Source: Candidatus Roslinia caecavium
GTDB taxonomy: Bacteria; Bacillota; Clostridia; Monoglobales; Monoglobaceae
Length of the DNA stretch: 64,000 nt
Direction: 5' to 3'
NCBI GenBank assembly: GCA_904419955.1
Contig: CAJFTO010000013.1
Coordinates: 1 to 64,000 of the forward strand
In this document: piece by piece, positions 1-64,000 of the stretch
Layout of the letters: each line of letters opens with the position of its first letter
How positions within the stretch are numbered: position 1 is the first letter of the stretch
Program-made: the position numbers and the translations under genes
The notes under the pieces: generated by a model
What the model was told of the DNA's origin: nothing
The model's input: the letters and a program-made list of their open reading frames with translations, nothing else
Database searches by the model: none

Positions 1-455
1 TTCTTCGCTTCGGTTACTACCTTATCGATATCGAACTCATACTTAGGATTTCCCGCGTGTCCCAAAACGGTAACAAACGGATTTTTTATCACGTTCAGCC
101 ATGTCTCGGTGTGCTCGGCGACCGTCCTCGGAGCGTAACACGGAGTATGTATCGACGCGACCACGATATCCATACCCGCAAGCATATCGTCCGTCATGTC
201 GAGAGCTCCGTCGACCCCGATTATATTAGCCTCCACTCCGCATAAGAGCTTCACGCCTTCTATCTCTCTCGGAAGCTCCTTCATCGTGCTGAAATGCCAA
301 ATATGAGCCGCGTCGGGTATAGCGGGCGCATGATCGGTCATGCAAACCATTTCCAGACCTCTCTTTTTTGCAAAGCATATATTCTCATAAATCGTGCTGA
401 AAGCGTGATCGCTGCTGCATGTATGAGTATGAGTATCAACCAAGATCTTATACAT
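1..455 (-). CDS. PHP-domain phosphatase, YcdX-like (3' end outside window)
   Basis: Only the N-terminal 151 residues lie in the window; the gene runs off the left edge. It opens with MYKILVDTHTHTCSSDHAFS, whose HTH pair is the first metal-binding motif of PHP (polymerase and histidinol phosphatase) proteins, followed by CMTDHAPAIP and later GHAGNPKYEFDID, which resembles the YcdX subgroup. These are trinuclear-metal phosphoesterases of uncertain physiological substrate. The ATG at 455 is preceded by GGAGGA at good spacing. It lies about 110 bp downstream of hprK on the same strand and may share its transcript. The family call is firm; the substrate is not known. Confidence 0.85.
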   Translation of the reverse strand, partial: MYKILVDTHTHTCSSDHAFSTIYENICFAKKRGLEMVCMTDHAPAIPDAAHIWHFSTMKELPREIEGVKLLCGVEANIIGVDGALDMTDDMLAGMDIVVASIHTPCYAPRTVAEHTETWLNVIKNPFVTVLGHAGNPKYEFDIDKVVTEAK

Positions 456-564
456 ATTCTATATCCTCCAAATCCAATATCCGCGCTAACCTATATCCTT
501 TCATTTCCGAACTGAAACAGGCTCCGCTTATATAGAGCCGCCGCGTTTTCTAAGAATAATAAAA

Positions 565-1491
565 CTACATATTCTCAACCTGCTCGGTTATTCTTCTGTT
601 AAGTTCCTCAGCGGCGTTATAGCCCATGCGCTTCTGTCTGTTATTCATCGCCGCGACCTCAAATATAACGGCGAGGTTTCTGCCCGGTTTTACCGGTATC
701 GTCAACGACGGGATGTCCAGACCGAGTATGTTCGTATACTCGTCGACCAAACCGAGGCGATCGTATTGCTTCCCCTTTTCCCACGCCTCAAGATGGATAA
801 TGAGGTCGATCTTCTCCGATTCTTTGACCGCGCCCATACCGTATATATTTTTCACGTCTACGATACCTATCCCTCGAAGTTCGATAAAGTGACGTATTAT
901 ATCCGGCGAAAAGCCGACCAGCGATTTGGACGAGACCTTTTTGATCTCAACGGCGTCGTCGGCGATCAGACGGTGACCGCGGTTGATAAGCTCTACGGCG
1001 GTCTCGCTCTTTCCGACTCCGCTCTCGCCCAGGATCAAGACCCCCTGGCCATAGAGTTCGACCAAAACCCCGTGCCTGGTTATGCACGGCGCGAGCTCGA
1101 CGTTTAAGTACGCGTTTAAAGTGCTGGTAAACGCCGAAGTCGGCTGAGCGGTACGAAGCACAGGCGTTTCAAATTCCTCCGCGAGTCTCAGCATTTCGGC
1201 GGACGCGTTGCCGCTCCTTGTGAGGATGACCGCGGATATGTCCTTTTCAAACAAACGCTTCAGGCTGTTGTATCTCTCCTCGGACGTAAGTCCTGAGAGA
1301 TAGGTATTTTCCACCATACCGAAAACCTGTATGCGTTTATTATCAAAATAATCAAAAAAACCGGTTATCTGCAATCCCGGCCTGTTCAGGTCGGCCGTGA
1401 CTATCTCTATTTTCTTATCTTTTGGATAATAGAGTTTATCCAACTTCATCTCGCGAATAACCTTTTGTAAATCAACAGAAGCATTTTCCAT
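565..1491 (-). CDS. hprK: HPr kinase/phosphorylase
   Basis: HprK phosphorylates Ser46 of HPr, the phosphocarrier of the sugar PTS, and also removes that phosphate, so it sets carbon catabolite repression in Gram-positive bacteria. At 308 residues it has the family's usual length. The N-terminal regulatory domain covers about residues 1-130. The catalytic domain shows RH at 139-140, the P-loop GESGVGKS at 155-162, DDAVEI at 178-183 and the signature ELRGIGIVDV near 204-213. ATG start with AAAGGA upstream. A good sigma-A promoter lies at 1637-1665, giving a leader of about 140 nt. The PHP gene follows. Confidence 0.97.
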   Translation of the reverse strand: MENASVDLQKVIREMKLDKLYYPKDKKIEIVTADLNRPGLQITGFFDYFDNKRIQVFGMVENTYLSGLTSEERYNSLKRLFEKDISAVILTRSGNASAEMLRLAEEFETPVLRTAQPTSAFTSTLNAYLNVELAPCITRHGVLVELYGQGVLILGESGVGKSETAVELINRGHRLIADDAVEIKKVSSKSLVGFSPDIIRHFIELRGIGIVDVKNIYGMGAVKESEKIDLIIHLEAWEKGKQYDRLGLVDEYTNILGLDIPSLTIPVKPGRNLAVIFEVAAMNNRQKRMGYNAAEELNRRITEQVENM

Positions 1492-1636
1492 AACTAACTC
1501 ATCCTTTTGATTTGATTTTGCCTAAAACGGAACAAATAGAAGCATCGGACCGTCGGCGTCGGTTTACATTGAATTCCATGAAAATATATATTAAAACTTA
1601 GCTTGCGGATACAATATAAACCATTTTAATACTATG

Positions 1637-1665
1637 ATTATACTATTCTTTTATTGATTTTGCAA
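1637..1665 (-). promoter_or_regulatory. Sigma-A promoter for hprK
   Basis: On the minus strand TTGCAA (1665-1660) and TATAAT (1642-1637) are separated by 17 bp. It faces hprK, 146 bp upstream of its ATG. The consensus match is seen in the sequence; activity is inferred. Confidence 0.7.
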
Positions 1666-1711
1666 CAATTTTAACATATTTATTAACGCGTAAACAAAAA
1701 ATATTAATAAT

Positions 1712-1829
1712 GCTCGATCAGTAAGTCTCCAGGCCCCTTAAAGCTCTGAGATATGACATGCAAGAGACGGCGCGGCGGCGTCCTTGGGCGGCTTTTGGAA
1801 GTCGATATATTTACCGATCTTAACCGAGC
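1712..1829. other. GC-rich intergenic block with weak RNA-like pairing
   Basis: The 499-bp gap between hprK and rpmB is AT-rich except for this block, which is not needed by either promoter. Its ends can pair (GCTCG at 1712-1716 with CGAGC at 1825-1829; TAAG at 1722-1725 with CTTA at 1819-1822), and it contains GTAAGTCTCCAGG, similar to GTAAAGTCTCCGGG in the RNA candidate at 19.9 kb. No open frame is convincing. It could be a small RNA or decayed sequence; I cannot decide, nor assign a strand. Confidence 0.25.
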
Positions 1830-1905
1830 GCGGCGACAAAATGCGCGGTTTTCGCCAAAATTTTAGAATATTTTTATTTAAGTTAAATATATTTTAAAAA
1901 AATGC

Positions 1906-1934
1906 TTGCATTATTAAATTCTTTCTGTTATAAT
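1906..1934 (+). promoter_or_regulatory. Extended -10 sigma-A promoter for rpmB
   Basis: TTGCAT (1906-1911), 17 bp, then TATAAT (1929-1934) preceded by TG one base upstream (TGTTATAAT), an extended -10. It lies 57 bp before the rpmB start codon. Confidence 0.85.
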
Positions 1935-1990
1935 ATTGCGAGTTGAGTTTTTTGTTAAATGTATCAACTTACCAAGGAGGTGTGTTATAG

Positions 1991-2179
1991 ATGGCAAAAT
2001 GTGAAATTTGCGGCAAAGGTGTAAGTTTCGGAATCAAAGTTTCTCACTCGCACCGTAGAGCCAACAAAACTTGGAAACCAAACGTAAGAAGAGTTAAGGC
2101 TATGGTTAACGGTACTCCCAAGAAGGTATACGCTTGTACAAGATGCCTCAGATCGGGAAAAGTTGACAGAGCTGTCTAA
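1991..2179 (+). CDS. rpmB: 50S ribosomal protein L28
   Basis: A 62-residue ribosomal protein of the large subunit with the typical start MAKCEICGKGVSFGIKVSHS and the Arg/Lys-rich body of L28. The first two cysteines (CEIC) and a second pair in ACTRCLR form the zinc-binding type of L28. AAGGAGG lies 12 bp before the ATG. It stands alone on the plus strand with its own extended -10 promoter and a hairpin at 2322-2350. In Bacillus rpmB lies between spoVM and yloU; here those genes are on the opposite strand just to the right. Confidence 0.98.
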   Translation: MAKCEICGKGVSFGIKVSHSHRRANKTWKPNVRRVKAMVNGTPKKVYACTRCLRSGKVDRAV

Positions 2180-2281
2180 TTCGGCTTATCGGTTCGTTTT
2201 TAAGAATTGTTTATAACGCAACGGCAGAAAATTTTTGATATGTTCAATCTACAGAAATTTTCTTACCTCTGCGCACTTTGT

Positions 2282-2350
2282 CGAGGCGGAGGGATCTGCC
2301 TCGTTATATATTAAAAAGTTTCCCCTTAACGTTTAAACCGCGTTAAGGGG
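2282..2350. terminator. Convergent terminator between rpmB and spoVM
   Basis: The main hairpin has a 10-bp perfect stem, CCCCTTAACG (2322-2331) with CGTTAAGGGG (2341-2350). Read on the minus strand it is followed by AAACTTTTTAA, a fair T-run for spoVM; on the plus strand the tail is the weaker ATATTTATAT. A smaller hairpin CGAGGC/GCCTCG (2282-2303) comes first for rpmB. The pair probably ends both convergent transcripts. Confidence 0.7.
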
Positions 2351-2440
2351 ATATTTATATTCCGCTGAAACTCATTTATGTATAAAGCGTTCTCCGAAAG
2401 AACCTCAATTTTACCGCTTAAGCGGCGCATAACGCCTAAA

Positions 2441-2530
2441 CTACGCCAAATCGTTATCTTTCTTGATGCCGAAAACTAATTTAAGTATGCTCCTAACAAA
2501 CTTTGACGGTTTTACTACAACAATTTGCAT
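2441..2530 (-). CDS. spoVM: Stage V sporulation protein SpoVM
   Basis: A 29-residue peptide beginning MQIVVVKPSKFVRSILKLVF and ending in GIKKDNDLA. SpoVM is an amphipathic helix that binds the convexly curved forespore membrane and anchors SpoIVA, the ATPase that forms the coat basement layer (a spoIVA gene is at 46930). Other clostridial SpoVM peptides share the MKIVVVKxPKF...GIKK plan. The ATG is preceded by AGGGAG at suitable spacing. In Bacillus spoVM also adjoins rpmB, which supports the call. It lies 105 bp after a small membrane protein gene on the same strand and ends facing rpmB. Too short for usual gene callers. Confidence 0.9.
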   Translation of the reverse strand: MQIVVVKPSKFVRSILKLVFGIKKDNDLA

Positions 2531-2635
2531 AATATTCTCCCTTCTCAATAACAAAATAATTCATATTTAAACCTGATCTCCGCCGACCGACTAACGATCC
2601 GAGCTCTTTCAATTCGGTTTGATAGGCCGAGGTCT

Positions 2636-2815
2636 TTATGTCGCGCAAAATCTGGCGCCCGCGGCTATCAGAGCCAGACCGAGCAGCGCTATCAAAATAT
2701 GATTTGGGATGAGGTACGTCGTAAACACCCCGACTCCCAAAGCTATCAACACCGGTCCGAAATCGCATCTGCAGCGTCGTCTGCGGCGGCGTCTTCTTCC
2801 CCCAAATATCAGCAT
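2636..2815 (-). CDS. Small Arg-rich membrane protein
   Basis: A 59-residue protein: N-terminal MLIFGG, then eight arginines in a row, a C-R-C motif, and two hydrophobic stretches (about 21-36 and 39-54) separated by PNH. The positive N-terminus should stay in the cytoplasm, with one or two helices in the membrane. GGGAGG lies 8 bp before the ATG, and the codon run is uninterrupted. It sits between recG and spoVM on the same strand. I do not recognise a named family; position beside spoVM makes a sporulation or envelope role possible but unproven. Any overlapping frames here look like shadows. Confidence 0.65.
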   Translation of the reverse strand: MLIFGGRRRRRRRRCRCDFGPVLIALGVGVFTTYLIPNHILIALLGLALIAAGARFCAT

Positions 2816-2872
2816 CGCCCTCGCCTCCCTATTTTAGTATATTCAAATAGGAAAGATGGGTGTATGATAATT

Positions 2873-4924
2873 TTAATTCAAAACGCCTCTGACTTTTTTA
2901 AACGTCCGATTGACGGCTTCTTTAAGACCACGGTTTTCAGGCAGACTAAGTCCGGGATCGGCCTTTAGTATTTCGGCCGCGGCGGCCTGACTTTCCTTTA
3001 ATATATCCATATCGGTAAAGAAGTTAGCGATCTTCATTTCCGGAAGTCCGTGCTGTTTGGTCCCGAAGAACTCGCCGGGGCCGCGTATTTCAAGATCTCT
3101 CTCCGATATCTTAAACCCGTCGTTGGTCGAGCACATGACCTTCATTCGCTCTTTAGCGATCTCGCCATGACTCGAGCAGAACATTATACAATACGACTCG
3201 TCCGAACCTCTGCCGACTCTGCCTCTAAGCTGATGCAGCTGCGACAGTCCGAAGCGTTCGGCGTTTTCGATCACCATGACCGTCGCGTTCGGAACGTCCA
3301 CTCCGACCTCGATAACGGTCGTCGCGACGAGCCCGTCCAACTCGCCCGACGCGAACCTATGCATGACCTCTTCCTTTTCAGCGTTTTTCATCCTGCCGTG
3401 AAGCAGTCCGAGCCGCTTATTCTTAAATCTGCCTTTTTCCAGTTTATCGATATACTCGGTCGCCGCCTTAGCCTTAAGCGCCTCGGACTCCTCGACCAGC
3501 GCGCACACGAAGTACGCCTGTCTGCCCATGTCCATCTGCCTGAGCACAAAGCTCTCGACCCTGTCTCTCATCTCTTCCGGCATAGCGTAGGTCTTTACCG
3601 GTTTTCTGCCGGGCGGGAGCTCGTCGATCACAGACGCGTCCAGATCGCCGTAGATTACCAAGGACAGCGTCCTCGGTATAGGCGTAGCCGTCATCACCAG
3701 ATTATGAGACCGCCTTCCCTTGCCCGCGAGCATACTCCTCTGCTTGACTCCGAAACGGTGCTGTTCGTCGGTGATGGTGAGCGCGACGTTTTCTATATTC
3801 ACATTCTCGCCGATAACGGCGTGGGTTCCAACGATTATATCCGCCTCGCCGTCTTCTATCATCCGCATATTTTCGCCTCGCTCGCTTGACTTTTGTCCGC
3901 CCGTAACGATCGCGACTTTTATATCCCACGGCTCGAATAAGTTTTTTAAATTATTATAGTGCTGTTCGGCCAATATCTCCGTAGGCGCCATCATAACGGC
4001 TCTGTACCCGTTTTTTACGACGGCGAACATCGCCGCGGCGGCGACTATCGTCTTACCCGAACCGACGTCGCCCTGGACGAGTCGGTTCATGGGAACCGCT
4101 TTCCTTAAGTCGGCGCAGATCTCGTTGATCGTTCTTTTTTGAGCGTTGGTAAGAGTAAATTTCAACCCCGCCGCAAAATCCGCGACGCATTTTACGTTCG
4201 ATATGACCGGAGCCGTCAGCTTCTTGTTCAAGCTTTTAGACGAGGATATACCTATCTGCAATACCAAAAACTCTTCAAACGCCAAAGTCCTGCGCGCATT
4301 GTTGAACTCGCCCGTCTCGCCGGGGTTGTGCACGCTTCGTATCGCCTGTTCGCAGCTCGTTAATCCGTATTTATCGCGTATGGACTTGGGAATTATCTCA
4401 GGGATCGGGCGGCTCAATTTCTCGAGCGCCTGAGCGACGGCGTCCCTGATGTTTTTCTGACTGAGTCCGGCGACGCACGGATATATGGGGATTATTCTCC
4501 CGGTCTTGCCGCCCGGGCTATCCGCTTTTTCGATCACGGGATTGACTATCTCGGGCGAAAAGCCTCGGTATGTAACTTTCCCGAAAAAGATAAACTCCTC
4601 GTCGGGCGAGAGCGTATTCTTAACGTAATCCGCGTTGAACCACGTGAGCTTTATTACGCCGGTATCGTCTCCGGCGGCGGTTTGCGTCACCTTGACGCCG
4701 CTCCTCGCCCTAAAGTTTCTGATACCGGATACCAGCGATCCCTTTACGCAGACGCGCTCGTCTCCGACAAGCTCGTTTATCTTCTTCACAGAAGACCTGT
4801 CCTCGTAGTCGCGCGGCAGGTGATACAGCAGATCGCGCACGGTAAAAACACCGAGCTTATGAAACAGCAAAGCCCGCTTCTCGCCTATGCCTTTTAAATA
4901 TTTGATATCGTCTCCGGGCAGCAT
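2873..4924 (-). CDS. recG: ATP-dependent DNA helicase RecG
   Basis: RecG remodels stalled replication forks and branch-migrates Holliday junctions. At 683 residues it has the normal length: an N-terminal wedge/OB region (about 1-170), then the superfamily 2 helicase core with GDVGSGKT (285-292), DEQHRF (386-391) and TATPIPRTL (412-420), then the helicase C domain with QLRGRVGRG. ATG start with GGAG 10 bp upstream. It begins 6 bp after the fakA stop and belongs to the yloU-fakA-recG run, the same order as in Bacillus apart from the missing sdaAB/sdaAA genes. Confidence 0.97.
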   Translation of the reverse strand: MLPGDDIKYLKGIGEKRALLFHKLGVFTVRDLLYHLPRDYEDRSSVKKINELVGDERVCVKGSLVSGIRNFRARSGVKVTQTAAGDDTGVIKLTWFNADYVKNTLSPDEEFIFFGKVTYRGFSPEIVNPVIEKADSPGGKTGRIIPIYPCVAGLSQKNIRDAVAQALEKLSRPIPEIIPKSIRDKYGLTSCEQAIRSVHNPGETGEFNNARRTLAFEEFLVLQIGISSSKSLNKKLTAPVISNVKCVADFAAGLKFTLTNAQKRTINEICADLRKAVPMNRLVQGDVGSGKTIVAAAAMFAVVKNGYRAVMMAPTEILAEQHYNNLKNLFEPWDIKVAIVTGGQKSSERGENMRMIEDGEADIIVGTHAVIGENVNIENVALTITDEQHRFGVKQRSMLAGKGRRSHNLVMTATPIPRTLSLVIYGDLDASVIDELPPGRKPVKTYAMPEEMRDRVESFVLRQMDMGRQAYFVCALVEESEALKAKAATEYIDKLEKGRFKNKRLGLLHGRMKNAEKEEVMHRFASGELDGLVATTVIEVGVDVPNATVMVIENAERFGLSQLHQLRGRVGRGSDESYCIMFCSSHGEIAKERMKVMCSTNDGFKISERDLEIRGPGEFFGTKQHGLPEMKIANFFTDMDILKESQAAAAEILKADPGLSLPENRGLKEAVNRTFKKVRGVLN

Positions 4925-4930
4925 AATTCA

Positions 4931-6595
4931 TCACTCCACAGCCAAAATATAATCGTAAACCGCTTGTCCGCCGTAATTTAATGTCGCGTCCAGATCCGGG
5001 AATTTACGGCTAACCTTTTCCTTAAGTTCCTCCGCCGCGCTCTTATCCACGCCGCGCCCGTAGTAAATAGACAGTACTCCGCTCTCGTCGTCGGTCAGCT
5101 TATCGAAAAGCTCGAGGCAGACGTTATCTATATCGTCTCCGACGGCTTCGACGCCGCCGTCTACCACTCCTATGATATCCCCCGTCTTAACGGTCGCGCC
5201 GCCGATCGCCACGTCCTTTACCGCGGTCGTTACCTGACCGCATTTGACGCTTTGCGACATTTCTTTCATATTAGCTAAATTATCCTCTAAGCTCTCGCTT
5301 TCGTCAAATCCGAGCATGGCCGAGATCCCTTGAGGTATGTCGACCGTCGGGATAACGTATATATTTTTATCGGTAAGCTCGCCTACCTGCTCGGCGGCCA
5401 TAACTATATTCTTATTGTTCGGCAGTATAAAAATGTTCTCCGCATCGATCCGCTCCGCGGCGTCTACCAATTCCTGCGCGCTCGGGTTCATAGTCTGACC
5501 GCCTTCGACCACGGAATCCGCGCCGATACTTATAAATATCTCTCTGAATCCCTCGCCCGACGCCACGACCGCAAAACCGTATTTCTTCCCGGGTCGGTCA
5601 TAGGCTGCGGGCCGATCGTTGTTTTTCTCTTCTTCGGACGCCTTTTCGGAGCCGTCTTCTTTCATGAGTTTAGTCAGCTCGTTATGCTGATACTTCATAT
5701 TGTCTATCTTTATGTTCGTAAGCTCTCCGAGCTTAAGCGCCTGTTCTATGACGAAACCGGGGTGGTTGGTGTGGATATGAACTTTAACGATATCCTCGTC
5801 GTCGATAACAAGCATACAATCCCCCTTCGGTTTTATCGCCGCGGTGAACTGATTTGGCTGGCGGTCGTCTTCCTTATTGATCAAAAATTCAGTGCAGTAT
5901 CTATATCTTATATCCTGCGCCTGAGCGCCCGCTCCGCGCGCCGCCGTAGTTTCTTCCGTCTCGCTCGACGCTATGGGTTCTCCGTTTTCTATCGCGTAGA
6001 CCGCGCCCCGGAGTATGGTTACTACCCCGCAGCCCCCCGCGTCTACTACGCCGGCCTCTTTCAGTTTGGGCAGAAGTTCGGTCGTTCCCTCCAAACTCCT
6101 CTCGGCGGCGACGGTCAGTTCTTTTAAAAAGTCGGCCGCGCTTTCAAACTCCTTATAGCGTTCCTCCGCACACTCTGCGATCTCCCTGACGACGGTCAAG
6201 ATAGTTCCTTCCGTAGGTTTCATGACCGCTCTGTACGCAGTGTCTCTCGCCAGGCGCGCCGCGTTTTTTATATCCTCGACGCCGACGTCCGCGCATCCGC
6301 CCAGCCCCTTTGCCGCGCCTCTTAGTATCTGCGATAATATAACGCCTGAATTTCCGCGCGCGTTTCTGAGAGACGATTTTGCAAGAACGTCGAAAATCTC
6401 CGACGCGCCCGCATCCTCGCCAAGTTCCGCCGCCGCGTTCACAGCCGCTCCGAACGTCATGCCCATATTGGTTCCGGTATCTCCGTCCGGCACCGGAAAG
6501 ACGTTTAGATCGTTTATCTTATCCTTATTATTTCTTAAATTATTCGCCGACGAAATAAGCGCAATCCTGATTTCGCCGCCGCTCAGCTTAGTCAT
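4931..6595 (-). CDS. fakA: Fatty acid kinase catalytic subunit FakA (YloV, DAK2 domain)
   Basis: This 554-residue protein has the FakA plan: an N-terminal DhaL-type nucleotide-binding domain with NVFPVPDGDTGTNMG near 31-45, a middle domain, and a C-terminal DegV-like domain. With a FakB lipid-binding partner (none in this window) the family phosphorylates exogenous fatty acids to acyl phosphate for phospholipid synthesis. ATG start with GGAGG 8 bp upstream. It lies 28 bp after yloU and 6 bp before recG, so the three are very likely one operon. The acidic loop with GAGEGEK-like composition seen in some members is absent; a Lys/Glu-rich linker lies near residues 315-335. Confidence 0.92.
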   Translation of the reverse strand: MTKLSGGEIRIALISSANNLRNNKDKINDLNVFPVPDGDTGTNMGMTFGAAVNAAAELGEDAGASEIFDVLAKSSLRNARGNSGVILSQILRGAAKGLGGCADVGVEDIKNAARLARDTAYRAVMKPTEGTILTVVREIAECAEERYKEFESAADFLKELTVAAERSLEGTTELLPKLKEAGVVDAGGCGVVTILRGAVYAIENGEPIASSETEETTAARGAGAQAQDIRYRYCTEFLINKEDDRQPNQFTAAIKPKGDCMLVIDDEDIVKVHIHTNHPGFVIEQALKLGELTNIKIDNMKYQHNELTKLMKEDGSEKASEEEKNNDRPAAYDRPGKKYGFAVVASGEGFREIFISIGADSVVEGGQTMNPSAQELVDAAERIDAENIFILPNNKNIVMAAEQVGELTDKNIYVIPTVDIPQGISAMLGFDESESLEDNLANMKEMSQSVKCGQVTTAVKDVAIGGATVKTGDIIGVVDGGVEAVGDDIDNVCLELFDKLTDDESGVLSIYYGRGVDKSAAEELKEKVSRKFPDLDATLNYGGQAVYDYILAVE

Positions 6596-6623
6596 ATCTA
6601 TTCCTCCATTCGCGCGCCTCCGG

Positions 6624-6980
6624 CTATTGATTTACGCGTATACCCTCGACGTTAACTATCACGGACTTCACGTCGATACCGGTAGCTTCCTCGACCTGAT
6701 ATTTAACGTTATTCTTTATCGATTCGCCTATCGTACTAATATTTATCCCGTACTCCACGACGATATGCAGCGATATCTCAAGGCCGTCTTCAAAAAACTT
6801 TACCTTAACGCCCTTGTCCATATTCTCCCGTTTGAGAAGTTTGGCAATGCCGTCTTTTCCGCTTTTGACCGCCATTCCCACTACTCCGTAACAGTTTGTA
6901 GCCGCGTAACCGGCTAATTTTGAGATAACGTTGTTCGATATTCTCACATAACCCCTCGAATTATCAATTTTTGCAGACAT
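6624..6980 (-). CDS. yloU: Asp23/Gls24 family envelope stress protein (YloU)
   Basis: A 118-residue Asp23-family protein, typically membrane-associated or cytosolic and linked to envelope stress. Its start MSAKIDNSRGYVRISNNVIS and the IVNVEGIRV-like end fit the YloU subgroup. The ATG at 6980 follows GAGGAGGAG at good spacing; a longer frame from an upstream TTG would include that ribosome site and is less likely. It is the first gene of yloU-fakA-recG, as in other Firmicutes. Confidence 0.9.
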   Translation of the reverse strand: MSAKIDNSRGYVRISNNVISKLAGYAATNCYGVVGMAVKSGKDGIAKLLKRENMDKGVKVKFFEDGLEISLHIVVEYGINISTIGESIKNNVKYQVEEATGIDVKSVIVNVEGIRVNQ

Positions 6981-7092
6981 GCAATCTCCTCCTCGCAAAT
7001 GTTATATTTTGAATAATACATATTATCCTTAGTTAGTCTAAGTTTTAGCTCTCCGTATCAGTCCTAAATCATTATTCCACTGCCTGTCGTAC

Positions 7093-9225
7093 CTAACGCG
7101 CCGTCGATTCAATGTTTAACGCCGATTTTTGCATTTCATTCAGATCCAAAACGCTCGCTCCGCTTTTATCAAGCTTTTCGGCGTTTCTGACGTCGCTCCC
7201 GCGGCAGGTGAACAAGAGTATCTGCCGAGTTTTAGCTTCGCCGCAGATATATTTTAAAGCCTCGTACGCCCTGCCGTCGTCAAAAGTCATGAATATATCG
7301 TCGAAGAACATCATACAATCTTCGCCGGACGTCAGTTTCGCGACCGCCATCCTTAACGCGAAATAGATCTGTTCGTACGTTCCCATACTCATATACTCCG
7401 CTTCTACATGATAGCGGTCCGAGTCGGATATCATAACGTCGAATCCGTCCGACACTCTTATATCGTTATACTTTCCATTTGTCAGGCGCATTATTATTTT
7501 TTTAGCCTCCGCATTGACGTACGGCGTAAAATCCGACTTCACCGTATTATACGCTTCGCTCAATACGTCCTCGGCCAGCTTCACCGCCTCGAGCTCGTCG
7601 TACGCCGATCTTATCCCGTTTTCAACGCTTTCGATCTCGGAGCGTATATCGGCTAAGTTGTTCTTAGATCTATATTCGTAACCGACTTTATTCTCTATCT
7701 TGGAAATATTATCGTTATTTTCGGCGATTCGCCTTTGGATATCCTCCAATAACCCGTCCGCATTTGCGGGGGCGGGCTTTGTCGTATCGATACTGTTACT
7801 GTTTTTCAGTTCTGCGGCTTCCTCTAACAGCTTATGTATTTCGTCGCTTCCGAGAAAAGCGCGGTACACGTTGTCGAGCGCTTCAAGTTCGCTCGCCGTC
7901 CGCCGGTACTCGCCGTACATAATACCAAACTCGTCTATATCTTCGCATCCAAATTCGGCCAACCGATCCCTAAGCTCTTTTTTTAATCTATCGGTCTCGG
8001 CGCTAAACTCCGCTTTTCCGTCCTCGAAATCAAGCTGCGCAAGCCGTATCAAACGCTTTAATTTCCTGCCGTAAAAACCGACGTATATACTAAGTCCGGC
8101 GCCCAAAGCCAAAACTGCTATGCCGAGAACATAAAACGCGGTCTTTACGGTCGCCGCGATCTCCGCGGCGGATACGATCTGTCCGGACGTTATCAGCAAA
8201 ACGAGTCCAAGCGCTATAAATATCAGCCCGAATCTCCCTATCGTTTTAAGTCCGCTTCTCTTTTCCTGGAGCTCGTATATATCGTTGTTCTCCAATTCTT
8301 CAACCGCCCCCGCGCGGCTTTCGAGCTTGTCGCTCAATTCGTTTATTCCGTCGACCTCGTCTTTGGTAATCCCTTGCATATTTCTGTACGCCTTTGTATT
8401 TAAGAGCGTCTTCTTTTTCTTTATGCACTGCGACAGTTTTTCCGCCCGATCGACTTTTTCTCTATCTTTATCCGCTTTTACCCTGACTTTTATCTCGCTT
8501 ACTCTGCTCTCCAATATTACATTTTCGTTTTTGAGCGCATCGATCCTCTTTTGGCAGCTTTCAATCTGCCGCTTTATATCCTCTTCCCTGAGCGCTTCCG
8601 CCTTAAGCGTTCGCCTTTTCTCCTCGAGCGAGTCTATGATCCCGGGTTTGCGTATCCTGCCGTCCGCCTTTAGTCCGACCCTTTGGCTTTTCAGCTTATC
8701 AAAAGCCTTGCTTACCGAAACGTCGTCGGCTCCCGTCTCGCTCAGATTGATAAGTTTATTGATTATCTCGTCGTCTCTGCCGCTGATTGGAACGCCGCCC
8801 TGTTTGATCCATATCGTCTTTTCAAACATCCCGCAGGACATATCGAAAATCGCTTTTCCGGGCTCGTTTACCGAATACTCAGGTATGCGCTCTCCGGTGA
8901 CCGTGTCGAAAGCTTCTATTTTGTCTCCGCTTTTCGTCTTGCCAAACTTTCTTACGATCTCTATCTCCCTCGCGCCGTCGGAAAAAACTATTGAACCCGA
9001 GCACGCCGAGCCGTCCCAAGGTCTGGCTCTTTCTCTGTCCGTCAATCCCGTTCTTCTGCTCTGCTTTTGGAACCCGTAAAACATGGTCTTGATAAACAGC
9101 TGTATGGTCGTCTTCCCGGCTTCGTTATCGCCGAATATAATATTTAATCCGTCATGCAATTTCAATTTGAAATCTTTGAATTTCCCAAAACTTTTTAAGT
9201 TGAGTTCTTTGATCGTTACCGCCAT
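7093..9225 (-). CDS. yhaN: YhaN-like AAA/SMC-type ATPase
   Basis: A 710-residue Rad50/SbcC-like ATPase. Walker A is FGDNEAGKTT (31-40). Long coiled coils flank a central pair of hydrophobic segments (about 335-390), a feature of YhaN that SbcC lacks. Near the C-terminus are SMGTYEQIYFALR, in the place of the ABC signature, and the Walker B-like MMFFDDIFMTFDD. The ATG at 9225 has GGAGAGAG upstream. The nuclease partner yhaO lies 25 bp upstream on the same strand. By analogy with SbcCD the pair should process DNA ends, and the membrane segments would tether it; both points are inferred from the family. Confidence 0.88.
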   Translation of the reverse strand: MAVTIKELNLKSFGKFKDFKLKLHDGLNIIFGDNEAGKTTIQLFIKTMFYGFQKQSRRTGLTDRERARPWDGSACSGSIVFSDGAREIEIVRKFGKTKSGDKIEAFDTVTGERIPEYSVNEPGKAIFDMSCGMFEKTIWIKQGGVPISGRDDEIINKLINLSETGADDVSVSKAFDKLKSQRVGLKADGRIRKPGIIDSLEEKRRTLKAEALREEDIKRQIESCQKRIDALKNENVILESRVSEIKVRVKADKDREKVDRAEKLSQCIKKKKTLLNTKAYRNMQGITKDEVDGINELSDKLESRAGAVEELENNDIYELQEKRSGLKTIGRFGLIFIALGLVLLITSGQIVSAAEIAATVKTAFYVLGIAVLALGAGLSIYVGFYGRKLKRLIRLAQLDFEDGKAEFSAETDRLKKELRDRLAEFGCEDIDEFGIMYGEYRRTASELEALDNVYRAFLGSDEIHKLLEEAAELKNSNSIDTTKPAPANADGLLEDIQRRIAENNDNISKIENKVGYEYRSKNNLADIRSEIESVENGIRSAYDELEAVKLAEDVLSEAYNTVKSDFTPYVNAEAKKIIMRLTNGKYNDIRVSDGFDVMISDSDRYHVEAEYMSMGTYEQIYFALRMAVAKLTSGEDCMMFFDDIFMTFDDGRAYEALKYICGEAKTRQILLFTCRGSDVRNAEKLDKSGASVLDLNEMQKSALNIESTAR

Positions 9226-9250
9226 AATATCTCTCTCCAAAACATTTCCG

Positions 9251-10381
9251 CTATTCGCCGCCGGACAGAGCGCCTAAACCGTAAGCTATCGCTTTGTTTA
9301 CGATCCTCTTCTCGTCCTCGTCTTTGGCGCGCTCAAGCCGCTCCATCATCATTCTGACGAACACGCCCCTGAGCCCGGTCTCGTCCTTATAATTAAGATA
9401 ATTCAGCGACGCGTCCGAGCCGTCCTCGATCTCTAAATAAAACGCCGCGTCTTTAAGCTGCTCCGACAGCGAAGCCAGGTCGGGCGTAAAATCTTCATCA
9501 AACGTCCCCGTCAAATCGATCCTAAAAATATCGTCCTTATCATACTTTTCGATCTCGGAAATGATCAGCTCGTAAATTCTCTGATTGTCTCCGGTCCCGG
9601 TTATATCGACCGAAATATTCCTAAAACATCTGCGGCATATTCTAACGAACTTAAGATCGTTTTCGCCCGCTTTGATATTTCCTGCTATTACGCCCTTCTC
9701 GCCGCATTCGCCGAAATTTCTTGGCTCCGGCGCCCCGGGATAGGCCGCGTATATTTCGCGCCGGTTCTTTGAACTGACAAATTTATTTATCCCGCTGAAA
9801 CTGTGAACATGCCCCAGAGCCGCATAATCGAAAGGAAATTCCTCGATAAACTCCGGATAGATCGGATTATAATCGCTGCCCGCGCCGCGGCTTACGACTT
9901 CTCCGTGCATCACAAGCACATTGGTCAGATCCGGATCGAATTCTAAGCCGTTAAACATCTTCAGCAGCGGCTCTTCCACATGCGGACTTGAAAAACTGAT
10001 CCCGTATACCGCAACACCTATCTCGTCTAAAACTATGCGCTCCGGTTCTATTGAAAACACATGAACGTTATCTCCGAAATCCTCGGACGCGTATACCGAA
10101 TCTATAGTATACGGATCGTGATTCCCCGCGGCGATAAATACCTTTACATTGGGAATTTCCGAAAACTTACGTTTCATAAAATTTATCGTTTCCGAAGATA
10201 CGTTTTCACTGTCGAATATATCTCCCGCCATAATAAGCATATCCGCGTTCGACGCAAGATCTATCGTTTTAGAAAAAGCCGCCCTCTGCTCGCTGCGTCT
10301 GAGCTCCGCCTTGCGTCTATCGAACACAGCGCCGAAAGGCGAGTCAAAATGTATATCCGCGGTATGCACAATATAAGCCAT
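9251..10381 (-). CDS. yhaO: YhaO/SbcD-like metallophosphoesterase, DNA repair exonuclease
   Basis: A 376-residue calcineurin-type phosphoesterase with all metal motifs in order: ADIHFDSPF (9-17), GDIFD (about 53), GNHDP (about 86), MHGE (about 158) and GHVH (about 190). The C-terminal half is a capping domain as in SbcD/Mre11. It should supply the nuclease for the ATPase encoded directly downstream. ATG start, GCGAGG upstream. The gene is the first of a two-gene unit. Confidence 0.9.
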   Translation of the reverse strand: MAYIVHTADIHFDSPFGAVFDRRKAELRRSEQRAAFSKTIDLASNADMLIMAGDIFDSENVSSETINFMKRKFSEIPNVKVFIAAGNHDPYTIDSVYASEDFGDNVHVFSIEPERIVLDEIGVAVYGISFSSPHVEEPLLKMFNGLEFDPDLTNVLVMHGEVVSRGAGSDYNPIYPEFIEEFPFDYAALGHVHSFSGINKFVSSKNRREIYAAYPGAPEPRNFGECGEKGVIAGNIKAGENDLKFVRICRRCFRNISVDITGTGDNQRIYELIISEIEKYDKDDIFRIDLTGTFDEDFTPDLASLSEQLKDAAFYLEIEDGSDASLNYLNYKDETGLRGVFVRMMMERLERAKDEDEKRIVNKAIAYGLGALSGGE

Positions 10382-10543
10382 ACGTATCGCCTCGCTTTGT
10401 CTAATTAAAAACCGATCGAAGCCGGCAGTCTGAAGAATAGATATTTCACGAGTCGGATCAGACTGCGGCTATAAATCGGTAATATAAATTTAGGGACGAT
10501 TAACGCCCCTGATTTGATATTTAATTCTCTCTTCTTCGCCGGA

Positions 10544-11281
10544 TTATTCTTCGTCCGGCATCTCCCATGTGTGATATACATTTTGAACGTCGTCGTTTTC
10601 TTCAAGCATATCGATCAGCTTTTCCATCTTGCTTATAGCGTCCGGATCTTCGAGAACGGTCGTGGTCTTCGGTATATAATTGATCTCGGCCTGAACGAAG
10701 TTATACCCCGCCTTTTCAAGCGCGTCTCTCGTGGAACTGAACGCCTCGGGAGAGGTCATTATCTCATAGCAGTCGTCCTCGACGTTAAAATCGTCCGCGC
10801 CAGCTTCGAGAGCGTCCATCATAAGCGTCTCCTCGTCTACGCCGTCCTGCTTCTCTATAACTATCATACCCTTGCGGTCGAACATAAATCCGACGCAGCC
10901 GGTCTGTCCCAAATTACCGCCGTTTTTGTCAAAATAATGTCTCAGATCTCCTGCCGTTCTGTTTTTGTTATCGCTCAGAGTCTCGACTATAACGGCGATC
11001 CCGTTCGGGCCGTAGCCCTCGTAGACCATCTCGAAGTACTCGTTTGCGCTGCTCTCGCCTGAAGCCTTCTTTATACTTCTCTGTATTGTGTCGTTAGGCA
11101 TATTATTCGCCTTAGCCTTTGCTATTACGTCGCGCAACTTGGAATTACTGTCCGGATCCGGACCGCCCTCCTTTACCGCGACCATCAGCTCTCTGCCTAT
11201 CTTGGTAAATATCTTTCCGCGCTTTGCGTCTATAGCGCCCTTCTTCCTCTTTATCGTAGCCCATTTCGAATGTCCTGACAT
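10544..11281 (-). CDS. yebC: YebC/PmpR family protein
   Basis: A 245-residue protein with the invariant start [20 protein letters not shown]. YebC proteins were annotated as transcriptional regulators; recent work on some members supports a role in translating difficult proline-rich sequences. Three-domain architecture and usual length. ATG with GGAGGAT upstream. It is monocistronic, with a 162-bp gap before yhaO and a 322-bp gap upstream. Confidence 0.96.
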
Positions 11282-11383
11282 GTCTGTATCCTCCTATAAT
11301 GTTTGATCAAAAGTAAAATATATGTAACGCAACCGACGACGAGCATAGCCTCGCTCGCCGCAAGCGCTTAAATCACAGCATAA

Positions 11384-11410
11384 GCGCAGATACGAAATAA
11401 GCATCTGCGC
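11384..11410. other. Hairpin in the yebC upstream gap
   Basis: An 8-bp perfect stem, GCGCAGAT (11384-11391) with ATCTGCGC (11403-11410), lies in the 322-bp gap between yebC and the SPFH gene. On the plus strand a T-rich stretch follows, but no plus-strand gene precedes it; on the minus strand the tail is poor in T. Its role is unclear. Nothing else in this gap was recognised. Confidence 0.3.
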
Positions 11411-11603
11411 GTTGATATTTCTTTATATTAAATTTGTATTCGCCCGGCGTTCAAATACGCCGTAAAGTATACGCCATTTAGCCCGCCGACTCTCAGTTTA
11501 AAACGATCCGGCTTAAAACGCCGATACGCTCCGGTAAATATCGCGGCATTGCGGGATCTTAAAACCCTCCCGCTAAGCAGGCGTTATCCGCTTAAACGGC
11601 TTA

Positions 11604-12533
11604 TTATTTTTCAACTAAACCGGTAATGCTTGAAACAAGTCCCGCCAAGCCCTGGATATCCGACGGTATTATTATCTTTGTAGCCTTACCGTCCGCCGCT
11701 TTCTCAAACGCTTCAAGGCTCTTAATCGTCAGAACCTGCTGCGTCGGCTTTGACTCGTTTACCATCTTTATACCTTCCGCGGTAGCCTGCTGAACCTTTA
11801 AGATAGCTTCGGCTTCGCCTTCCGCGATCCTTATAGCGGATTCCTTATCCGCCTCGGCTTTGAGTATCTGCGAGGCCTTCTCTGCTTCCGCCTGAAGTAT
11901 CCTCGACTCCTTTTCGCCCTCCGCGACTAATATAGCCGACTTTTTCTCGCCTTCCGCGCGGAGTATAGCTTCGCGTCTTTCGCGCTCGGCTTTCATCTGC
12001 TTTTCCATCGCTTCGCGTATTCCCGCCGGAGGTATGATATTCTTGAGCTCTACTCGGTTGACCTTTATCCCCCACGGATCCGTCGCCTCGTCGAGAATAG
12101 AACGCATTTTTGTGTTTATTACGTCTCTCGAAGTCAAGCTCTCGTCAAGTTCCATATCTCCGATTATGTTTCTGAGCGTCGTAGCCGTCAGATTTTCGAT
12201 CGCCGACATAGGAAGCTCGACCCCGTACGTGTATAGCTTAGGATCGGTTATCTGATAATAAACGACCGTGTCTATCTGCATCGTAACGTTATCCTTCGTG
12301 ATGACCGGCTGCGGCGGGAAGTCGACGACCTGCTCTTTCAGCGTAACTTTTTTCACTACTCTTTCAATAAAAGGCGCCTTAAAATGAATGCCTACTCCCC
12401 AGCTTGCGCTGTACGCCCCCAAACGCTCGATCACGTATGAGTGAGCCTGAGGAACGATTTTTATATTAGCTATAGCCACTATGATTATTATCGCTAATAT
12501 AGCGATCAAAAAAAATATTCCTACTTCTCCCAT
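11604..12533 (-). CDS. SPFH/Band 7 membrane protein (QmcA/stomatin-like)
   Basis: A 309-residue protein with one N-terminal transmembrane segment (about 5-24), an SPFH domain (VPQAHSYVIERLGAY onward) and a long Glu/Lys/Ala coiled coil (about 170-260) rich in the AEGEKES type of repeat. Such proteins oligomerise into membrane microdomain scaffolds. The ATG at 12533 follows TTGGAGGCGA. The NfeD-family gene lies immediately upstream (36-bp gap), the usual SPFH-NfeD partnership. Confidence 0.92.
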   Translation of the reverse strand: MGEVGIFFLIAILAIIIIVAIANIKIVPQAHSYVIERLGAYSASWGVGIHFKAPFIERVVKKVTLKEQVVDFPPQPVITKDNVTMQIDTVVYYQITDPKLYTYGVELPMSAIENLTATTLRNIIGDMELDESLTSRDVINTKMRSILDEATDPWGIKVNRVELKNIIPPAGIREAMEKQMKAERERREAILRAEGEKKSAILVAEGEKESRILQAEAEKASQILKAEADKESAIRIAEGEAEAILKVQQATAEGIKMVNESKPTQQVLTIKSLEAFEKAADGKATKIIIPSDIQGLAGLVSSITGLVEK

Positions 12534-12569
12534 TATTTAATCGCCTCCAATCAAAATTCGACTTAAATA

Positions 12570-13013
12570 TTAATTTTCATCCGTTTTTACTTCTTCAACG
12601 ATCAATTTAACTCCCTCGATAGAGAGAATCTTGACTTTTTGTCCTTCCTTGATCGGAGAACCGTCCGCCGATTTCGCGGACCATATTTTCCCGTCGACCT
12701 TAACTTCGCCAAGTCCGTCGATCGAATCAATCGCCTTGCAGACCTCGGCGGTCATACCGATATATTTATCCGAATTTGTTCTTACCGTCTTTTTAACTTT
12801 AAGTTTATTGGCCAAAGGTCTGGTAAGCAAGATAAGGATAACCGAAGAGACCGCAAAAACGGCGACCTGACCCGGAATATCCAGCCAAATCGAGGATATT
12901 GCGGCGCAAACGCACCCAAATGCGAGCCAAATCGAAACAAGCGACACCGTGAGCGCCTCGACCGTCCCGAGCAGAACGGCAAATACAAACCAAACAATCG
13001 CTACAGGTTCCAT
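12570..13013 (-). CDS. NfeD family membrane protein
   Basis: A 147-residue short NfeD protein: two or three hydrophobic segments in the first 75 residues (start MEPVAIVWFVFAVLLG) followed by a C-terminal OB-like beta domain with GLGEVKVDGKIWSAKSADG. It partners SPFH proteins in membrane organisation. ATG start after GAGGTGGG; the downstream SPFH gene begins 36 bp later, so they are probably cotranscribed. Confidence 0.9.
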   Translation of the reverse strand: MEPVAIVWFVFAVLLGTVEALTVSLVSIWLAFGCVCAAISSIWLDIPGQVAVFAVSSVILILLTRPLANKLKVKKTVRTNSDKYIGMTAEVCKAIDSIDGLGEVKVDGKIWSAKSADGSPIKEGQKVKILSIEGVKLIVEEVKTDEN

Positions 13014-13052
13014 ATTCCCACCTCGCTTATAACTTCCAAACTTCGCCCCGGA

Positions 13053-13571
13053 TCAATACGCGCGCTTATATCCGCCGCTTCTCTTGTTGTCGGCGCTGCG
13101 CTTTAGATCCTGAAATTTCTCGTCGCTGTCGTGTTTAAATTTTTGGAGCATGTCGTCGAACGACATATTTTCCGGATCCCTTTTACGTACAAACTCAAAC
13201 TCTTCGGGGGCTTGTCTGCCTATCCCGCCGTTATTTCTCTTCTCTTTGCCGCCTTTGGCTTTCGATTTTCCCTTTCCGGATCTGTTATCCGAGTCTAACT
13301 GCTTTATGGAAAGGCTGATCTTGCCCTTTTCCACTCCTATTACCTTGACCTTTACCGTCTGTCCCTTTTTAAGGTGTTTATTTACGTCGTCTACATACTC
13401 GGTCGCAACCTCCGATATATGAACAAGCCCCGACTTTCCGCCCGGCAGCTCGACAAAAGCTCCGAACGACGTTATTCCGGTCACCTTGCCTTCAAGAACC
13501 GCTCCGACTTCAGGCGCCGTCGTCTTTTTCTTGTCGCCCGCAGCTTGTTTTTTCACCATTTCATTTTGCAT
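13053..13571 (-). CDS. S1 RNA-binding domain protein (YabR/GSP13-like)
   Basis: A 172-residue protein whose S1 domain spans about 20-95: GAVLEGKVTGITSFGAFVEL, then GLVHISEVA and GQTVKVKVIGVEKGKISLSIK. The C-terminal third is basic and charged. In Bacillus the S1 protein yabR follows divIC, exactly as here, and the fit of gene order favours this group. The first ATG has GGAGGG 13 bp upstream, rather far. An internal ATG four codons on has no better site. Confidence 0.88.
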   Translation of the reverse strand: MQNEMVKKQAAGDKKKTTAPEVGAVLEGKVTGITSFGAFVELPGGKSGLVHISEVATEYVDDVNKHLKKGQTVKVKVIGVEKGKISLSIKQLDSDNRSGKGKSKAKGGKEKRNNGGIGRQAPEEFEFVRKRDPENMSFDDMLQKFKHDSDEKFQDLKRSADNKRSGGYKRAY

Positions 13572-13675
13572 GTTATATTATTTTCCCTCCTGAGGAATGA
13601 TCAACGAACTCCTCTTTATATTATTTTTTTAATTTCTCTTATGTTATATAAAATTAGATACCGTATAAGTACGGC

Positions 13676-14077
13676 TTATCTTCCGCTGTCGCTGTTGGCG
13701 TCGATAAAAACTCTTTCGTTAGGCTCGACCAGGCCGAGTTTCTCTCTCGCCATGCGCTCTAAATAGTCGGGATCGCTGACCTCGCCGAGTTCCTGCTGAA
13801 GACGCTCCGTCTCCTGAGACGCGATGGTAATCTGTTCGTTTAGCTCCTCGACCTCGCCCTGCTTATTATGCAGATCGATTTGTTGCCATATTATCGTATA
13901 AATAAAATATATCACAAAAACGAATATACATATATTCCCTAATAATTTTTTCAGATTAACTTTTCTTGAGCCGCGCTTTTTATTCTTCCCGCGCTCATTA
14001 TCCGCCGCTTTGGCTTCGTTCAGCGCCGGATCGGCCCCGCCTACGCTTAAGGCCCCGTAATCGTTATAACTTTTCAA
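13676..14077 (-). CDS. divIC: Septum formation initiator, DivIC/FtsL-B family
   Basis: A 133-residue bitopic division protein: a basic cytosolic N-terminus, one transmembrane helix (about 49-66, FVFVIYFIYTIIW), then an extracellular coiled coil (HNKQGEVEELNEQIT) and the typical end YLERMAREKLGLVEPNERVF. It works with FtsL and DivIB in septal peptidoglycan synthesis. The start is TTG: GGGGTG sits 7 bp upstream, a stop lies just before, and no ATG occurs before the helix. It follows yabQ, as in the yabPQ-divIC-yabR order of Bacillus. Confidence 0.92.
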   Translation of the reverse strand: MKSYNDYGALSVGGADPALNEAKAADNERGKNKKRGSRKVNLKKLLGNICIFVFVIYFIYTIIWQQIDLHNKQGEVEELNEQITIASQETERLQQELGEVSDPDYLERMAREKLGLVEPNERVFIDANSDSGR

Positions 14078-14280
14078 TATTTTTCACCCCGCCTAACTAA
14101 TTACAATAATTATATAATACGCCCCCGGCTTTGTCAATGCAAAAAAGAGTATTATGGCGCATTAAATCTATATTTTTTCAAAAATACTCAATAATCTCTT
14201 TTATGCCGGAGAAATATACGTATTGCGAGGCTCTTTTGACCTTGAGCTATCGTCCCCGCGGCTAATTCGTGCAAAACCGA

Positions 14281-14310
14281 ACGGGTTTCGCCGCTAAGAA
14301 TTAAACCCGT
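14281..14310 (-). repeat. Inverted repeat enclosing the yabQ stop codon
   Basis: ACGGGTTT (14281-14288) and AAACCCGT (14303-14310) pair perfectly with the yabQ stop codon in the 14-nt loop. On the minus strand the tail is TCGGTTTTGC, a weak T-run, so it may end or slow transcription between yabQ and divIC. The rest of the 216-bp gap shows nothing I recognise. Confidence 0.45.
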
Positions 14311-14824
14311 CTCTCTCCTCTTCTTCTCCGCCGCCTCCCCGACCTGCGAAAGCGGCCGCGACCCTAAGTTTGACTCTCTCGAATACGCCGCCGGCCTTTC
14401 TGCGCGTATGCCAGCCTATGACCTTGATCGGACGATTTATCAGCTTGCAAAAGCGCTCGACCGGAAACAGCAGTATCTTTATAGCGCAGCAAATAAACCG
14501 CGCGGTCTTATTATAAATAAATCCAAAAAACCGCGCCGCCCTGTTTTTGAGCGCAAGCCTGTACAAGATAAAACCCAAACCGAACGCTATAACGCTGTAA
14601 AATCTGAATTCGCCCGCGTTTTTATAATACGCGGCGAAAAACAGTGCGATACCGCAGCCGATAAACCACAGTATATCCAAAGCGTTCACAACGACCGTGT
14701 TCTGCTTTTTTCCGCCTATCCGCCCGGCTCTGACCAGATCGTATATAAACGCCATCAAAACGCCGCATAAGACCGACCACAAAAAATAGTTCCATTCCAC
14801 TCCTTGATACTTATCCACTTTCAT
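14294..14824 (-). CDS. yabQ: Spore cortex biosynthesis protein YabQ
   Basis: About 176 residues with four hydrophobic segments in the first 120 (FLWSVLCGVLMAFIYDLVRA, then ALDILWFIGCGIALFFAAYY and others) and a basic, Glu-rich tail. YabQ is an outer-forespore membrane protein needed for cortex formation. The start is uncertain: GGAG lies only 2 bp before the ATG at 14824, while a GTG two codons later has ideal spacing. The gene is between yabP and divIC, the standard order. Confidence 0.9.
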   Translation of the reverse strand: MKVDKYQGVEWNYFLWSVLCGVLMAFIYDLVRAGRIGGKKQNTVVVNALDILWFIGCGIALFFAAYYKNAGEFRFYSVIAFGLGFILYRLALKNRAARFFGFIYNKTARFICCAIKILLFPVERFCKLINRPIKVIGWHTRRKAGGVFERVKLRVAAAFAGRGGGGEEEERDGFNS

Positions 14825-14852
14825 CACTCCGTACTATGTATTTTATAAACAT

Positions 14853-15131
14853 TTATCTGAATAATTTGCCAAAGAATCCCGTCTCCTCCGCCTGCGGTTC
14901 CTCGTCGTTTAAATATTCCAGCCTGTCAACGACGCCCTCTACCAATAATTCTCCATTCGAGGTATTGAGCTGGTTTATTTTAAAATCGCGTCCGAGCAGC
15001 TCCATAATGCCGAAGTTCGTCGCTATAACTATCTTCTCCTCGTCGAAGCTTATGACGTCGTCCACCGCCGTGACGGAGATATTATATCTATTTTCCAGCT
15101 TCACAAGATGTTGTTTCATGTTTTCTTCCAT
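14853..15131 (-). CDS. yabP: Sporulation protein YabP
   Basis: A 92-residue protein of the YabP/YqfC family: MEENMKQHLVKLENRYNISV, then a small beta-rich core with VDDVISFDEEKIVIATNFGIM. In Bacillus it belongs to the mother-cell (sigma-E) programme and is cotranscribed with yabQ. The ATG at 15131 follows AAAGGGAGGGAG. An upstream in-frame start would bury that ribosome site. yabQ begins 28 bp later. Confidence 0.92.
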   Translation of the reverse strand: MEENMKQHLVKLENRYNISVTAVDDVISFDEEKIVIATNFGIMELLGRDFKINQLNTSNGELLVEGVVDRLEYLNDEEPQAEETGFFGKLFR

Positions 15132-15433
15132 ACATACTCCCTCCCTTTTCCGCTTTTTAAAAGATCTGATCATAAAATCCGCATATTTAATATTATTCAG
15201 AGCCGCGCGCTTTTATGCGGCGCATAAAAAAATAGCCGAAGCGTTTGCGAGCCTATCCGACCGAAATTCTTACCGCGTAAATCGAGCAGGACGAATTTCT
15301 CACGCTCGAAAACTCCCAACTCTTCGCGCCGCCTCGAGCAGTCCGGCGCCACTCGCCGCTCGGCCGCGCGCTTCCCGCTATCCGGGTGCGTCGGCGGTCT
15401 TTCTCTCGTTAAAGCTCGCCGGCGCCGAGCGCA

Positions 15434-15465
15434 CAAAAAAACCGCCCGCGCAAAACCGCGGACGG
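15434..15465 (-). terminator. Terminator of the stalk-domain gene
   Basis: On the minus strand, CCGTCCGCG pairs with CGCGGGCGG (9 bp, one G-U) followed by TTTTTTTG. It lies just past the 15481 stop codon. The remaining 300 bp to yabP are GC-rich, without a recognisable gene. Confidence 0.85.
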
Positions 15466-15480
15466 CCCCGTATTTATTAT

Positions 15481-16617
15481 TTATCGATATTCTGCCGCGC
15501 TCATTCCTCCGGTCTTTAAATCGATGACGTAGTCCTTATCGTAATGAAAATAAACCTTCTCGCCGGTCTTATCTACGACTACGTTCTCAAAATATTTATT
15601 CCCCCAAAAACTGACCGACTGAAATTCCTGATCGTAGCATATCTCGGTTCCGTCGGCCGCGATCCTGCGCAGATACTCGCTTCCTCCGTGCGCGTTCGCC
15701 TGACTCATATACAAGAAGGTATACTCGTCGGTCTCGAGGCTGTCGATAACTGTGAAGAATTGCTCTTCGTAGTATTCTATCCTCTCTTCGCGGGTCGGCT
15801 GAGCGGGCTCGACGTCCGCGAGGACTTCGCCGACTTTATCCGGATAAAAATAATAAAAAGTCGCGATCTGATCGGTCATAAGCTCATATTGACCTCCGTC
15901 GCCTACATAAAAATTATAGGTCGGACGTCTGAAACAGTAACCTATCAGTACGCCGTCCGAAACGATCTCCCGGAAAGGTCTTTCCCATTCCGAAGCCCCG
16001 GCTATGCTCGCGCCGATACCTCCGTATTGCAGCGGATCCGACTCGAAAACCGCGGCGATATTATCGGTCGTCTCAGTAAGTTCCAGCGAAACGCGTTTTT
16101 CGTCCAAAATATTAAATATATCGTCAGTCGGATACATAAACTCCAGTTCAATAACGCGGCTATCCGGATCCCAGATATATTTGCCTCCGATATCCGAAAA
16201 CTCCCGATCGGCGCCCAGATCCTCGATCGCTACCGCAGTCTTGCCGTTTAAAGCGTACGCTGGCAATTTCCGGTCGTAAATATACGTCGCTATATCGGTC
16301 TCATATATATCGCCCACGACCGTGCCAGGACTTTCAGCGGATACGTTCTCGCCGCTTTTAAGATCGTCCGGCGCAAGGCTCCAAAACAGCAGCGTCCGCA
16401 GCCCGTCGTTATATTCGTAACCGTCCGTTATATCCTCGATAATAACCGCGGTCTTGCCCCCGATATTATAGGACGGAACGGTCACTCCGTTAACTACCGC
16501 TTTGATATCCGTCGCATAGATATTCCCGATCGCGTCTCCCGTAGCCGCATACGCCGTCAAAAGCGTACAGCTTATGCATATAACGGCAAAAATACAAACG
16601 TAAAGATATTTTTTCAT
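15481..16617 (-). CDS. Secreted protein with two copper amine oxidase N-like (stalk) modules
   Basis: A 378-residue exported protein. A signal peptide (MKKYLYVCIFAVICISCTLL...AYA) is followed by two similar modules, about 30-95 and 100-165, each reading G-[ND]-IYxTDI, then [LV]P[SA]Y...GKTAV and ED...Y, which is the pattern of the copper amine oxidase N-terminal (stalk) domain of clostridial surface proteins. The C-terminal 200 residues match nothing I recognise, though they contain YVGDGGQYEL and a DKVGEVLADVEPAQP linker. The binding target is unknown. It has its own terminator and starts 52 bp after the vanZ-like gene. Confidence 0.7.
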   Translation of the reverse strand: MKKYLYVCIFAVICISCTLLTAYAATGDAIGNIYATDIKAVVNGVTVPSYNIGGKTAVIIEDITDGYEYNDGLRTLLFWSLAPDDLKSGENVSAESPGTVVGDIYETDIATYIYDRKLPAYALNGKTAVAIEDLGADREFSDIGGKYIWDPDSRVIELEFMYPTDDIFNILDEKRVSLELTETTDNIAAVFESDPLQYGGIGASIAGASEWERPFREIVSDGVLIGYCFRRPTYNFYVGDGGQYELMTDQIATFYYFYPDKVGEVLADVEPAQPTREERIEYYEEQFFTVIDSLETDEYTFLYMSQANAHGGSEYLRRIAADGTEICYDQEFQSVSFWGNKYFENVVVDKTGEKVYFHYDKDYVIDLKTGGMSAAEYR

Positions 16618-16669
16618 CGTCCTCTTCTCCTTTCCGATCCGCTTGCGTCGGTTTTATACGCCGACGCCT

Positions 16670-17134
16670 CTATTTCCGCCTAAATTCTTTTATAATTATA
16701 CCATAATAACGTATAATAAACAAGGCTTGTCTCCTTATCAAATTTACGACTTTATATGTCAAAATTCCGATATAAACGCCCAGCGTGTTTAGGATCAGAT
16801 CGTCGATCTCGCAAACGCCTACGCCAAAAATAAACTGCATGGTTTCTATGACCGCCGAGACGATAAACCCGGTAACCAAAGTCTTTACAAGCGACGCTTT
16901 TCTAAACCCGAACATATAGAACCCGATCGGCGCAAACCAGACTATATTGCCGACAAACAGGTAAATAAAATATTTTAAATCTTCGGCCGCTATACGAAAC
17001 AGGTCGGTGAAAGGAATAAAATTGACTTTTCCGTAATTAAAGGCTCCCGCGATCTCAAAACCGTCTCTGAAAACGGTTATTTTAAACAGCGCAATAATAT
17101 ATATAACAAACACAATATTTATCAGCTTTTTCAT
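16670..17134 (-). CDS. VanZ family membrane protein
   Basis: A 154-residue protein with about four transmembrane segments. KVNFIPFTDLF after the first helix, NIVWFAPIGFY, and the ending ETMQFIFGVGVCEIDDLILNT are the hallmarks of VanZ-like proteins, a broad family named after a teicoplanin-resistance gene but mostly without known function. ATG with GGTGA upstream. It is the last gene of the run DUF2975-HTH-17192 gene-vanZ, so its expression may follow that operon's control. Confidence 0.88.
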   Translation of the reverse strand: MKKLINIVFVIYIIALFKITVFRDGFEIAGAFNYGKVNFIPFTDLFRIAAEDLKYFIYLFVGNIVWFAPIGFYMFGFRKASLVKTLVTGFIVSAVIETMQFIFGVGVCEIDDLILNTLGVYIGILTYKVVNLIRRQALFIIRYYGIIIKEFRRK

Positions 17135-17191
17135 ATTAAATCACCATGGAATAAATTTTATCAAATCAAAGACCTACTCGACGCCCGTCCG

Positions 17192-17899
17192 TCATCTAAC
17201 GTCATATAACTCGCCGCCGACTGATAAAACGCTATCGTCTATCCACTCAAGCTCGTATTCTTCTCCCCAGCCTCCGTAATGCAAAAGCCGATCCCTTACC
17301 TTAAACGTACCTAAAAACAACTCAAGATCACAATCGACGCGTCTTGCATATACAGACGTATCGCCGCCGAGCGCCCCTTGATCCGATCTGACGACCCACG
17401 CCTCTTTGGTCCCGTCCGGCGACGGCGCCGTTTGGGTTACTGTCGTTTCGCCTAACGAGGAAAAAATAAATACGAACCATAGCCACAGCGCCGCCGGTAT
17501 TATGCCTATGCATATTTTAATTATAACGTTTTTCATTTTTATTGAATCTGAGGCGGCGAAAAATATCAACGCCGCCGTTACGGACGAAATAATTATCACG
17601 ATATTCGCGTATACCGCGCTCCCGTTAAAATCGACGGCGAAAAACAACGAAACAGTAAACGCGAGCGCTATGACCGGCATGATCCGTCCGAAAAATACCG
17701 ACCGCTTGGTTTTTACTCTTCTATACCCGACCGACAAAACGGCCGATATCAGTGCGAAAGCTCCGTACGCCGCCGCTAACGCTGCGCAATTTGATGGGAC
17801 GAAACAATATCCGCAAAAATATAACAGCATGTTCAAAGCCGATAAAACGATCAAAAGTCCGCCTAAAAAACAATTAAAATTTTTCTTAACGCTTTGCAT
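17192..17899 (-). CDS. Polytopic membrane protein with DUF5412-like C-terminus
   Basis: A 235-residue protein with five predicted hydrophobic segments in the first 150 residues and an extracytoplasmic C-terminal part reading APSPDGTKEAWVVRSDQGAL and GGDTSVYARRV, a pattern seen in DUF5412-type proteins. Function unknown. ATG at 17899 with GGAGGA placed inside the end of the HTH gene, 3 bp away, so the two are translationally coupled. The last residues are aromatic and acidic and end in GGELYDVR. Confidence 0.6.
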   Translation of the reverse strand: MQSVKKNFNCFLGGLLIVLSALNMLLYFCGYCFVPSNCAALAAAYGAFALISAVLSVGYRRVKTKRSVFFGRIMPVIALAFTVSLFFAVDFNGSAVYANIVIIISSVTAALIFFAASDSIKMKNVIIKICIGIIPAALWLWFVFIFSSLGETTVTQTAPSPDGTKEAWVVRSDQGALGGDTSVYARRVDCDLELFLGTFKVRDRLLHYGGWGEEYELEWIDDSVLSVGGELYDVR

Positions 17900-17902
17900 A
17901 CG

Positions 17903-18109
17903 TCAATCCTCCGTATACTCCAAAATATCTCCGGGCTGGCAGTCCAGGATCCTGCAGATCGCGTCCAGCGTCGAGAACCTAACGGCTTTCGCTTTATTAT
18001 TCTTCAAGATAGAAAGATTCGCGGGCGTAATATCCATCTTATCCGCAAGCTCCATAAGTCCGATCTTTCGCTTCGCCATCATTACGTCCAAATTAACTAC
18101 TATAGCCAT
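17903..18109 (-). CDS. YozG-like HTH transcriptional regulator
   Basis: A 68-residue Cro/CI-type helix-turn-helix protein: MMAKRKIGLMELADKMDITP, then ANLSILKNNKAKAVRFSTLD and LDCQPGDILEY, the consensus of the small YozG-type regulators. These are found beside DUF2975 genes, as here: the DUF2975 stop and this ATG are separated by one base. It probably binds the palindromic operator at 18629-18660 in its own promoter. That autoregulation is inferred from position and from the family habit. Confidence 0.85.
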   Translation of the reverse strand: MAIVVNLDVMMAKRKIGLMELADKMDITPANLSILKNNKAKAVRFSTLDAICRILDCQPGDILEYTED

Positions 18110-18110
18110 C

Positions 18111-18563
18111 TCACACCGTCCAATCGTTTTCTTCTTTATACAAGATCGCCCGCTTAAATATATCTTTCAAAGTCAGACAAAATAATCCGCCGAGTATAAA
18201 AACCATTACTACGATAACCGTCGATACGGAAAATATAAATACGCATTTCACAACATAAGCCAGCGCGATAATCCCGCACGCTACAGCCATCCGCTTTAAA
18301 CAAACTACGTTTTTATTTACAAACGGGTTGCCGCCTGACAGCGTTTTATACATCAGTTTTAAATTGAACAAAATATATACCGCGCAGACGCCTGAGATAA
18401 ACAATATCATTATAAACAAAATAAGTCTGCCTTGGCTGTAATTATAAAATCTGTTTATAGTATTTGAAAAAATCGGCGTCAAAACGACGCAGACTATCCC
18501 CAAATAAAACATGACGTCGATAATCACTATTGTCGCCGTTTGAATGATATTCTTTTCACGCAT
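18111..18563 (-). CDS. DUF2975 membrane protein
   Basis: A 150-residue protein with four transmembrane segments and the DUF2975 features NTINRFYNYSQGRLILFIMI and the loop GGNPFVNKNVVCLKRMA. Such proteins are paired with small YozG regulators in Firmicutes; their role is unknown, perhaps sensing at the membrane. The ATG at 18563 has GGAGGCGG upstream. Longer frames would overlap the -10 region and are rejected. First gene of a four-gene operon. Confidence 0.85.
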   Translation of the reverse strand: MREKNIIQTATIVIIDVMFYLGIVCVVLTPIFSNTINRFYNYSQGRLILFIMILFISGVCAVYILFNLKLMYKTLSGGNPFVNKNVVCLKRMAVACGIIALAYVVKCVFIFSVSTVIVVMVFILGGLFCLTLKDIFKRAILYKEENDWTV

Positions 18564-18602
18564 TGCAAAGCCGCCTCCAAAATCTAAAATTTTCATGTAT
18601 AA

Positions 18603-18660
18603 ATTATAACACACCTCTTTTCAAAAATCAATAAATATTTATTGTTTATCAATAAATATT
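18603..18660 (-). promoter_or_regulatory. Promoter with palindromic operator for the DUF2975-HTH operon
   Basis: On the minus strand TTGATT (18631-18626), 17 bp, TATAAT (18608-18603). A perfect 16-bp palindrome, CAATAAATATTTATTG (18629-18644), overlaps the -35, and a second copy of its left half, CAATAAATATTTA, starts at 18650. An inner inverted repeat TTATTG/CAATAA (18639-18655) links them. This is a plausible site for the YozG-like regulator. Confidence 0.75.
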
Positions 18661-18683
18661 TACTACGCGATTCTATCATTGCG

Positions 18684-18712
18684 CAAAAAAAGACCCGCGC
18701 TTTACGCGCAGG
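18684..18712 (-). terminator. Terminator of mecA
   Basis: On the minus strand CCTGCGC pairs with GCGCGGG (one T-G pair) across a 5-nt loop, followed by TCTTTTTTTG. It lies just after the mecA stop codon. Confidence 0.85.
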
Positions 18713-18735
18713 CCGGAGCGTAGTATTCAGTTTGC

Positions 18736-19428
18736 TTACATATACAGAGCTATCTTATTCAGCGCAGATTCCGGGATCATCAGTTTTCCGTATTCGTTCA
18801 ATATTCCAAACATCAAAGGCGTGGCGCTGCAATTTTCTCCGAACTCGGACAAGCGCGAACATATCTTAGAAGATTTTCTCTTTTCCTCGGCTCTCAGAAC
18901 GATATAGTAGTTTTCTTCGAGCTTATACAATCTGCTGTCGCCCTTAAATTTGCCGCCGACCGTTTTGGCCGCCGAGCAAACCGCGTCAAACTCCACAAAC
19001 TTAAAGATATGGGTGAACTGTTTATCAGCCGTTCTTCTAAACTCGCTCGTCGCCTTCTTCGCTCTGCTCTTACTTGCGTCGTACGTTTCAAGGTCGTCGC
19101 TCGTGACCTTGCTGCGTATCTCTCTGCGCTTTATATGCCCTTTATACGAACATTGCTCTATGGCTTTTTCCAGCTCGAGCTCGCTCTCGATCTTGGTGAT
19201 GAACAGTCCGAACCCCTCGTCGCCGTGCGGCTCCGTCTCGACAAACAGCTTGGCTCCGTCCACAAAAAATTCCATGTCCCGCTCCGCTTTCCTGATCGCC
19301 TTCCAGAACATATCCTGAACCTGAGGCGTATTCTGAGAAATGCTTTTTATACTGACGTTCCAGGCCTTCGCCTCGTCGTCGTCTATCATTACTTTGATTT
19401 TGTTGCTATTAATTTTTTCGATTTTCAT
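18736..19428 (-). CDS. mecA: Adaptor protein MecA
   Basis: A 230-residue MecA/YpbH protein. MecA brings substrates to the ClpC-ClpP protease and, in Bacillus, blocks competence by delivering ComK. The N-terminal domain starts MKIEKINSNKIKVMIDDDE; the C-terminal ClpC-binding domain (about 120-230) includes YKLEENYYIVLR and GILNEYGKLMI. A basic linker with KSRAKKATSEFRR separates them. ATG with GGGGAG upstream. Single gene with its own terminator; the 5' gap leads to the RNA candidate. Confidence 0.92.
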   Translation of the reverse strand: MKIEKINSNKIKVMIDDDEAKAWNVSIKSISQNTPQVQDMFWKAIRKAERDMEFFVDGAKLFVETEPHGDEGFGLFITKIESELELEKAIEQCSYKGHIKRREIRSKVTSDDLETYDASKSRAKKATSEFRRTADKQFTHIFKFVEFDAVCSAAKTVGGKFKGDSRLYKLEENYYIVLRAEEKRKSSKICSRLSEFGENCSATPLMFGILNEYGKLMIPESALNKIALYM

Positions 19429-19774
19429 ATACTTCTCCCCGTGTCAATCACAACTAATTCTATTTCAAATTATTGATCCGCTTTATAAAATAATATGAAT
19501 ATCATTTTATTTAAATATACGCATTAAGTTGATCTTTTAAGACGATTTTATTTGAAATATTCACTTCGATTAAAAGCCTATATCTTCGAATCCAGTATAT
19601 TAGTTCCGAGCCGCATAAGCAATAATCAATTAATATAAATTTCAAATTAAAATCACATTGAATATTATATATATTTTTTTCCATAATGCAATGCAAATAA
19701 TAATTATATAATAATTTGTAAACCATCTGTAAAATATCATAAAATCGGCGTAACAAAATCGCAATATTTTCTTA

Positions 19775-19802
19775 TTGTAATTTTCAGAAAATGTGATATA
19801 AT
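19775..19802 (+). promoter_or_regulatory. Extended -10 promoter for the structured RNA candidate
   Basis: TTGTAA (19775-19780), 16 bp, TATAAT (19797-19802), with TG one base before the -10. Transcription would start near 19809, inside an 8-bp inverted repeat ATAGGTTT/AAACCTAT (19801-19842). No open reading frame follows before the rsmD promoter. The rest of the 870-bp mecA-rsmD gap (19429-19770 and 20060-20150) is AT-rich with nothing recognised. Confidence 0.65.
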
Positions 19803-19808
19803 AGGTTT

Positions 19809-20055
19809 GTAAGTGAAAAACTTTCAATTTATAAAAACCTATAATTTGAATAATTCATCCCTGCGATGTTTGTATATTAGGTCATAATGTAAAACCAACA
19901 CTTATTTTAAGGGATTAATTCTCCGGCGGCGGCGCACATGCCTCACGTCTTAGGACGTCCAGTGGACTTGTAAAGTCTCCGGGTGCTTTCCCACCTGGCT
20001 TCCAGGTTTTTACTTTAGCCAATCTACGGCACTTGCGGGGATTATTTTTATTTTA
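19809..20055 (+). ncRNA. Candidate structured noncoding RNA, class unknown
   Basis: A promoter-driven, non-coding stretch. Its GC-rich core (19917-20043) is closed by AATTCTCCG (19917-19925) and CGGGGATT (20036-20043), with two T-G pairs that would be A-C mismatches on the other strand, so the plus strand is favoured. A T-rich tail follows. Inside are the hairpins ACGTC/GACGT and GGACTT/AAGTCT, plus two mutually exclusive stems: CCAGTGG (19959-19965) with CCACCTGG (19991-19998), or ACCTGG (19993-19998) with CCAGGT (20002-20007) followed by TTTTTAC. I could not match it to a known class; 6S RNA or a riboswitch-like attenuator are possibilities. Confidence 0.5.
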
Positions 20056-20152
20056 ATTATGCTTTATCTTTAATTATCGCCGCGTTTTCCGCGGGTATCT
20101 TCTTATATAGCTCTAAAAGCTCTCATATATCTCTGTTTTGTTACAAAACTAC

Positions 20153-20181
20153 TTGACAAAATCGCTTTTATGATATATAAA
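20153..20181 (+). promoter_or_regulatory. Sigma-A promoter for rsmD-coaD
   Basis: TTGACA (20153-20158), 17 bp, TATAAA (20176-20181). It lies about 127 bp before the rsmD start and downstream of the RNA candidate, so rsmD need not depend on read-through from that RNA. Confidence 0.75.
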
Positions 20182-20307
20182 TATAAGGTATATAATTATA
20201 TTTTTATGTAGTTATCTCGGTTTGTATCGCAGATATAATTTTTTATGTCGAAAAATTATTTGTTACGCGCTATTGAACCGATAGAGAATACTTTAGGAGG
20301 TTTTGTT

Positions 20308-21349
<1,042 letters not shown>

Positions 21350-21388
21350 TTTTCAAGACCTACATCATTACTCAGGAGGTAGTTTACA

Positions 21389-21904
21389 ATGGATGCTTTA
21401 GAATTGTTAGACGAGTTAGAGGATATAATCGATAAAGGCGCTGCCGTACCTTTTTCTGGCCGCTGTATCCTCGAAAAAGACGAGCTCTTGGATATACTTC
21501 AAGAAATCAAGTTAAAACTTCCGGACGATCTCAAGCAGGCTAAGTGGATCAAGGAAGAAAGAAACAGGATCATCCAGGAGGCTCAGGCCGAGGCGGACAA
21601 CCTTATCAAAACCGCCGAAGACAAGATCATAGCTATGGTGAACGAAAACGAGATCACCAAGAAAGCTATAGTTCAGGGCAATCAACTGATGGAACAGGCG
21701 CGCGACAACGCTCAGCAGATCCAGGATTCTTCTTACGCATACGCGGATAATCTGCTCGAAACGGTCGAAAAAGTCGTTTTGAGTTCGATGAAGGATATGG
21801 AACAGTGCATTTCTATCGTTCGTAACAACAGAAACGAGCTCAGAAATAACAACGCCGTAAGTTCTCAGAACTTGGCGCCCGCGCCGAGCGAGAACGCAAA
21901 CTAA
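21389..21904 (+). CDS. Coiled-coil protein (ATPase-subunit-B/DivIVA-like) next to coaD
   Basis: A 171-residue acidic, mostly helical protein. Residues 1-50 are a small folded region (MDALELLDELEDIIDKGAAV, PFSGRCILEKDELLDIL); from about 50 to 150 it is a coiled coil with KWIKEERNRIIQEAQAEADN. Similar proteins follow coaD in many Clostridia and are often annotated as ATP synthase F0 subunit B-like or DivIVA-like by coiled-coil resemblance only. It has no membrane segment, so a true F-type b subunit is unlikely. AGGAGG is placed 10 bp before the ATG. A strong terminator follows. Confidence 0.65.
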   Translation: MDALELLDELEDIIDKGAAVPFSGRCILEKDELLDILQEIKLKLPDDLKQAKWIKEERNRIIQEAQAEADNLIKTAEDKIIAMVNENEITKKAIVQGNQLMEQARDNAQQIQDSSYAYADNLLETVEKVVLSSMKDMEQCISIVRNNRNELRNNNAVSSQNLAPAPSENAN

Positions 21905-21927
21905 TTATATCCGAAGGCGCTTTCTCC

Positions 21928-21961
21928 GGCCAAATGCATCGCGTCATTTGGCCTTTTGTTT
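21928..21961 (+). terminator. Terminator of the rsmD-coaD operon
   Basis: GGCCAAATG (21928-21936) pairs perfectly with CATTTGGCC (21945-21953), then TTTTGTTTT. It lies 24 bp past the last stop codon. Confidence 0.95.
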
Positions 21962-22147
21962 TGCCTTGAATATTGGATTAAATTTAGACGGCGTCTTAAA
22001 TCGGTATTTGGGGCCGGCGCTCCTATCTCGTAGCTCCTTTTTGACTTATACGAAAATACTTCGAAATAATAATAAAACGAGCATAAACAGCTCGTCTTAG
22101 ACCTAATAAACTAATTATATAGTTCTCTCGCTCAAATCAACCCGGCG

Positions 22148-22390
22148 TTATTGAATTTCCTGTTCTAACTTATGAAACACGGGCGCGTCAAAAAATTCGA
22201 CCAACGAAATCCCTAAACCGTCGCATAGCTTTTTGATAGTAACGATTCCGGGATTTTTACTTGATCCATTCAATATATTTTTTACAGTTGACGGAGGAAC
22301 CGCCGCAAGCGTTGATAATCTACTGACAGTGATCTCATTTTGAGCGCATAATTCTAATATTCTGTGAACGACAGCGCTACGCGTATCCAT
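22148..22390 (-). CDS. XRE-family helix-turn-helix regulator
   Basis: An 80-residue single-domain DNA-binding protein: HRILELCAQNEITVSRLSTL, AAVPPSTVKNILNG and IKKLCDGLGISLVEFFD. The pattern is that of short Cro/CI-like regulators in Clostridia. The ATG follows GGGTGAG. It is isolated between the coaD operon and a membrane protein gene, each about 190 bp away, so its target is not indicated by context. Confidence 0.85.
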   Translation of the reverse strand: MDTRSAVVHRILELCAQNEITVSRLSTLAAVPPSTVKNILNGSSKNPGIVTIKKLCDGLGISLVEFFDAPVFHKLEQEIQ

Positions 22391-22583
22391 TTTTTCTCAC
22401 CCATCCATATATAGTCTATCCAAATTCTAAAATATAAAAATAATTATTTTATCCCTTTTACGCGCTTCTATCGTCCAAAGCGCCGGATAATACCTTAAAT
22501 TAGCTGATATCGAGCGTGATTCCTCACAAAAAGCCAATAGAATACGTCTGCTCCCGCCAAATTCTAATTAACTCTTTTGCCTA

Positions 22584-23153
22584 TCAATTATTCTCTCTAT
22601 CCGCATAAACGGCGATCCCGTCTTCAAATCTAATATTATACGTATACGGATCGATCATATCGTCGCCGTAACCAAGATAATAATCGAATACTTCCCAGCC
22701 GCCGTACTCCGATATAGCGTCCGGCTCGCCTAAAATTTCAATCGCTTCCGCCTTGGTCATACCGACAAAATCGTATTTCTTTTCGAGATCATCTATCATA
22801 TAAAAGCGGATCTCCTCGTTTTCGTCCCATTTTTCTCTGGTGTATACGGAAGAATAGAGTCCCGCCGCGTTGTAGATTATCCCGTTGACCATAAGCGCCG
22901 AAAGCGCGGCGATCGTCAGACAGAGCGGGAGCGCTAAACCGGCTTTTTTCTTTTTGCCGATCGCAATCGTCGCCGCTATTGCGCATAGATAAATAGTTAC
23001 AAATACCGCTTTCAAAAGCCCGTTACCGAACTGATTGACAAATCCGTCTACCATGAAAAATATAAGCGACGCGCACGCGATCCCGCACCCAAGCGCGACA
23101 AGGATTATGTATAGAGCTATGTTGTTTATTATTTTTCCTGTTTTAGATCTCAT
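22584..23153 (-). CDS. Membrane protein with SmpA/BamE-like C-terminal motif
   Basis: A 189-residue protein with three hydrophobic segments (about 10-32, 44-65, 70-92), then an external domain with GMTKAEAIEILGEPDAISEY, a motif shared with the SmpA/BamE fold, and GWEVFDYYLGYGDD. Function unknown. The ATG at 23153 follows GGGGCGG; an upstream in-frame GTG would place the ribosome site inside the gene. A 272-bp gap separates it from the beta-propeller gene. Confidence 0.6.
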   Translation of the reverse strand: MRSKTGKIINNIALYIILVALGCGIACASLIFFMVDGFVNQFGNGLLKAVFVTIYLCAIAATIAIGKKKKAGLALPLCLTIAALSALMVNGIIYNAAGLYSSVYTREKWDENEEIRFYMIDDLEKKYDFVGMTKAEAIEILGEPDAISEYGGWEVFDYYLGYGDDMIDPYTYNIRFEDGIAVYADRENN

Positions 23154-23280
23154 AATACCGCCCCGAGACCATTGTACCATACGTTTGTTATAATGTAAAT
23201 ATAATTTAATAAATTAGAGGATCGTTCGCAGATATTAAATAAAAAAGCGAATCGCAATGTTAACGCGTTTAGATAACCAA

Positions 23281-23306
23281 AGCCGGGCGCCAAAAAGCGT
23301 CCGGCT
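23281..23306. other. Hairpin after the beta-propeller gene
   Basis: AGCCGGGCGC and GCGTCCGGCT form a 10-bp stem (one G-T) with a CAAAAA loop. It lies 120 bp past the 23426 stop on the minus strand but lacks a T-run, so terminator function is doubtful. Confidence 0.35.
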
Positions 23307-23425
23307 CCATAATATATATCGACAAGAGGCTGTCAAAAAATCCGTCGGTGTTGTAAATAAATCATGCAAAAAAAACAATACCGTTTCCTCTATACGCGTC
23401 GGCTAAAAAAACATAAATCCCGCCG

Positions 23426-24325
23426 CTACCAGCCTCTGCTGTCCATGTTAAGATCGCCTACAAGAGATTTCAGACCGTATTTTATCACGTATTTCTTATC
23501 GGCGTTAAAGTCCCACAATTTCAGGGACAAGCTAAATTTATTCTTTAAACTGTACGATCTCGCCGTATATATAGCGTATCTGCCGTCGGCGGTAAAGCAA
23601 TACGTTCCCACGTCCGAATCGCCGAGGATCTTGCTCTCCGACGGATTGTTCCAGTTCATGACTCTCAATCTTTGATCGTCCTCGCTCAACTTATAAAGCA
23701 GCATAGAGTCGCAGACGACCGGCTCTATTCCTTGAGTCATCTCTATATCGGTCTTTGTGATAAAGTTATAGACGTGTATATATCCGTTATAATCGTAAAA
23801 CAAAAGGTTTCCGTTCTCAGCCCATGAATATACTTTCGATATTCTGCCGTAGACCTCGGTGACCTCGCTGACGTAACCGGTCAGCATATCGAAATGCATC
23901 ATTCTCTTGTCGTTGAGGATAACCGTGAAGTTATCGCTGCCGTGCACGCGCCTCAGCGAGCTGATCTTCTCGACGGTACTGTAGAAAGTATAGTTCTCTC
24001 CGGTTTGGAAATTATACGTCATAACCTCGTATTTGTTCCCGGGAGCCGTCCTGTAATAGATTATTACGTTGTTGTCCTGTAAATAATTTGGATCCCTGCC
24101 GTTTAGATTCGTGTAAGATACCTCTCCTCCCATCAAAGATTGTACTTTTACGATTCCTCTGTTATATGTCGGATCGTCCATCAAAACGTTGCCTATTTCG
24201 GCGAATTTGGGATCGTCGCCCGGCAGCGTCCGCTCCGTGCCGTTCCACAAAAAATAGAAACCTACGCCCAAAGCGCATAAAATTATAACCGCCAAAGCTA
24301 TTACCGCAATTCTGTTTTTGCCCAC
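23426..24325 (-). CDS. Membrane-anchored beta-propeller-like protein
   Basis: About 299 residues. A short basic start (VGKNRIAVIALAVIILCALG) is a signal anchor; the outer part has repeats of the type seen in TolB-like or DUF5050 propellers, such as TAPGNKYEVMTYNFQTGEN, KVYSWAENGNLLFYDYNGYI and CFTADGRYAIYTARSYSL. No catalytic motif was noticed. The start is ambiguous: an ATG at 24331 follows GGAGGA without spacing, while the GTG at 24325 has 7 bp of spacing and is preferred. Function unknown; a role at the cell surface is likely. Confidence 0.6.
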   Translation of the reverse strand: MGKNRIAVIALAVIILCALGVGFYFLWNGTERTLPGDDPKFAEIGNVLMDDPTYNRGIVKVQSLMGGEVSYTNLNGRDPNYLQDNNVIIYYRTAPGNKYEVMTYNFQTGENYTFYSTVEKISSLRRVHGSDNFTVILNDKRMMHFDMLTGYVSEVTEVYGRISKVYSWAENGNLLFYDYNGYIHVYNFITKTDIEMTQGIEPVVCDSMLLYKLSEDDQRLRVMNWNNPSESKILGDSDVGTYCFTADGRYAIYTARSYSLKNKFSLSLKLWDFNADKKYVIKYGLKSLVGDLNMDSRGW

Positions 24326-24466
24326 ATCCATTCCTCCGTTGCCAATAAAGTACGTCGATCTATAATAAACTCGCTCAATAAAGCTAAGATCGCTAAATAT
24401 CGCCTGTATTTAAGATATAATTTAAGTCTGCGAAATGCAGATCGTATCAACTTCCGCGCCGCTCAA

Positions 24467-24976
24467 TCAACTTGTGGCGTCCAGCAACGCTCTGTCCCAC
24501 TTCGAATTTGCGTCGGCGACGTTAGTTTTAAGCTGATCGAAGACCAAATCTACGATCTCGCGGTCGTCCTTCTCCGCTTCCGCGGCTTTAACAAGCTCGA
24601 ACGCGTCTACGTACAGCGCGATTATCCCGCTTAAGTTATTCGCCAGAACCGTATCCACCTCGCTGAGCTGCGCGTTTTCGACAGCCGCGGCGTTGGCCTC
24701 GGCGATCGCGCCCGCGTCGTAATATATCTCGTTGAACCTTACCCACCACATCTCGTTTATCTCGCTCGATTCTATATTTATAAGCTCGTTCGTCTTCGCC
24801 TCAAGCTCGGTAAACGACCAGTATATATCCCCGAACTCGACCGCGGCGGCCGAGGCGGCGGGCTGTATATCCGGCGCCGTATTCTCGTCAGTATTTCTCC
24901 GAACCATCGCGTTTCCGCAAGCTGTAGAAATAAAACAAAAAACCAAGCACGTAAGTATAACCAAAGTTTTTCGCAT
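24467..24976 (-). CDS. Lipoprotein of unknown function
   Basis: A 169-residue exported protein with a lipobox (CFISTAC, Cys at about 20), a short Asn/Ala-rich linker and an alpha-helical body without cysteines, rich in Glu and Ala (ELEAKTNELINIESSEINEM). The composition suggests a helical bundle. A strong promoter lies at 25066-25094. No family recognised. Its stop codon lies 140 bp before the start of the beta-propeller gene on the same strand. Confidence 0.7.
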   Translation of the reverse strand: MRKTLVILTCLVFCFISTACGNAMVRRNTDENTAPDIQPAASAAAVEFGDIYWSFTELEAKTNELINIESSEINEMWWVRFNEIYYDAGAIAEANAAAVENAQLSEVDTVLANNLSGIIALYVDAFELVKAAEAEKDDREIVDLVFDQLKTNVADANSKWDRALLDATS

Positions 24977-25065
24977 TTCTATTCTCCCAAAACAGTGTAA
25001 CTTATATGTATATATCCCCTTATTACAAAAACGAATATCGTTTCATGTAGTATTTTATATAAATA

Positions 25066-25094
25066 AGTATAAAATATGTAACTTTAAGTGTCAA
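25066..25094 (-). promoter_or_regulatory. Strong sigma-A promoter for the lipoprotein gene
   Basis: TTGACA (25094-25089), 17 bp, TATACT (25071-25066), about 90 bp upstream of the start codon at 24976. AT-rich surroundings. Confidence 0.85.
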
Positions 25095-25186
25095 CATTCG
25101 TAACGTATAAATAAAAATTAGTCATACAATTGTTATAATTTTGTCATATTAATCCGTTCGATCAAAGCCTGTTTTAATATAAAACC

Positions 25187-25222
25187 GCAAAAATAAAAGG
25201 GAATAACGCGTCGTTACTCCCT
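25187..25222 (-). terminator. Terminator of def
   Basis: An 11-bp inverted repeat with one mismatch, AGGGAATAACG (25198-25208) and CGTTACTCCCT (25212-25222), is followed on the minus strand by TTTATTTTTG. It lies 33 bp past the def stop codon. Confidence 0.85.
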
Positions 25223-25254
25223 ATGTATGATCGTATTAAAATCCGCAGATCGAA

Positions 25255-25707
25255 TCAATCCTCGACCCATTCGATCACCTTATCGATAAACATCTTACCC
25301 TCAAGATGGTCCAGCTCGTGACAAAACGCTCTCGCCAGAAGCCCCTCGCCCGTATATTCTACAGTCTCGCCGTCTCTGTTTAAAGCTCTGACGGTCACCT
25401 TATTCGGTCTGGTCACAAGTCCGTATTTTCCGGGATAGCTGAGGCAGCCCTCCGCGTCGGTCTGTTCTCCCTCCGCGCTGATTATTTCAGGGTTTATAAG
25501 CTCTATGACCCCTTCGCCCAGATCTATGACAACCACTCTCCTGAGCACGCCTACCTGCGGCGCCGCGAGTCCGACGCCTTCCGCTTCATGCAGCGTGTCT
25601 ATCATATCGTCGAGCAACATGGTTATCCTGCCGTCTATTTTCTGAACGGGTCTGCATTTCTTGGTAAGAACCGAGTCCCCATACTTAACTATTTTCCTTA
25701 TCGCCAT
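25255..25707 (-). CDS. def: Peptide deformylase
   Basis: Def removes the formyl group from nascent proteins. A 150-residue enzyme with the three metal motifs GVGLAAPQVG, EGCLS and HELDHLEG. The ATG at 25707 (MAIRKIVKYG) follows AGGAGG; an upstream GTG/ATG would include that site. In many Firmicutes def adjoins fmt. Here it lies about 10 kb downstream of fmt at the end of the same directional block, after thiN. Confidence 0.97.
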   Translation of the reverse strand: MAIRKIVKYGDSVLTKKCRPVQKIDGRITMLLDDMIDTLHEAEGVGLAAPQVGVLRRVVVIDLGEGVIELINPEIISAEGEQTDAEGCLSYPGKYGLVTRPNKVTVRALNRDGETVEYTGEGLLARAFCHELDHLEGKMFIDKVIEWVED

Positions 25708-25921
25708 TACTTCTTCCTCCTGTCTATTTAGCTCCATATATCGCTTGATCCCGCCGCGCCCAACAAACGGGCGGCGCGGAATAATAAACCTATGTAAAGC
25801 GGATCGGCGTCCGTTAAAACCGGCGAGCCGCCGCGTTTAGATATAGAACCGGCCGGCTCCGTATCCGCCGTCGCCGTCTAAACGCATACGGGCTTTGCCC
25901 GCAAATTTATCAAACGGCTTA

Positions 25922-26614
25922 TCAATCTTTTGAGAGAATAACCAAAATATCCCCTCCGCCTCTTCTGAAACCGATCTCGGCTGCTAAACCGCCGGGATTA
26001 AATTCGTTGCTCGAGGCTTGTACTTCTCCGACGCTGAGCGTCATATTCTCCGCGGTATATTTAAGTCCCGATACCGAAAACCCCTGGACGTCTCCGCCGT
26101 ATGGGAAAAACGAAACGTACTTGTACGCTGGGTCTCTTTCTAAATAAAACTTCGCTTTTTCGCCCTCGCCCGCGCCGCCGCTCTCCATCCAGAGCTTATT
26201 TTTGCCGTCGAGCAGAGTCAATTTCCCGCCGCGGTCGAGCGCGTATTTCATCAGGCAGAAATGAGAATATTCATGGTCTATCCTGCCGCCCAAGCCGCCG
26301 AGCAGGGTTATGTCGGCATACCCTGCGCCGAGCGCGAAGTCGAGCGCGATGTTCGTGTCCGTCTTATCCTTTTCGGGCGGGTATTTGTAGCTCTCGATAT
26401 AGTCCGGATAATCCTGCGTATACGAATCGTTGTCGCCGAGCAATACGTTGGGGATCACGCCCAAATTTTTCGCGTGTCTGTAGCCGCCGTCCGCGCAGAT
26501 AACGAAACTCTCGCTAAAATCCACGCTTTTTAAATATTCGTAATCCGTTATCGGCGCTCCGGATATTATAACACATCTTTTCTTATTTTTAAAGTCTTTC
26601 ATAGCGTTTTTCAT
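25922..26614 (-). CDS. thiN: Thiamine diphosphokinase
   Basis: ThiN pyrophosphorylates thiamine to the cofactor thiamine diphosphate. Length 230. Motifs: CADGGYRHAKNLGVIPN, LLGDNDS, the basic KDKTDTNIALDFAL and LGGLGGRIDHEYSHF. In Bacillus the homologue yloS follows rpe in the rsgA-rpe-thiN run, the order seen here. The ATG at 26614 lacks a clear ribosome site and the second Met is no better, so the start is uncertain. No TPP riboswitch was found upstream; instead a GC-rich repeat array lies between it and rpe. Confidence 0.9.
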   Translation of the reverse strand: MKNAMKDFKNKKRCVIISGAPITDYEYLKSVDFSESFVICADGGYRHAKNLGVIPNVLLGDNDSYTQDYPDYIESYKYPPEKDKTDTNIALDFALGAGYADITLLGGLGGRIDHEYSHFCLMKYALDRGGKLTLLDGKNKLWMESGGAGEGEKAKFYLERDPAYKYVSFFPYGGDVQGFSVSGLKYTAENMTLSVGEVQASSNEFNPGGLAAEIGFRRGGGDILVILSKD

Positions 26615-26842
26615 AATAAATCAATACGGTAATTTATAGCATTTTTTAAGGATAAAAACAGTCGCCCGCTTTTATCCTATACGTCTTAAGTTTAGTTTTG
26701 CGTTCCCGCTCCCCGGAAACTTTTAAGCCCGTTCGACGCGGGGCGCTCGCAGATCGATCTTTGCCGCTTATAGACGCCGCGTTATAACGGAAACTAAAGC
26801 TCTTCGAGCGCCGCGGCGGCTCTATAGCTTGTCCTTCGCTAC

Positions 26843-27049
26843 TGAAACGGTCGGTTGACCCGCCCGCGGTCCGCAGCTTTCGCTCGTTTAACCGTCGCGT
26901 TAAAACCGCCTGCGGCTCCTTTAAACGACCGCGTAAAACAGTCTGCGATCCGTAGTTTTGGTTTGTTTAACATCGCGTTAAACCGCCCGCGATCCGCAGC
27001 TTTCGGCCTCTAAACGATCGCGTTTAAACAGCCCGCGGCGGCCGCGGCG
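26843..27049. repeat. Degenerate tandem array of palindromic ~45-bp units entering the rpe 3' end
   Basis: Five imperfect units follow one another. Core: TTTAAACGATCGCGTTTAAA-like palindrome, then GCCCGCGATCCGCAGC and TTTCG. Approximate units: 26843-26886, 26887-26919, 26920-26965, 26966-27010, 27011-27049. The last contains the rpe stop codon (27010-27012) and its final codons. Copies are more alike in the palindrome TTTAA...TTAAA than in the rest. The neighbouring 26615-26842 part of the gap is GC-rich with no gene. Confidence 0.75.
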
Positions 27050-27705
27050 TTTTTGCTCATAAGCTCTATCGTACTCCGGTAATCCTCGGAGCCGAAGATC
27101 GCCGACCCGGCGACGATTATATTCGCGCCCGCTTCCACCGGGATATGTACGTTGTTGGGACCTACGCCCCCGTCCACTTCGATATCTATCGCGAGGTTCC
27201 TATCGTCTATCATTTTTCTCAGCCGGCTTATTTTTTCGTTTACAAATTCGAGATACTGCTGGCCGCCCCTGCCCGGCTCGACCGTCATCAGCAGCACGCT
27301 GTCGAGCATATGCAAATACCCCTCAAGTCTGCTTATCGGCGTCGCGGGTTTTAGCGAGATACCGGCCTTTAGGCCGAGCTCGCGTATCCTGTTTATAAGA
27401 GCCGCGACGTTTGTTCCAAGCTCCCGCGTCTCATCGTGAAAAATTATTACGTCGGCGCCGGCGTCCGCGAAAGCGTCTACGAAATTTTCCGGATGTTCCA
27501 CCATAAGGTGCACGTCGAACACCATATCCGACTTTCCTCTGAGCGCCTTGACCGTAAGGGGTGAATAACTCAGATTGGGTACAAAATGCCCGTCCATAAT
27601 ATCGATGTGCAGGTATTTTGCTCCGCTCTCTTCCACTAATTTTACTTCTCTTTCCAAATTAGCCGCGTCCGCGGCCAGTATCGACGGCGCTATTATAGGC
27701 AGCAT
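27010..27705 (-). CDS. rpe: Ribulose-phosphate 3-epimerase
   Basis: Rpe interconverts ribulose 5-phosphate and xylulose 5-phosphate in the pentose phosphate pathway. Length 231. Motifs include PSILAADAANLEREVKLVEE, HIDIMDGHFVPNLSY, FDVHLMVEHPE, VEPGRGGQ and DIEVDGGV, with the metal and catalytic Asp/His residues present. ATG with GGGGAGAG upstream. The last 13 codons lie in the repeat array, so the C-terminal AAAAAGCLNAIV is likely recent and not part of the fold. Confidence 0.97.
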   Translation of the reverse strand: MLPIIAPSILAADAANLEREVKLVEESGAKYLHIDIMDGHFVPNLSYSPLTVKALRGKSDMVFDVHLMVEHPENFVDAFADAGADVIIFHDETRELGTNVAALINRIRELGLKAGISLKPATPISRLEGYLHMLDSVLLMTVEPGRGGQQYLEFVNEKISRLRKMIDDRNLAIDIEVDGGVGPNNVHIPVEAGANIIVAGSAIFGSEDYRSTIELMSKNAAAAAGCLNAIV

Positions 27706-27894
27706 ACTTCTCTCCCCTTACAGTATATTTATCGACCGTCAAAAAGACGATCCGACGACCGATAATAAAATTTTATTTCAGCGTTGTCTACATTATACAT
27801 AATAACGCGGATAAATTCAATACATTTTTTGTTGAAACTCGCTTAATAATTAAAAAAACATAATTTTTTATAAGTCCTCACTGATTTTCCGCGC

Positions 27895-28773
27895 TCAATA
27901 TTTCTTATTATCCAAAATTTCCTGATATTGAAGCAGATAGCTCTCGTGTCTCGATCTGGGTATCAGACCTTCCTCTACCGCCCGTAGAACGCCGCAGCCC
28001 TTCTCCTTACGGTGAGTGCAGTCGCTGAACATACAGTCGTCCATATACGGTTTAAACTCCGGGAACAGATACATCAGTTCCTTCTCGTCAAGTTCGGAGA
28101 TCGTAAACGAACTGAATCCCGGCGTATCGATAATATAACCGCCGCTCGGCGCTTTAAGCAGTTCGCTGTGCCTGGTCGTATGCCGTCCGCGCTCGACCCT
28201 GCCGCTCACGTCGCCGGTCTCAAACCTCTCCTCTCCGAATACCGCGTTCAAAAGGCTCGATTTTCCAACCCCGGAATTACCGGCGAAAACGGTGATCTCG
28301 TCTTTGAGACAATCCTTTAGTCTGTCTATGTTGATATTCTCCTTGGCGCTGAGCATGATCGTCTCAAACCCCGCGCGCTCGTATATATCTTCATACTCTC
28401 CGCCGTCGGATATATCCGTTTTGTTGACGCAGATTATGGGCTTGATGCCCGCGTATATCGCCGACGTTATCATCTTGTCGATTACGGATAGATTCGGCTT
28501 CGGGTTTTCGGGCGAAAACACCGCCGCCATTTGCGTGACGTTCGCGACCGCCGGGCGTATCAGCACGCTCTCTCTGTCGCGGATCTCGTATACCGTTCCC
28601 GTAAGCGCCTCGGTATCCGCCAAACAAACTACTCTGTCCCCCACGAGCGGGGTTATCCCCTCTTTCCGGAACTTTCCCCTGCCCCGGCACTCGTAGATCT
28701 CTTCGCCGCTGTCTACGTAATAAAATCCGCCTATTCCTTTTATTATGATACCTTCAATCTCTCTTTCTCTCAT
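27895..28773 (-). CDS. rsgA: Small ribosomal subunit biogenesis GTPase RsgA
   Basis: RsgA is a circularly permuted GTPase that proofreads the 30S subunit decoding centre. 292 residues: OB fold, then NKTDI (G4), GNSGVGKSSLLNAV (G1), DTPGF (G3) in permuted order, and a C-terminal zinc motif with CMFSDCTHRKEKGCGV. The ATG at 28773 has no close ribosome site (GGAGG is about 19 bp away), so the start is less sure. It lies between prkC and rpe, the order found in Bacillus. Confidence 0.96.
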   Translation of the reverse strand: MREREIEGIIIKGIGGFYYVDSGEEIYECRGRGKFRKEGITPLVGDRVVCLADTEALTGTVYEIRDRESVLIRPAVANVTQMAAVFSPENPKPNLSVIDKMITSAIYAGIKPIICVNKTDISDGGEYEDIYERAGFETIMLSAKENINIDRLKDCLKDEITVFAGNSGVGKSSLLNAVFGEERFETGDVSGRVERGRHTTRHSELLKAPSGGYIIDTPGFSSFTISELDEKELMYLFPEFKPYMDDCMFSDCTHRKEKGCGVLRAVEEGLIPRSRHESYLLQYQEILDNKKY

Positions 28774-29000
28774 GCCGTATTTTTCTCTATTCCTCCGTTT
28801 CCTATTCTATAAATTTATCCACGCCTTTAAATAATACGCCTCCGGCAAGTTAGCGCGCCGCTTGGGCCCCGCGCTCCGGTTTAAGCGAACTCCGGCGTCC
28901 AATCCCGGCTTAAAAAGCCGTATTCCCTCGGCGCATACGTATAAGATTATTATAATATTAATTTTACACTTTTTCTTTAGCAATATCAATAAAAAATTTC

Positions 29001-29039
29001 AAAAAAATCCTCGAAAGAACCGCTAAATTCTTCCGAGGA
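29001..29039 (-). terminator. Terminator of the fmt-prkC block
   Basis: On the minus strand TCCTCGGAAGAA pairs with TTCTTTCGAGGA (12 bp, one G-T) followed by TTTTTTT. It is 21 bp past the prkC stop and separates it from rsgA, which must have its own promoter in the 28774-29000 gap. Confidence 0.92.
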
Positions 29040-29059
29040 ATATATATTTGATTTAACCG

Positions 29060-31162
29060 TTATTCTCTGGCGTCTACTCCGCCCGAAGATGAGCCGCTCT
29101 CGCTTGACGAACTTCCTCCGCTCGACGAGCCGCTTGATCCGGACGAACCGCCGCTTTCGGAAGAGCCGCCGCTCGATGAAGAGCCGCTTGACGAACCGGA
29201 CGAACCGCTTCCCGACGAAGAGCTTCCGCTTGACGAACCGCCGTCTTCAGAAGATCCGCCGCTTGATGAAGAACCTCCGCTCGAAGACGATCCGCTTGAA
29301 GAACTGCCGCTTGAGGATCCTGACAAACCGCTTCCCGAAGATTCTCCGCTCGACGAGCTACCGCTTGAGCCGGACGAACTGCTTCCTGACGAAGAGCTCC
29401 CGCTCGACGTATCCTCGTCGTCCGAACTACTGCCGCTTGACGAACTGCTTCCGCTTGACGAACTACCGCTCGACGAACCGCTCCCGCTCGATGAACTACC
29501 GCTTGAGCCGGACGAACCGCTGCTTCCGGAATCTCTTATCGGTTCCGGGGTGGCCTGTTTTCCTCTGCTTACGTATAAGGTTATCGTCTCGCCGGATGAT
29601 ACCGAGCTGCCCGCCTCGGGAGTCTGCTCGATTACTTTTCCGGCCTCGATCTCGTCGTCCGATCTTTCGAGCCTGTTTACTCTAAGGCCGAGCATTTCTA
29701 TCTGCTCCCTCGCCTCTTCGTAGTCCATTCCGGTATAATCGTCAAGCGTAACCGAACTGCTGCCCGAACTTACTGTGACGCGTATTACGATATCTTCCGA
29801 CGCGCTCCTGGTCCCGGCTTCGGGATTCTGGTCGAGTATCGTTCCGACCGGCTTGGTGCTCTCCGTTCTTCCCGACTGAACTATGCTGTAGCCCTGACTT
29901 CCATATTTTTCTCTCGCTTCGTCAAGAGTCATATCTATCAAGTTCGGTATCTCTACTCCGCTATGACTTCTGCCGAAAAGGCCGAACCCGTCCGTTATCG
30001 AATAAGCTACGCCTATTCCTGTAGCCAAAACCGCCAATCCTAAAAGAAACGCTATAAAGCCTATCTTTCTCTCTTTGCGCTTTTTCTCCCTTTTCGCGCG
30101 TTTATCTCTTATTTTTTTCAGGCTCTCGTCCTCTTCGAGCCGCGAGTCGGAATTATTCTTAGCGCCTGAATTTCTCTTTCGATTTGGAGAACTCTTTCCC
30201 TGTTCCCGAACGTTATCGTCGCTTATCGGGCGCGTCTCCCCGGCGTCGCTTCCGAGCTTAGGAATAGCTATCGTCTCCGTACTATCCTGAGTCGCCGCCG
30301 CGGTATCCGCCGCCATAAACGACAGCCGCGCGTTGGGATTTTTCAAAACAATATCGAGATCTTTAAGCAGCTCCTGAGCCGACGCGTATCTGTTGTCCGG
30401 CTCCTTGGCCATAGCCTTCTCCACGATCGCCTCGAGCGACTTAGGTATATCCGATTTTATCTCGGTGATATGCTTAGCCGACTCCTGCAAATGTTTAATA
30501 GCTATCGCAACCGGGCTTTCGTCGTTAAACGGAAGCTGTCCCGTCAGCATCTCGTACATCACTATACCCAAGGAATATATGTCCGTTCTCTGATCGATAT
30601 ATCCGCCTCTCGCCTGCTCGGGCGACAGGTAATGCGCCGTGCCGATAGTGTTGTTTCCCGCCATAGTCATCGTGGCCTGAGACGTGGCTCTCGCTATGCC
30701 GAAATCGGTGATCTTAAGCGTCTTATCCGGCGTCATGATTATATTTTGCGGTTTTATATCTCTGTGTATGACCGAATTTTTATGCGCTTCCGCGATACCG
30801 TCGCAGATCTGCTTTGCGTACCCGACCGCCTCGCGCCAAGGAATAGCTCCAACCCTGTCTATGTATTCCTTGAGAGTGTCGCCCTCTACAAACTCCATAA
30901 CGATGTAGTACAGGCCGTTTTCACAGCCGACGTCGAATATCGATACGATATGCGGGTTAGACAAACTGGCCGCCGCCTTCGCCTCGGTATTGAAGCGTCT
31001 GACGAATTCCTTATCGTTTTTAAGGTCTTCCCTGAGCACCTTTACGGCGACGAATCTGTCCAACAGTTTATCTTTCGACTTATAAACGTTGGCCATTCCG
31101 CCTCTGCCGACGTTTTCAATTATCTCGTATCTGTCGGCAATAGTCTTTCCAACTAAATCCAT
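29060..31162 (-). CDS. prkC: PASTA-domain Ser/Thr kinase PrkC
   Basis: A 700-residue membrane kinase. Kinase domain about 1-275: GRGGMANVYKSKD, AVKVL, HRDIKPQNI, DFGIA. A linker rich in charge, one transmembrane helix (about 367-389), and two PASTA domains (about 397-463 and 466-530; VEIPNLIDMTLDEAR starts the first). PASTA domains bind peptidoglycan fragments, linking wall state to signalling and spore germination. Unusual: from residue 545 to 698 is an almost pure Ser/Gly tail with a few acidic residues, ending VDARE. ATG with AGGAGG. prpC lies 102 bp upstream, a canonical kinase-phosphatase pair. Confidence 0.95.
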   Translation of the reverse strand: MDLVGKTIADRYEIIENVGRGGMANVYKSKDKLLDRFVAVKVLREDLKNDKEFVRRFNTEAKAAASLSNPHIVSIFDVGCENGLYYIVMEFVEGDTLKEYIDRVGAIPWREAVGYAKQICDGIAEAHKNSVIHRDIKPQNIIMTPDKTLKITDFGIARATSQATMTMAGNNTIGTAHYLSPEQARGGYIDQRTDIYSLGIVMYEMLTGQLPFNDESPVAIAIKHLQESAKHITEIKSDIPKSLEAIVEKAMAKEPDNRYASAQELLKDLDIVLKNPNARLSFMAADTAAATQDSTETIAIPKLGSDAGETRPISDDNVREQGKSSPNRKRNSGAKNNSDSRLEEDESLKKIRDKRAKREKKRKERKIGFIAFLLGLAVLATGIGVAYSITDGFGLFGRSHSGVEIPNLIDMTLDEAREKYGSQGYSIVQSGRTESTKPVGTILDQNPEAGTRSASEDIVIRVTVSSGSSSVTLDDYTGMDYEEAREQIEMLGLRVNRLERSDDEIEAGKVIEQTPEAGSSVSSGETITLYVSRGKQATPEPIRDSGSSGSSGSSGSSSSGSGSSSGSSSSGSSSSSGSSSDDEDTSSGSSSSGSSSSGSSGSSSSGESSGSGLSGSSSGSSSSGSSSSGGSSSSGGSSEDGGSSSGSSSSGSGSSGSSSGSSSSGGSSESGGSSGSSGSSSGGSSSSESGSSSGGVDARE

Positions 31163-31264
31163 GCTTTTTCCTCCTAAACGTGCTGTTTAAACACAATCCA
31201 AACAAATCATATTATCAGTAATTTTTGTATATACGCTCGAAAGCCGCGATCTATTGATATCGCG

Positions 31265-32017
31265 CTACTCTAAACATCTTATACAAACGACGGTAATATT
31301 ATCGGAGCCGCCGTTGTTCTTGGCTTCGCGGCACAGGCTCGAGGCTATTTCCTCGGCGCTTCCGCCGAGCCTCACTATCTCTTTCATCCTGCTATCCTCG
31401 ACCATACCGCTGAGACCGTCGCTGCACATCAATATAACGTCGCCGGGAAAATACTCGTATTCAAAAATATCCGCGCGGGTCTTCGATTCCGTGCCTAACG
31501 CTCTGGTTATAATGTTTTTTTGAGGATGATACCTCGCCTCCTCGCGCGTGATAGTTCCGTTTGCGACCAACTCCTCGACCACGGAATGATCGACCGTGAC
31601 CTGATATATCTCGTCGTTTCGGCAAGCGTAAACGCGGCTGTCGCCGACGTTCGCTATGTAACTCTCGGCTCCCGCCATGACGCATATCACCGCGGTGGTG
31701 CCCATTCCGCTTTGAGCCGCGGATTCTTTCGACATCTCGTAGATCTCATAGTTCGCCGAGTCTATCGAGTCATTGATGAGCCGCGGCAGATCGCGGTTAC
31801 CTTGACCCTCTGAAGTCAATATCCCGCTCAGCTCGCCGGAAATTTTCTCGACCGCGAGCGCGCTGGCCACTTCTCCCGCGTTGTGTCCGCCCATACCGTC
31901 CGCCACGACGCAAAATCCCGGCTCCTCGCCGTCTTTAAATCCGCGTATACAATAACTATCCTCGTTTAGTTCACGAACGCATCCGGTATCGGAAATACCG
32001 TATACATCAAACTTCAA
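31265..32017 (-). CDS. prpC: PP2C-family Ser/Thr phosphatase
   Basis: A 250-residue cytosolic metal-dependent phosphatase that reverses PrkC phosphorylation. It has NEDSYCIRGF, VADGMGGHNAGEVAS, GTTAVICVM, ANVGDSR and MCSDGLSGMV, with the acidic metal ligands conserved. The start is TTG at 32017, with GGGGAG upstream and no ATG before the first conserved motif. It lies 216 bp after rlmN and 102 bp before prkC; the rlmN-prpC-prkC order is typical. Confidence 0.95.
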   Translation of the reverse strand: MKFDVYGISDTGCVRELNEDSYCIRGFKDGEEPGFCVVADGMGGHNAGEVASALAVEKISGELSGILTSEGQGNRDLPRLINDSIDSANYEIYEMSKESAAQSGMGTTAVICVMAGAESYIANVGDSRVYACRNDEIYQVTVDHSVVEELVANGTITREEARYHPQKNIITRALGTESKTRADIFEYEYFPGDVILMCSDGLSGMVEDSRMKEIVRLGGSAEEIASSLCREAKNNGGSDNITVVCIRCLE

Positions 32018-32233
32018 CCTTATTCACTCCCCTCTGCATATCGATATTAATCATGCAGCGCTTAGCTCTCTGTCCATAATCGCAAATCGCTCTCGAACCG
32101 GCGCGGTCGAATTATTTGGCCGACCGCTTCGATCGATATCAGACAACAACCTTGTCTTGCACAATTTGATCCTCAGTTTTATATCGTTAACCTATTTAAT
32201 TATTTATCTATGTATAAAGACCGTCCGGCGGCT

Positions 32234-33289
32234 CTATCGATCCGAACCCGCGTTCCTGAGCTGACCGCAGGCCGCGCTTATATCGCTTCCCAGCTCTCTG
32301 CGCACCGTCGCCGAGATCCCGGCTCTCTCTATCCTCTCTCTGAATCTTTCTACCCGCTTCATATCGCTCGGTCTAAAGCCCGCTCCGGTATTGTTCACCG
32401 GTATCAGGTTGACGTGACAGAGCAAACCTTTAAGCAGACGCGCCAAACGGTCGGCTTCGGCGGGCGAGTCGTTGACCCCCGCGATTAATGTATATTCAAA
32501 AGTCAGCCGCCTATGCGTCTTATCGGTATAATACCTGCAAGCCTCGAGCAGCTCGGCTATACCGTATCTCTTATTGATCGGCATGATAGCCGACCTCTTC
32601 TCGTCGTCCGTCGCGTGAAGCGAGACCGCGAGCGTTATCTGGAGCTTTTTATCCGCAAGCTCCTTCATTCTCTCGACAAGTCCGCAGGTCGAGATCGTTA
32701 TATGTCTCGCTCCGATATTCAGTCCGTTCGGATTCGTGACGTTATCCAAAAATTTCATAACGCTCTCGAAATTGTCGAGCGGCTCTCCTACGCCCATCAT
32801 GACGATATTGGATATCCTAACGCCTTCCTCTCTCTGTACCGCAAGAATCTGCCCCGTTATCTCTCCCGGAGTCAGGTTCCTGACCTTTCCGTTCCTCGTG
32901 GACGCGCAGAACGCGCAGCCCATAGCGCAGCCTACCTGAGAGGATATGCATATAGTATAGCCGTGATGATAACTCATCAGTACCGATTCTATTAAATTTC
33001 CATCTTCTAATTCTAACAAATATCTCCTTGTTCCGTCAAGCTTAGAAATAAACTTTTTTCTTATCCGCGTTCGGCTTATTTTGTACATTTCCGCCAAACG
33101 CCCCCTCAAGCTCTTTGACAGGTCGGTCATTTCCTCAAAACTGTCCGCGCCTTTGTACAGCCAGCCGTATATTTGTTTGGCTCTGAACTTAGGCTCTCCC
33201 AGCTCTCCGCAGACCTTCTCTTCAAGCTCCGAGTAGGTCAGATCCCTCAGATCTATCTTCTCAGGCAACGTCTTTTCTATTTTAGACAC
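32234..33289 (-). CDS. rlmN: Dual-specificity 23S rRNA/tRNA C2 methyltransferase RlmN
   Basis: A radical-SAM enzyme that methylates A2503 of 23S rRNA and A37 of some tRNAs. 351 residues: N-terminal accessory domain with ELGEPKFRAKQIYGWLYKG, the cluster motif CAMGCAFCAST, GVGEPLDN and the C-terminal catalytic Cys in SAACGQLRN. Start GTG at 33289; its ribosome site (AGGGG) is too close, so the true start could be a few codons downstream. Part of the rsmB-rlmN-prpC-prkC run. Confidence 0.95.
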   Translation of the reverse strand: MSKIEKTLPEKIDLRDLTYSELEEKVCGELGEPKFRAKQIYGWLYKGADSFEEMTDLSKSLRGRLAEMYKISRTRIRKKFISKLDGTRRYLLELEDGNLIESVLMSYHHGYTICISSQVGCAMGCAFCASTRNGKVRNLTPGEITGQILAVQREEGVRISNIVMMGVGEPLDNFESVMKFLDNVTNPNGLNIGARHITISTCGLVERMKELADKKLQITLAVSLHATDDEKRSAIMPINKRYGIAELLEACRYYTDKTHRRLTFEYTLIAGVNDSPAEADRLARLLKGLLCHVNLIPVNNTGAGFRPSDMKRVERFRERIERAGISATVRRELGSDISAACGQLRNAGSDR

Positions 33290-33337
33290 CCCTAATCTGT
33301 GATTTGTTCCGTATTAAACAATATAATTTCATATTCT

Positions 33338-34744
33338 TTATTTATCCCGCTTATCCATTCGGCAGATATAAAATCCGCTACCGCCGCAGGAATATGTATC
33401 CAGCTTAAACTCGGCCGTCTTCGTGAATTCCGGGTGGCGGCTCAAAAAACTGTCCGTCTGAGCGCCGTTTTCCTCGTCCAGGATCGTGCAGGTGCTGTAG
33501 ACCAAAACTCCGCCGTCCTTGACGTAGCGACAAACGTTTTCAAGTATATCGGTTTGAACGCGTCTTATCTCCTCGATATCCCCGGCCTCGCGCGCGTATT
33601 TCAGGTCGGGCTTTGTGTGAACGACTCCGAGCCCGCTGCACGGAACGTCTGCCAAAACCCTGTCCGCCTTATTTTCAAGCTCGGGGATAAATCCCGCCGC
33701 GTCGCAGGCTTCGGCCTTGATAATATCTATCCCGAGCCGCTTCGCCGCGTTTTTGATAAGTTCGATCTTATGCTCGTGGATATCGAAGGCCAATACCTCG
33801 CCGCGATTCTCCATAAGCTCGGCGATATACGTACTCTTGCCTCCCGGCGCGGCGCACGCGTCGATTATTGTATCTCCCGGTTTTGGGTCCAAGACCTCGA
33901 CCGCAAGCTGAGAGCTTATGTTCTGAAGCGTGTACGCCCCGTCCCCGTAAAGCTTTGAATTATATATATCGAGTCCGCCATGGATCTCAAGGCAGTTTTC
34001 AAGAGCGCCCGGCGCCGCGTCGGCCAAAAAAGCGGTATCGGGTATTCGCGCGTCCGCGTTTTCCTCTTTGAGTTTTTCTATCAGCTCGCCGCGGCCGTAT
34101 TTTAAACCGTTTACCCTTATAAACGGAGCGTATCTTTCAAAGGACGCCTTCAAAATCTTTTCGGCTTCCTCAAATCCGCGCTGAGCGATAAGTTTTTCCG
34201 CGATCCAAAGCGGATACGAATATACGACGCTTAAGTATTCGCCGCCTTTTACGTTCTCTATCCCCGCAAACAACGCCGCCCTTTCCTCGAAGGACTTGCC
34301 GCTCAGATCGCCGAAGTCCGCGTATTTACGGGCGGCGTTTCTGAGTACCGCGTTGATAAAACCGGACGATCTGCGGGCGTATTTTTTGGCGAGCCGCACG
34401 CTCTCGTTGCAGGCGGCGGATTCGGGTATCCTGTCCAAGAAGTATATCTGGTATATTCCCAGCCTCAGGATATTCCTGACCCAAACGCTCATCTTTTTTA
34501 TCTTCACCTTACTGAAGCGCATTATTATCCTGTCGAGCAGGATCCGGTTTTCGGTAACGCCGAATACCAATTCGTTTATAAAGCTCTTATCCTTGGCCGT
34601 CGCCTTGGGATTTTTCCTAAACTCCTCGTTCTCCGCTATGTTCAGATAAGCGCCCTTGGCGTCTATGGAATATAATATCTTAAGCGCCGTCTCGCGCGCG
34701 TTGACTTCTTCGCTTTTTCCGTCTTTTCCGTATTGATTTTTCAT
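33338..34744 (-). CDS. rsmB: 16S rRNA (cytosine967-C5)-methyltransferase RsmB
   Basis: 468 residues. An N-terminal NusB-like helical domain (VNARETALKILYSIDAKGAY) precedes a SAM methyltransferase with DACAAPGGKSTYIAELM (SAM-binding), VLADVPCSGLGV (catalytic PC motif) and VYSTCTI (second Cys). Methylates C967 of 16S rRNA. ATG start with weak AAGAGA upstream. Between the zinc peptidase and rlmN in the fmt block; the end is 49 bp from rlmN. Confidence 0.95.
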   Translation of the reverse strand: MKNQYGKDGKSEEVNARETALKILYSIDAKGAYLNIAENEEFRKNPKATAKDKSFINELVFGVTENRILLDRIIMRFSKVKIKKMSVWVRNILRLGIYQIYFLDRIPESAACNESVRLAKKYARRSSGFINAVLRNAARKYADFGDLSGKSFEERAALFAGIENVKGGEYLSVVYSYPLWIAEKLIAQRGFEEAEKILKASFERYAPFIRVNGLKYGRGELIEKLKEENADARIPDTAFLADAAPGALENCLEIHGGLDIYNSKLYGDGAYTLQNISSQLAVEVLDPKPGDTIIDACAAPGGKSTYIAELMENRGEVLAFDIHEHKIELIKNAAKRLGIDIIKAEACDAAGFIPELENKADRVLADVPCSGLGVVHTKPDLKYAREAGDIEEIRRVQTDILENVCRYVKDGGVLVYSTCTILDEENGAQTDSFLSRHPEFTKTAEFKLDTYSCGGSGFYICRMDKRDK

Positions 34745-34757
34745 ATTTCTCTTAGCT

Positions 34758-35480
34758 CTAATCTCTGTCGCTGTTTCTTGCGATGATTATAAGCCGCAAA
34801 AGGCTCATTATCGCCGAGAACGCCGCCGCCACATAGGTCATAGCCGCCGCGGACAACACCTTCTTAGCCCCTTTGAGCTCGTCGTCCTGAAGGAGCGCCC
34901 TCTGCTCCAGCGTCGCTATCGCCCTGTTGCTCGCGTTGAACTCGACCGGCAGGGTGATAAGCTGAAAGAACACCGTAGCCGAAAACAGGATTATGCCGAT
35001 ATTGAGCAGCGTATTTGAAAAGCTTCCGGCATATGCAAATATAAATCCGATTATGATTATCGGAATAGACAGCTTACTGCATATGTTGACAACCGGAACG
35101 ATAGCGTTCCTGATCCGTATCGGCGCGTAATCGGTCGCGTACTGCACCGCGTGTCCGCACTCGTGAGCCGCGACTCCTATAGCGCCGACGCTCGTGCTCG
35201 CATATGTCGAATCCGACAGCCTTACCACGTTGCTCCTGGGATCGAAGTGGTCTGTCAGATTGCCGTTGATCCTCTCTATCCTTACATGTCTCAGGCCGTT
35301 TATGTCGAGGATATACCTCGCCGCGTCGGCTCCGGTCATTCCTCTTCTGTTGGATACCTTGGAATACTTGCTGAATGTCGAGGACACCTTAAACTGCGCC
35401 CACATAGATAAGATAAACGCCGGTATCAGCAGAATATACGTCCAATCAAAATAAAATCCAAATCCACCGTATGGATACAT
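34758..35480 (-). CDS. Zinc metallopeptidase, YugP/PF04298 family
   Basis: A 240-residue membrane protein with a zinc motif HECGHAVQY (about 124-132) and several hydrophobic segments, including an N-terminal one and two after the motif. Such neutral zinc peptidases of the YugP group have no firm physiological substrate. The ATG follows GGAGGATG. It sits between fmt and rsmB, a common clostridial position; 59 bp from fmt, 14 bp from rsmB. Confidence 0.92.
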   Translation of the reverse strand: MYPYGGFGFYFDWTYILLIPAFILSMWAQFKVSSTFSKYSKVSNRRGMTGADAARYILDINGLRHVRIERINGNLTDHFDPRSNVVRLSDSTYASTSVGAIGVAAHECGHAVQYATDYAPIRIRNAIVPVVNICSKLSIPIIIIGFIFAYAGSFSNTLLNIGIILFSATVFFQLITLPVEFNASNRAIATLEQRALLQDDELKGAKKVLSAAAMTYVAAAFSAIMSLLRLIIIARNSDRD

Positions 35481-35538
35481 ATTTCATCCTCCGTTTCTAA
35501 ATTTATAATCGATCTATTATTAGCCGTTCGGCTCGATC

Positions 35539-36492
35539 TCATGACTTTTTGGTCAGAATAACTCCGGTCTTGATCTCGTGTCCGTTCAGATAATCGCGGA
35601 CCGCCATCCTCTTGCCGCCTTTAAATTGCAGTTCGTCGATAAGCACGCGCCCGTCCGCGCAGCCCACGGCCAAACTCTTGGACTTATCGGGATTACTTAC
35701 TATCTCCAGTATCTTCCCCGGCTCGCCGCCTATCCAACCGCCGTCCGCGCGCGCGGATATAACTTTCATCGTCTCGCCCTCGTACTGGGTGTAGGCCATA
35801 GGCCATGGATTTGTTCCTCTTACCAGATTGACGATCTCGGCGGCGGTTTTGTTCCAGTCGATATCGCCGTCCTCTTTCTTCAGCATCGGCGCGTAACTGC
35901 TGAGGGCGTCGTCCTGCTTCGTCCTCACGACCCGGCCGCTCTCGATCTCCTCTATCGTCTCGATCAGAAGCTCCGCGCCCATCTCGGACAAACGGTCGAA
36001 CAGCTCGCCCGCGGTCTCGTCCGGCGCTATCTCGGTCGCCCGCGACAGGAGAATATCCCCCTCGTCGAGGCCTTCGCTCATATACATGGTCGTAACGCCG
36101 GTGACTTTCTCGCCGTCGATTATCGCCCGCTGTATAGGTCCCGCTCCGCGGTATTTGGGAAGAAGCGAGGCGTGAACGTTTATACAGCCGTATTTGGGGT
36201 AGTCCAACACGAACCCCGGCAGTATTTTACCGTACGCCACCACGACGATAAGCTCCGGATCTACGCCCAATAGTATCCTTTCAAATTCCCCGTCTCTGAG
36301 CTTTTCAGGCTGAAAAACCGGCAGTCCCAGCCGCATAGCGGCCTGTTTCACCTGCGTGGGAACGAGCTTGCGCCCTCTCCCCTGAGGCTTATCCGGCTGA
36401 GAGACCGCGCCGACGACGTCGTGCCCGGCCTTGACCAGCGCCTCGAGGCACGGCGTTGAAAAATCGGGCGTTCCCATAAACATTATTCTCAT
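35539..36492 (-). CDS. fmt: Methionyl-tRNA formyltransferase
   Basis: Fmt formylates initiator Met-tRNA. 317 residues: MRIMFMGTPDFSTPCLEAL, the folate-site region NVHASLLPKYRGAGPIQRAI with the catalytic Asn/His, and the C-terminal OB domain. ATG with AGGAG. First gene of the long minus-strand block; def, its usual partner, is 10 kb downstream in the same direction. Confidence 0.97.
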   Translation of the reverse strand: MRIMFMGTPDFSTPCLEALVKAGHDVVGAVSQPDKPQGRGRKLVPTQVKQAAMRLGLPVFQPEKLRDGEFERILLGVDPELIVVVAYGKILPGFVLDYPKYGCINVHASLLPKYRGAGPIQRAIIDGEKVTGVTTMYMSEGLDEGDILLSRATEIAPDETAGELFDRLSEMGAELLIETIEEIESGRVVRTKQDDALSSYAPMLKKEDGDIDWNKTAAEIVNLVRGTNPWPMAYTQYEGETMKVISARADGGWIGGEPGKILEIVSNPDKSKSLAVGCADGRVLIDELQFKGGKRMAVRDYLNGHEIKTGVILTKKS

Positions 36493-36779
36493 TTATTATT
36501 TCTCCTAATTTGTATTATATTTATACGGCTCCCGCAGGAGAGCCTATGTTTAAATAATTATACTACATTATATGTATTTTATCAAGCGTTATTGAACCGC
36601 AAATGCGATTTTATCCGACGCGCGCCCGCTCGTGCGGGAGAAACGACCGCAAATATTATGATTTTTATGTCCTCGCTCTGAATTGATATAAAACACTGAT
36701 ATCGACTTAAAATCCGCCGTATATAAAATGACACCAATACGGTCAAACGACCCCGGACGCGGAGCCATACGATATACCC

Positions 36780-37130
36780 TTACTCGCCGTCGTCATACTG
36801 ACGTTCAACATATTCTCGTATCAAATCTCCCCCTATATAGTCATAATAAAGCTCGTAGTACGAGAAACCTATATGTTCTTTAGCGTACGCTCTGACGACC
36901 CATGAATCCGGTTCGCCGTTATATCCATAATCGCGGTCTATCGAGGTTATTTCATAACCATATAAAAATTCGTTGTCATATTTAGAACTTAAATACTCTT
37001 CCGCGTTGGCTCTAATCGCGGACTCGTCCGGCATTTTAAATACCGCCGTCTTTAAAATCACAGATAAAACGACCGCGACTATTATTATACCCGCGCATAC
37101 TATGTAATGCAGTTTCCCTATCTTCGCCAC
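36780..37130 (-). CDS. Small membrane-anchored exported protein
   Basis: A 116-residue protein with one N-terminal transmembrane segment (HYIVCAGIIIVAVVLSVILK) and an acidic external domain rich in Tyr (YELYYDYIGGDLIREYVERQ). No family recognised. GTG start after GGAGGAG, with the ribosome site and start codon inside the 3' end of the 37118 gene (13-nt overlap), so the two are translationally coupled. Both may act as a pair. Confidence 0.6.
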   Translation of the reverse strand: MAKIGKLHYIVCAGIIIVAVVLSVILKTAVFKMPDESAIRANAEEYLSSKYDNEFLYGYEITSIDRDYGYNGEPDSWVVRAYAKEHIGFSYYELYYDYIGGDLIREYVERQYDDGE

Positions 37131-37534
37131 GAGATCTCCTCCATTCCGTCAAATACAAAACTTGTATACGCGTCTACCTTTATCGTAAACGCGCCTTCTC
37201 TCCCCGATCCCATATCAGCCTCTATATACACGCTATAGTTTTTAAAATTGGGGTTCCAGTAGTCATATATTTTTGTAAGCAAACCGACTTGATCTCTTTG
37301 CTCCATTTGAATATATGAATCTCCGGTTTGATCGTCAATACTTGTTCGCGCATATTCCCGCCATACGCTATATGATTTTATAGTTATTTCAGGATCGTCC
37401 ATTCGGTAATTAAAATATTCGCAGGCAAGCTCCGCGGCTGCGGACTCGCTAATATGATGCGGAACGCCTACCGTCAGGATAATTGTTGCGGATATGACAA
37501 TGGCAATTGAATACATGATCGCTTTTTTCATCAT
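37118..37534 (-). CDS. Small exported protein, partner of the 36780 gene
   Basis: A 138-residue protein starting MMKKAIMYSIAIVISATIIL, a signal peptide or anchor, followed by a mixed alpha/beta external domain with DDPEITIKSYSVWREYART. It has few distinctive motifs. ATG after GAGGTGGG. Overlaps the next gene by 13 nt. Function unknown; exported by sequence. Confidence 0.6.
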   Translation of the reverse strand: MMKKAIMYSIAIVISATIILTVGVPHHISESAAAELACEYFNYRMDDPEITIKSYSVWREYARTSIDDQTGDSYIQMEQRDQVGLLTKIYDYWNPNFKNYSVYIEADMGSGREGAFTIKVDAYTSFVFDGMEEISWRR

Positions 37535-37655
37535 AAACCCACCTCTTTAACCGTCTACATATACTCTTGGATAAATATTGGCGCGTACGCGGAAGTCAAT
37601 TCATCCGCCTCTGTCGTTTATCTAAATTTAAACATTTTCTTTCTCGATCATTTGG

Positions 37656-38267
37656 TTACGACCATTCCTCGATCATCCGGTTATGATAATTCCTAAAGTA
37701 ATCTAAAACCCCTTTATAATTATCCTTATCCATGGCAAAATAAGGATAACTATTCCTATCTATATTCCAATATTGGTCGCACTCTTTAGGTTTGTTAAAC
37801 CACATATATGTGCTTAAATCAATTACGTCCGGATGTTCAAATTCTCCATATTCTGCCTCATTAAATCGATATATTTGATACGGATCCGAATAGTACTTAA
37901 CTCCATCAATTTTTATACACATATAAATTAATCCATCTGAACCTACCTGATGCTTACCTGTATTTCCGCTTTCCACGATCTGCTCCGCATATTTGTTTAT
38001 CGTTATTTTTTCAAAAATATTCAACCGCTTACTTACGACTATACTTCTGGTATCTGTATGAGGACAATCATCCGGTCCGTTGTCAATTAGTTGCTGCACA
38101 TAATAATTGGTATAATAATCCGCAGTTCCATTAGAATTTACACTGAAGTACAGCGTATCTCCACCTGTAAAATACCCGGATATTTCTTTAACAGGGTAAA
38201 AATACAACAACGCACCGCAGAACAATATCAATATGCACAGTCCCAACAAGATATATCTCTTAACCAT
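37656..38267 (-). CDS. Exported membrane-anchored protein
   Basis: A 203-residue protein with an N-terminal helix (ILLGLCILILFCGALLYFYP) and an external domain rich in Tyr, Asn and Asp (SNGTADYYTNYYVQQLIDNG). It is AT-rich compared with neighbours, hinting at separate ancestry. ATG with AGGAGG. No family recognised. Located between the 37118 gene and the SLH-like pair, which share its export signature. Confidence 0.6.
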   Translation of the reverse strand: MVKRYILLGLCILILFCGALLYFYPVKEISGYFTGGDTLYFSVNSNGTADYYTNYYVQQLIDNGPDDCPHTDTRSIVVSKRLNIFEKITINKYAEQIVESGNTGKHQVGSDGLIYMCIKIDGVKYYSDPYQIYRFNEAEYGEFEHPDVIDLSTYMWFNKPKECDQYWNIDRNSYPYFAMDKDNYKGVLDYFRNYHNRMIEEWS

Positions 38268-38482
38268 TTTTGATCCTCCTTCCGCCGTATCGTTCGGCGT
38301 CTCCGTTATATCGCCGTTTAAGTCTCATCGGTTTCGACCGGCAGTTTCCGTCGTCGTCATGCGTATACGCCGCCGCGTCTTTCTTGAGTCCCGCGCGCCT
38401 CGCCATCGCTCCCGCATGTCTTTTTACTCCAACGCCGCGTTTCTGCTATTTAGCAAATATAATCAATAAATTCAAAGCGCTG

Positions 38483-39274
38483 TTATGCTAAAGCTCCGAA
38501 ATCATTTTCCTTACCAAGTTCAAAAGTCGCATCTAAATAATCGAGGTACGTCATACTTCCTTCTAAATCATGGCGGTACTCAGCTTTCTCTCTATCAAAA
38601 TACAAATATCTCTTTTGATGTATAAACCTATTTGCTAATACGAAAAAGTCGTCGGGAGCTATCTGGTCGTCGGGATTAGAATAAAACGCGTCCGTTTCTT
38701 TGATCAATCCCAAATCTTCAGCCCTTTTAAATGTATCTTCCAGATTATATATATCCATATCTACGTCCCTATTATCAAGGCATCTTACCATAAAAGCAAG
38801 GGTTTCGTTCGTAGTTATCGGTCTTAAATCATTAAACGCTATTCCTTCGCCTGTATTTATTTCGCCGTTGACAATATCAGTATAGCATAGCGCATACGAG
38901 AAATAATCGCCGGAATAAATTTCAGACTCCCACGTAAACTTGCATGTATTTAAATAATTAATAATAAAGTCTGTAAACGCCTCGTCAGTATTATAATATT
39001 CATCAATACGGGTAATTTTACTATGCTTACCTGAATAGCTCTCTATCGAGATATTGTTAGTAGTACCAATAGCCCGCAAAATAATAGAAAGCCCGTCGTT
39101 TCTTGTGATATAAGTTTCGCCGTCGTATAAAGACGTGTCGATCACTATATATTTATCAAGCGTTTCTTTCGCTTTGCTGTCGTCTACCTCAGCAGTCTCG
39201 TCGGCGTAAGCGAATCCCGCGATCGATAAACATAAGCAACTTATTAGTATCCCCGCTATCATCCTTATTTTCAT
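38483..39274 (-). CDS. Secreted SLH-like protein, paralogue A
   Basis: A 263-residue exported protein with signal peptide MKIRMIAGILISCLCLSIAG...AYA. The mature part resembles degenerate S-layer homology repeats: ITRNDGLSIILRAIGTT, YALCYTDIVNGE, RPITTNETLAFMVRCLD, and LGLIKETDAFY...IAPDDFFVLANRFIHQ. SLH domains bind cell-wall secondary polymers, so surface attachment is plausible. It is a near-copy of the 39321 gene except for a central stretch and the C-terminus. ATG at 39274 with AAGGAAG upstream. Its stop is 215 bp before the next gene. Confidence 0.65.
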   Translation of the reverse strand: MKIRMIAGILISCLCLSIAGFAYADETAEVDDSKAKETLDKYIVIDTSLYDGETYITRNDGLSIILRAIGTTNNISIESYSGKHSKITRIDEYYNTDEAFTDFIINYLNTCKFTWESEIYSGDYFSYALCYTDIVNGEINTGEGIAFNDLRPITTNETLAFMVRCLDNRDVDMDIYNLEDTFKRAEDLGLIKETDAFYSNPDDQIAPDDFFVLANRFIHQKRYLYFDREKAEYRHDLEGSMTYLDYLDATFELGKENDFGALA

Positions 39275-39320
39275 GAACACCACTTCCTTATCATACTAAT
39301 ATAACGCGCCGCATTTTAGC

Positions 39321-40172
39321 TTATTCCATACAGCCGCATAAATGCTCCGCCGTATTCATGTATCCTTTTTTTCCTAAATAAACCGTATCGGCGCTTTCCG
39401 CTATACACATACTATCCGCCAGATACTCTATATAAGTCGTAGAACCTTCCCAATCATGCCAATAATCATACCCTTTCTCCCTATCGAAATACAAGTATCT
39501 TTTTTGATGTATAAATCTATTTACTAATACAAAAAAGTCGTCGGGCGCTATCTGGTCGTCGGGATCGGAATAAAACGCGTCCGTTTCTTTTATTAAGCCC
39601 AGCTCTTCAGCCCTTTTAAATGTATCTTCCAGATTATATATATCCATATCTATATCCCTATTGTCAAGGCATCTTACCATAAAAGCAAGGGCTTCGTTCG
39701 TCGTTATCGGTCTCGGGAACCTAAACGTGATCACGCCATCCTCAGTACGATCGTCGCCATAAACAATACCTGTATCAAACCGTATGGCGTACGTAATATA
39801 GTCCGCCCAATAATAGCCGTAACCCTCAGCAGTATTAAACTTGCTATTATCGCCGTATATCGTTTTAATATATTCCTCTCCCGAGACATTATCCGGAAAA
39901 TCTTCATCGCTATATATAGGTCCCTTTGAGCCATACGATTCATACCATACGTTCTCAGTAGTACCAATAGCACGCAAAATAATAGAAAGCCCGTCGTTTC
40001 TTGTGATATAAGTTTCGCCGTCGTATAAAGACGTGTCGATCACTCTATATTTATCAAGCGTCTCTTTCGCCTTGCTATCGTCTACCTCAACAGCCTCGTC
40101 CGCATAAGCGAACCCCGCAATCGATAAACATAAGCAACTTATTAGTATCCCCGCTATCATCCTTAACTTCAT
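39321..40172 (-). CDS. Secreted SLH-like protein, paralogue B
   Basis: A 283-residue paralogue of the 38483 protein, 46 bp upstream of it. The signal peptide and first 75 residues (to AIGTT) and the region RPITTNEALAFMVRCLDNRD to HQKRYLYFDRE are almost identical; the middle and the C-terminus (ending YMNTAEHLCGCME, with two Cys) are unrelated. This is a tandem duplication with divergent segments. Start ATG at 40172; the in-frame ATG three codons earlier has no spacing from AAGGGG. The upstream gap (40173-40592) contains the hisH promoter. Confidence 0.65.
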   Translation of the reverse strand: MKLRMIAGILISCLCLSIAGFAYADEAVEVDDSKAKETLDKYRVIDTSLYDGETYITRNDGLSIILRAIGTTENVWYESYGSKGPIYSDEDFPDNVSGEEYIKTIYGDNSKFNTAEGYGYYWADYITYAIRFDTGIVYGDDRTEDGVITFRFPRPITTNEALAFMVRCLDNRDIDMDIYNLEDTFKRAEELGLIKETDAFYSDPDDQIAPDDFFVLVNRFIHQKRYLYFDREKGYDYWHDWEGSTTYIEYLADSMCIAESADTVYLGKKGYMNTAEHLCGCME

Positions 40173-40432
40173 AAAAATCATCCCCTTGTTCTCTTAAACC
40201 AAATCCGCAAAAATAATACTCTTATGGTATGATCGCATTATCTCTATCGCTTCGTATACATTTATATTAACATAAATTCAGTCCAAAATACACGTTAAAC
40301 CATCACAAATTTCGCTATATATCTTTGTTTAAAATAACATATTCCTTATCAAATATTCCAAATTCCAATTCTAATCTCCTATGCCGAAAGCGTCCGCGGA
40401 TCTATAATAAACATAATATTTTCGGTAATAGC

Positions 40433-40461
40433 TTGCCAACCGGTCGATAAAAGTGTATAAT
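40433..40461 (+). promoter_or_regulatory. Sigma-A promoter for hisH-hisF
   Basis: TTGCCA (40433-40438), 17 bp, TATAAT (40456-40461), 131 bp before the hisH start codon. The leader is GC-rich with a short GCGGAGAGCGCCGGAGGCC block. No T-box or histidine leader peptide was seen. Confidence 0.75.
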
Positions 40462-40592
40462 CATAATAAATACGCCGCCGAGCCGTTATTTGCAAGTCGG
40501 CGCGAAAAGTCGGTCTTTGGAGCGCGGAGAGCGCCGGAGGCCGGGCGTTTTAGATCATATCTTACCAATCAAATCTTACTGGGAGTGATAAA

Positions 40593-41204
40593 ATGATAGC
40601 TATTATAGATTATGGCGCGGGGAACCTGAGATCGGTCCAAAAAGCGCTTGAATTTTTGGGGCATGAGGCCGTAGTCACGAACAAATCGTCTGAAATATCG
40701 GATTCCGACAAGGTTATCCTGCCCGGGGTCGGGGCTTTCGGCGACTGCATGGCGTCGCTTAAGAGTCTGGGCTTAGATTCATGTATTTACGACGCGATAG
40801 GAGCCGGCAAGCCGTTTTTGGGAATCTGTCTCGGGCTTCAGCTTCTGTTTGAAAGCAGCGAGGAATCGCCGGGGGTGGCCGGGCTCGGCGTGTTCAAGGG
40901 CAAAAACGTCAAGATACCGCCGTCCGAGGGGCTGAAGATCCCGCACATGGGCTGGAACTCGATAAAGTTCGATCCCGGATGTCCGCTCTTTGAAGGGTTC
41001 GCGCCCGGCTCGGAGCCGTATATGTATTTCGTACATTCGTATTACATGCAGCCTGAGGATAAGGAGATAATATCCGCCGTGACGAACTATTCCGCCGAAC
41101 TGCCGATAGCTCTTCATAAGGATAACGTATTCGCGCTCCAGTTCCACCCGGAAAAGAGCGGCGACGACGGGCTTAAAATACTGAACAATTTCGCAAAGCT
41201 TTAA
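40593..41204 (+). CDS. hisH: Imidazole glycerol phosphate synthase, glutaminase subunit HisH
   Basis: HisH releases ammonia from glutamine for HisF in histidine biosynthesis. 203 residues with the class I glutaminase triad: [12 protein letters not shown] (nucleophile Cys), FVHSYYM, and [10 protein letters not shown] (His, Glu). ATG after GGGAGTGA. It is followed by hisF after 29 bp. No other his genes are in the window, so the pair stands alone. Confidence 0.96.
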
Positions 41205-41233
41205 ACAACAGACGATTTAAGGAGGTATTCATA

Positions 41234-42007
41234 TTGTATGCAAAAAGAATAATCCCCTGCCTCGACGTAAAAAACGGCAGAGTGGTAAAGGGCGTTAACT
41301 TTGTAAATCTGATAGACGCGGGCGACCCCGTCGAGGCAGCTAAGGTATATAACGCAGCCGGCGCGGACGAGCTGGTTTTCCTCGACATCACCGCGACGCA
41401 CGAAGCGCGGGGAACGGTTGTCGATATGGCGCGCCGGGTGGCCGAGACGGTGTTTATACCGTTTACCGTCGGCGGAGGCATAAAGACGGTCGAAGATTTT
41501 CGGGAACTGCTCTCCGCGGGAGCGGACAAGATCTCCATCAACTCCTCGGCGATACGCGACCCGGAACTTATCACCGCGGCGGCCGATAAATTCGGGAGCC
41601 AATGCGTCGTCGTCGCGATCGACGCCAAGCGAAACCCCGAGACCAAGAGCTGGAACGTATACATAAACGGCGGCAGGATCGACGCCGGGCTCGACGCTAT
41701 AGAATGGGCCGAAAAGGCCAACCGGCTCGGCGCGGGCGAGATACTCCTGACCTCTATGGACTGCGACGGTACCAAGAACGGCTACGACGTCGAACTGACC
41801 AGAACCGTCAGCGAGAACGTCTCCATCCCGGTCATAGCCTCGGGCGGCGCCGGAACGATGGAACATTTCAAAGAAGCCCTGACGGTCGGAAAGGCGGACG
41901 CCGCGCTCGCCGCTTCGCTGTTCCACTTTAAGGAGATAGAGATATCCGAACTGAAAAAATACCTCGCATCCGAAGGCGTTCCGGTAAGACCTGTCGGCGC
42001 GCGTTAG
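41234..42007 (+). CDS. hisF: Imidazole glycerol phosphate synthase, cyclase subunit HisF
   Basis: HisF makes imidazole glycerol phosphate and AICAR from PRFAR and ammonia. 257 residues, (beta/alpha)8 barrel: [80 protein letters not shown]. The catalytic Asp residues (in CLDV and SMDCDG) are present. Start TTG at 41234 with AGGAGG 8 bp upstream gives the canonical N-terminus. The last codons and stop lie in a 25-bp direct repeat. Confidence 0.97.
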
Positions 42008-42060
42008 AATTAATATGCGTTACCATAAAACCGGCCGGCGCGCGTTAGAACTAATATGCG
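41995..42060 (+). repeat. 25-bp direct repeat spanning the hisF stop codon
   Basis: CGGCGCGCGTTAGAATTAAT... at 41995-42019 (containing the hisF TAG) is repeated at 42036-42060 with one difference; copies are 41 bp apart. The array ends at the 3' end of the HTH gene on the other strand. Confidence 0.9.
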
Positions 42061-42095
42061 ATCTCCCCAAGGACGGTCGTTGATCCTTTAAGTTC

Positions 42096-42815
42096 TCATA
42101 CTGCGCGCCGCTCGATCTTACGCTTAACGCTCTCAGGCTCGAGCGAATCCACTTTGCGGATAAGCGTCTCTAAAGCCTTGTTGGTCATAGGCTTTTTGCT
42201 TAGCCTGCGCATCTTGATAAATTCCAGATACGCTTCTCTAAGCCTTTCGTCATAAACAAACTCGCTAAGAATATCGTCGTAAGACGCTTCTTTCTTTTTA
42301 CTTTCTTTCTTAGCTGTTTTGTTTTGTTTATTTTTATTTATATTTATATTTTGTTTATTTAATGCGCTACCGTATTGCGCACTCTCTTGTACTCCGTCTT
42401 GTATACCGTTTTGTATACTGCTTTGTACTCCGTCTTGTATACCGTTTTGTATACTGCTTTGTACTCCGTCTTGTAAACTATTTAACGTAGCAGACAAAGA
42501 GGTTTTATATTCTTCTTGTATACTATCTTGTACACTTTTCGACATAGGCGTCAGCTTATACGTCGCGGCTTTTGTACCGCCCGATCTAAAATCTATAAGC
42601 CCCAACTGCTTTAATGAATTTCTGGCTTTGTTTATTCCCTGCCTCGATAACCCGGTATAAAATTCAAGCGTTCGATTCGGCGCCGAGAACCACTCTGCCC
42701 AGCCGCATTTATTGTTTACGTACATCAGCGCGTACCATAAAGCAATTTGCCCTGTCGAGAGCGGTTGACTCAGCAATAAATCGTTGAACGCTAAAATTTC
42801 GGTTATGTAATTCAA
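42096..42815 (-). CDS. Winged-helix replication-initiator-like protein with 4-residue repeats
   Basis: About 239 residues. The N-terminal ~90 residues have LSTGQIALWYALMYVNNKCG and TGLSRQGINKARNSLKQLGL, a winged helix-turn-helix of the type found in DnaD-like or phage/plasmid replication proteins. Residues 110-160 contain repeats of Q-D-G-[IV]/Q-N-G-I/Q-S-S-I (12-bp DNA repeat, 42386-42481), probably a coiled or helical linker; a Lys-rich stretch follows and an acidic C-terminal helix ends it. Start chosen at TTG 42815 with GGAGGGG upstream; an upstream frame adds 45 residues without support. Isolated, so its job is unclear; mobile-element origin is possible. Confidence 0.65.
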   Translation of the reverse strand: MNYITEILAFNDLLLSQPLSTGQIALWYALMYVNNKCGWAEWFSAPNRTLEFYTGLSRQGINKARNSLKQLGLIDFRSGGTKAATYKLTPMSKSVQDSIQEEYKTSLSATLNSLQDGVQSSIQNGIQDGVQSSIQNGIQDGVQESAQYGSALNKQNININKNKQNKTAKKESKKKEASYDDILSEFVYDERLREAYLEFIKMRRLSKKPMTNKALETLIRKVDSLEPESVKRKIERRAV

Positions 42816-42898
42816 AGTCCGTCTCCCCTCCAATCTTTTAAGTATATTTATATTATACAACCAAAAAAGCGACATGCGGGGACAACATAGAGATCGGC

Positions 42899-43159
42899 GA
42901 TTAGCGAATAGAGAATATGGGGCAAATTTGGAATCTTTAGCGCTAAACATGAGCGTATGCGGAAATGGAATACGTTGTTTTACTATACGGTTTGGGCTTT
43001 AATGTAATTCTATTTATAACCGACATATACGCGTGTAATAAGCTAACTCTCCGCCGGGCAAAAAATTAGCGGAAAAGGAAAATAGTCTTCCTCTTCCGCC
43101 TACGCCGCCGTTTAAACGCTGCGGCCGCCGTCCGCGTTCATATTCGCTATTCGCTAATC
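42899..43159. repeat. 20-bp inverted repeat, one copy across the folC stop codon
   Basis: GATTAGCGAATAGAGAATAT (42899-42918) and its inverted counterpart (43140-43159, one mismatch) are about 220 bp apart. The right copy contains the folC stop codon (43154-43156). Between them lie a terminator and a GC-rich stretch with TTTAAACGCTGCGGCCGC, similar to the rpe array core. The rest of this 338-bp gap holds no gene. Confidence 0.8.
43058..43099 (-). terminator. Terminator of folC
   Basis: On the minus strand GCGGAAGAGGAA pairs with TTCCTTTTCCGC (12 bp, one G-T) followed by TAATTTTTTG. It lies about 55 bp past the folC stop. Confidence 0.92.
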
Positions 43160-44437
43160 TCTAATCTTTACGCCGTCTAAATATCTCTCGATCAATCCCG
43201 CTAAGTATATCGAACCGCAGACGCAGGTCGCGCCGTCTCGCTTTGCCGCGGCCTCGAACGCTTTTATCGGGTCCGGCTCGGCGACGACGTCCGCTTTGGG
43301 ATCTTCGCCGAGGATTATCGCTTTAAGCTCCTCCGCCGCCATTCCGCGCGGCGCTTCTATCTCGGTTACGGTCGCGCTGTCCGCCGCCTTTATTATCGCC
43401 GCCGCGGCGCTTTTCGCGTCTTTATCGCCCATCATGGCGACGACGAGGTTGACCGGTCTTTCGAGCTTTTTGAGCGACTTAGCAAGCTCGGACATGGCCG
43501 GCGAATTATGCGCGCCGTCGATTATTATATCTCCGTATTCGTCCGACCTTATCAGATCGAACCGCCCGTCTAAATACGCTTTCTCTATCCCGGTCTTGAT
43601 CGTCTCGGCGGAGATCCTGTCCGCGCCTCCTTTAGACAGCGCCCGCATGGCCTCTATGACCGCCGCCGCGTTATACGGCTGGAACCCGCCGCGCAGCGAC
43701 AGTCTGTAGCTCTCGCCGTCGTACTCGAACGCTGCGCCCCTCCCCGACCTTAAGCCGTCGTCCGTGACGCGCGGCTCCTTGGCTTCGATCAGTTTAGAGC
43801 CGGTATCCGCGCAGAAACGCTCTATGACCGACATCGCCTCGTCCGGCTGGTCTGGGCAGACCACTACCGTGGAATTTTTCTTTATTATCCCGCATTTCTC
43901 GGCCGCAATCTTCTCTATCGTATCCCCTAAATACTGGGTATGATCCAGCCCGATCGAGGTCAAGATAACTATCTCGGGCGCGTCTATTACGTTTGTCGCG
44001 TCCAGCCGTCCGCCAAGCCCGGTTTCCAGAACGACGTAGTCGGCGCCCTTGCGTCTGAAATATTCAAAAGCGACCGCCGTATTAAGCGCGAACTCCGACA
44101 CCGCCGCGTCGTTTTCCTCAATCGCGCGCCGGACGCGCGTAACGATCTCCGCCAGCTCGTCGTCCGCTATCTCCGCGCCGTCTATGCGGATACGCTCGTT
44201 GAAACGCCTGAGATACGGCGAGGTAAACAGTCCGGTCTTATACCCGGCCTCCATAAGCGCGCTTGCCGTCATGACCGCGGTCGAGCCTTTGCCGTTCGTT
44301 CCGGCTATGTGGATATATTTAAGTTCTTTCTGGGGATCTCCCATATGCCCGAGCAGTTTCAGGAGTGCCTTATTTCCCAAAACGCGGCTGAACTTGGGCC
44401 TGCTGTGGATGTATTCGATCGTCTCGTTATAATTCAT
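43154..44437 (-). CDS. folC: Dihydrofolate/folylpolyglutamate synthase
   Basis: FolC joins glutamate to dihydropteroate and extends folate polyglutamates. 427 residues from MNYNETIEYIHSRPKFSRVL. ATP site HIAGTNGKGSTAVMTASAL, then TSPYLRRFNERIRIDG, GLGGRLDATNV, the catalytic SIGLDHTQYLG and the C-terminal DGAHNSPAM. The ATG at 44437 follows GGGTGAAAAT; an earlier in-frame start would overlap the upstream terminator and is not used. The gene is separated from gatD by that terminator. Confidence 0.96.
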   Translation of the reverse strand: MNYNETIEYIHSRPKFSRVLGNKALLKLLGHMGDPQKELKYIHIAGTNGKGSTAVMTASALMEAGYKTGLFTSPYLRRFNERIRIDGAEIADDELAEIVTRVRRAIEENDAAVSEFALNTAVAFEYFRRKGADYVVLETGLGGRLDATNVIDAPEIVILTSIGLDHTQYLGDTIEKIAAEKCGIIKKNSTVVVCPDQPDEAMSVIERFCADTGSKLIEAKEPRVTDDGLRSGRGAAFEYDGESYRLSLRGGFQPYNAAAVIEAMRALSKGGADRISAETIKTGIEKAYLDGRFDLIRSDEYGDIIIDGAHNSPAMSELAKSLKKLERPVNLVVAMMGDKDAKSAAAAIIKAADSATVTEIEAPRGMAAEELKAIILGEDPKADVVAEPDPIKAFEAAAKRDGATCVCGSIYLAGLIERYLDGVKIRD

Positions 44438-44447
44438 ATTTTCACCC

Positions 44448-44482
44448 AAAATCAAAACGCCGCGCAATTACCGCGCGCGGCG
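44448..44482 (-). terminator. Terminator of murT-gatD
   Basis: CGCCGCGC pairs with GCGCGGCG (8 bp); on the minus strand it is followed by TTTTGATTTTG. It sits between gatD and folC and ends just upstream of the folC start, so folC needs a separate promoter or read-through. Confidence 0.85.
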
Positions 44483-44523
44483 CGTATTTATCTTTTAAAC
44501 TTGATCGTATTTCATAAAAACGT

Positions 44524-45318
44524 CTATTGCTGCGCGGCCTTTGCGAAACGGTCTACGATATACCTGTTCGCCATATTCTCCAGCTCGTCGTTTAATGGCG
44601 CAAGCTCTTTAAAATCGGGGTACTTGCGCCTCAGCGCGCAGGTCAGTATATAGTCGCAGAGCTGCGGATTCTTGGGGAGCAGAGGTCCGTGCAGGTAGGT
44701 CGCGATCACGTTTTTGTAAATAACGCCCTCGTATCCGCTTTTACCGTCGTTGCCGTTGCCGTACGCCACCTTGCCGAGCGGCGTATGGTCGCCTATGTTC
44801 GTTCTGCCCGCATGATTCTCAAACCCGGTTATCGGCTGTTTGAACTTAGTACAGTGCAGTATGACGTTGCTTATCAATCTGGTATCGCCCGCGTCGGTGT
44901 ATATGTCCAATATTCCAAGTCCCTCGATCTTGGTCGTCGCGGTTTGGTAATACTTGCCGAGGAGCTGATAGCCGCCGCAGACCGCGACCAAAACGCCGCC
45001 CGCTTCGACGTAAGCCTCTATCTCCTTTTTCTTGGCGAGCAGCTTGTTGCAGACTATCTCCTGTTCTCTGTCCGAGCCGCCGCCGATGAAAACTATATCG
45101 GTATCTGTAAGATCGATATCGTCGTCTCGACTCGTGCATTGGTATACCCGAGCGCCTATCCCCCGCCACTCGAGCCGCTTGGTCATGCAGGCGATATTCC
45201 CTTTGTCGCCGTATAGGTTTAAGAGGTCGGGGAACATATGCGCTATTTTTATGTTATACTTGGGAGCCGGAGCCGCGACCGCCGCGGTCGTCTCTTTAAT
45301 CGTCGTATTATCGCTCAT
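44524..45318 (-). CDS. gatD: Lipid II isoglutaminyl synthase, glutaminase subunit GatD
   Basis: GatD supplies ammonia to MurT, which amidates the D-Glu of the lipid II stem peptide. 264 residues, class I glutaminase-like: nucleophile Cys114 in VAVCGGYQLLG and His210 in ATYLHGPLL. The N-terminal 20 residues (TTIKETTAAVAAPAPK) are a low-complexity extension. Overlaps the murT stop by one base (TAATG), so the two are translationally coupled. Confidence 0.95.
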   Translation of the reverse strand: MSDNTTIKETTAAVAAPAPKYNIKIAHMFPDLLNLYGDKGNIACMTKRLEWRGIGARVYQCTSRDDDIDLTDTDIVFIGGGSDREQEIVCNKLLAKKKEIEAYVEAGGVLVAVCGGYQLLGKYYQTATTKIEGLGILDIYTDAGDTRLISNVILHCTKFKQPITGFENHAGRTNIGDHTPLGKVAYGNGNDGKSGYEGVIYKNVIATYLHGPLLPKNPQLCDYILTCALRRKYPDFKELAPLNDELENMANRYIVDRFAKAAQQ

Positions 45319-46655
45319 TAGCTGACCCCTCCATTGTCAAGTTCTTTTTTAAGCTCCAGCAGAGCCGTCTGAGTCGGATACAACGCGGTGTAGTTGACGA
45401 GCACGTAGCAGACCTCCGCGTCGGTTTCCAGACATGCGCGCACCGCCTGCTTCATATCCGAGGTTATCGAATTGACCTCTATATCCGCATATTTAAACCT
45501 CAGCGCTATGTCGTAGAGCCGTATCCCGGTCGTCGTGAGCGTGTTTAGGTTCTCGTCGCCGAGCTTGTCGAAATCGACGTCCCAAAGCCACGAAACGTCG
45601 CGCCCGTCGTTGGCCAGGTCGTTTATCGCTACGATTACGTCCTTCTTCCGCTTGTCCAATATTACGGTCTGTATCGCCTGATTAAAGCCCGCCGGGTTCT
45701 TCGCGAGGTTGAGTATGACCGGCTTGCCGAGGTCGATAAGCTCCATTCTGCCTATCTGCGGCTTGTAGTCGCTGAGCAGGTCGTTGAACTTTTTCGTTCC
45801 TATCTTCATAACGTTTAGCGCCGAATAGACAGCAAGGATATTATATATATTGTAAAAGCCCCTGTAGTTTACGTCTATGCGCTCTTTGCCGACGTTGAAC
45901 TTCATCGACTCCGAAAGCTCGACGTTGGTCGCCGGGAAGTCTATCTTTGGGCGCTTGTTGCCGCAGTTCGGGCAGTAATAATCGCCCAGCTGGGAATAGT
46001 GAAAATAGTTATACTCCTGTTCGGCGCCGCATTTTACGCAGAAACGCCCTTCCTTGGTCTCGTCAACCTGAGGCAGCACCTGTTCCGAGATCCCGAAATA
46101 ATACGCCTCTCTGCCCTCGCCGAACTGCGCGGTCAGCGGATCGTCGCCGTTTAGTATAAGCTTGACCCCGTCCGCCATGTCGATCGCCTCGTTCAGCAGG
46201 TCTACGGTGATGTCGATCTCGCCGTACCTGTCGAGCTGGTCTCTGAACAGATTGGTTATTATCATGTAATCGGGCTTTATATACTTAAACACCCGTCTCG
46301 CGGACGCCTCGTCCACCTCGAGCACGGCGTAATCGGCTTTGAGTCCGCCGCCGAGTCCGGCCGCCTGCGCAAACGTCGTGGCTATACCGCCGAGCATGTT
46401 CGCCCCCAAAACGTTGCAGACCGTGGTATATCCGCATTTTTTGAGCGCCGAGTTGAGCAGATTATTCGTCGTCGTCTTTCCGTTGGTTCCGCAGGTGACG
46501 ATAACGCCTTTGCTTATCCCGCCCTTTAATCTCGCTATAAGGTCGGGGCAGATCTTGAGCGCTATCGCTCCGGGAGTCGAGGACGATTTCTTTCCGACTA
46601 ATCTCCCCGCTATGCTGGCCAGCTTCGCCGCCCATATGGCTAAAATTTTTCTCAT
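45318..46655 (-). CDS. murT: Lipid II isoglutaminyl synthase, catalytic subunit MurT
   Basis: 445 residues, related to Mur ligases but with a zinc ribbon insert. P-loop GTNGKTT (56-62), LEVDEASARR, and the four-Cys insertion C206, C209, C228, C231 (FCVKCG, YYCPNCG). It transfers ammonia to D-glutamate of lipid II, tightening cross-linking. Start ATG with GGGAGCGG upstream. A clear promoter lies at 46697-46725; gatD follows. The 274-bp gap to spoIVA holds only this promoter. Confidence 0.96.
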   Translation of the reverse strand: MRKILAIWAAKLASIAGRLVGKKSSSTPGAIALKICPDLIARLKGGISKGVIVTCGTNGKTTTNNLLNSALKKCGYTTVCNVLGANMLGGIATTFAQAAGLGGGLKADYAVLEVDEASARRVFKYIKPDYMIITNLFRDQLDRYGEIDITVDLLNEAIDMADGVKLILNGDDPLTAQFGEGREAYYFGISEQVLPQVDETKEGRFCVKCGAEQEYNYFHYSQLGDYYCPNCGNKRPKIDFPATNVELSESMKFNVGKERIDVNYRGFYNIYNILAVYSALNVMKIGTKKFNDLLSDYKPQIGRMELIDLGKPVILNLAKNPAGFNQAIQTVILDKRKKDVIVAINDLANDGRDVSWLWDVDFDKLGDENLNTLTTTGIRLYDIALRFKYADIEVNSITSDMKQAVRACLETDAEVCYVLVNYTALYPTQTALLELKKELDNGGVS

Positions 46656-46696
46656 TGTTTACCGCTCCCAATACTTTTCCTATTTGATATTCTATT

Positions 46697-46725
46697 ATTA
46701 TAGCCTACTTCACGCTGATTTGCAA
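46697..46725 (-). promoter_or_regulatory. Sigma-A promoter for murT-gatD
   Basis: TTGCAA (46725-46720), 17 bp, TATAAT (46702-46697), on the minus strand, about 42 bp upstream of the murT start codon. Confidence 0.85.
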
Positions 46726-46929
46726 TAATTTTATTGACAAATAAACCCTCCGGGGAATACCATAATTCGGCATATATGCAGATATATCCCCTAAAAACGC
46801 GAAAACGACGGTCTACGTACCGCCGCTTCCGTAACGCATAATTTAAATTTACGCTTAAAATAAAAGTTCTGAAACCGTTTATCGCCCCCTTTTAAATTCT
46901 CAATACAACGGCTATCAAACGCCGCGGGA

Positions 46930-48405
46930 TCATAATATGATACAGATGAGTCCGCCGCTTCCTTCGTTTATTATCTTCTGAAGCGTCTCCTGCAGTTTCA
47001 TCTGCGCGTCGTCCGGCATTCTGTTAAGTTTGTTATGCAGCCCCTCGTTGACCAGCTCGTGCAGAGACTTTCCGAATATGTTTGAATTCCATATGCTCTT
47101 CGGATCGTTTTCAAATTCGCTCATAAGATACTGCACAAGCTCCTCCGACTGCTTTTCGGTGCCCACGATAGGATTGACCTCGGTCTCTATATCGGCGCGG
47201 ATCATATGTATCGACGGCGCGCTCGCCTTTAGTCTGACTCCGAACCTCGAGCCCTGGCGTATTATCTCCGGCTCCTCCAAAGTCAGCTCGTCGATCGTGG
47301 GAGAGACTATACCGTAGCCCTTTCTCTCGACCTCGCGCATGGCGGCCGCCACCTTGTCGTATTCCTTTTCGGCTTTTGCGAGCTTTTCGATATTTTCAAG
47401 CAGTTCGCGTCTGTTATTTATCTTAAGGCCGCTGCGTTTTTCCACTATCTTATAGAACAGCTTATCGGGCGCCGAGACGCTGAGCGCGGCTCTTCCCTCT
47501 CCCGCGTCGATCCTCTCGACGGCGGCGCTCTGCACGGCCTCGCAGTCTAATAGTTTATCCTTAAGCCCGTTCACGTCCTGGATCTTGCGTATGCCGCTCA
47601 TCGAACCGAACACGTGTTCCTTTAAGACCTTTTTGATCTCGTCGCCGTCGTCCAAGCCGTCGATCCACGCAGGGATCTCGACCCGTATCTCCTTGAGCGG
47701 GAACTCGTATAATATGCTCTGCATGATGTAATTTATATCCTCCCTGGTAAGCTCCATGCAATTGACCGGTATGACCGTTGAGTTATATTTCTCCGAGAGC
47801 CTTTCGGCGAGTTCTGCGACCCGTTCGGAACCCGGTTCTACGCTGTTCAGGAGTATGACGAACGGTTTTTTTAGCGCGGTAAGCTCGCTCGCCACCCGCT
47901 CCTCCGCGTCTATATAATCCTCTCTCGGGATGTCGGTTATGCTTCCGTCGGTCGTAACCACTATCCCGACAGTGGAATGTTCGGCTATGACCTTCTTGGT
48001 GCCTATCTCGGCGGCGCGCGCAAACGGCATCGGCTCGTCGGACCACGGCGTGTTGACCATTCTCGGCTGTTCGCCGTCCAAATGACCGAGCGCGTTCGGA
48101 ACTATATAACCCACGCAGTCGATAAGCCGTATCCTGAAATCTGTGTTCCCGTCTATACTGACCTCCGCCGCCTCGTTCGGGATGAACTTCGGTTCGGTCG
48201 TCATGATCATCCGCCCGCCCGCGCTCTGCGGCGCCTCGTCCATAGCCCTGGCGCGTTTGAAGTCGTTTTTTATGTTGGGAATCACAAGCAGATCCATAAA
48301 CTTCTTGATAAAAGTAGATTTGCCCGTCCTTACAGGGCCGACAACGCCTATGTATATATCGCCCTGCGTTCTTGTAACAATGTCTTTGTAAAGATTTTCT
48401 TGCAT
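46930..48405 (-). CDS. spoIVA: Stage IV sporulation protein A
   Basis: SpoIVA is the ATPase that polymerises into the spore coat basement layer on the outer forespore membrane, anchored by SpoVM (gene at 2441 here). 491 residues with Walker A GPVRTGKSTF (about 23-32), ATP-binding motifs DCVGYIVP and the C-terminal sequence ending EGSGGLICIIL as in clostridial SpoIVA. ATG after AAGGAGG. The sporulation promoter (sigma-E) could not be recognised with confidence in the 304-bp gap shared with asnB. Confidence 0.97.
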   Translation of the reverse strand: MQENLYKDIVTRTQGDIYIGVVGPVRTGKSTFIKKFMDLLVIPNIKNDFKRARAMDEAPQSAGGRMIMTTEPKFIPNEAAEVSIDGNTDFRIRLIDCVGYIVPNALGHLDGEQPRMVNTPWSDEPMPFARAAEIGTKKVIAEHSTVGIVVTTDGSITDIPREDYIDAEERVASELTALKKPFVILLNSVEPGSERVAELAERLSEKYNSTVIPVNCMELTREDINYIMQSILYEFPLKEIRVEIPAWIDGLDDGDEIKKVLKEHVFGSMSGIRKIQDVNGLKDKLLDCEAVQSAAVERIDAGEGRAALSVSAPDKLFYKIVEKRSGLKINNRRELLENIEKLAKAEKEYDKVAAAMREVERKGYGIVSPTIDELTLEEPEIIRQGSRFGVRLKASAPSIHMIRADIETEVNPIVGTEKQSEELVQYLMSEFENDPKSIWNSNIFGKSLHELVNEGLHNKLNRMPDDAQMKLQETLQKIINEGSGGLICIIL

Positions 48406-48709
48406 TTATTCTGCCTCCTTAAGTATCGGCCGTTCGACCCGCCTGTTTGTTCATTATTATGCTCAGCCGTTTAAAATTATTACGCCGCCGCGCAAAAAAC
48501 GCTTTGAAATACGCCGGGAAAAGCGCGGCGCGGAGATCAAAGCGCCGTTTCTTAATAACAAGTATATGACGGACAACTTGCGGATATAACATAAAACGCA
48601 TAATATAAAAAGAATAATTATAATATATGCAAACGTTTATATACGCGCCTTATCCCGCGCCCGCAGGAGAGGCGCCTTAGCTGAACGCGCGGGCAGATAG
48701 GAGATAGTT

Positions 48710-50554
48710 ATGTGCGGAATTGCTGGATTCGCTGATTTTGAAACAGACGTAAGAAAATACGAGAGAACGATAAACGCTATGTCCGACGCTTTAAAGCGCA
48801 GAGGTCCCGACGAAAAGGGCGAATACGTCGCCGAGCATATAGCCCTGATACACCGCAGGCTCGCGATAGTGGATATAGAAAACGGCAAACAGCCTATGCG
48901 CAGGAATACCGGCGGCGGGGAATACGTCCTCATCTATAACGGAGAGCTGTACAACACCGCCGAACTAAGACGGGAACTGACCGGTCTGGGCTATGAATTT
49001 GAAGGACATTCGGACACCGAAATCCTGCTGCTTTCATACATTGAATGGGGGATCGGCTGTCTTAAAAAGCTGAACGGGATCTTCGCCTTCGCGGTATACG
49101 ACAAGAGAGACGAAAAAATAGTCCTCGCAAGAGACGGCGGCGGGGTAAAGCCGTTATTCTACCACTACGACGAAGCCCGTAATACGCTCGTCTTCGGCTC
49201 CGAGATCAAGGCTCTGCTAGAGCATCCGGATATAAGCTCAAGGGTCGATAAATACGGCGTGGCCGAAGTATTTCTGATAGGTCCGGGCAGGACCCCCGGC
49301 GGGACCGCGTTTATCGATATAGACGAGATAAAGCCGGGGCATTACGCGGAGTTCAGCAGGGACGGCTTTTATATAAAACCGTTCTGGGAGCTTAGCGCGC
49401 GCGAACATACGGACAGCGCCGACGACACTATAGAAAAGGTGAGATACCTCGTAGAGGACGCGGTGAGAAGGCAGCTCAACTCGGACGTTCCGCTCTGCAC
49501 CCTGCTCTCCGGCGGTCTCGATTCGAGCATAATCACCAAGGTCGCCTCGGATAAGTTTAAGAACGAGTCAAAGACCTTAAACACCTACTCGGTCACCTAT
49601 ACCGACAACGAAAAATACTTTACAAAGAGCTTTTACCAACCCACGGGCGACGACGCGTTTATAAATATAATGTCCGAGTTCACCGGCTCCAACCACACCG
49701 TCGTGACGCTCGATAACGACGAGGTAGGCGACGCGCTCTTCGACTCCACCATAGCGAGAGACCTGCCCGGCATGGCCGATATAGAATCGTCGATGCTCCT
49801 GCTTTTTAGGGAGATAAGAAAGAAATTCAAGGTCGCCCTGTCCGGCGAATGCGCCGACGAGATATTCGGCGGCTATCCCTGGTACACGAACAAGGAAATG
49901 TTAAACGCCGCCGACTTCCCGTGGAGCGGGAACACCGAGATAAAGGCCGGACTTATAAACGAGAAGTACACGACCTTCGACCCGACCGAATACGTAAATT
50001 CAAGGTACAGGGAAACGATCGCCTCGGCGCCCATGACCGGATACGAGAGCGACATAGACAGGCGGATCAAGGAGGTGTCCGTACTGAACTTCAAGTGGTT
50101 CATGCAGACCCTGCTCGACCGCAAGGACAGAACGTCCATGTATAACGGGCTCGAGGTCAGAGTTCCGTTCTGCGACCTTCGGATAATGGAATACGTATAC
50201 AACATACCCTGGGAGATCAAAGCGTATTCGGGACGGGAAAAGGGTCTGCTGAGAAAGGCGTTCAGCGGAATACTTCCCGACGAAATAATTTACCGCAAAA
50301 AGAGCCCGTATCCAAAGAGCCATAACCCGGTCTACCTAAACAACGTCAAGGCCAAGGTCGAAAAGATCCTCGCCGATAAGAACTCGCCGCTGCTCGAAAT
50401 AGTGGACGCGAAAAAACTCAGGGAGCTGATAGACACCGAGGCGGGAATGTTTAACAAACCCTGGTACGGTCAGCTAATGAACTTCCCGCAGATATTGGGA
50501 TACATGTATATGATAGACGTTTGGCTCAGGGAGTACGACGTCGATATAGTCTGA
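48710..50554 (+). CDS. asnB: Asparagine synthetase, glutamine-hydrolysing
   Basis: AsnB uses glutamine and ATP to amidate aspartate. 614 residues: MCGIAGFADF with the catalytic Cys2, RRGPDEKGEY, NGELYNTAEL in the glutaminase half, and LLSGGLDSSIITKVAS (PP-loop) in the synthetase half, followed by GECADEIFGGYPWY. In some bacteria similar proteins amidate peptidoglycan, but the length and motifs fit true AsnB. ATG with AGGAGATA upstream. Terminator at 50564. Confidence 0.95.
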   Translation: MCGIAGFADFETDVRKYERTINAMSDALKRRGPDEKGEYVAEHIALIHRRLAIVDIENGKQPMRRNTGGGEYVLIYNGELYNTAELRRELTGLGYEFEGHSDTEILLLSYIEWGIGCLKKLNGIFAFAVYDKRDEKIVLARDGGGVKPLFYHYDEARNTLVFGSEIKALLEHPDISSRVDKYGVAEVFLIGPGRTPGGTAFIDIDEIKPGHYAEFSRDGFYIKPFWELSAREHTDSADDTIEKVRYLVEDAVRRQLNSDVPLCTLLSGGLDSSIITKVASDKFKNESKTLNTYSVTYTDNEKYFTKSFYQPTGDDAFINIMSEFTGSNHTVVTLDNDEVGDALFDSTIARDLPGMADIESSMLLLFREIRKKFKVALSGECADEIFGGYPWYTNKEMLNAADFPWSGNTEIKAGLINEKYTTFDPTEYVNSRYRETIASAPMTGYESDIDRRIKEVSVLNFKWFMQTLLDRKDRTSMYNGLEVRVPFCDLRIMEYVYNIPWEIKAYSGREKGLLRKAFSGILPDEIIYRKKSPYPKSHNPVYLNNVKAKVEKILADKNSPLLEIVDAKKLRELIDTEAGMFNKPWYGQLMNFPQILGYMYMIDVWLREYDVDIV

Positions 50555-50563
50555 TATGATACG

Positions 50564-50603
50564 CCGCCCGCTTGCTGGCCGAAACAAGCGAGCGGCCTTT
50601 TTA
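50564..50603 (+). terminator. Terminator of asnB
   Basis: CCGCCCGCTTG (50564-50574) pairs with CAAGCGAGCGG (50585-50595, one mismatch) followed by CCTTTTTATTATT, 10 bp past the asnB stop. Confidence 0.88.
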
Positions 50604-50634
50604 TTATTCGAGTTTCAAGTTCGTTCTGCGTTTT

Positions 50635-50715
50635 GTTCAAGTTTCAATCGCCGTCCGCGCTTTATTTGAGTTAAGCCGCGTCTGAGTTTCATTCAAGTTC
50701 AGCCGCCGTCCGCGG
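50635..50715 (+). repeat. Degenerate repeat after asnB
   Basis: TTCAAGTTTCAATCGCCGTCCGCG-like sequence near 50635-50660 is repeated as TTCAAGTTCAGCCGCCGTCCGCG near 50691-50715, with related fragments around (GAGTTTCAAGTTC near 50610). Its GC-rich half resembles the palindromic core of the rpe array. The rest of the 355-bp gap (to 50805) shows nothing else. Confidence 0.6.
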
Positions 50716-50805
50716 CCGAGTTACGGCTATGATTTAGGCGCGTTTACCGCAAATCTCCGCCCGCGTAAATATCCTATCCGGGTCTTGAGATCGCTCGCCG
50801 ACTCA

Positions 50806-50834
50806 TTGACATAATAGCATCAAGATGTTAAAAT
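50806..50834 (+). promoter_or_regulatory. Sigma-A promoter for the 50910 lipoprotein gene
   Basis: TTGACA (50806-50811), 17 bp, TAAAAT (50829-50834), 76 bp before the start codon. Confidence 0.85.
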
Positions 50835-50909
50835 ATATTTAATAGGTTCGGCGTTTCGCATACTCGCGCGATACGCGGCGGAGCTAAGACATAGGGGAGC
50901 GGAATACAA

Positions 50910-52550
50910 ATGAGACATGTAAAAGAATGTATTCTTCTGATAGCGGTATTGAGTCTGATATTTACGGCGTCGTGCGGATCCGGCGGCTTAGGCGGCGTAT
51001 ATTTAGACTCGTCTGCGCCCGTACTGGAGTTTGAGCCGGTAAAGACGAGCGAGGACGGGAAAAACGAATACTATCTCTTCGACGACAATCCCGAACATTT
51101 AAACCCGAACTTTTTGGCGGACAGCGCGGACGCGCCGAGCTCGATCGCGCATTTCGAGGATCTGCAGCCCGGGATATACACAGTGTTCAGCTACCATCAC
51201 CGAGGCGATTCGGTAGACTACCGGGCCGACCTGTATTACGACGCGGCCTTTACCGCCGAAGAGGGCGGCTCGTTTAAAATACTGAATATAGGTCTGGATC
51301 ACAACTGGGACTGGAACCAGGCCTGGGCGGATTATTCCAACACCCCCGTCCTGGCGCCCGAATACGTACAGACCTTTAAATGCTCCTGCGCCTCAGACTG
51401 CGGCTGCCGCACGGGGCGGGACTGCTACACGCCCGGCTGCGAATGTATCGTCAGAGACGAGAGACGGGATCCTAAGACCGCGCTGTTCGACAATATCGGC
51501 GCGGTGAAAGAGGTATCAGGCTCGGACATAGTTCTGCTCAGCGATCACATAAGCTATATAAGCCAAAACGATATAAACCACTTCAGATACGGCGGCTACG
51601 ACGAGCCTATGTGGATGATGCTGAGGTTCGAGGTCGTATCCGGCTCGGTAACGCTGGATACTATAGCGTATCAGGATAAACAGACCGCGCTGAATAATAT
51701 AAAAACGGTGATGAGCCCGGGGAAATTCGAACACGAACCTCAGTATAAGGGGATCGCTCAAAACGCGCCGATCGTGGAAGCCGAGCTAAGTTACTCGATC
51801 GGCGACGACGCGCCGTCCGGCAGACTTCCGATAACGGTCAAGAATATGCGCGTTCCGGACGGACTTACCCTGACCGACGGCAGGTTTGCGACCAACGTAA
51901 ACACATGGCGGGAGGAGGATCCCATAGCCGCCGAGTCCGACTTGATGCTGATCGAATACAGAGACGATTCCAAGCTGGAGCTGTACGGAGCCGAGGCCGA
52001 AGGCAAGGACAATATATGGAGGTTCGAACCGTATCACACAAAGATCGTCGAGAGCGACGAAAGGTTAAAAAAATACGGTATAGAGCCGGGCGACCGGTTC
52101 GTCCCCAACGACGAGACGAGCAAGCTTCCATATCCTACGGGATACGAGAAATCGACCGACGAATTCTATTCGGACACGGCCTGCAACCTGGGCAACTTTG
52201 GGGTTACCTACAGATATAAATTCAACTTTGAAAACAACGGGGAGAAAGAGAGAAAATTCGTATTCGACATGAGTTCTATCGCCGGGCAGGTGTATAGGTT
52301 CAGGCAGGTAGACGGATCGGAAAACGTCGTATACAGCGACGAGGGCAACTACATAATGAAGAAATTCGACTACGATCCGGCCGAGGATCCAACCTCGACG
52401 AGCGATCCTAAGGAGAGGATAGACCCGTATGAAATGAGCTCCGATATCGAGTTCGTTTTAAGACCCGGAAGCGAATATGAAATATACGTCGAGATAACCA
52501 CCCTGACCGGCTGCACGGCGCCCTTACATATCACGCTTTCGCTGGACTGA
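50910..52550 (+). CDS. Large lipoprotein with a seven-cysteine cluster
   Basis: A 546-residue exported protein with a lipobox ending in Cys22 (LIFTASC). Residues 158-179 carry seven cysteines in a compact block: C158, C160, C164, C166, C172, C177, C179, spaced CxC-x3-CxC-x5-C-x4-CxC, with Arg and Gly between. It may bind metal or form disulfides; it recalls metallothionein-like or EGF-like clusters but matches none I know. The remainder is beta-rich with Asp and Tyr (DHNWDWNQAWADY, LRPGSEYEIYVEITT). ATG after GGGGAGCGG. No family recognised. Confidence 0.7.
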   Translation: MRHVKECILLIAVLSLIFTASCGSGGLGGVYLDSSAPVLEFEPVKTSEDGKNEYYLFDDNPEHLNPNFLADSADAPSSIAHFEDLQPGIYTVFSYHHRGDSVDYRADLYYDAAFTAEEGGSFKILNIGLDHNWDWNQAWADYSNTPVLAPEYVQTFKCSCASDCGCRTGRDCYTPGCECIVRDERRDPKTALFDNIGAVKEVSGSDIVLLSDHISYISQNDINHFRYGGYDEPMWMMLRFEVVSGSVTLDTIAYQDKQTALNNIKTVMSPGKFEHEPQYKGIAQNAPIVEAELSYSIGDDAPSGRLPITVKNMRVPDGLTLTDGRFATNVNTWREEDPIAAESDLMLIEYRDDSKLELYGAEAEGKDNIWRFEPYHTKIVESDERLKKYGIEPGDRFVPNDETSKLPYPTGYEKSTDEFYSDTACNLGNFGVTYRYKFNFENNGEKERKFVFDMSSIAGQVYRFRQVDGSENVVYSDEGNYIMKKFDYDPAEDPTSTSDPKERIDPYEMSSDIEFVLRPGSEYEIYVEITTLTGCTAPLHITLSLD

Positions 52551-52587
52551 GCCTTATTTAAACCGACTTTCCGCAAATATGAAAACA

Positions 52588-52616
52588 ACGCCCGAGCGTC
52601 TCTCTGCGCCGGGCGT
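52588..52616. terminator. Bidirectional terminator between the lipoprotein and ArAE-like genes
   Basis: ACGCCCG (52588-52594) pairs with CGGGCGT (52610-52616) across a 15-nt loop. Minus-strand tail TTGTTTTCA; plus-strand tail TTATAATA. It is 37 bp past the 50910 gene and just past the 52630 gene. Confidence 0.75.
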
Positions 52617-52629
52617 TTATAATAAGCAG

Positions 52630-53148
52630 CTAATTTCGAGCGTCGGGCCGGTATTCCTCTTTAGGCGGATGCACCAGCTTATTGATTATCAGCGCGACGC
52701 ATATCCCGAGTATCGTCTGCAAGATCCTCGAGACCGCGTACATAACTATATTCCCCGACGCCGTGAGCATGGTTGCGAAGAAAACCACCGACGCGGTGGG
52801 TATGGAGCTGCTCTTTTTGGATTTGTTCATCAGATAGATTACAAGCCCCGTACCTATGGCTATCGTTATGAAACTCAGTCCTATCTCGTTGAACCAGTGC
52901 AGGTCTATATAGTATATCCCCGCTCCGACAAAACCGCCTATCGTCGTGGCGGCTATCTTGAATATACTAGCCTGTATGGAGTTGTCCAGATCGTTTTGCA
53001 TCGAAAACACCGCCGCTATACAGGCGAAGTACGGACTGCACTCAAATACGTAGGTCGTCAGAAGATAACAGACCGCGACCGCGATCATCGTTTTTATCGT
53101 CCTCATCCCAAAGCCCTTGCGCTCCAAAAATTTAGGCAGATCTTTCAC
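52630..53148 (-). CDS. Aromatic acid exporter-like (ArAE/FUSC) membrane protein
   Basis: 172 residues with about five hydrophobic segments and the FUSC/ArAE start GMRTIKTMIAVAVCYLL, then AVFSMQNDLDNSIQASIFKI and TTIGGFVGAGI. Length is about half that of full exporters, so it is the short form common in Firmicutes. Substrate unknown. The GTG at 53148 gives the longer frame; an ATG 14 codons later (GMRTIKT) has a better ribosome site (AAGGG) and may be the true start. Confidence 0.75.
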   Translation of the reverse strand: MKDLPKFLERKGFGMRTIKTMIAVAVCYLLTTYVFECSPYFACIAAVFSMQNDLDNSIQASIFKIAATTIGGFVGAGIYYIDLHWFNEIGLSFITIAIGTGLVIYLMNKSKKSSSIPTASVVFFATMLTASGNIVMYAVSRILQTILGICVALIINKLVHPPKEEYRPDARN

Positions 53149-53298
53149 CTATCTCACATCCTTTTCCATTTCCGCTTATCCGCGCCGCGAATTTATCCAT
53201 GTTTCCGCGCCCGAACGTCCGGCGCCGCGAGCTAAATCAATTTTTGATCAGATCCGCTGCGGTTTCGGCGCCGGTATGTAAAACGCAACCGCCGCGTC

Positions 53299-54039
53299 TT
53301 ACGCTCGGTTATACTTATCCGAATATATCCCGCTAAGCTCTTCCACGACCTCGCCGCCGACACGGTACGACTCGCGGCATTTCTTGACGAACAGCTTAAA
53401 GATCTCCTTGCCGATATTCCGCTCTCTCGCGAAATCGACCGTCTTTTCCTCAAATTTGGCGGCGCAGGTCGCGAGCAGCCACGCGGCCGCCATTTGGACA
53501 TAGTATTCCCCATCGGCCGCTCCGTCCAGACAGTCTAAGACGAAATCTATATATTCCTCTACCAAATAGTGATCTAAAAGAATAACGTAACCTACGCGCC
53601 GCTCCCACATATTCTCGCTTTTTATAAACCTTACGGCTTCGGGCTTATACTCCTCTCTATGCTTTTGGATCGACTTAAACGACGATACCGGAACGTCGCA
53701 GTTCGCCCAGTTATCAACCATTTTGGCGTATTCGCGTATCTTATCGCGCATATCCTCAAAACTCAGTTTTGAGCAGCCTATGACCAGACCGTGCAGTATT
53801 ATCTCCTCATGGATATCGCCCTTGGGGATCCTTAAATACTCTTCCCCGCAGAGATAGGCTATCTCCTTGGCGATTCTTCTCATCACGGGAACGCGCACGC
53901 CGAGGATCTTTTCTCTGCCGGGAACCAGCTTTTCGTTGAACATCCGGTATTTATCGTCGGCGAGCGTATTTAAATATTCCAGAAATTCCCGGTAGTCCTC
54001 GCTTGTAAGTATGGGTTTTGTAATATATTGAAGTTTCAA
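53299..54039 (-). CDS. AlkD-like DNA alkylation repair protein
   Basis: About 246 residues of HEAT-like helical repeats, as in AlkC/AlkD DNA glycosylases that remove bulky N-alkyl adducts without base flipping. Features: LGVRVPVMRRIAKEIA, ANCDVPVSSFKSIQKHR, RRVGYVILLDHYL and YVQMAAAWLLATCAAK. TTG at 54039 has AAAGGA 9 bp upstream and is preferred; an ATG three codons before has no spacing. Related to COG4912. A terminator for the DUF975 gene lies upstream. Confidence 0.85.
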   Translation of the reverse strand: MKLQYITKPILTSEDYREFLEYLNTLADDKYRMFNEKLVPGREKILGVRVPVMRRIAKEIAYLCGEEYLRIPKGDIHEEIILHGLVIGCSKLSFEDMRDKIREYAKMVDNWANCDVPVSSFKSIQKHREEYKPEAVRFIKSENMWERRVGYVILLDHYLVEEYIDFVLDCLDGAADGEYYVQMAAAWLLATCAAKFEEKTVDFARERNIGKEIFKLFVKKCRESYRVGGEVVEELSGIYSDKYNRA

Positions 54040-54109
54040 TCCGATCATTCCTTTAATAGTATCATCAAATCAAGATTTAATTATTATAACATTAAGATCA
54101 AATTTGTCT

Positions 54110-54140
54110 TAGAAATAAAGGGAGCGCAAGCCGCGCTCCC
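54110..54140 (-). terminator. Terminator of the DUF975 pair
   Basis: GGGAGCGC (54120-54127) pairs perfectly with GCGCTCCC (54133-54140); on the minus strand followed by TTTATTTCT. It is about 40 bp past the 54183 stop. Confidence 0.9.
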
Positions 54141-54182
54141 CTGATGTAAAACGTTCTTGTAGTTCTCGTTCTAAACTTCGCC

Positions 54183-54920
54183 TTAGATCTCGCCTATGAG
54201 ATTGCGGTAGAAGTTTGCGATCGTAGCCTGACGGTACGGCGTGAGCCATATGAAGCCTATACCGCATGTGATCACGCAGAGGATCGCCCAGCCGAGGAAG
54301 GTCAGATCAAGCACGAAACGCTCCATCTTATGCCCTTTCATAAGCTCTTTGCTCCTGTTTATCGCATCGAGCGCGCTTATTTCCGGACTGTCCACAAGTA
54401 TGTACGTAGCCGCCGAATATCTGTACGCGGCGATTATGCCGGGGATTATGAACAAAATCGACCACAGGAACTGGAACAGCGCCATAAGAAAATACATAGC
54501 GCCGCATTTTACGAAATACTTAAATCCGGCGAACACGTCGTTAAGTTCCATATACCCCGTCCTTGCGTTTTTGAGCATCGCGCCGCATATACCGAAATCG
54601 AATATACCCGCCGCGCAGTAGGAAATAAAGTACGCGACAAACAGCATAACGGTTCCTACTACAAACAAAGCTACGCTTACGTCCGCAAAACTGAAACTGT
54701 AGAGTATCGCTTCATCGACGGCTCCGCTTGATTCCCCGATTAAAACGTCAGTAATACTCATCGGCAATCCCGCAAGAGTATATAGCAATCTGGTTATCTG
54801 CGTGGGGATAGAAGAAATTATACTCGTTAAGATCCCTCCGACCACGATGATAAGTATCGCGATCCCCCACTTACCTCTCAGCTGATTGAGCGCTAATTGT
54901 TTAAGACTTTTTGAAGGCAT
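54183..54920 (-). CDS. DUF975 membrane protein, copy 1
   Basis: A 245-residue protein with about six transmembrane segments and the DUF975 signature: LKQLALNQLRGKWGIAILII at the start, GYMELNDVFAGFKYF, IIPGIIAAYRYSAATYILVD and MERFVLDLTFLGWAILC near the end. Function unknown. It shares this plan with the gene directly upstream (54975), so the pair arose by tandem duplication. ATG start with AAGGAGGGG upstream. Confidence 0.88.
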   Translation of the reverse strand: MPSKSLKQLALNQLRGKWGIAILIIVVGGILTSIISSIPTQITRLLYTLAGLPMSITDVLIGESSGAVDEAILYSFSFADVSVALFVVGTVMLFVAYFISYCAAGIFDFGICGAMLKNARTGYMELNDVFAGFKYFVKCGAMYFLMALFQFLWSILFIIPGIIAAYRYSAATYILVDSPEISALDAINRSKELMKGHKMERFVLDLTFLGWAILCVITCGIGFIWLTPYRQATIANFYRNLIGEI

Positions 54921-54974
54921 TTGTATACCCCTCCTTAATCATAAAAATTATAAAACATAAATTTATTTTTCATA

Positions 54975-55655
54975 TTAAACAGCCGCTCCGTATGGATCCG
55001 CCGATCTGTCGTCCATTAATTCCACGTAAAAATCAGTAACGGCGGTCTCGTAATACGGATTAAGCAGTATAAACCCATAGACCGACAGCGTCGATAAGAT
55101 CGTCCAGCCCAGGAAACTCAGATCCAATACAAAACGCTCGCCCTTGCGCCCTTTCATTAGTTCGGAGCTGGCTCTGAGCGCCTCCGTCGGCGACATCTCA
55201 GGATTCTCGATCAATATGAACGTAGCCGCGGAATATCTGTACATGGCTACGATACCCGGGATTATAAATAAGAGCGACCACAGAAATATGAATATATACT
55301 TTATTATATAAAGCAAAATACATTTCTGCAAGTTCTTAAATCCGCTTACCAGGGCGCTTAGATCCTTGACTCCCGACCTGACAAAGCCCAGCGTATAGGT
55401 ATACTTGCCGTATTCGGCTATCCCGTATATCAAATACGATACCGCGCCGAGCGCTATCGTAGCTATAAAAAACGGCGGGAATAATATTACCGCGTCAAAC
55501 ATTCCATATATCACGGATAGGATATTCGATAAAAATACGGCCGCCGCCGAGACCGCCGCGGGGATCAATGTTACCGCGGTTATGGCCGCTATAACTTCGT
55601 ACCAGTTGTTATTCAACTGAAACAGAGCCGTTGTTTTCAGCCTTTTTGACGACAT
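54975..55655 (-). CDS. DUF975 membrane protein, copy 2
   Basis: A 226-residue paralogue of the 54183 protein: LKTTALFQLNNNWYEVIAA, LSALVSGFKNLQKCILLY, IIPGIVAMYRYSAATFILIE, GERFVLDLSFLGW. It has the same order of about six transmembrane segments but is clearly diverged. ATG after GGGAGGCG. The two genes are 54 bp apart. The 254-bp gap to spoIIP is shared by divergent promoters. Confidence 0.88.
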   Translation of the reverse strand: MSSKRLKTTALFQLNNNWYEVIAAITAVTLIPAAVSAAAVFLSNILSVIYGMFDAVILFPPFFIATIALGAVSYLIYGIAEYGKYTYTLGFVRSGVKDLSALVSGFKNLQKCILLYIIKYIFIFLWSLLFIIPGIVAMYRYSAATFILIENPEMSPTEALRASSELMKGRKGERFVLDLSFLGWTILSTLSVYGFILLNPYYETAVTDFYVELMDDRSADPYGAAV

Positions 55656-55909
55656 ACTCGTCTTCGCCTCCCACTTGATAATTTACCGCCTTTCGGCGAA
55701 TAACGCCTTATTTGACTCGAGCCGGCGCTTAGGCGCGGACGCCGCCGAATAAGCCCGATCGTCTTATTTTCCAAAACAATTATATCATCAAACAAAAAAA
55801 GCGTCAATATCTAATGTTATAGGCTTGTTAATTTAAAATTACAATATACGCATAATCCGCATTTTCATTTAATAGAATGAAAGTAAAAGACAAGCGTGGA
55901 GGAATACAA

Positions 55910-57463
55910 ATGAATCTTACAAACACGCCGGATAAAAACGGCAAAAAGAGAAAAAACGCCGAAAACGCGGCGGATCGCGGCGCAAAAAGCTCGCTCGGAC
56001 GCAGCGTGTTAAGCCAAAATATCCGCGGCGGCGAACCAAGCGCGCCCAAACTCGAAAAGAGTCTTAGTAAAAAGAGATCCTCTTCCGCCGCCGTTTCGGA
56101 CATAGGCTTAGGCCGGCGCTTAGGCGAAGACTCGACCGGCGGCTTGGCTCGGCTTAGGACAAACGGCGCAGAAAAATTAAAAACGTATCCGGCGAAAATA
56201 AAAAAAACGGGCGGCTTTGAGCTAAAAGACCGCTTTGATCCGGACTCCGCCGAATATTCCGAATGCGAGAAGTACACGGCGGTCCTGCTCGACGGAAAGA
56301 AAATATTTAAAAACTTGGTCTTCACTGCGCTCGGCGGGATAGTAATAATTTTGATATGTCTTACCTTAAAGCTGTCGGGCGGTCTCGACGCTCTCGCGGG
56401 CGGCTTGGAAAGCTACGGCGTCTCCGACGCGATAACCATAACCGAAGCGGGCAACACCAGCTTTGAAGAGGAGAGCGGAAATATACTCGCGGCGCTGTCG
56501 GGCGCCGCTAAATTCATACTCGGCTTTGATTATTCCGATCTGAGCGAAACTTTTAAAACCGAGATCCCCACCTCCGCCGTGGTAAATTCATATTCTATGG
56601 TAAAAGACTTGAGCTCATCCGAGGCGCCGACTACTCCGACCCCGCAGCCGAGTCCTTCGCCCACGCCGGCGCCCGACGACGGCTCCCGCTCTGACATCAA
56701 GGAGATCAACGCGTCCAAAAATACTGCGGACGGCGTTCCTCAGATATATCTCGGCAACGAGACCGACTACGGGATAAACGTCGAGGAAGCGCTGGCCTCA
56801 AGACCCGCGATAGACATGAGCGTAGAGGGTCCTAAGGTCTTAATAGTCCATACCCACGCGACCGAAGCCTACGCCAAGAGCGGCGCGAATACGTACGATG
56901 CCACCGAGAGCGACAGGAGCATGAATACTGAAGAAAACGTTGTAAAGGTCGGATCCGTCGTCGCCGACCTTTTTAATTCTAAGGGAATAGAAACTCTTCA
57001 CGACACCGAACTTCACGACTACCCGTCGTTTAACGGAAGTTACGGCGACGCGCTCGAGACGACTGAGCAGTACCTTGAAAAATATCCGAGCATCCAGATA
57101 GTGTTCGACCTGCACAGGGATTCTATCGTATACGACGACGGGACCATGGCCAAGCCGGTAACCGAGATAAACGGGCGCAAGGCCGCGCAGCTGATGTTCG
57201 TCGTCGGAACGGACGCCAACGGGCTTTATCATCCGAACTGGCGGAATAACATGACCTTCGCGATCCAGCTCCAAAACGCTATAAACAACAAATACCCGAC
57301 CCTGATGAGATACATAAACCTCAGACAGGAGCGATTCAACGGCCACACCACCAACGGCAGTCTGATAATCGAAGTCGGCTCCAGCGGAAATACCTTAGAC
57401 GAAGCGATCTACGGAATGACTCTCGCCGCCGAAGTTATAGCCGACTACCTGCTCTCGCTGTAG
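55910..57463 (+). CDS. spoIIP: Stage II sporulation protein P
   Basis: SpoIIP is a membrane-bound cell-wall hydrolase (amidase/endopeptidase) that, with SpoIID and SpoIIM, drives engulfment of the forespore. About 517 residues: a long basic N-terminus (1-125), a membrane helix with LVFTALGGIVIILICLTL, a Pro/Thr-rich spacer (PTTPTPQPSPSPTPAPDDGS), then the catalytic domain with VLIVHTHATEAYAKSG, FDLHRDSI and LIIEVGSSGNT (zinc residues present). ATG at 55910 follows GTGGAGGA; an upstream in-frame start lacks a site. The N-terminal extension is longer than usual. Confidence 0.95.
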   Translation: MNLTNTPDKNGKKRKNAENAADRGAKSSLGRSVLSQNIRGGEPSAPKLEKSLSKKRSSSAAVSDIGLGRRLGEDSTGGLARLRTNGAEKLKTYPAKIKKTGGFELKDRFDPDSAEYSECEKYTAVLLDGKKIFKNLVFTALGGIVIILICLTLKLSGGLDALAGGLESYGVSDAITITEAGNTSFEEESGNILAALSGAAKFILGFDYSDLSETFKTEIPTSAVVNSYSMVKDLSSSEAPTTPTPQPSPSPTPAPDDGSRSDIKEINASKNTADGVPQIYLGNETDYGINVEEALASRPAIDMSVEGPKVLIVHTHATEAYAKSGANTYDATESDRSMNTEENVVKVGSVVADLFNSKGIETLHDTELHDYPSFNGSYGDALETTEQYLEKYPSIQIVFDLHRDSIVYDDGTMAKPVTEINGRKAAQLMFVVGTDANGLYHPNWRNNMTFAIQLQNAINNKYPTLMRYINLRQERFNGHTTNGSLIIEVGSSGNTLDEAIYGMTLAAEVIADYLLSL

Positions 57464-57502
57464 CCGCAAATGCAAGCCGCCGTTTCCATCTAAATACATA
57501 AA

Positions 57503-57544
57503 GCCGATAATCCGATATGCGAACAGATTATCGGCCCCTTTTTT
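57503..57544 (+). terminator. Terminator of spoIIP
   Basis: GCCGATAATC (57503-57512) pairs perfectly with GATTATCGGC (57526-57535), then CCCTTTTTT. Confidence 0.95.
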
Positions 57545-57692
57545 ACGCCGCGATAATATGGCGCGGCTTTTCTCGCGTATAAACCTTATCAAGATCCGCG
57601 GCGGCGTTTCTTTCCGAGTCCGCCGCCCTAATACTATCCTTCTCCCGGCGCCTATGGTCGTTTTTCGTTAAAATCATAGCCGCGCCGTTTTC

Positions 57693-60230
57693 TCACTCGC
57701 TTACCCTCAGTCTGTCAACTATACTGCGCTTTCTCATATTCTTATAGCATATGATCGGCGCGGCGACCGAGACCGCCAAGAACGCGGGTATGCACAGTAA
57801 CATCGGCGTTATGGTAAATCTGTAGGTGAAGAACCATATTTGATTCGCAACGCCGCTTACTATCGCGTATACGGCCAGACTGCCGAGCGAGAGCGAAAAC
57901 GCGGCGGTCAGCAGTATATATAATACCCCTTCAAAGACCAGCATGCTTTTTAGCTGCTTTCCCGTCATGCCTATCGACTGCAAGACCGCAAGCTCGAGCC
58001 GCCGCGTCTGTATAGACGTTACGACCGCGTTGACGAAGTTCAATATCCCGATGAGCGCGAGGATAAAACTCAAAGCTCCGCCCACAAACAGATACATGTT
58101 CCTCACGCTTTCAAACTCTTCAATATAGATGTTACGCGAGCGGTAATCGATATCGGGATCTACGTTCTCGCAGTAATCTTTCAGCCATTCCTCGGCGGCG
58201 TCGTAGTTTTCCGGCAGAACGTTGAACGCCGTTTTCATCGCCCCCGTATCTCCGGTCTGCGCTATGAACTCGTCCGAATACGTCGTAAAATATATATCGA
58301 ACGCATGACTGTGCTGAGGAGACAGCGCGTACGGAATATTGCCAAGCGCCATGACCTCGTATTCTTTCTTATTCCCGTTCCCGAAATCTATCTCCACGGT
58401 ATCGCCCACCTCGTAAAAATGACCGTCGCCCTCGGTCGATACAGTCGTGACGACGACGTAATCCCCGGTTTTGAACTTCTCCATATCTATCCGTCCGTCG
58501 AATATCTCCATCTTTTCGGCGACAAATTCGTCGACTCCGTATAAATGCGAGCGCATAGAGCCTTCCTCGCCGAGCAGGCGGTCTACCTCCGCCGCGTATT
58601 CCGGCTGCGGGAAGATGATATCGCGGTACGATTCAAGAAGGCGCTTGCCGTTTTCGAGCTTTTCGCCGCTCAGCTTATGCAGGCTCTCCTTCATATAGAC
58701 GCTTCCCATTTCGGTTATCCCTTCAAGCTCGGATATCCGGCCGCGAAGATCGGCTGAGACGCCGTCGTAGATCTCCGCCGCGGAGCTAAGATTTGTGATC
58801 GACGCGTCCGTTACATAAAAATCGGACACGACGGAATTTTCGATATATTTATCCATATCGAAACCGTTTACAAGAGTTACCGTTCCGTTCAACAAGATCA
58901 GCGACAGCGAAAGCGAGATCACGACCGCCGCGGTCTTCTTCTTGGTTCTGCCTATGTTTCCGACCGCCATCGACACGGGCGTAACGCGTCTTGTCTTCTT
59001 GCGCTTTTTACGAGTTTGAGACGCGTTATCGGTATACCGCACGGCCTCCACCGGCGATATCGAACACACGAAGCGGCACGGCTTGATACAGCTTATCCAG
59101 ACCGTTATCAATGAAAACGCCGCGCCGCCGATAAAGATCAGCGGATTTACCGAGATCTCATAGTCGGAGCCGATAGACAGCGTTCCGGAGACGACCGGAA
59201 TAATGAATACCGAGAGCAAATACCCGAGCAGAAGCCCCGCGGGCACGCCCAGCAGGCTCAAGAGCGCCGCCTGTCTCCTGACTATCTTCTTAAGCTGTTT
59301 GTTGGTAGTTCCGATGGTTTTCAGCAAACCGTAAAACTTTATCTCATTGCTGACCGAGATATAAAATACGTTATAGATTATCAAATACCCCGATAGCATG
59401 ATCAGGATCAACAGCCCGGCTATCAACAAGATAGTCGTCGCGTCCACCGTAGACGACATATAGGCCCAGTTCACTCCGTCGTTTACATCATCGCCAAAGC
59501 CGCAGCGCTCCTTCAGCTCTTGCATCTGCCCCTCTAAATTCCACGAACTCGCGAACCATATAGACGGGTGTATCGAACCCGAGTCGTAAGAACTCTCGCC
59601 GAATCTTTCGGGAACTTCCGTCCATACGGGAGCGACCTCGTCAGCGTATTCGCGCGAGAGAAACGCCTCGTTTGCGGCAGACACGGCGTCCTGTTCCCAA
59701 AATCCGCACAGCTTGAAGTTTTCGCTGTATTTTACTCCGTTCGCCGTGAACTCAAGCGGGACCTCCGCGCCTATCTCATGCGGAACGCCGAGCGCGTCCA
59801 ATACGGCGGTCGAAGTCGCGACGTCGAGCCTCTCCTTGGGAAGTCCGCCTGTCGTCGGCATGGCGAACGACCACTCCGCCGCCTTCTCTTCCGTGTATCT
59901 TATCTCGGTGTAGGTCTTATTAAGCGCCTCGTTTTCCGCGAAGCCTATGAGTATATTGTAAGATATATCCCTGACCTTCGGGTCGGCGCACACCTTTTCA
60001 TACTGCTCCTGCGTCAAATATTTAAAGCCGCCGTGAGCCTTTGTCCCGACCTGGCGCATAGTTGACAACTGAAACGACTCTATAACGCTAAGCCCCACGG
60101 TGAACACCGTAGCGAACAACACAGACGTCAGTATTATCGCGATAACCGCGACTATGTTCCTTGTTCTGTTGCGCCTTAGCGAACGTCTTGACAATAGGGA
60201 TATGCTCTTGGAATTATTCACGTTAAACAT
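57693..60230 (-). CDS. FtsX-like ABC transporter permease
   Basis: About 845 residues, the MacB/FtsX-type exporter fold with two FtsX domains: an N-terminal helix (IVAVIAIILTSVLFATVFTV), a large extracellular loop, three helices around residues 260-400 (LLIAGLLILIMLSGYLIIYN), then a second helix set and loop, and a C-terminal set ending AAPIICYKNMRKRSIVDRLR. It works with the ATPase encoded immediately upstream. Such pairs expel or sense peptides. The ATG at 60230 has AGGTGATAAG upstream; a GTG three codons earlier is also possible. Confidence 0.9.
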   Translation of the reverse strand: MFNVNNSKSISLLSRRSLRRNRTRNIVAVIAIILTSVLFATVFTVGLSVIESFQLSTMRQVGTKAHGGFKYLTQEQYEKVCADPKVRDISYNILIGFAENEALNKTYTEIRYTEEKAAEWSFAMPTTGGLPKERLDVATSTAVLDALGVPHEIGAEVPLEFTANGVKYSENFKLCGFWEQDAVSAANEAFLSREYADEVAPVWTEVPERFGESSYDSGSIHPSIWFASSWNLEGQMQELKERCGFGDDVNDGVNWAYMSSTVDATTILLIAGLLILIMLSGYLIIYNVFYISVSNEIKFYGLLKTIGTTNKQLKKIVRRQAALLSLLGVPAGLLLGYLLSVFIIPVVSGTLSIGSDYEISVNPLIFIGGAAFSLITVWISCIKPCRFVCSISPVEAVRYTDNASQTRKKRKKTRRVTPVSMAVGNIGRTKKKTAAVVISLSLSLILLNGTVTLVNGFDMDKYIENSVVSDFYVTDASITNLSSAAEIYDGVSADLRGRISELEGITEMGSVYMKESLHKLSGEKLENGKRLLESYRDIIFPQPEYAAEVDRLLGEEGSMRSHLYGVDEFVAEKMEIFDGRIDMEKFKTGDYVVVTTVSTEGDGHFYEVGDTVEIDFGNGNKKEYEVMALGNIPYALSPQHSHAFDIYFTTYSDEFIAQTGDTGAMKTAFNVLPENYDAAEEWLKDYCENVDPDIDYRSRNIYIEEFESVRNMYLFVGGALSFILALIGILNFVNAVVTSIQTRRLELAVLQSIGMTGKQLKSMLVFEGVLYILLTAAFSLSLGSLAVYAIVSGVANQIWFFTYRFTITPMLLCIPAFLAVSVAAPIICYKNMRKRSIVDRLRVSE

Positions 60231-60900
60231 TCTTATCACCTATTATCCTTCCGTCCTCGATACGCACGATCCTGTCGGCCATTTGGGCGATCTCTTCGTT
60301 GTGAGTGATCATAACGATCGTCTGCTTAAACTTGTCGCTTGTGATCTTTAAAAGTCCCAGCACGTCGAGACTGGTCTTACTGTCCAGATTCCCCGTCGGC
60401 TCGTCCGCAAGGATTATCGCCGGCTTGGTAGCGAGCGCCCTCGCTATCGCGACCCTCTGCTGCTGTCCTCCCGAAAGCTGAGACGGGAGGCTGTCCGTCT
60501 TCTCCGACAGACCGAGAGTCTCGATAATATTTTTTATATGCTTATCGTCTACTCTGTTTCCGTCGAGCTGAATAGGCAGAACTATGTTTTCGTACACGTT
60601 GAGCGTCGGAACAAGATTATAGCTCTGGAAAATAAAGCCTATCTTCCTGCGCCTGAAAATGGTCAGCTCGTCGTCTTTGAGCGTAAATATGTCCTTGCCG
60701 TCCACGACGACCCTGCCGTCCGTAGGTCTGTCGAGCCCGCCGAGCATATGGAGCAACGTAGACTTGCCGCTTCCCGAAGTTCCGACTATCGCAGTAAATT
60801 CGCCGCTCGGAACCGAAAGATCTACGCCGTCCAGCGCCTTGACGAGGGCGTCTCCGCCGCCGTAATACTTTTTCAAATTTTCAGTCCTTAAAATATCCAT
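60223..60900 (-). CDS. ABC transporter ATPase (MacB/LolD type)
   Basis: 225 residues with Walker [17 protein letters not shown], signature [15 protein letters not shown], Walker [13 protein letters not shown] and H-loop VMITHNEEI. It powers the FtsX-like permease encoded 3' to it; the two frames overlap slightly (8 nt). Upstream, a terminator of the histidine kinase runs directly into its ribosome site (GGAGG). Confidence 0.95.
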
Positions 60901-60915
60901 AGCGTTAAAACCTCC

Positions 60916-60954
60916 AAAAAAATTTAGCGTATGTAATCTTTTCTACATACGCTA
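60916..60954 (-). terminator. Intrinsic terminator abutting the ABC ATPase ribosome site
   Basis: TAGCGTATGTA (60925-60935) pairs perfectly with TACATACGCTA (60944-60954). On the minus strand it is followed by AATTTTTTTGGAGG, so the T-run touches the ATPase ribosome site. Acts after the kinase gene. Confidence 0.9.
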
Positions 60955-60992
60955 TTTTATCAGGCGATTCTTTCGACGTTCTTTCTGAAATC

Positions 60993-61907
60993 TTACAGTT
61001 TTGACAGATTTGCCTGTTTGGGCAGAAACACGGAAAACACGGAGCCTTTTCCCGGGCTCGACTTCACCTTGATATATCCGCCCTCTTTGGAAACTATCTC
61101 GCGCGCCAGATACAGGCCGATCCCGACCCCCTTTTCGTCGCGCGCTCTCGGCGAACGGTAAAAACGCGCGAAGATCTTGGCCGTCTCCTTCTCCGAGATC
61201 CCAACTCCGTTATCTTCGACGTCTATGCATACAAACATCTCGTATTCCTTGGCTCTAACCTCTACCCGGCCCCCGGAAGGCGTATATTTTACGGCGTTGT
61301 CAACGATATTCGTCAGCGCCTCGAGCGTCCACTTAAAATCGAATACCGCCGCCAATCCGGGCGCCGCTTCGACGCTTAGGCTAACGCCCTTTTTGTCCGC
61401 CGCCGCGCGGCAGTCGATACCGCCTAATAATTTATCCACGCCGTTCTTGCTCGGCTCCACATTTACTATGCCGTTTTCCAGACGCGAGAGCTTTATCAAC
61501 GACGAGATCAAAAAGCTCAGTTTTTCGGTCTGCTCCTCTATCCGCCCGGCGATCTCTCTCGCGTCGTCGCTCAGATCGGGCGTTTCCTTTAAAAGCTGAG
61601 AGTATAGCAGGATATTCGAGACCGGCGTTTTCGTCTGATGCGATATGTCTGAGATCAGAGTTTTTATCCCGTCCTTCTCCTCCTCGATCCGTTTCAAGGA
61701 CGCGTCTCCCGCCGACAAATACCTGTGCAGCTTGGATTCGATCTTAGACAACCTCTTCTCGGTAAAAGAGCTTTCATAAAATTCGCCGTCTATCGCGGCG
61801 TCGAGCGCCCGGTCTATACTCTGCAGCGTTATCGAGGCGCGCCGGTAAATCGCGGCCGCCAAAACGGCCAACACAACGATAACGGTCGATAAAATTATAT
61901 ACAACAT
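60993..61907 (-). CDS. Sensor histidine kinase
   Basis: 304 residues: a single N-terminal helix (MLYIILSTVIVVLAVLAAAI) with no sizeable external domain, a dimerisation domain with DISHQTKTPVSN (phospho-acceptor His), then an HATPase with NIVDNAVKYTPSGG, DNGVGISEKE and GVGIGLYLAREIV. The lack of an extracellular sensor suggests it senses within the membrane or through the ABC permease, as in intramembrane-sensing kinases. ATG at 61907 follows GGGAGAAG at the end of the response regulator gene. Confidence 0.93.
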   Translation of the reverse strand: MLYIILSTVIVVLAVLAAAIYRRASITLQSIDRALDAAIDGEFYESSFTEKRLSKIESKLHRYLSAGDASLKRIEEEKDGIKTLISDISHQTKTPVSNILLYSQLLKETPDLSDDAREIAGRIEEQTEKLSFLISSLIKLSRLENGIVNVEPSKNGVDKLLGGIDCRAAADKKGVSLSVEAAPGLAAVFDFKWTLEALTNIVDNAVKYTPSGGRVEVRAKEYEMFVCIDVEDNGVGISEKETAKIFARFYRSPRARDEKGVGIGLYLAREIVSKEGGYIKVKSSPGKGSVFSVFLPKQANLSKL

Positions 61908-61909
61908 TT

Positions 61910-62554
61910 CTACTTCTCCCATACGTAACCTATTCCGTAAACCGTTTTTATAGGTATCCCGGTCAATTTTTGGCGGAGCCTTTTCACGGCGACCGACAGC
62001 GCGTTTTCTTCAACGAATTCCGCCCCGTCCGACCATACCCGCTCGATAAGCGCGTCGCGCGTCAGCGTTATCCCACGATTCTGAACGAATACTTTTAAAA
62101 GCCGCTGTTCGGTCTTGCTAAGCTCTACCGGCGCTCCGTCCACGCTGAACTTCATATTGTCAAAATCAAACGCGTATCTTCCCAAGGCGTAGACGTTCGT
62201 ATCGCCGTAAGCGCGTCTTAAGACCGCGCCAACCCTCGCCCTGAGCGCCGCCAGTGAAAACGGTTTTGTTATATAGTCGTCCGCTCCGCTCTCAAGCCCC
62301 GCGACAATATCTATCTCCATATCGTTCGCCGTCAAAAAGATTATAGGGACCCGGCTCCTTTCGCGTATCTCCCGGCAAAAATCCACGCCGTCGCCGTCCG
62401 GCAGATTTATATCGAGAACTATCAAATTAACCGATCCGTCAAACAGCTTTCTCGCCTCTTCAAGGCAAAACGCCTGCGTAATATCATAAGTATTCAGCGA
62501 CAAAGCCAGCCCGTTATTCAGCGCCCTGTCGTCCTCAACGATCATTATCTTCAT
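61910..62554 (-). CDS. OmpR-family response regulator
   Basis: 214 residues: receiver domain with KIMIVEDDRALNNGLALSLN, phosphorylated Asp in LIVLDINLPDGDG, LTANDME and KPFSLAALRARVG, then a winged-helix DNA-binding domain (LSKTEQRLLKVFVQNRGITL, GIGYVWEK). It is partnered by the kinase gene 3' to it and likely controls the ABC transporter pair. ATG after AAGAGGAG. Confidence 0.95.
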   Translation of the reverse strand: MKIMIVEDDRALNNGLALSLNTYDITQAFCLEEARKLFDGSVNLIVLDINLPDGDGVDFCREIRERSRVPIIFLTANDMEIDIVAGLESGADDYITKPFSLAALRARVGAVLRRAYGDTNVYALGRYAFDFDNMKFSVDGAPVELSKTEQRLLKVFVQNRGITLTRDALIERVWSDGAEFVEENALSVAVKRLRQKLTGIPIKTVYGIGYVWEK

Positions 62555-62792
62555 CTATCTCGCTCCTCTTCATACGCCGTTTTTTCCTACCCGAGCCCTC
62601 TCCTTCACACCCGCGCGGTACGCGCGCCAAGCCGCCCCGGACAGAAATTTTTATCCTAATACATTATATACTTTCAGCCCGCGCCGTCAAGCGCCTATGC
62701 GAAAGCGCCCGCGTATAAAAGCCCTCTTTCCGCCGTTCCGGTCAAGTATAAAAATTGGCGGCGTTTTAGATCGGCCGTATCGGATCCCATAA

Positions 62793-62825
62793 TCAAAAAG
62801 CGAGCGGAAACAACTCCCGCTCGCT
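62793..62825 (-). terminator. Terminator of the GH26-like gene
   Basis: AGCGAGCGG (62799-62807) pairs with CCGCTCGCT (62817-62825); on the minus strand TTTTTGATT follows. It lies 48 bp past the stop codon. The rest of the 62555-62792 gap shows nothing recognisable. Confidence 0.9.
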
Positions 62826-62872
62826 CAGCTTTATAAACTTTTATCGCTCGTCAGTTTAATACGGCCCGCCTC

Positions 62873-64000
62873 TTACGCGATCGCGACCGCTCCTCCGCTT
62901 TTGGTTATCGTATACTCCCGCGTATAGTCGGACTCCTCGCCCCGGGCTATCACCGTCAGCGTATGAACGCCGTCCGCCAGCATGCCGGCGCTCAGGTTAG
63001 TTCTAAAAGGTATTTCGGTCTTGGTATCGAGCCAAATCCCGTCTATATAATACTCGACCGAATTTGTGTACTGCTCGGGCTGATATACGTAGCCGTATAT
63101 AGGTATTATCTCGTCGGCGCCGTAAGACCTGCCGCCGTCAGCCTTAACAAAAGCGAACCTGGGCGTATCGCCGTAGGACATGAGATACTGCCCGTTTGAA
63201 AACGCCTCGTCCATGACCTCGACAAAGTCTGGTCTGTATTTCAGGTCGAAGCCGATTATCTCGCTCTCCATATCGTGGTTGAAGTATACTATGCTCTTAA
63301 GCTGCGGATACCTCATCGCGGCGTACCAGTACATGTTTCTGATCCTGACGTCGCCCCATCTGCCGACGTCCTCGTTTGTATAAGAAAACCGCGTCGCCAC
63401 GCCGCCCTCGCTTATCGCAAGCGGCTTGTTTATGTTATATTCTTCCATGAAATCGGTTATATACCTGAGCGAATTGGTCGTATATCCAAACTCGCCGAGG
63501 GTGAAATATATCTGCGCCTCGCGGCTGGTCACGATCTCAGCGTTGTCCTCGATCTCGAGACTGCTGAAGAAGTCCTTTTTGGAGAAGGACGACACGCCTA
63601 TCCAATCCACGTACTCGTCGCCCGGATAATAGAACCAAAAAGGTCTGTCCAAAGAGCCTCTGTCGTTAGGCGACCACATGACCGCGAAATTCGGGTATTC
63701 GTGAACGATGTCCGCGACCTTTCTGAAAGCCTTGACGTACGCCGACGGCGAATCGCCGAGATAGCCTATGTTCATCTCGCCGCCGAAACGGATTATTGTA
63801 GGCTTGTTATACGCCGCAAGATTGTCGAGCGTCTCTCTTATGTAACCCTCGTTCATATCGTTCAACGCGAGGTTTATATCCTGGATATTCCACGGGACCT
63901 GACTTACGCAGTCCTTCTCAGGGATCAGATAACTGCTCGGCTTAAAAAGCTGGGTCTGAAAATCGTCGAATTCTATATACGACGAATACATGCCGAAATC
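62873..64000 (-). CDS. GH26-like glycosidase, C-terminal part (5' end outside window)
   Basis: The frame is open to the right edge, so the gene's start is missing. 375 codons remain. Features like GH26 (beta-mannanase type) glycosidases: PTIIRFGGEMNIG (probable acid/base Glu), FAVMWSPNDRGS, YYPGDEYVDWIGVSSF and LAISEGG (probable nucleophile Glu). The last 90 residues look like an Ig-like/Big domain: VEYYIDGIWLDTKTEIPFRT and GVHTLTVIARG. It probably acts outside the cell on plant or microbial mannans, which is inferred. Confidence 0.75.
   Translation of the reverse strand, partial: DFGMYSSYIEFDDFQTQLFKPSSYLIPEKDCVSQVPWNIQDINLALNDMNEGYIRETLDNLAAYNKPTIIRFGGEMNIGYLGDSPSAYVKAFRKVADIVHEYPNFAVMWSPNDRGSLDRPFWFYYPGDEYVDWIGVSSFSKKDFFSSLEIEDNAEIVTSREAQIYFTLGEFGYTTNSLRYITDFMEEYNINKPLAISEGGVATRFSYTNEDVGRWGDVRIRNMYWYAAMRYPQLKSIVYFNHDMESEIIGFDLKYRPDFVEVMDEAFSNGQYLMSYGDTPRFAFVKADGGRSYGADEIIPIYGYVYQPEQYTNSVEYYIDGIWLDTKTEIPFRTNLSAGMLADGVHTLTVIARGEESDYTREYTITKSGGAVAIA

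Follow-up and report, generated by a model that had tools for sequence, protein, structure and literature searches.

A very probable 6S RNA (ssrS) gene between mecA and rsmD in a Clostridia bacterium

The intergenic region between mecA and rsmD codes for an ordinary 6S RNA, by which a known family gains a member. We consider it close to certain that positions 19855-20045 of the analysed window (the whole DNA stretch of 64,000 nucleotides) are the single 6S RNA gene (ssrS) of this Clostridia bacterium, with the layout of B. subtilis 6S-1. 6S RNA is a well-known small RNA which imitates an open promoter and retains RNA polymerase in slow growth. The assignment is based on what is directly seen, namely the match to the Rfam family RF00013, the rod with its central bubble, covariation, conservation (51 of 60 genomes) and synteny, together with the stability of the fold, an invariant sequence block, and a hairpin in the 3' central bubble. 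The features of the region are as follows.

18739-19428, minus strand: mecA (Pfam MecA)
19775-19802, plus strand: predicted 6S promoter, extended -10 (TTGTAA, 16 nt, TATAAT with TG before it; predicted start near 19809)
19809-19854, plus strand: putative pre-6S 5' leader of about 46 nt, exceeding that of most relatives, with a second TATAAT at 19840-19845
19855-20045, plus strand: 6S RNA (ssrS), mature region (RF00013 match, covariation)
19857-19874, plus strand: closing (terminal) stem, 5' strand, pairing with 20025-20042
19886-19900, plus strand: putative pRNA template AATGTAAAACCAACA, comprising the 5' strand of helix P2 and the start of the 5' central bubble
19922-19983, plus strand: apical arm, with helix 19922-19930/19975-19983 and capping hairpin 19931-19933/19940-19942
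19993-20007, plus strand: 3' central-bubble (3'-CB) hairpin ACCTGG-CTT-CCAGGT, with pairs 19993-19998/20002-20007
20005-20013, plus strand: helix P2, 3' strand (GGTTTTTAC), overlapping the 3'-CB hairpin by its first three bases
20025-20042, plus strand: closing stem, 3' strand, followed by a T-rich tail and possible terminator
20245-20862: reading frame of rsmD (TIGR00095)

The initial annotation had described a structured RNA without a nameable match, and had suggested a search of Rfam with 6S RNA among the families to look for. When the 64-kb window was scanned, RF00013 (6S/SsrS RNA) was the only family to exceed its gathering score. The match covers the model in full (1-187 of 187) and reaches 64.0 bits against a gathering score of 46.4, with an E-value of 2.4e-10 for the whole window; some order-level relatives score higher (up to 97 bits). 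It lies on the plus strand, which agrees with the orientation that had been deduced from T-G pairs. A weak match to mir-2943 at 20027-20091 (22.3, gathering score 76) was discarded. The idea of an unknown RNA class is thus refuted by a match to a known one, the very outcome that the initial annotation had named as explaining the RNA, and no new class is required: the region can be annotated as ssrS plus its promoter.

A search with the family model retrieved 6S RNA above the cut-off in 51 of 60 genomes, at one place in each, the host genome included. At the DNA level, all 36 same-family genomes contain the region (73-81% identity), and most of these matches start near 19855 and stop at about 20045-20055, which are the boundaries of the RNA. 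The intergenic region is AT-rich (23-26% G+C), within which 19855-20045 forms an island of 47% G+C. In the family, the 6S RNA sits between mecA and rsmD-coaD; the latter pair flanks it in nearly all same-family loci examined, with mecA on the other side in most. Within the stretch examined, mecA, rsmD, and coaD were not seen at the loci of genomes G002 and G004, nor at loci outside the family. A search of literature titles and abstracts revealed no earlier report of the mecA-6S-rsmD neighbourhood.

The arrangement in genome G010 (locus L053, G010:C12) departs from the order found in most of the family: mecA is next to rsmD with both on the same strand, and the 6S RNA, beside mecA, is on the opposite strand. 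The ORF after coaD (21389-21904, 171 aa) belongs to the neighbourhood conserved in this family (identity of 56-92% for the portion seen); its sole match, V-ATPase G-like, is sub-threshold. On the minus strand, a gene for a DUF2975 protein is found beside that for a small HTH_26 regulator (17903-18614), and a second HTH_26-type regulator is encoded at 22148-22390.

Structural analysis was based on an alignment of 34 family sequences, for which a consensus was computed by RNAalifold. This consensus is the 6S rod. Its closing stem consists of 19859-19863/20036-20040 plus 19867-19874/20025-20031 and is followed by helix P2 (19889-19894/20008-20013), a short helix (19911-19913/19990-19992), and the apical arm. 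The rod with its closing stem and large central bubble is seen alike in the fold of the single sequence, where the ends are closed as in the consensus, in the consensus itself, and in the pair counts. The stable folding proposed earlier was confirmed, with -60.3 kcal/mol for 19850-20050 (z -2.86) and an equally stable fold in 1 of 200 shuffles. Conservation of the pairings in related intergenic regions, which had been suggested as a check, was found for the 6S rod: 97.8% of the cells are paired across the 34 sequences, and 10 pairs (76 cells) show changes on both sides. The covariation score of the rod is 0.195, compared to a maximum of 0.059 for slid controls (36-54% paired), a control which is generous because the rod was derived from the same alignment. 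Firmer evidence comes from those pairs of the apical arm and of the hairpin in which both sides have changed; six of the 10 double-change pairs belong to the apical helix 19922-19930/19975-19983. None of 500 shuffles matched the observed paired percentage or score of the rod.

A different closing stem, 19917-19925 with 20036-20043, had been proposed initially. It does not hold: its two registers are paired in 71% and 63% of the cells, and it clashes with the supported helices 19859-19863/20036-20040 and 19922-19930/19975-19983. The true closure is 19857-19874 with 20025-20042.

The initial annotation had also seen competing hairpins, an antiterminator CCAGTGG/CCACCTGG and a terminator ACCTGG/CCAGGT-T5, and this leads to the alternative that the RNA is a cis-acting, riboswitch-like leader which controls rsmD. 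The sequence of the window indeed allows both pairings, and there is a T run after the hairpin. The hairpin itself is paired in all 204 cells of the 34 sequences, and its last pair is G-C in 21, C-G in 11, and T-A in 2 of them. It is this variation which speaks against a switch, because the antiterminator uses base 19998 too: in the 13 sequences that are changed at this base, the hairpin partner changes along with it while the antiterminator partner stays unchanged, so that one antiterminator pair is mismatched in exactly these 13. A riboswitch of this kind would have two conserved, mutually exclusive pairings, one of them a terminator ahead of the gene; such an arrangement is not seen in the alignment. 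Moreover, the conserved pairing extends beyond the T run to close the full 6S rod, and 6S is the only family above its gathering score. We thus regard cis-acting control of rsmD as extremely improbable. What stood from the competing hairpins is ACCTGG/CCAGGT and the T-rich sequence at the 3' end of the RNA; the hairpin is the 3'-CB hairpin rather than a terminator. Likewise, a promoter-driven, structured, trans-acting RNA fits 6S RNA well, and only the switch and the unknown class had to be abandoned.

By homology, what would matter in the 6S RNA is the overlap of helix P2 with the 3'-CB hairpin, GGT at 20005-20007 being part of both. In B. subtilis 6S-1, the free RNA has a hairpin of this type, which appears stabilised when pRNA is bound and whose description matches 19993-20007; P2 of 6S RNAs is unwound upon pRNA synthesis (PMC8876501). 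The longest invariant block of the alignment, AATGTAAAACCAACA at 19886-19900, is identical in all 34 sequences. From homology to B. subtilis 6S-1 (PMC8876501), we infer that it is the pRNA template; the pRNA start site is placed purely by analogy.

The extended -10 promoter of the initial annotation (TTGTAA-16-TATAAT, TG before the -10, 19775-19802) proved to be real, as did the non-coding nature of the sequence that follows, and motif conservation indicates that it is the 6S RNA's own promoter, shared across the family. With at most one hexamer mismatch allowed and at most 110 nt upstream considered, 28 of the 34 family members have TGN-TATAAT ahead of 6S, where shuffles give 4.3 on average and no more than 11. 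In 26 of 34 members, the end of the extended -10 is 7-29 nt away from the RNA; the distance is 52 nt in the host genome, somewhat long, and 49 nt in genome G005. This greater distance points to a pre-6S leader that is longer than usual, at about 46 nt, the sole mildly unusual feature of this RNA. Compared to most relatives, about 40 nt are extra in 19797-19854, and these carry an 8-bp inverted repeat (ATAGGTTT / AAACCTAT) and the second TATAAT. We also considered whether the leader might be mobile or repeated DNA and rejected this, as no second copy was found in the genome (best other match, E 0.15).

It might be asked whether 19809-19854 has a working role in regulation or processing, or whether the true promoter is the TATAAT at 19840-19845; either would be a rider on the 6S assignment and not an alternative to it. 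The long distance (52 nt, or 49 nt in G005, against 7-29 nt) is in favour, as is the position of the second TATAAT, which ends 9 nt before the RNA, so that a start from it would fall right at the mature end. However, this second motif has a -35 with 2 of 6 matches and lacks a TG, and most relatives do not share the leader, which may be neutral. We thus consider a working leader or second promoter unlikely. More doubtful still is the idea that inserted sequence gave this lineage its own leader of about 46 nt and, through a longer pre-6S or a second start, brought new control on maturation.

For the 6S RNA, the following course can be proposed from what is established for the family. The extended -10 promoter would start transcription near 19809, and the leader of about 46 nt would be trimmed from the pre-6S RNA. 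The RNA would imitate an open promoter and bind the holoenzyme of RNA polymerase with the housekeeping sigma factor, and the bound polymerase would be retained during slow growth. Once nucleotides return, the polymerase would copy a short pRNA off the template at 19886-19900; its synthesis would open helix P2, and the RNA would be released.

Specialists gain an aligned 6S set for this family, with an invariant 15-nt putative pRNA template, a covarying hairpin, and the conserved mecA-6S-rsmD-coaD neighbourhood. The RNA resembles 6S RNA of the B. subtilis 6S-1 type (RF00013) in its full-length model match, the rod, closing stem, central bubble, helix P2, apical arm, and 3'-bubble hairpin, and apparently in having its own promoter; it differs from most of its own family in the longer distance between promoter and RNA (52 nt). 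While B. subtilis has two such RNAs, 6S-1 and 6S-2 (PMC8876501), and two tandem 6S genes are described for the B. cereus group (PMC7726162), one copy was found in the host genome. Ms1 RNA from actinobacteria, here compared from the literature, is structurally related to 6S RNA (PMC9130861); it is an actinobacterial binder of core polymerase, whereas the RNA of the host genome matches RF00013.
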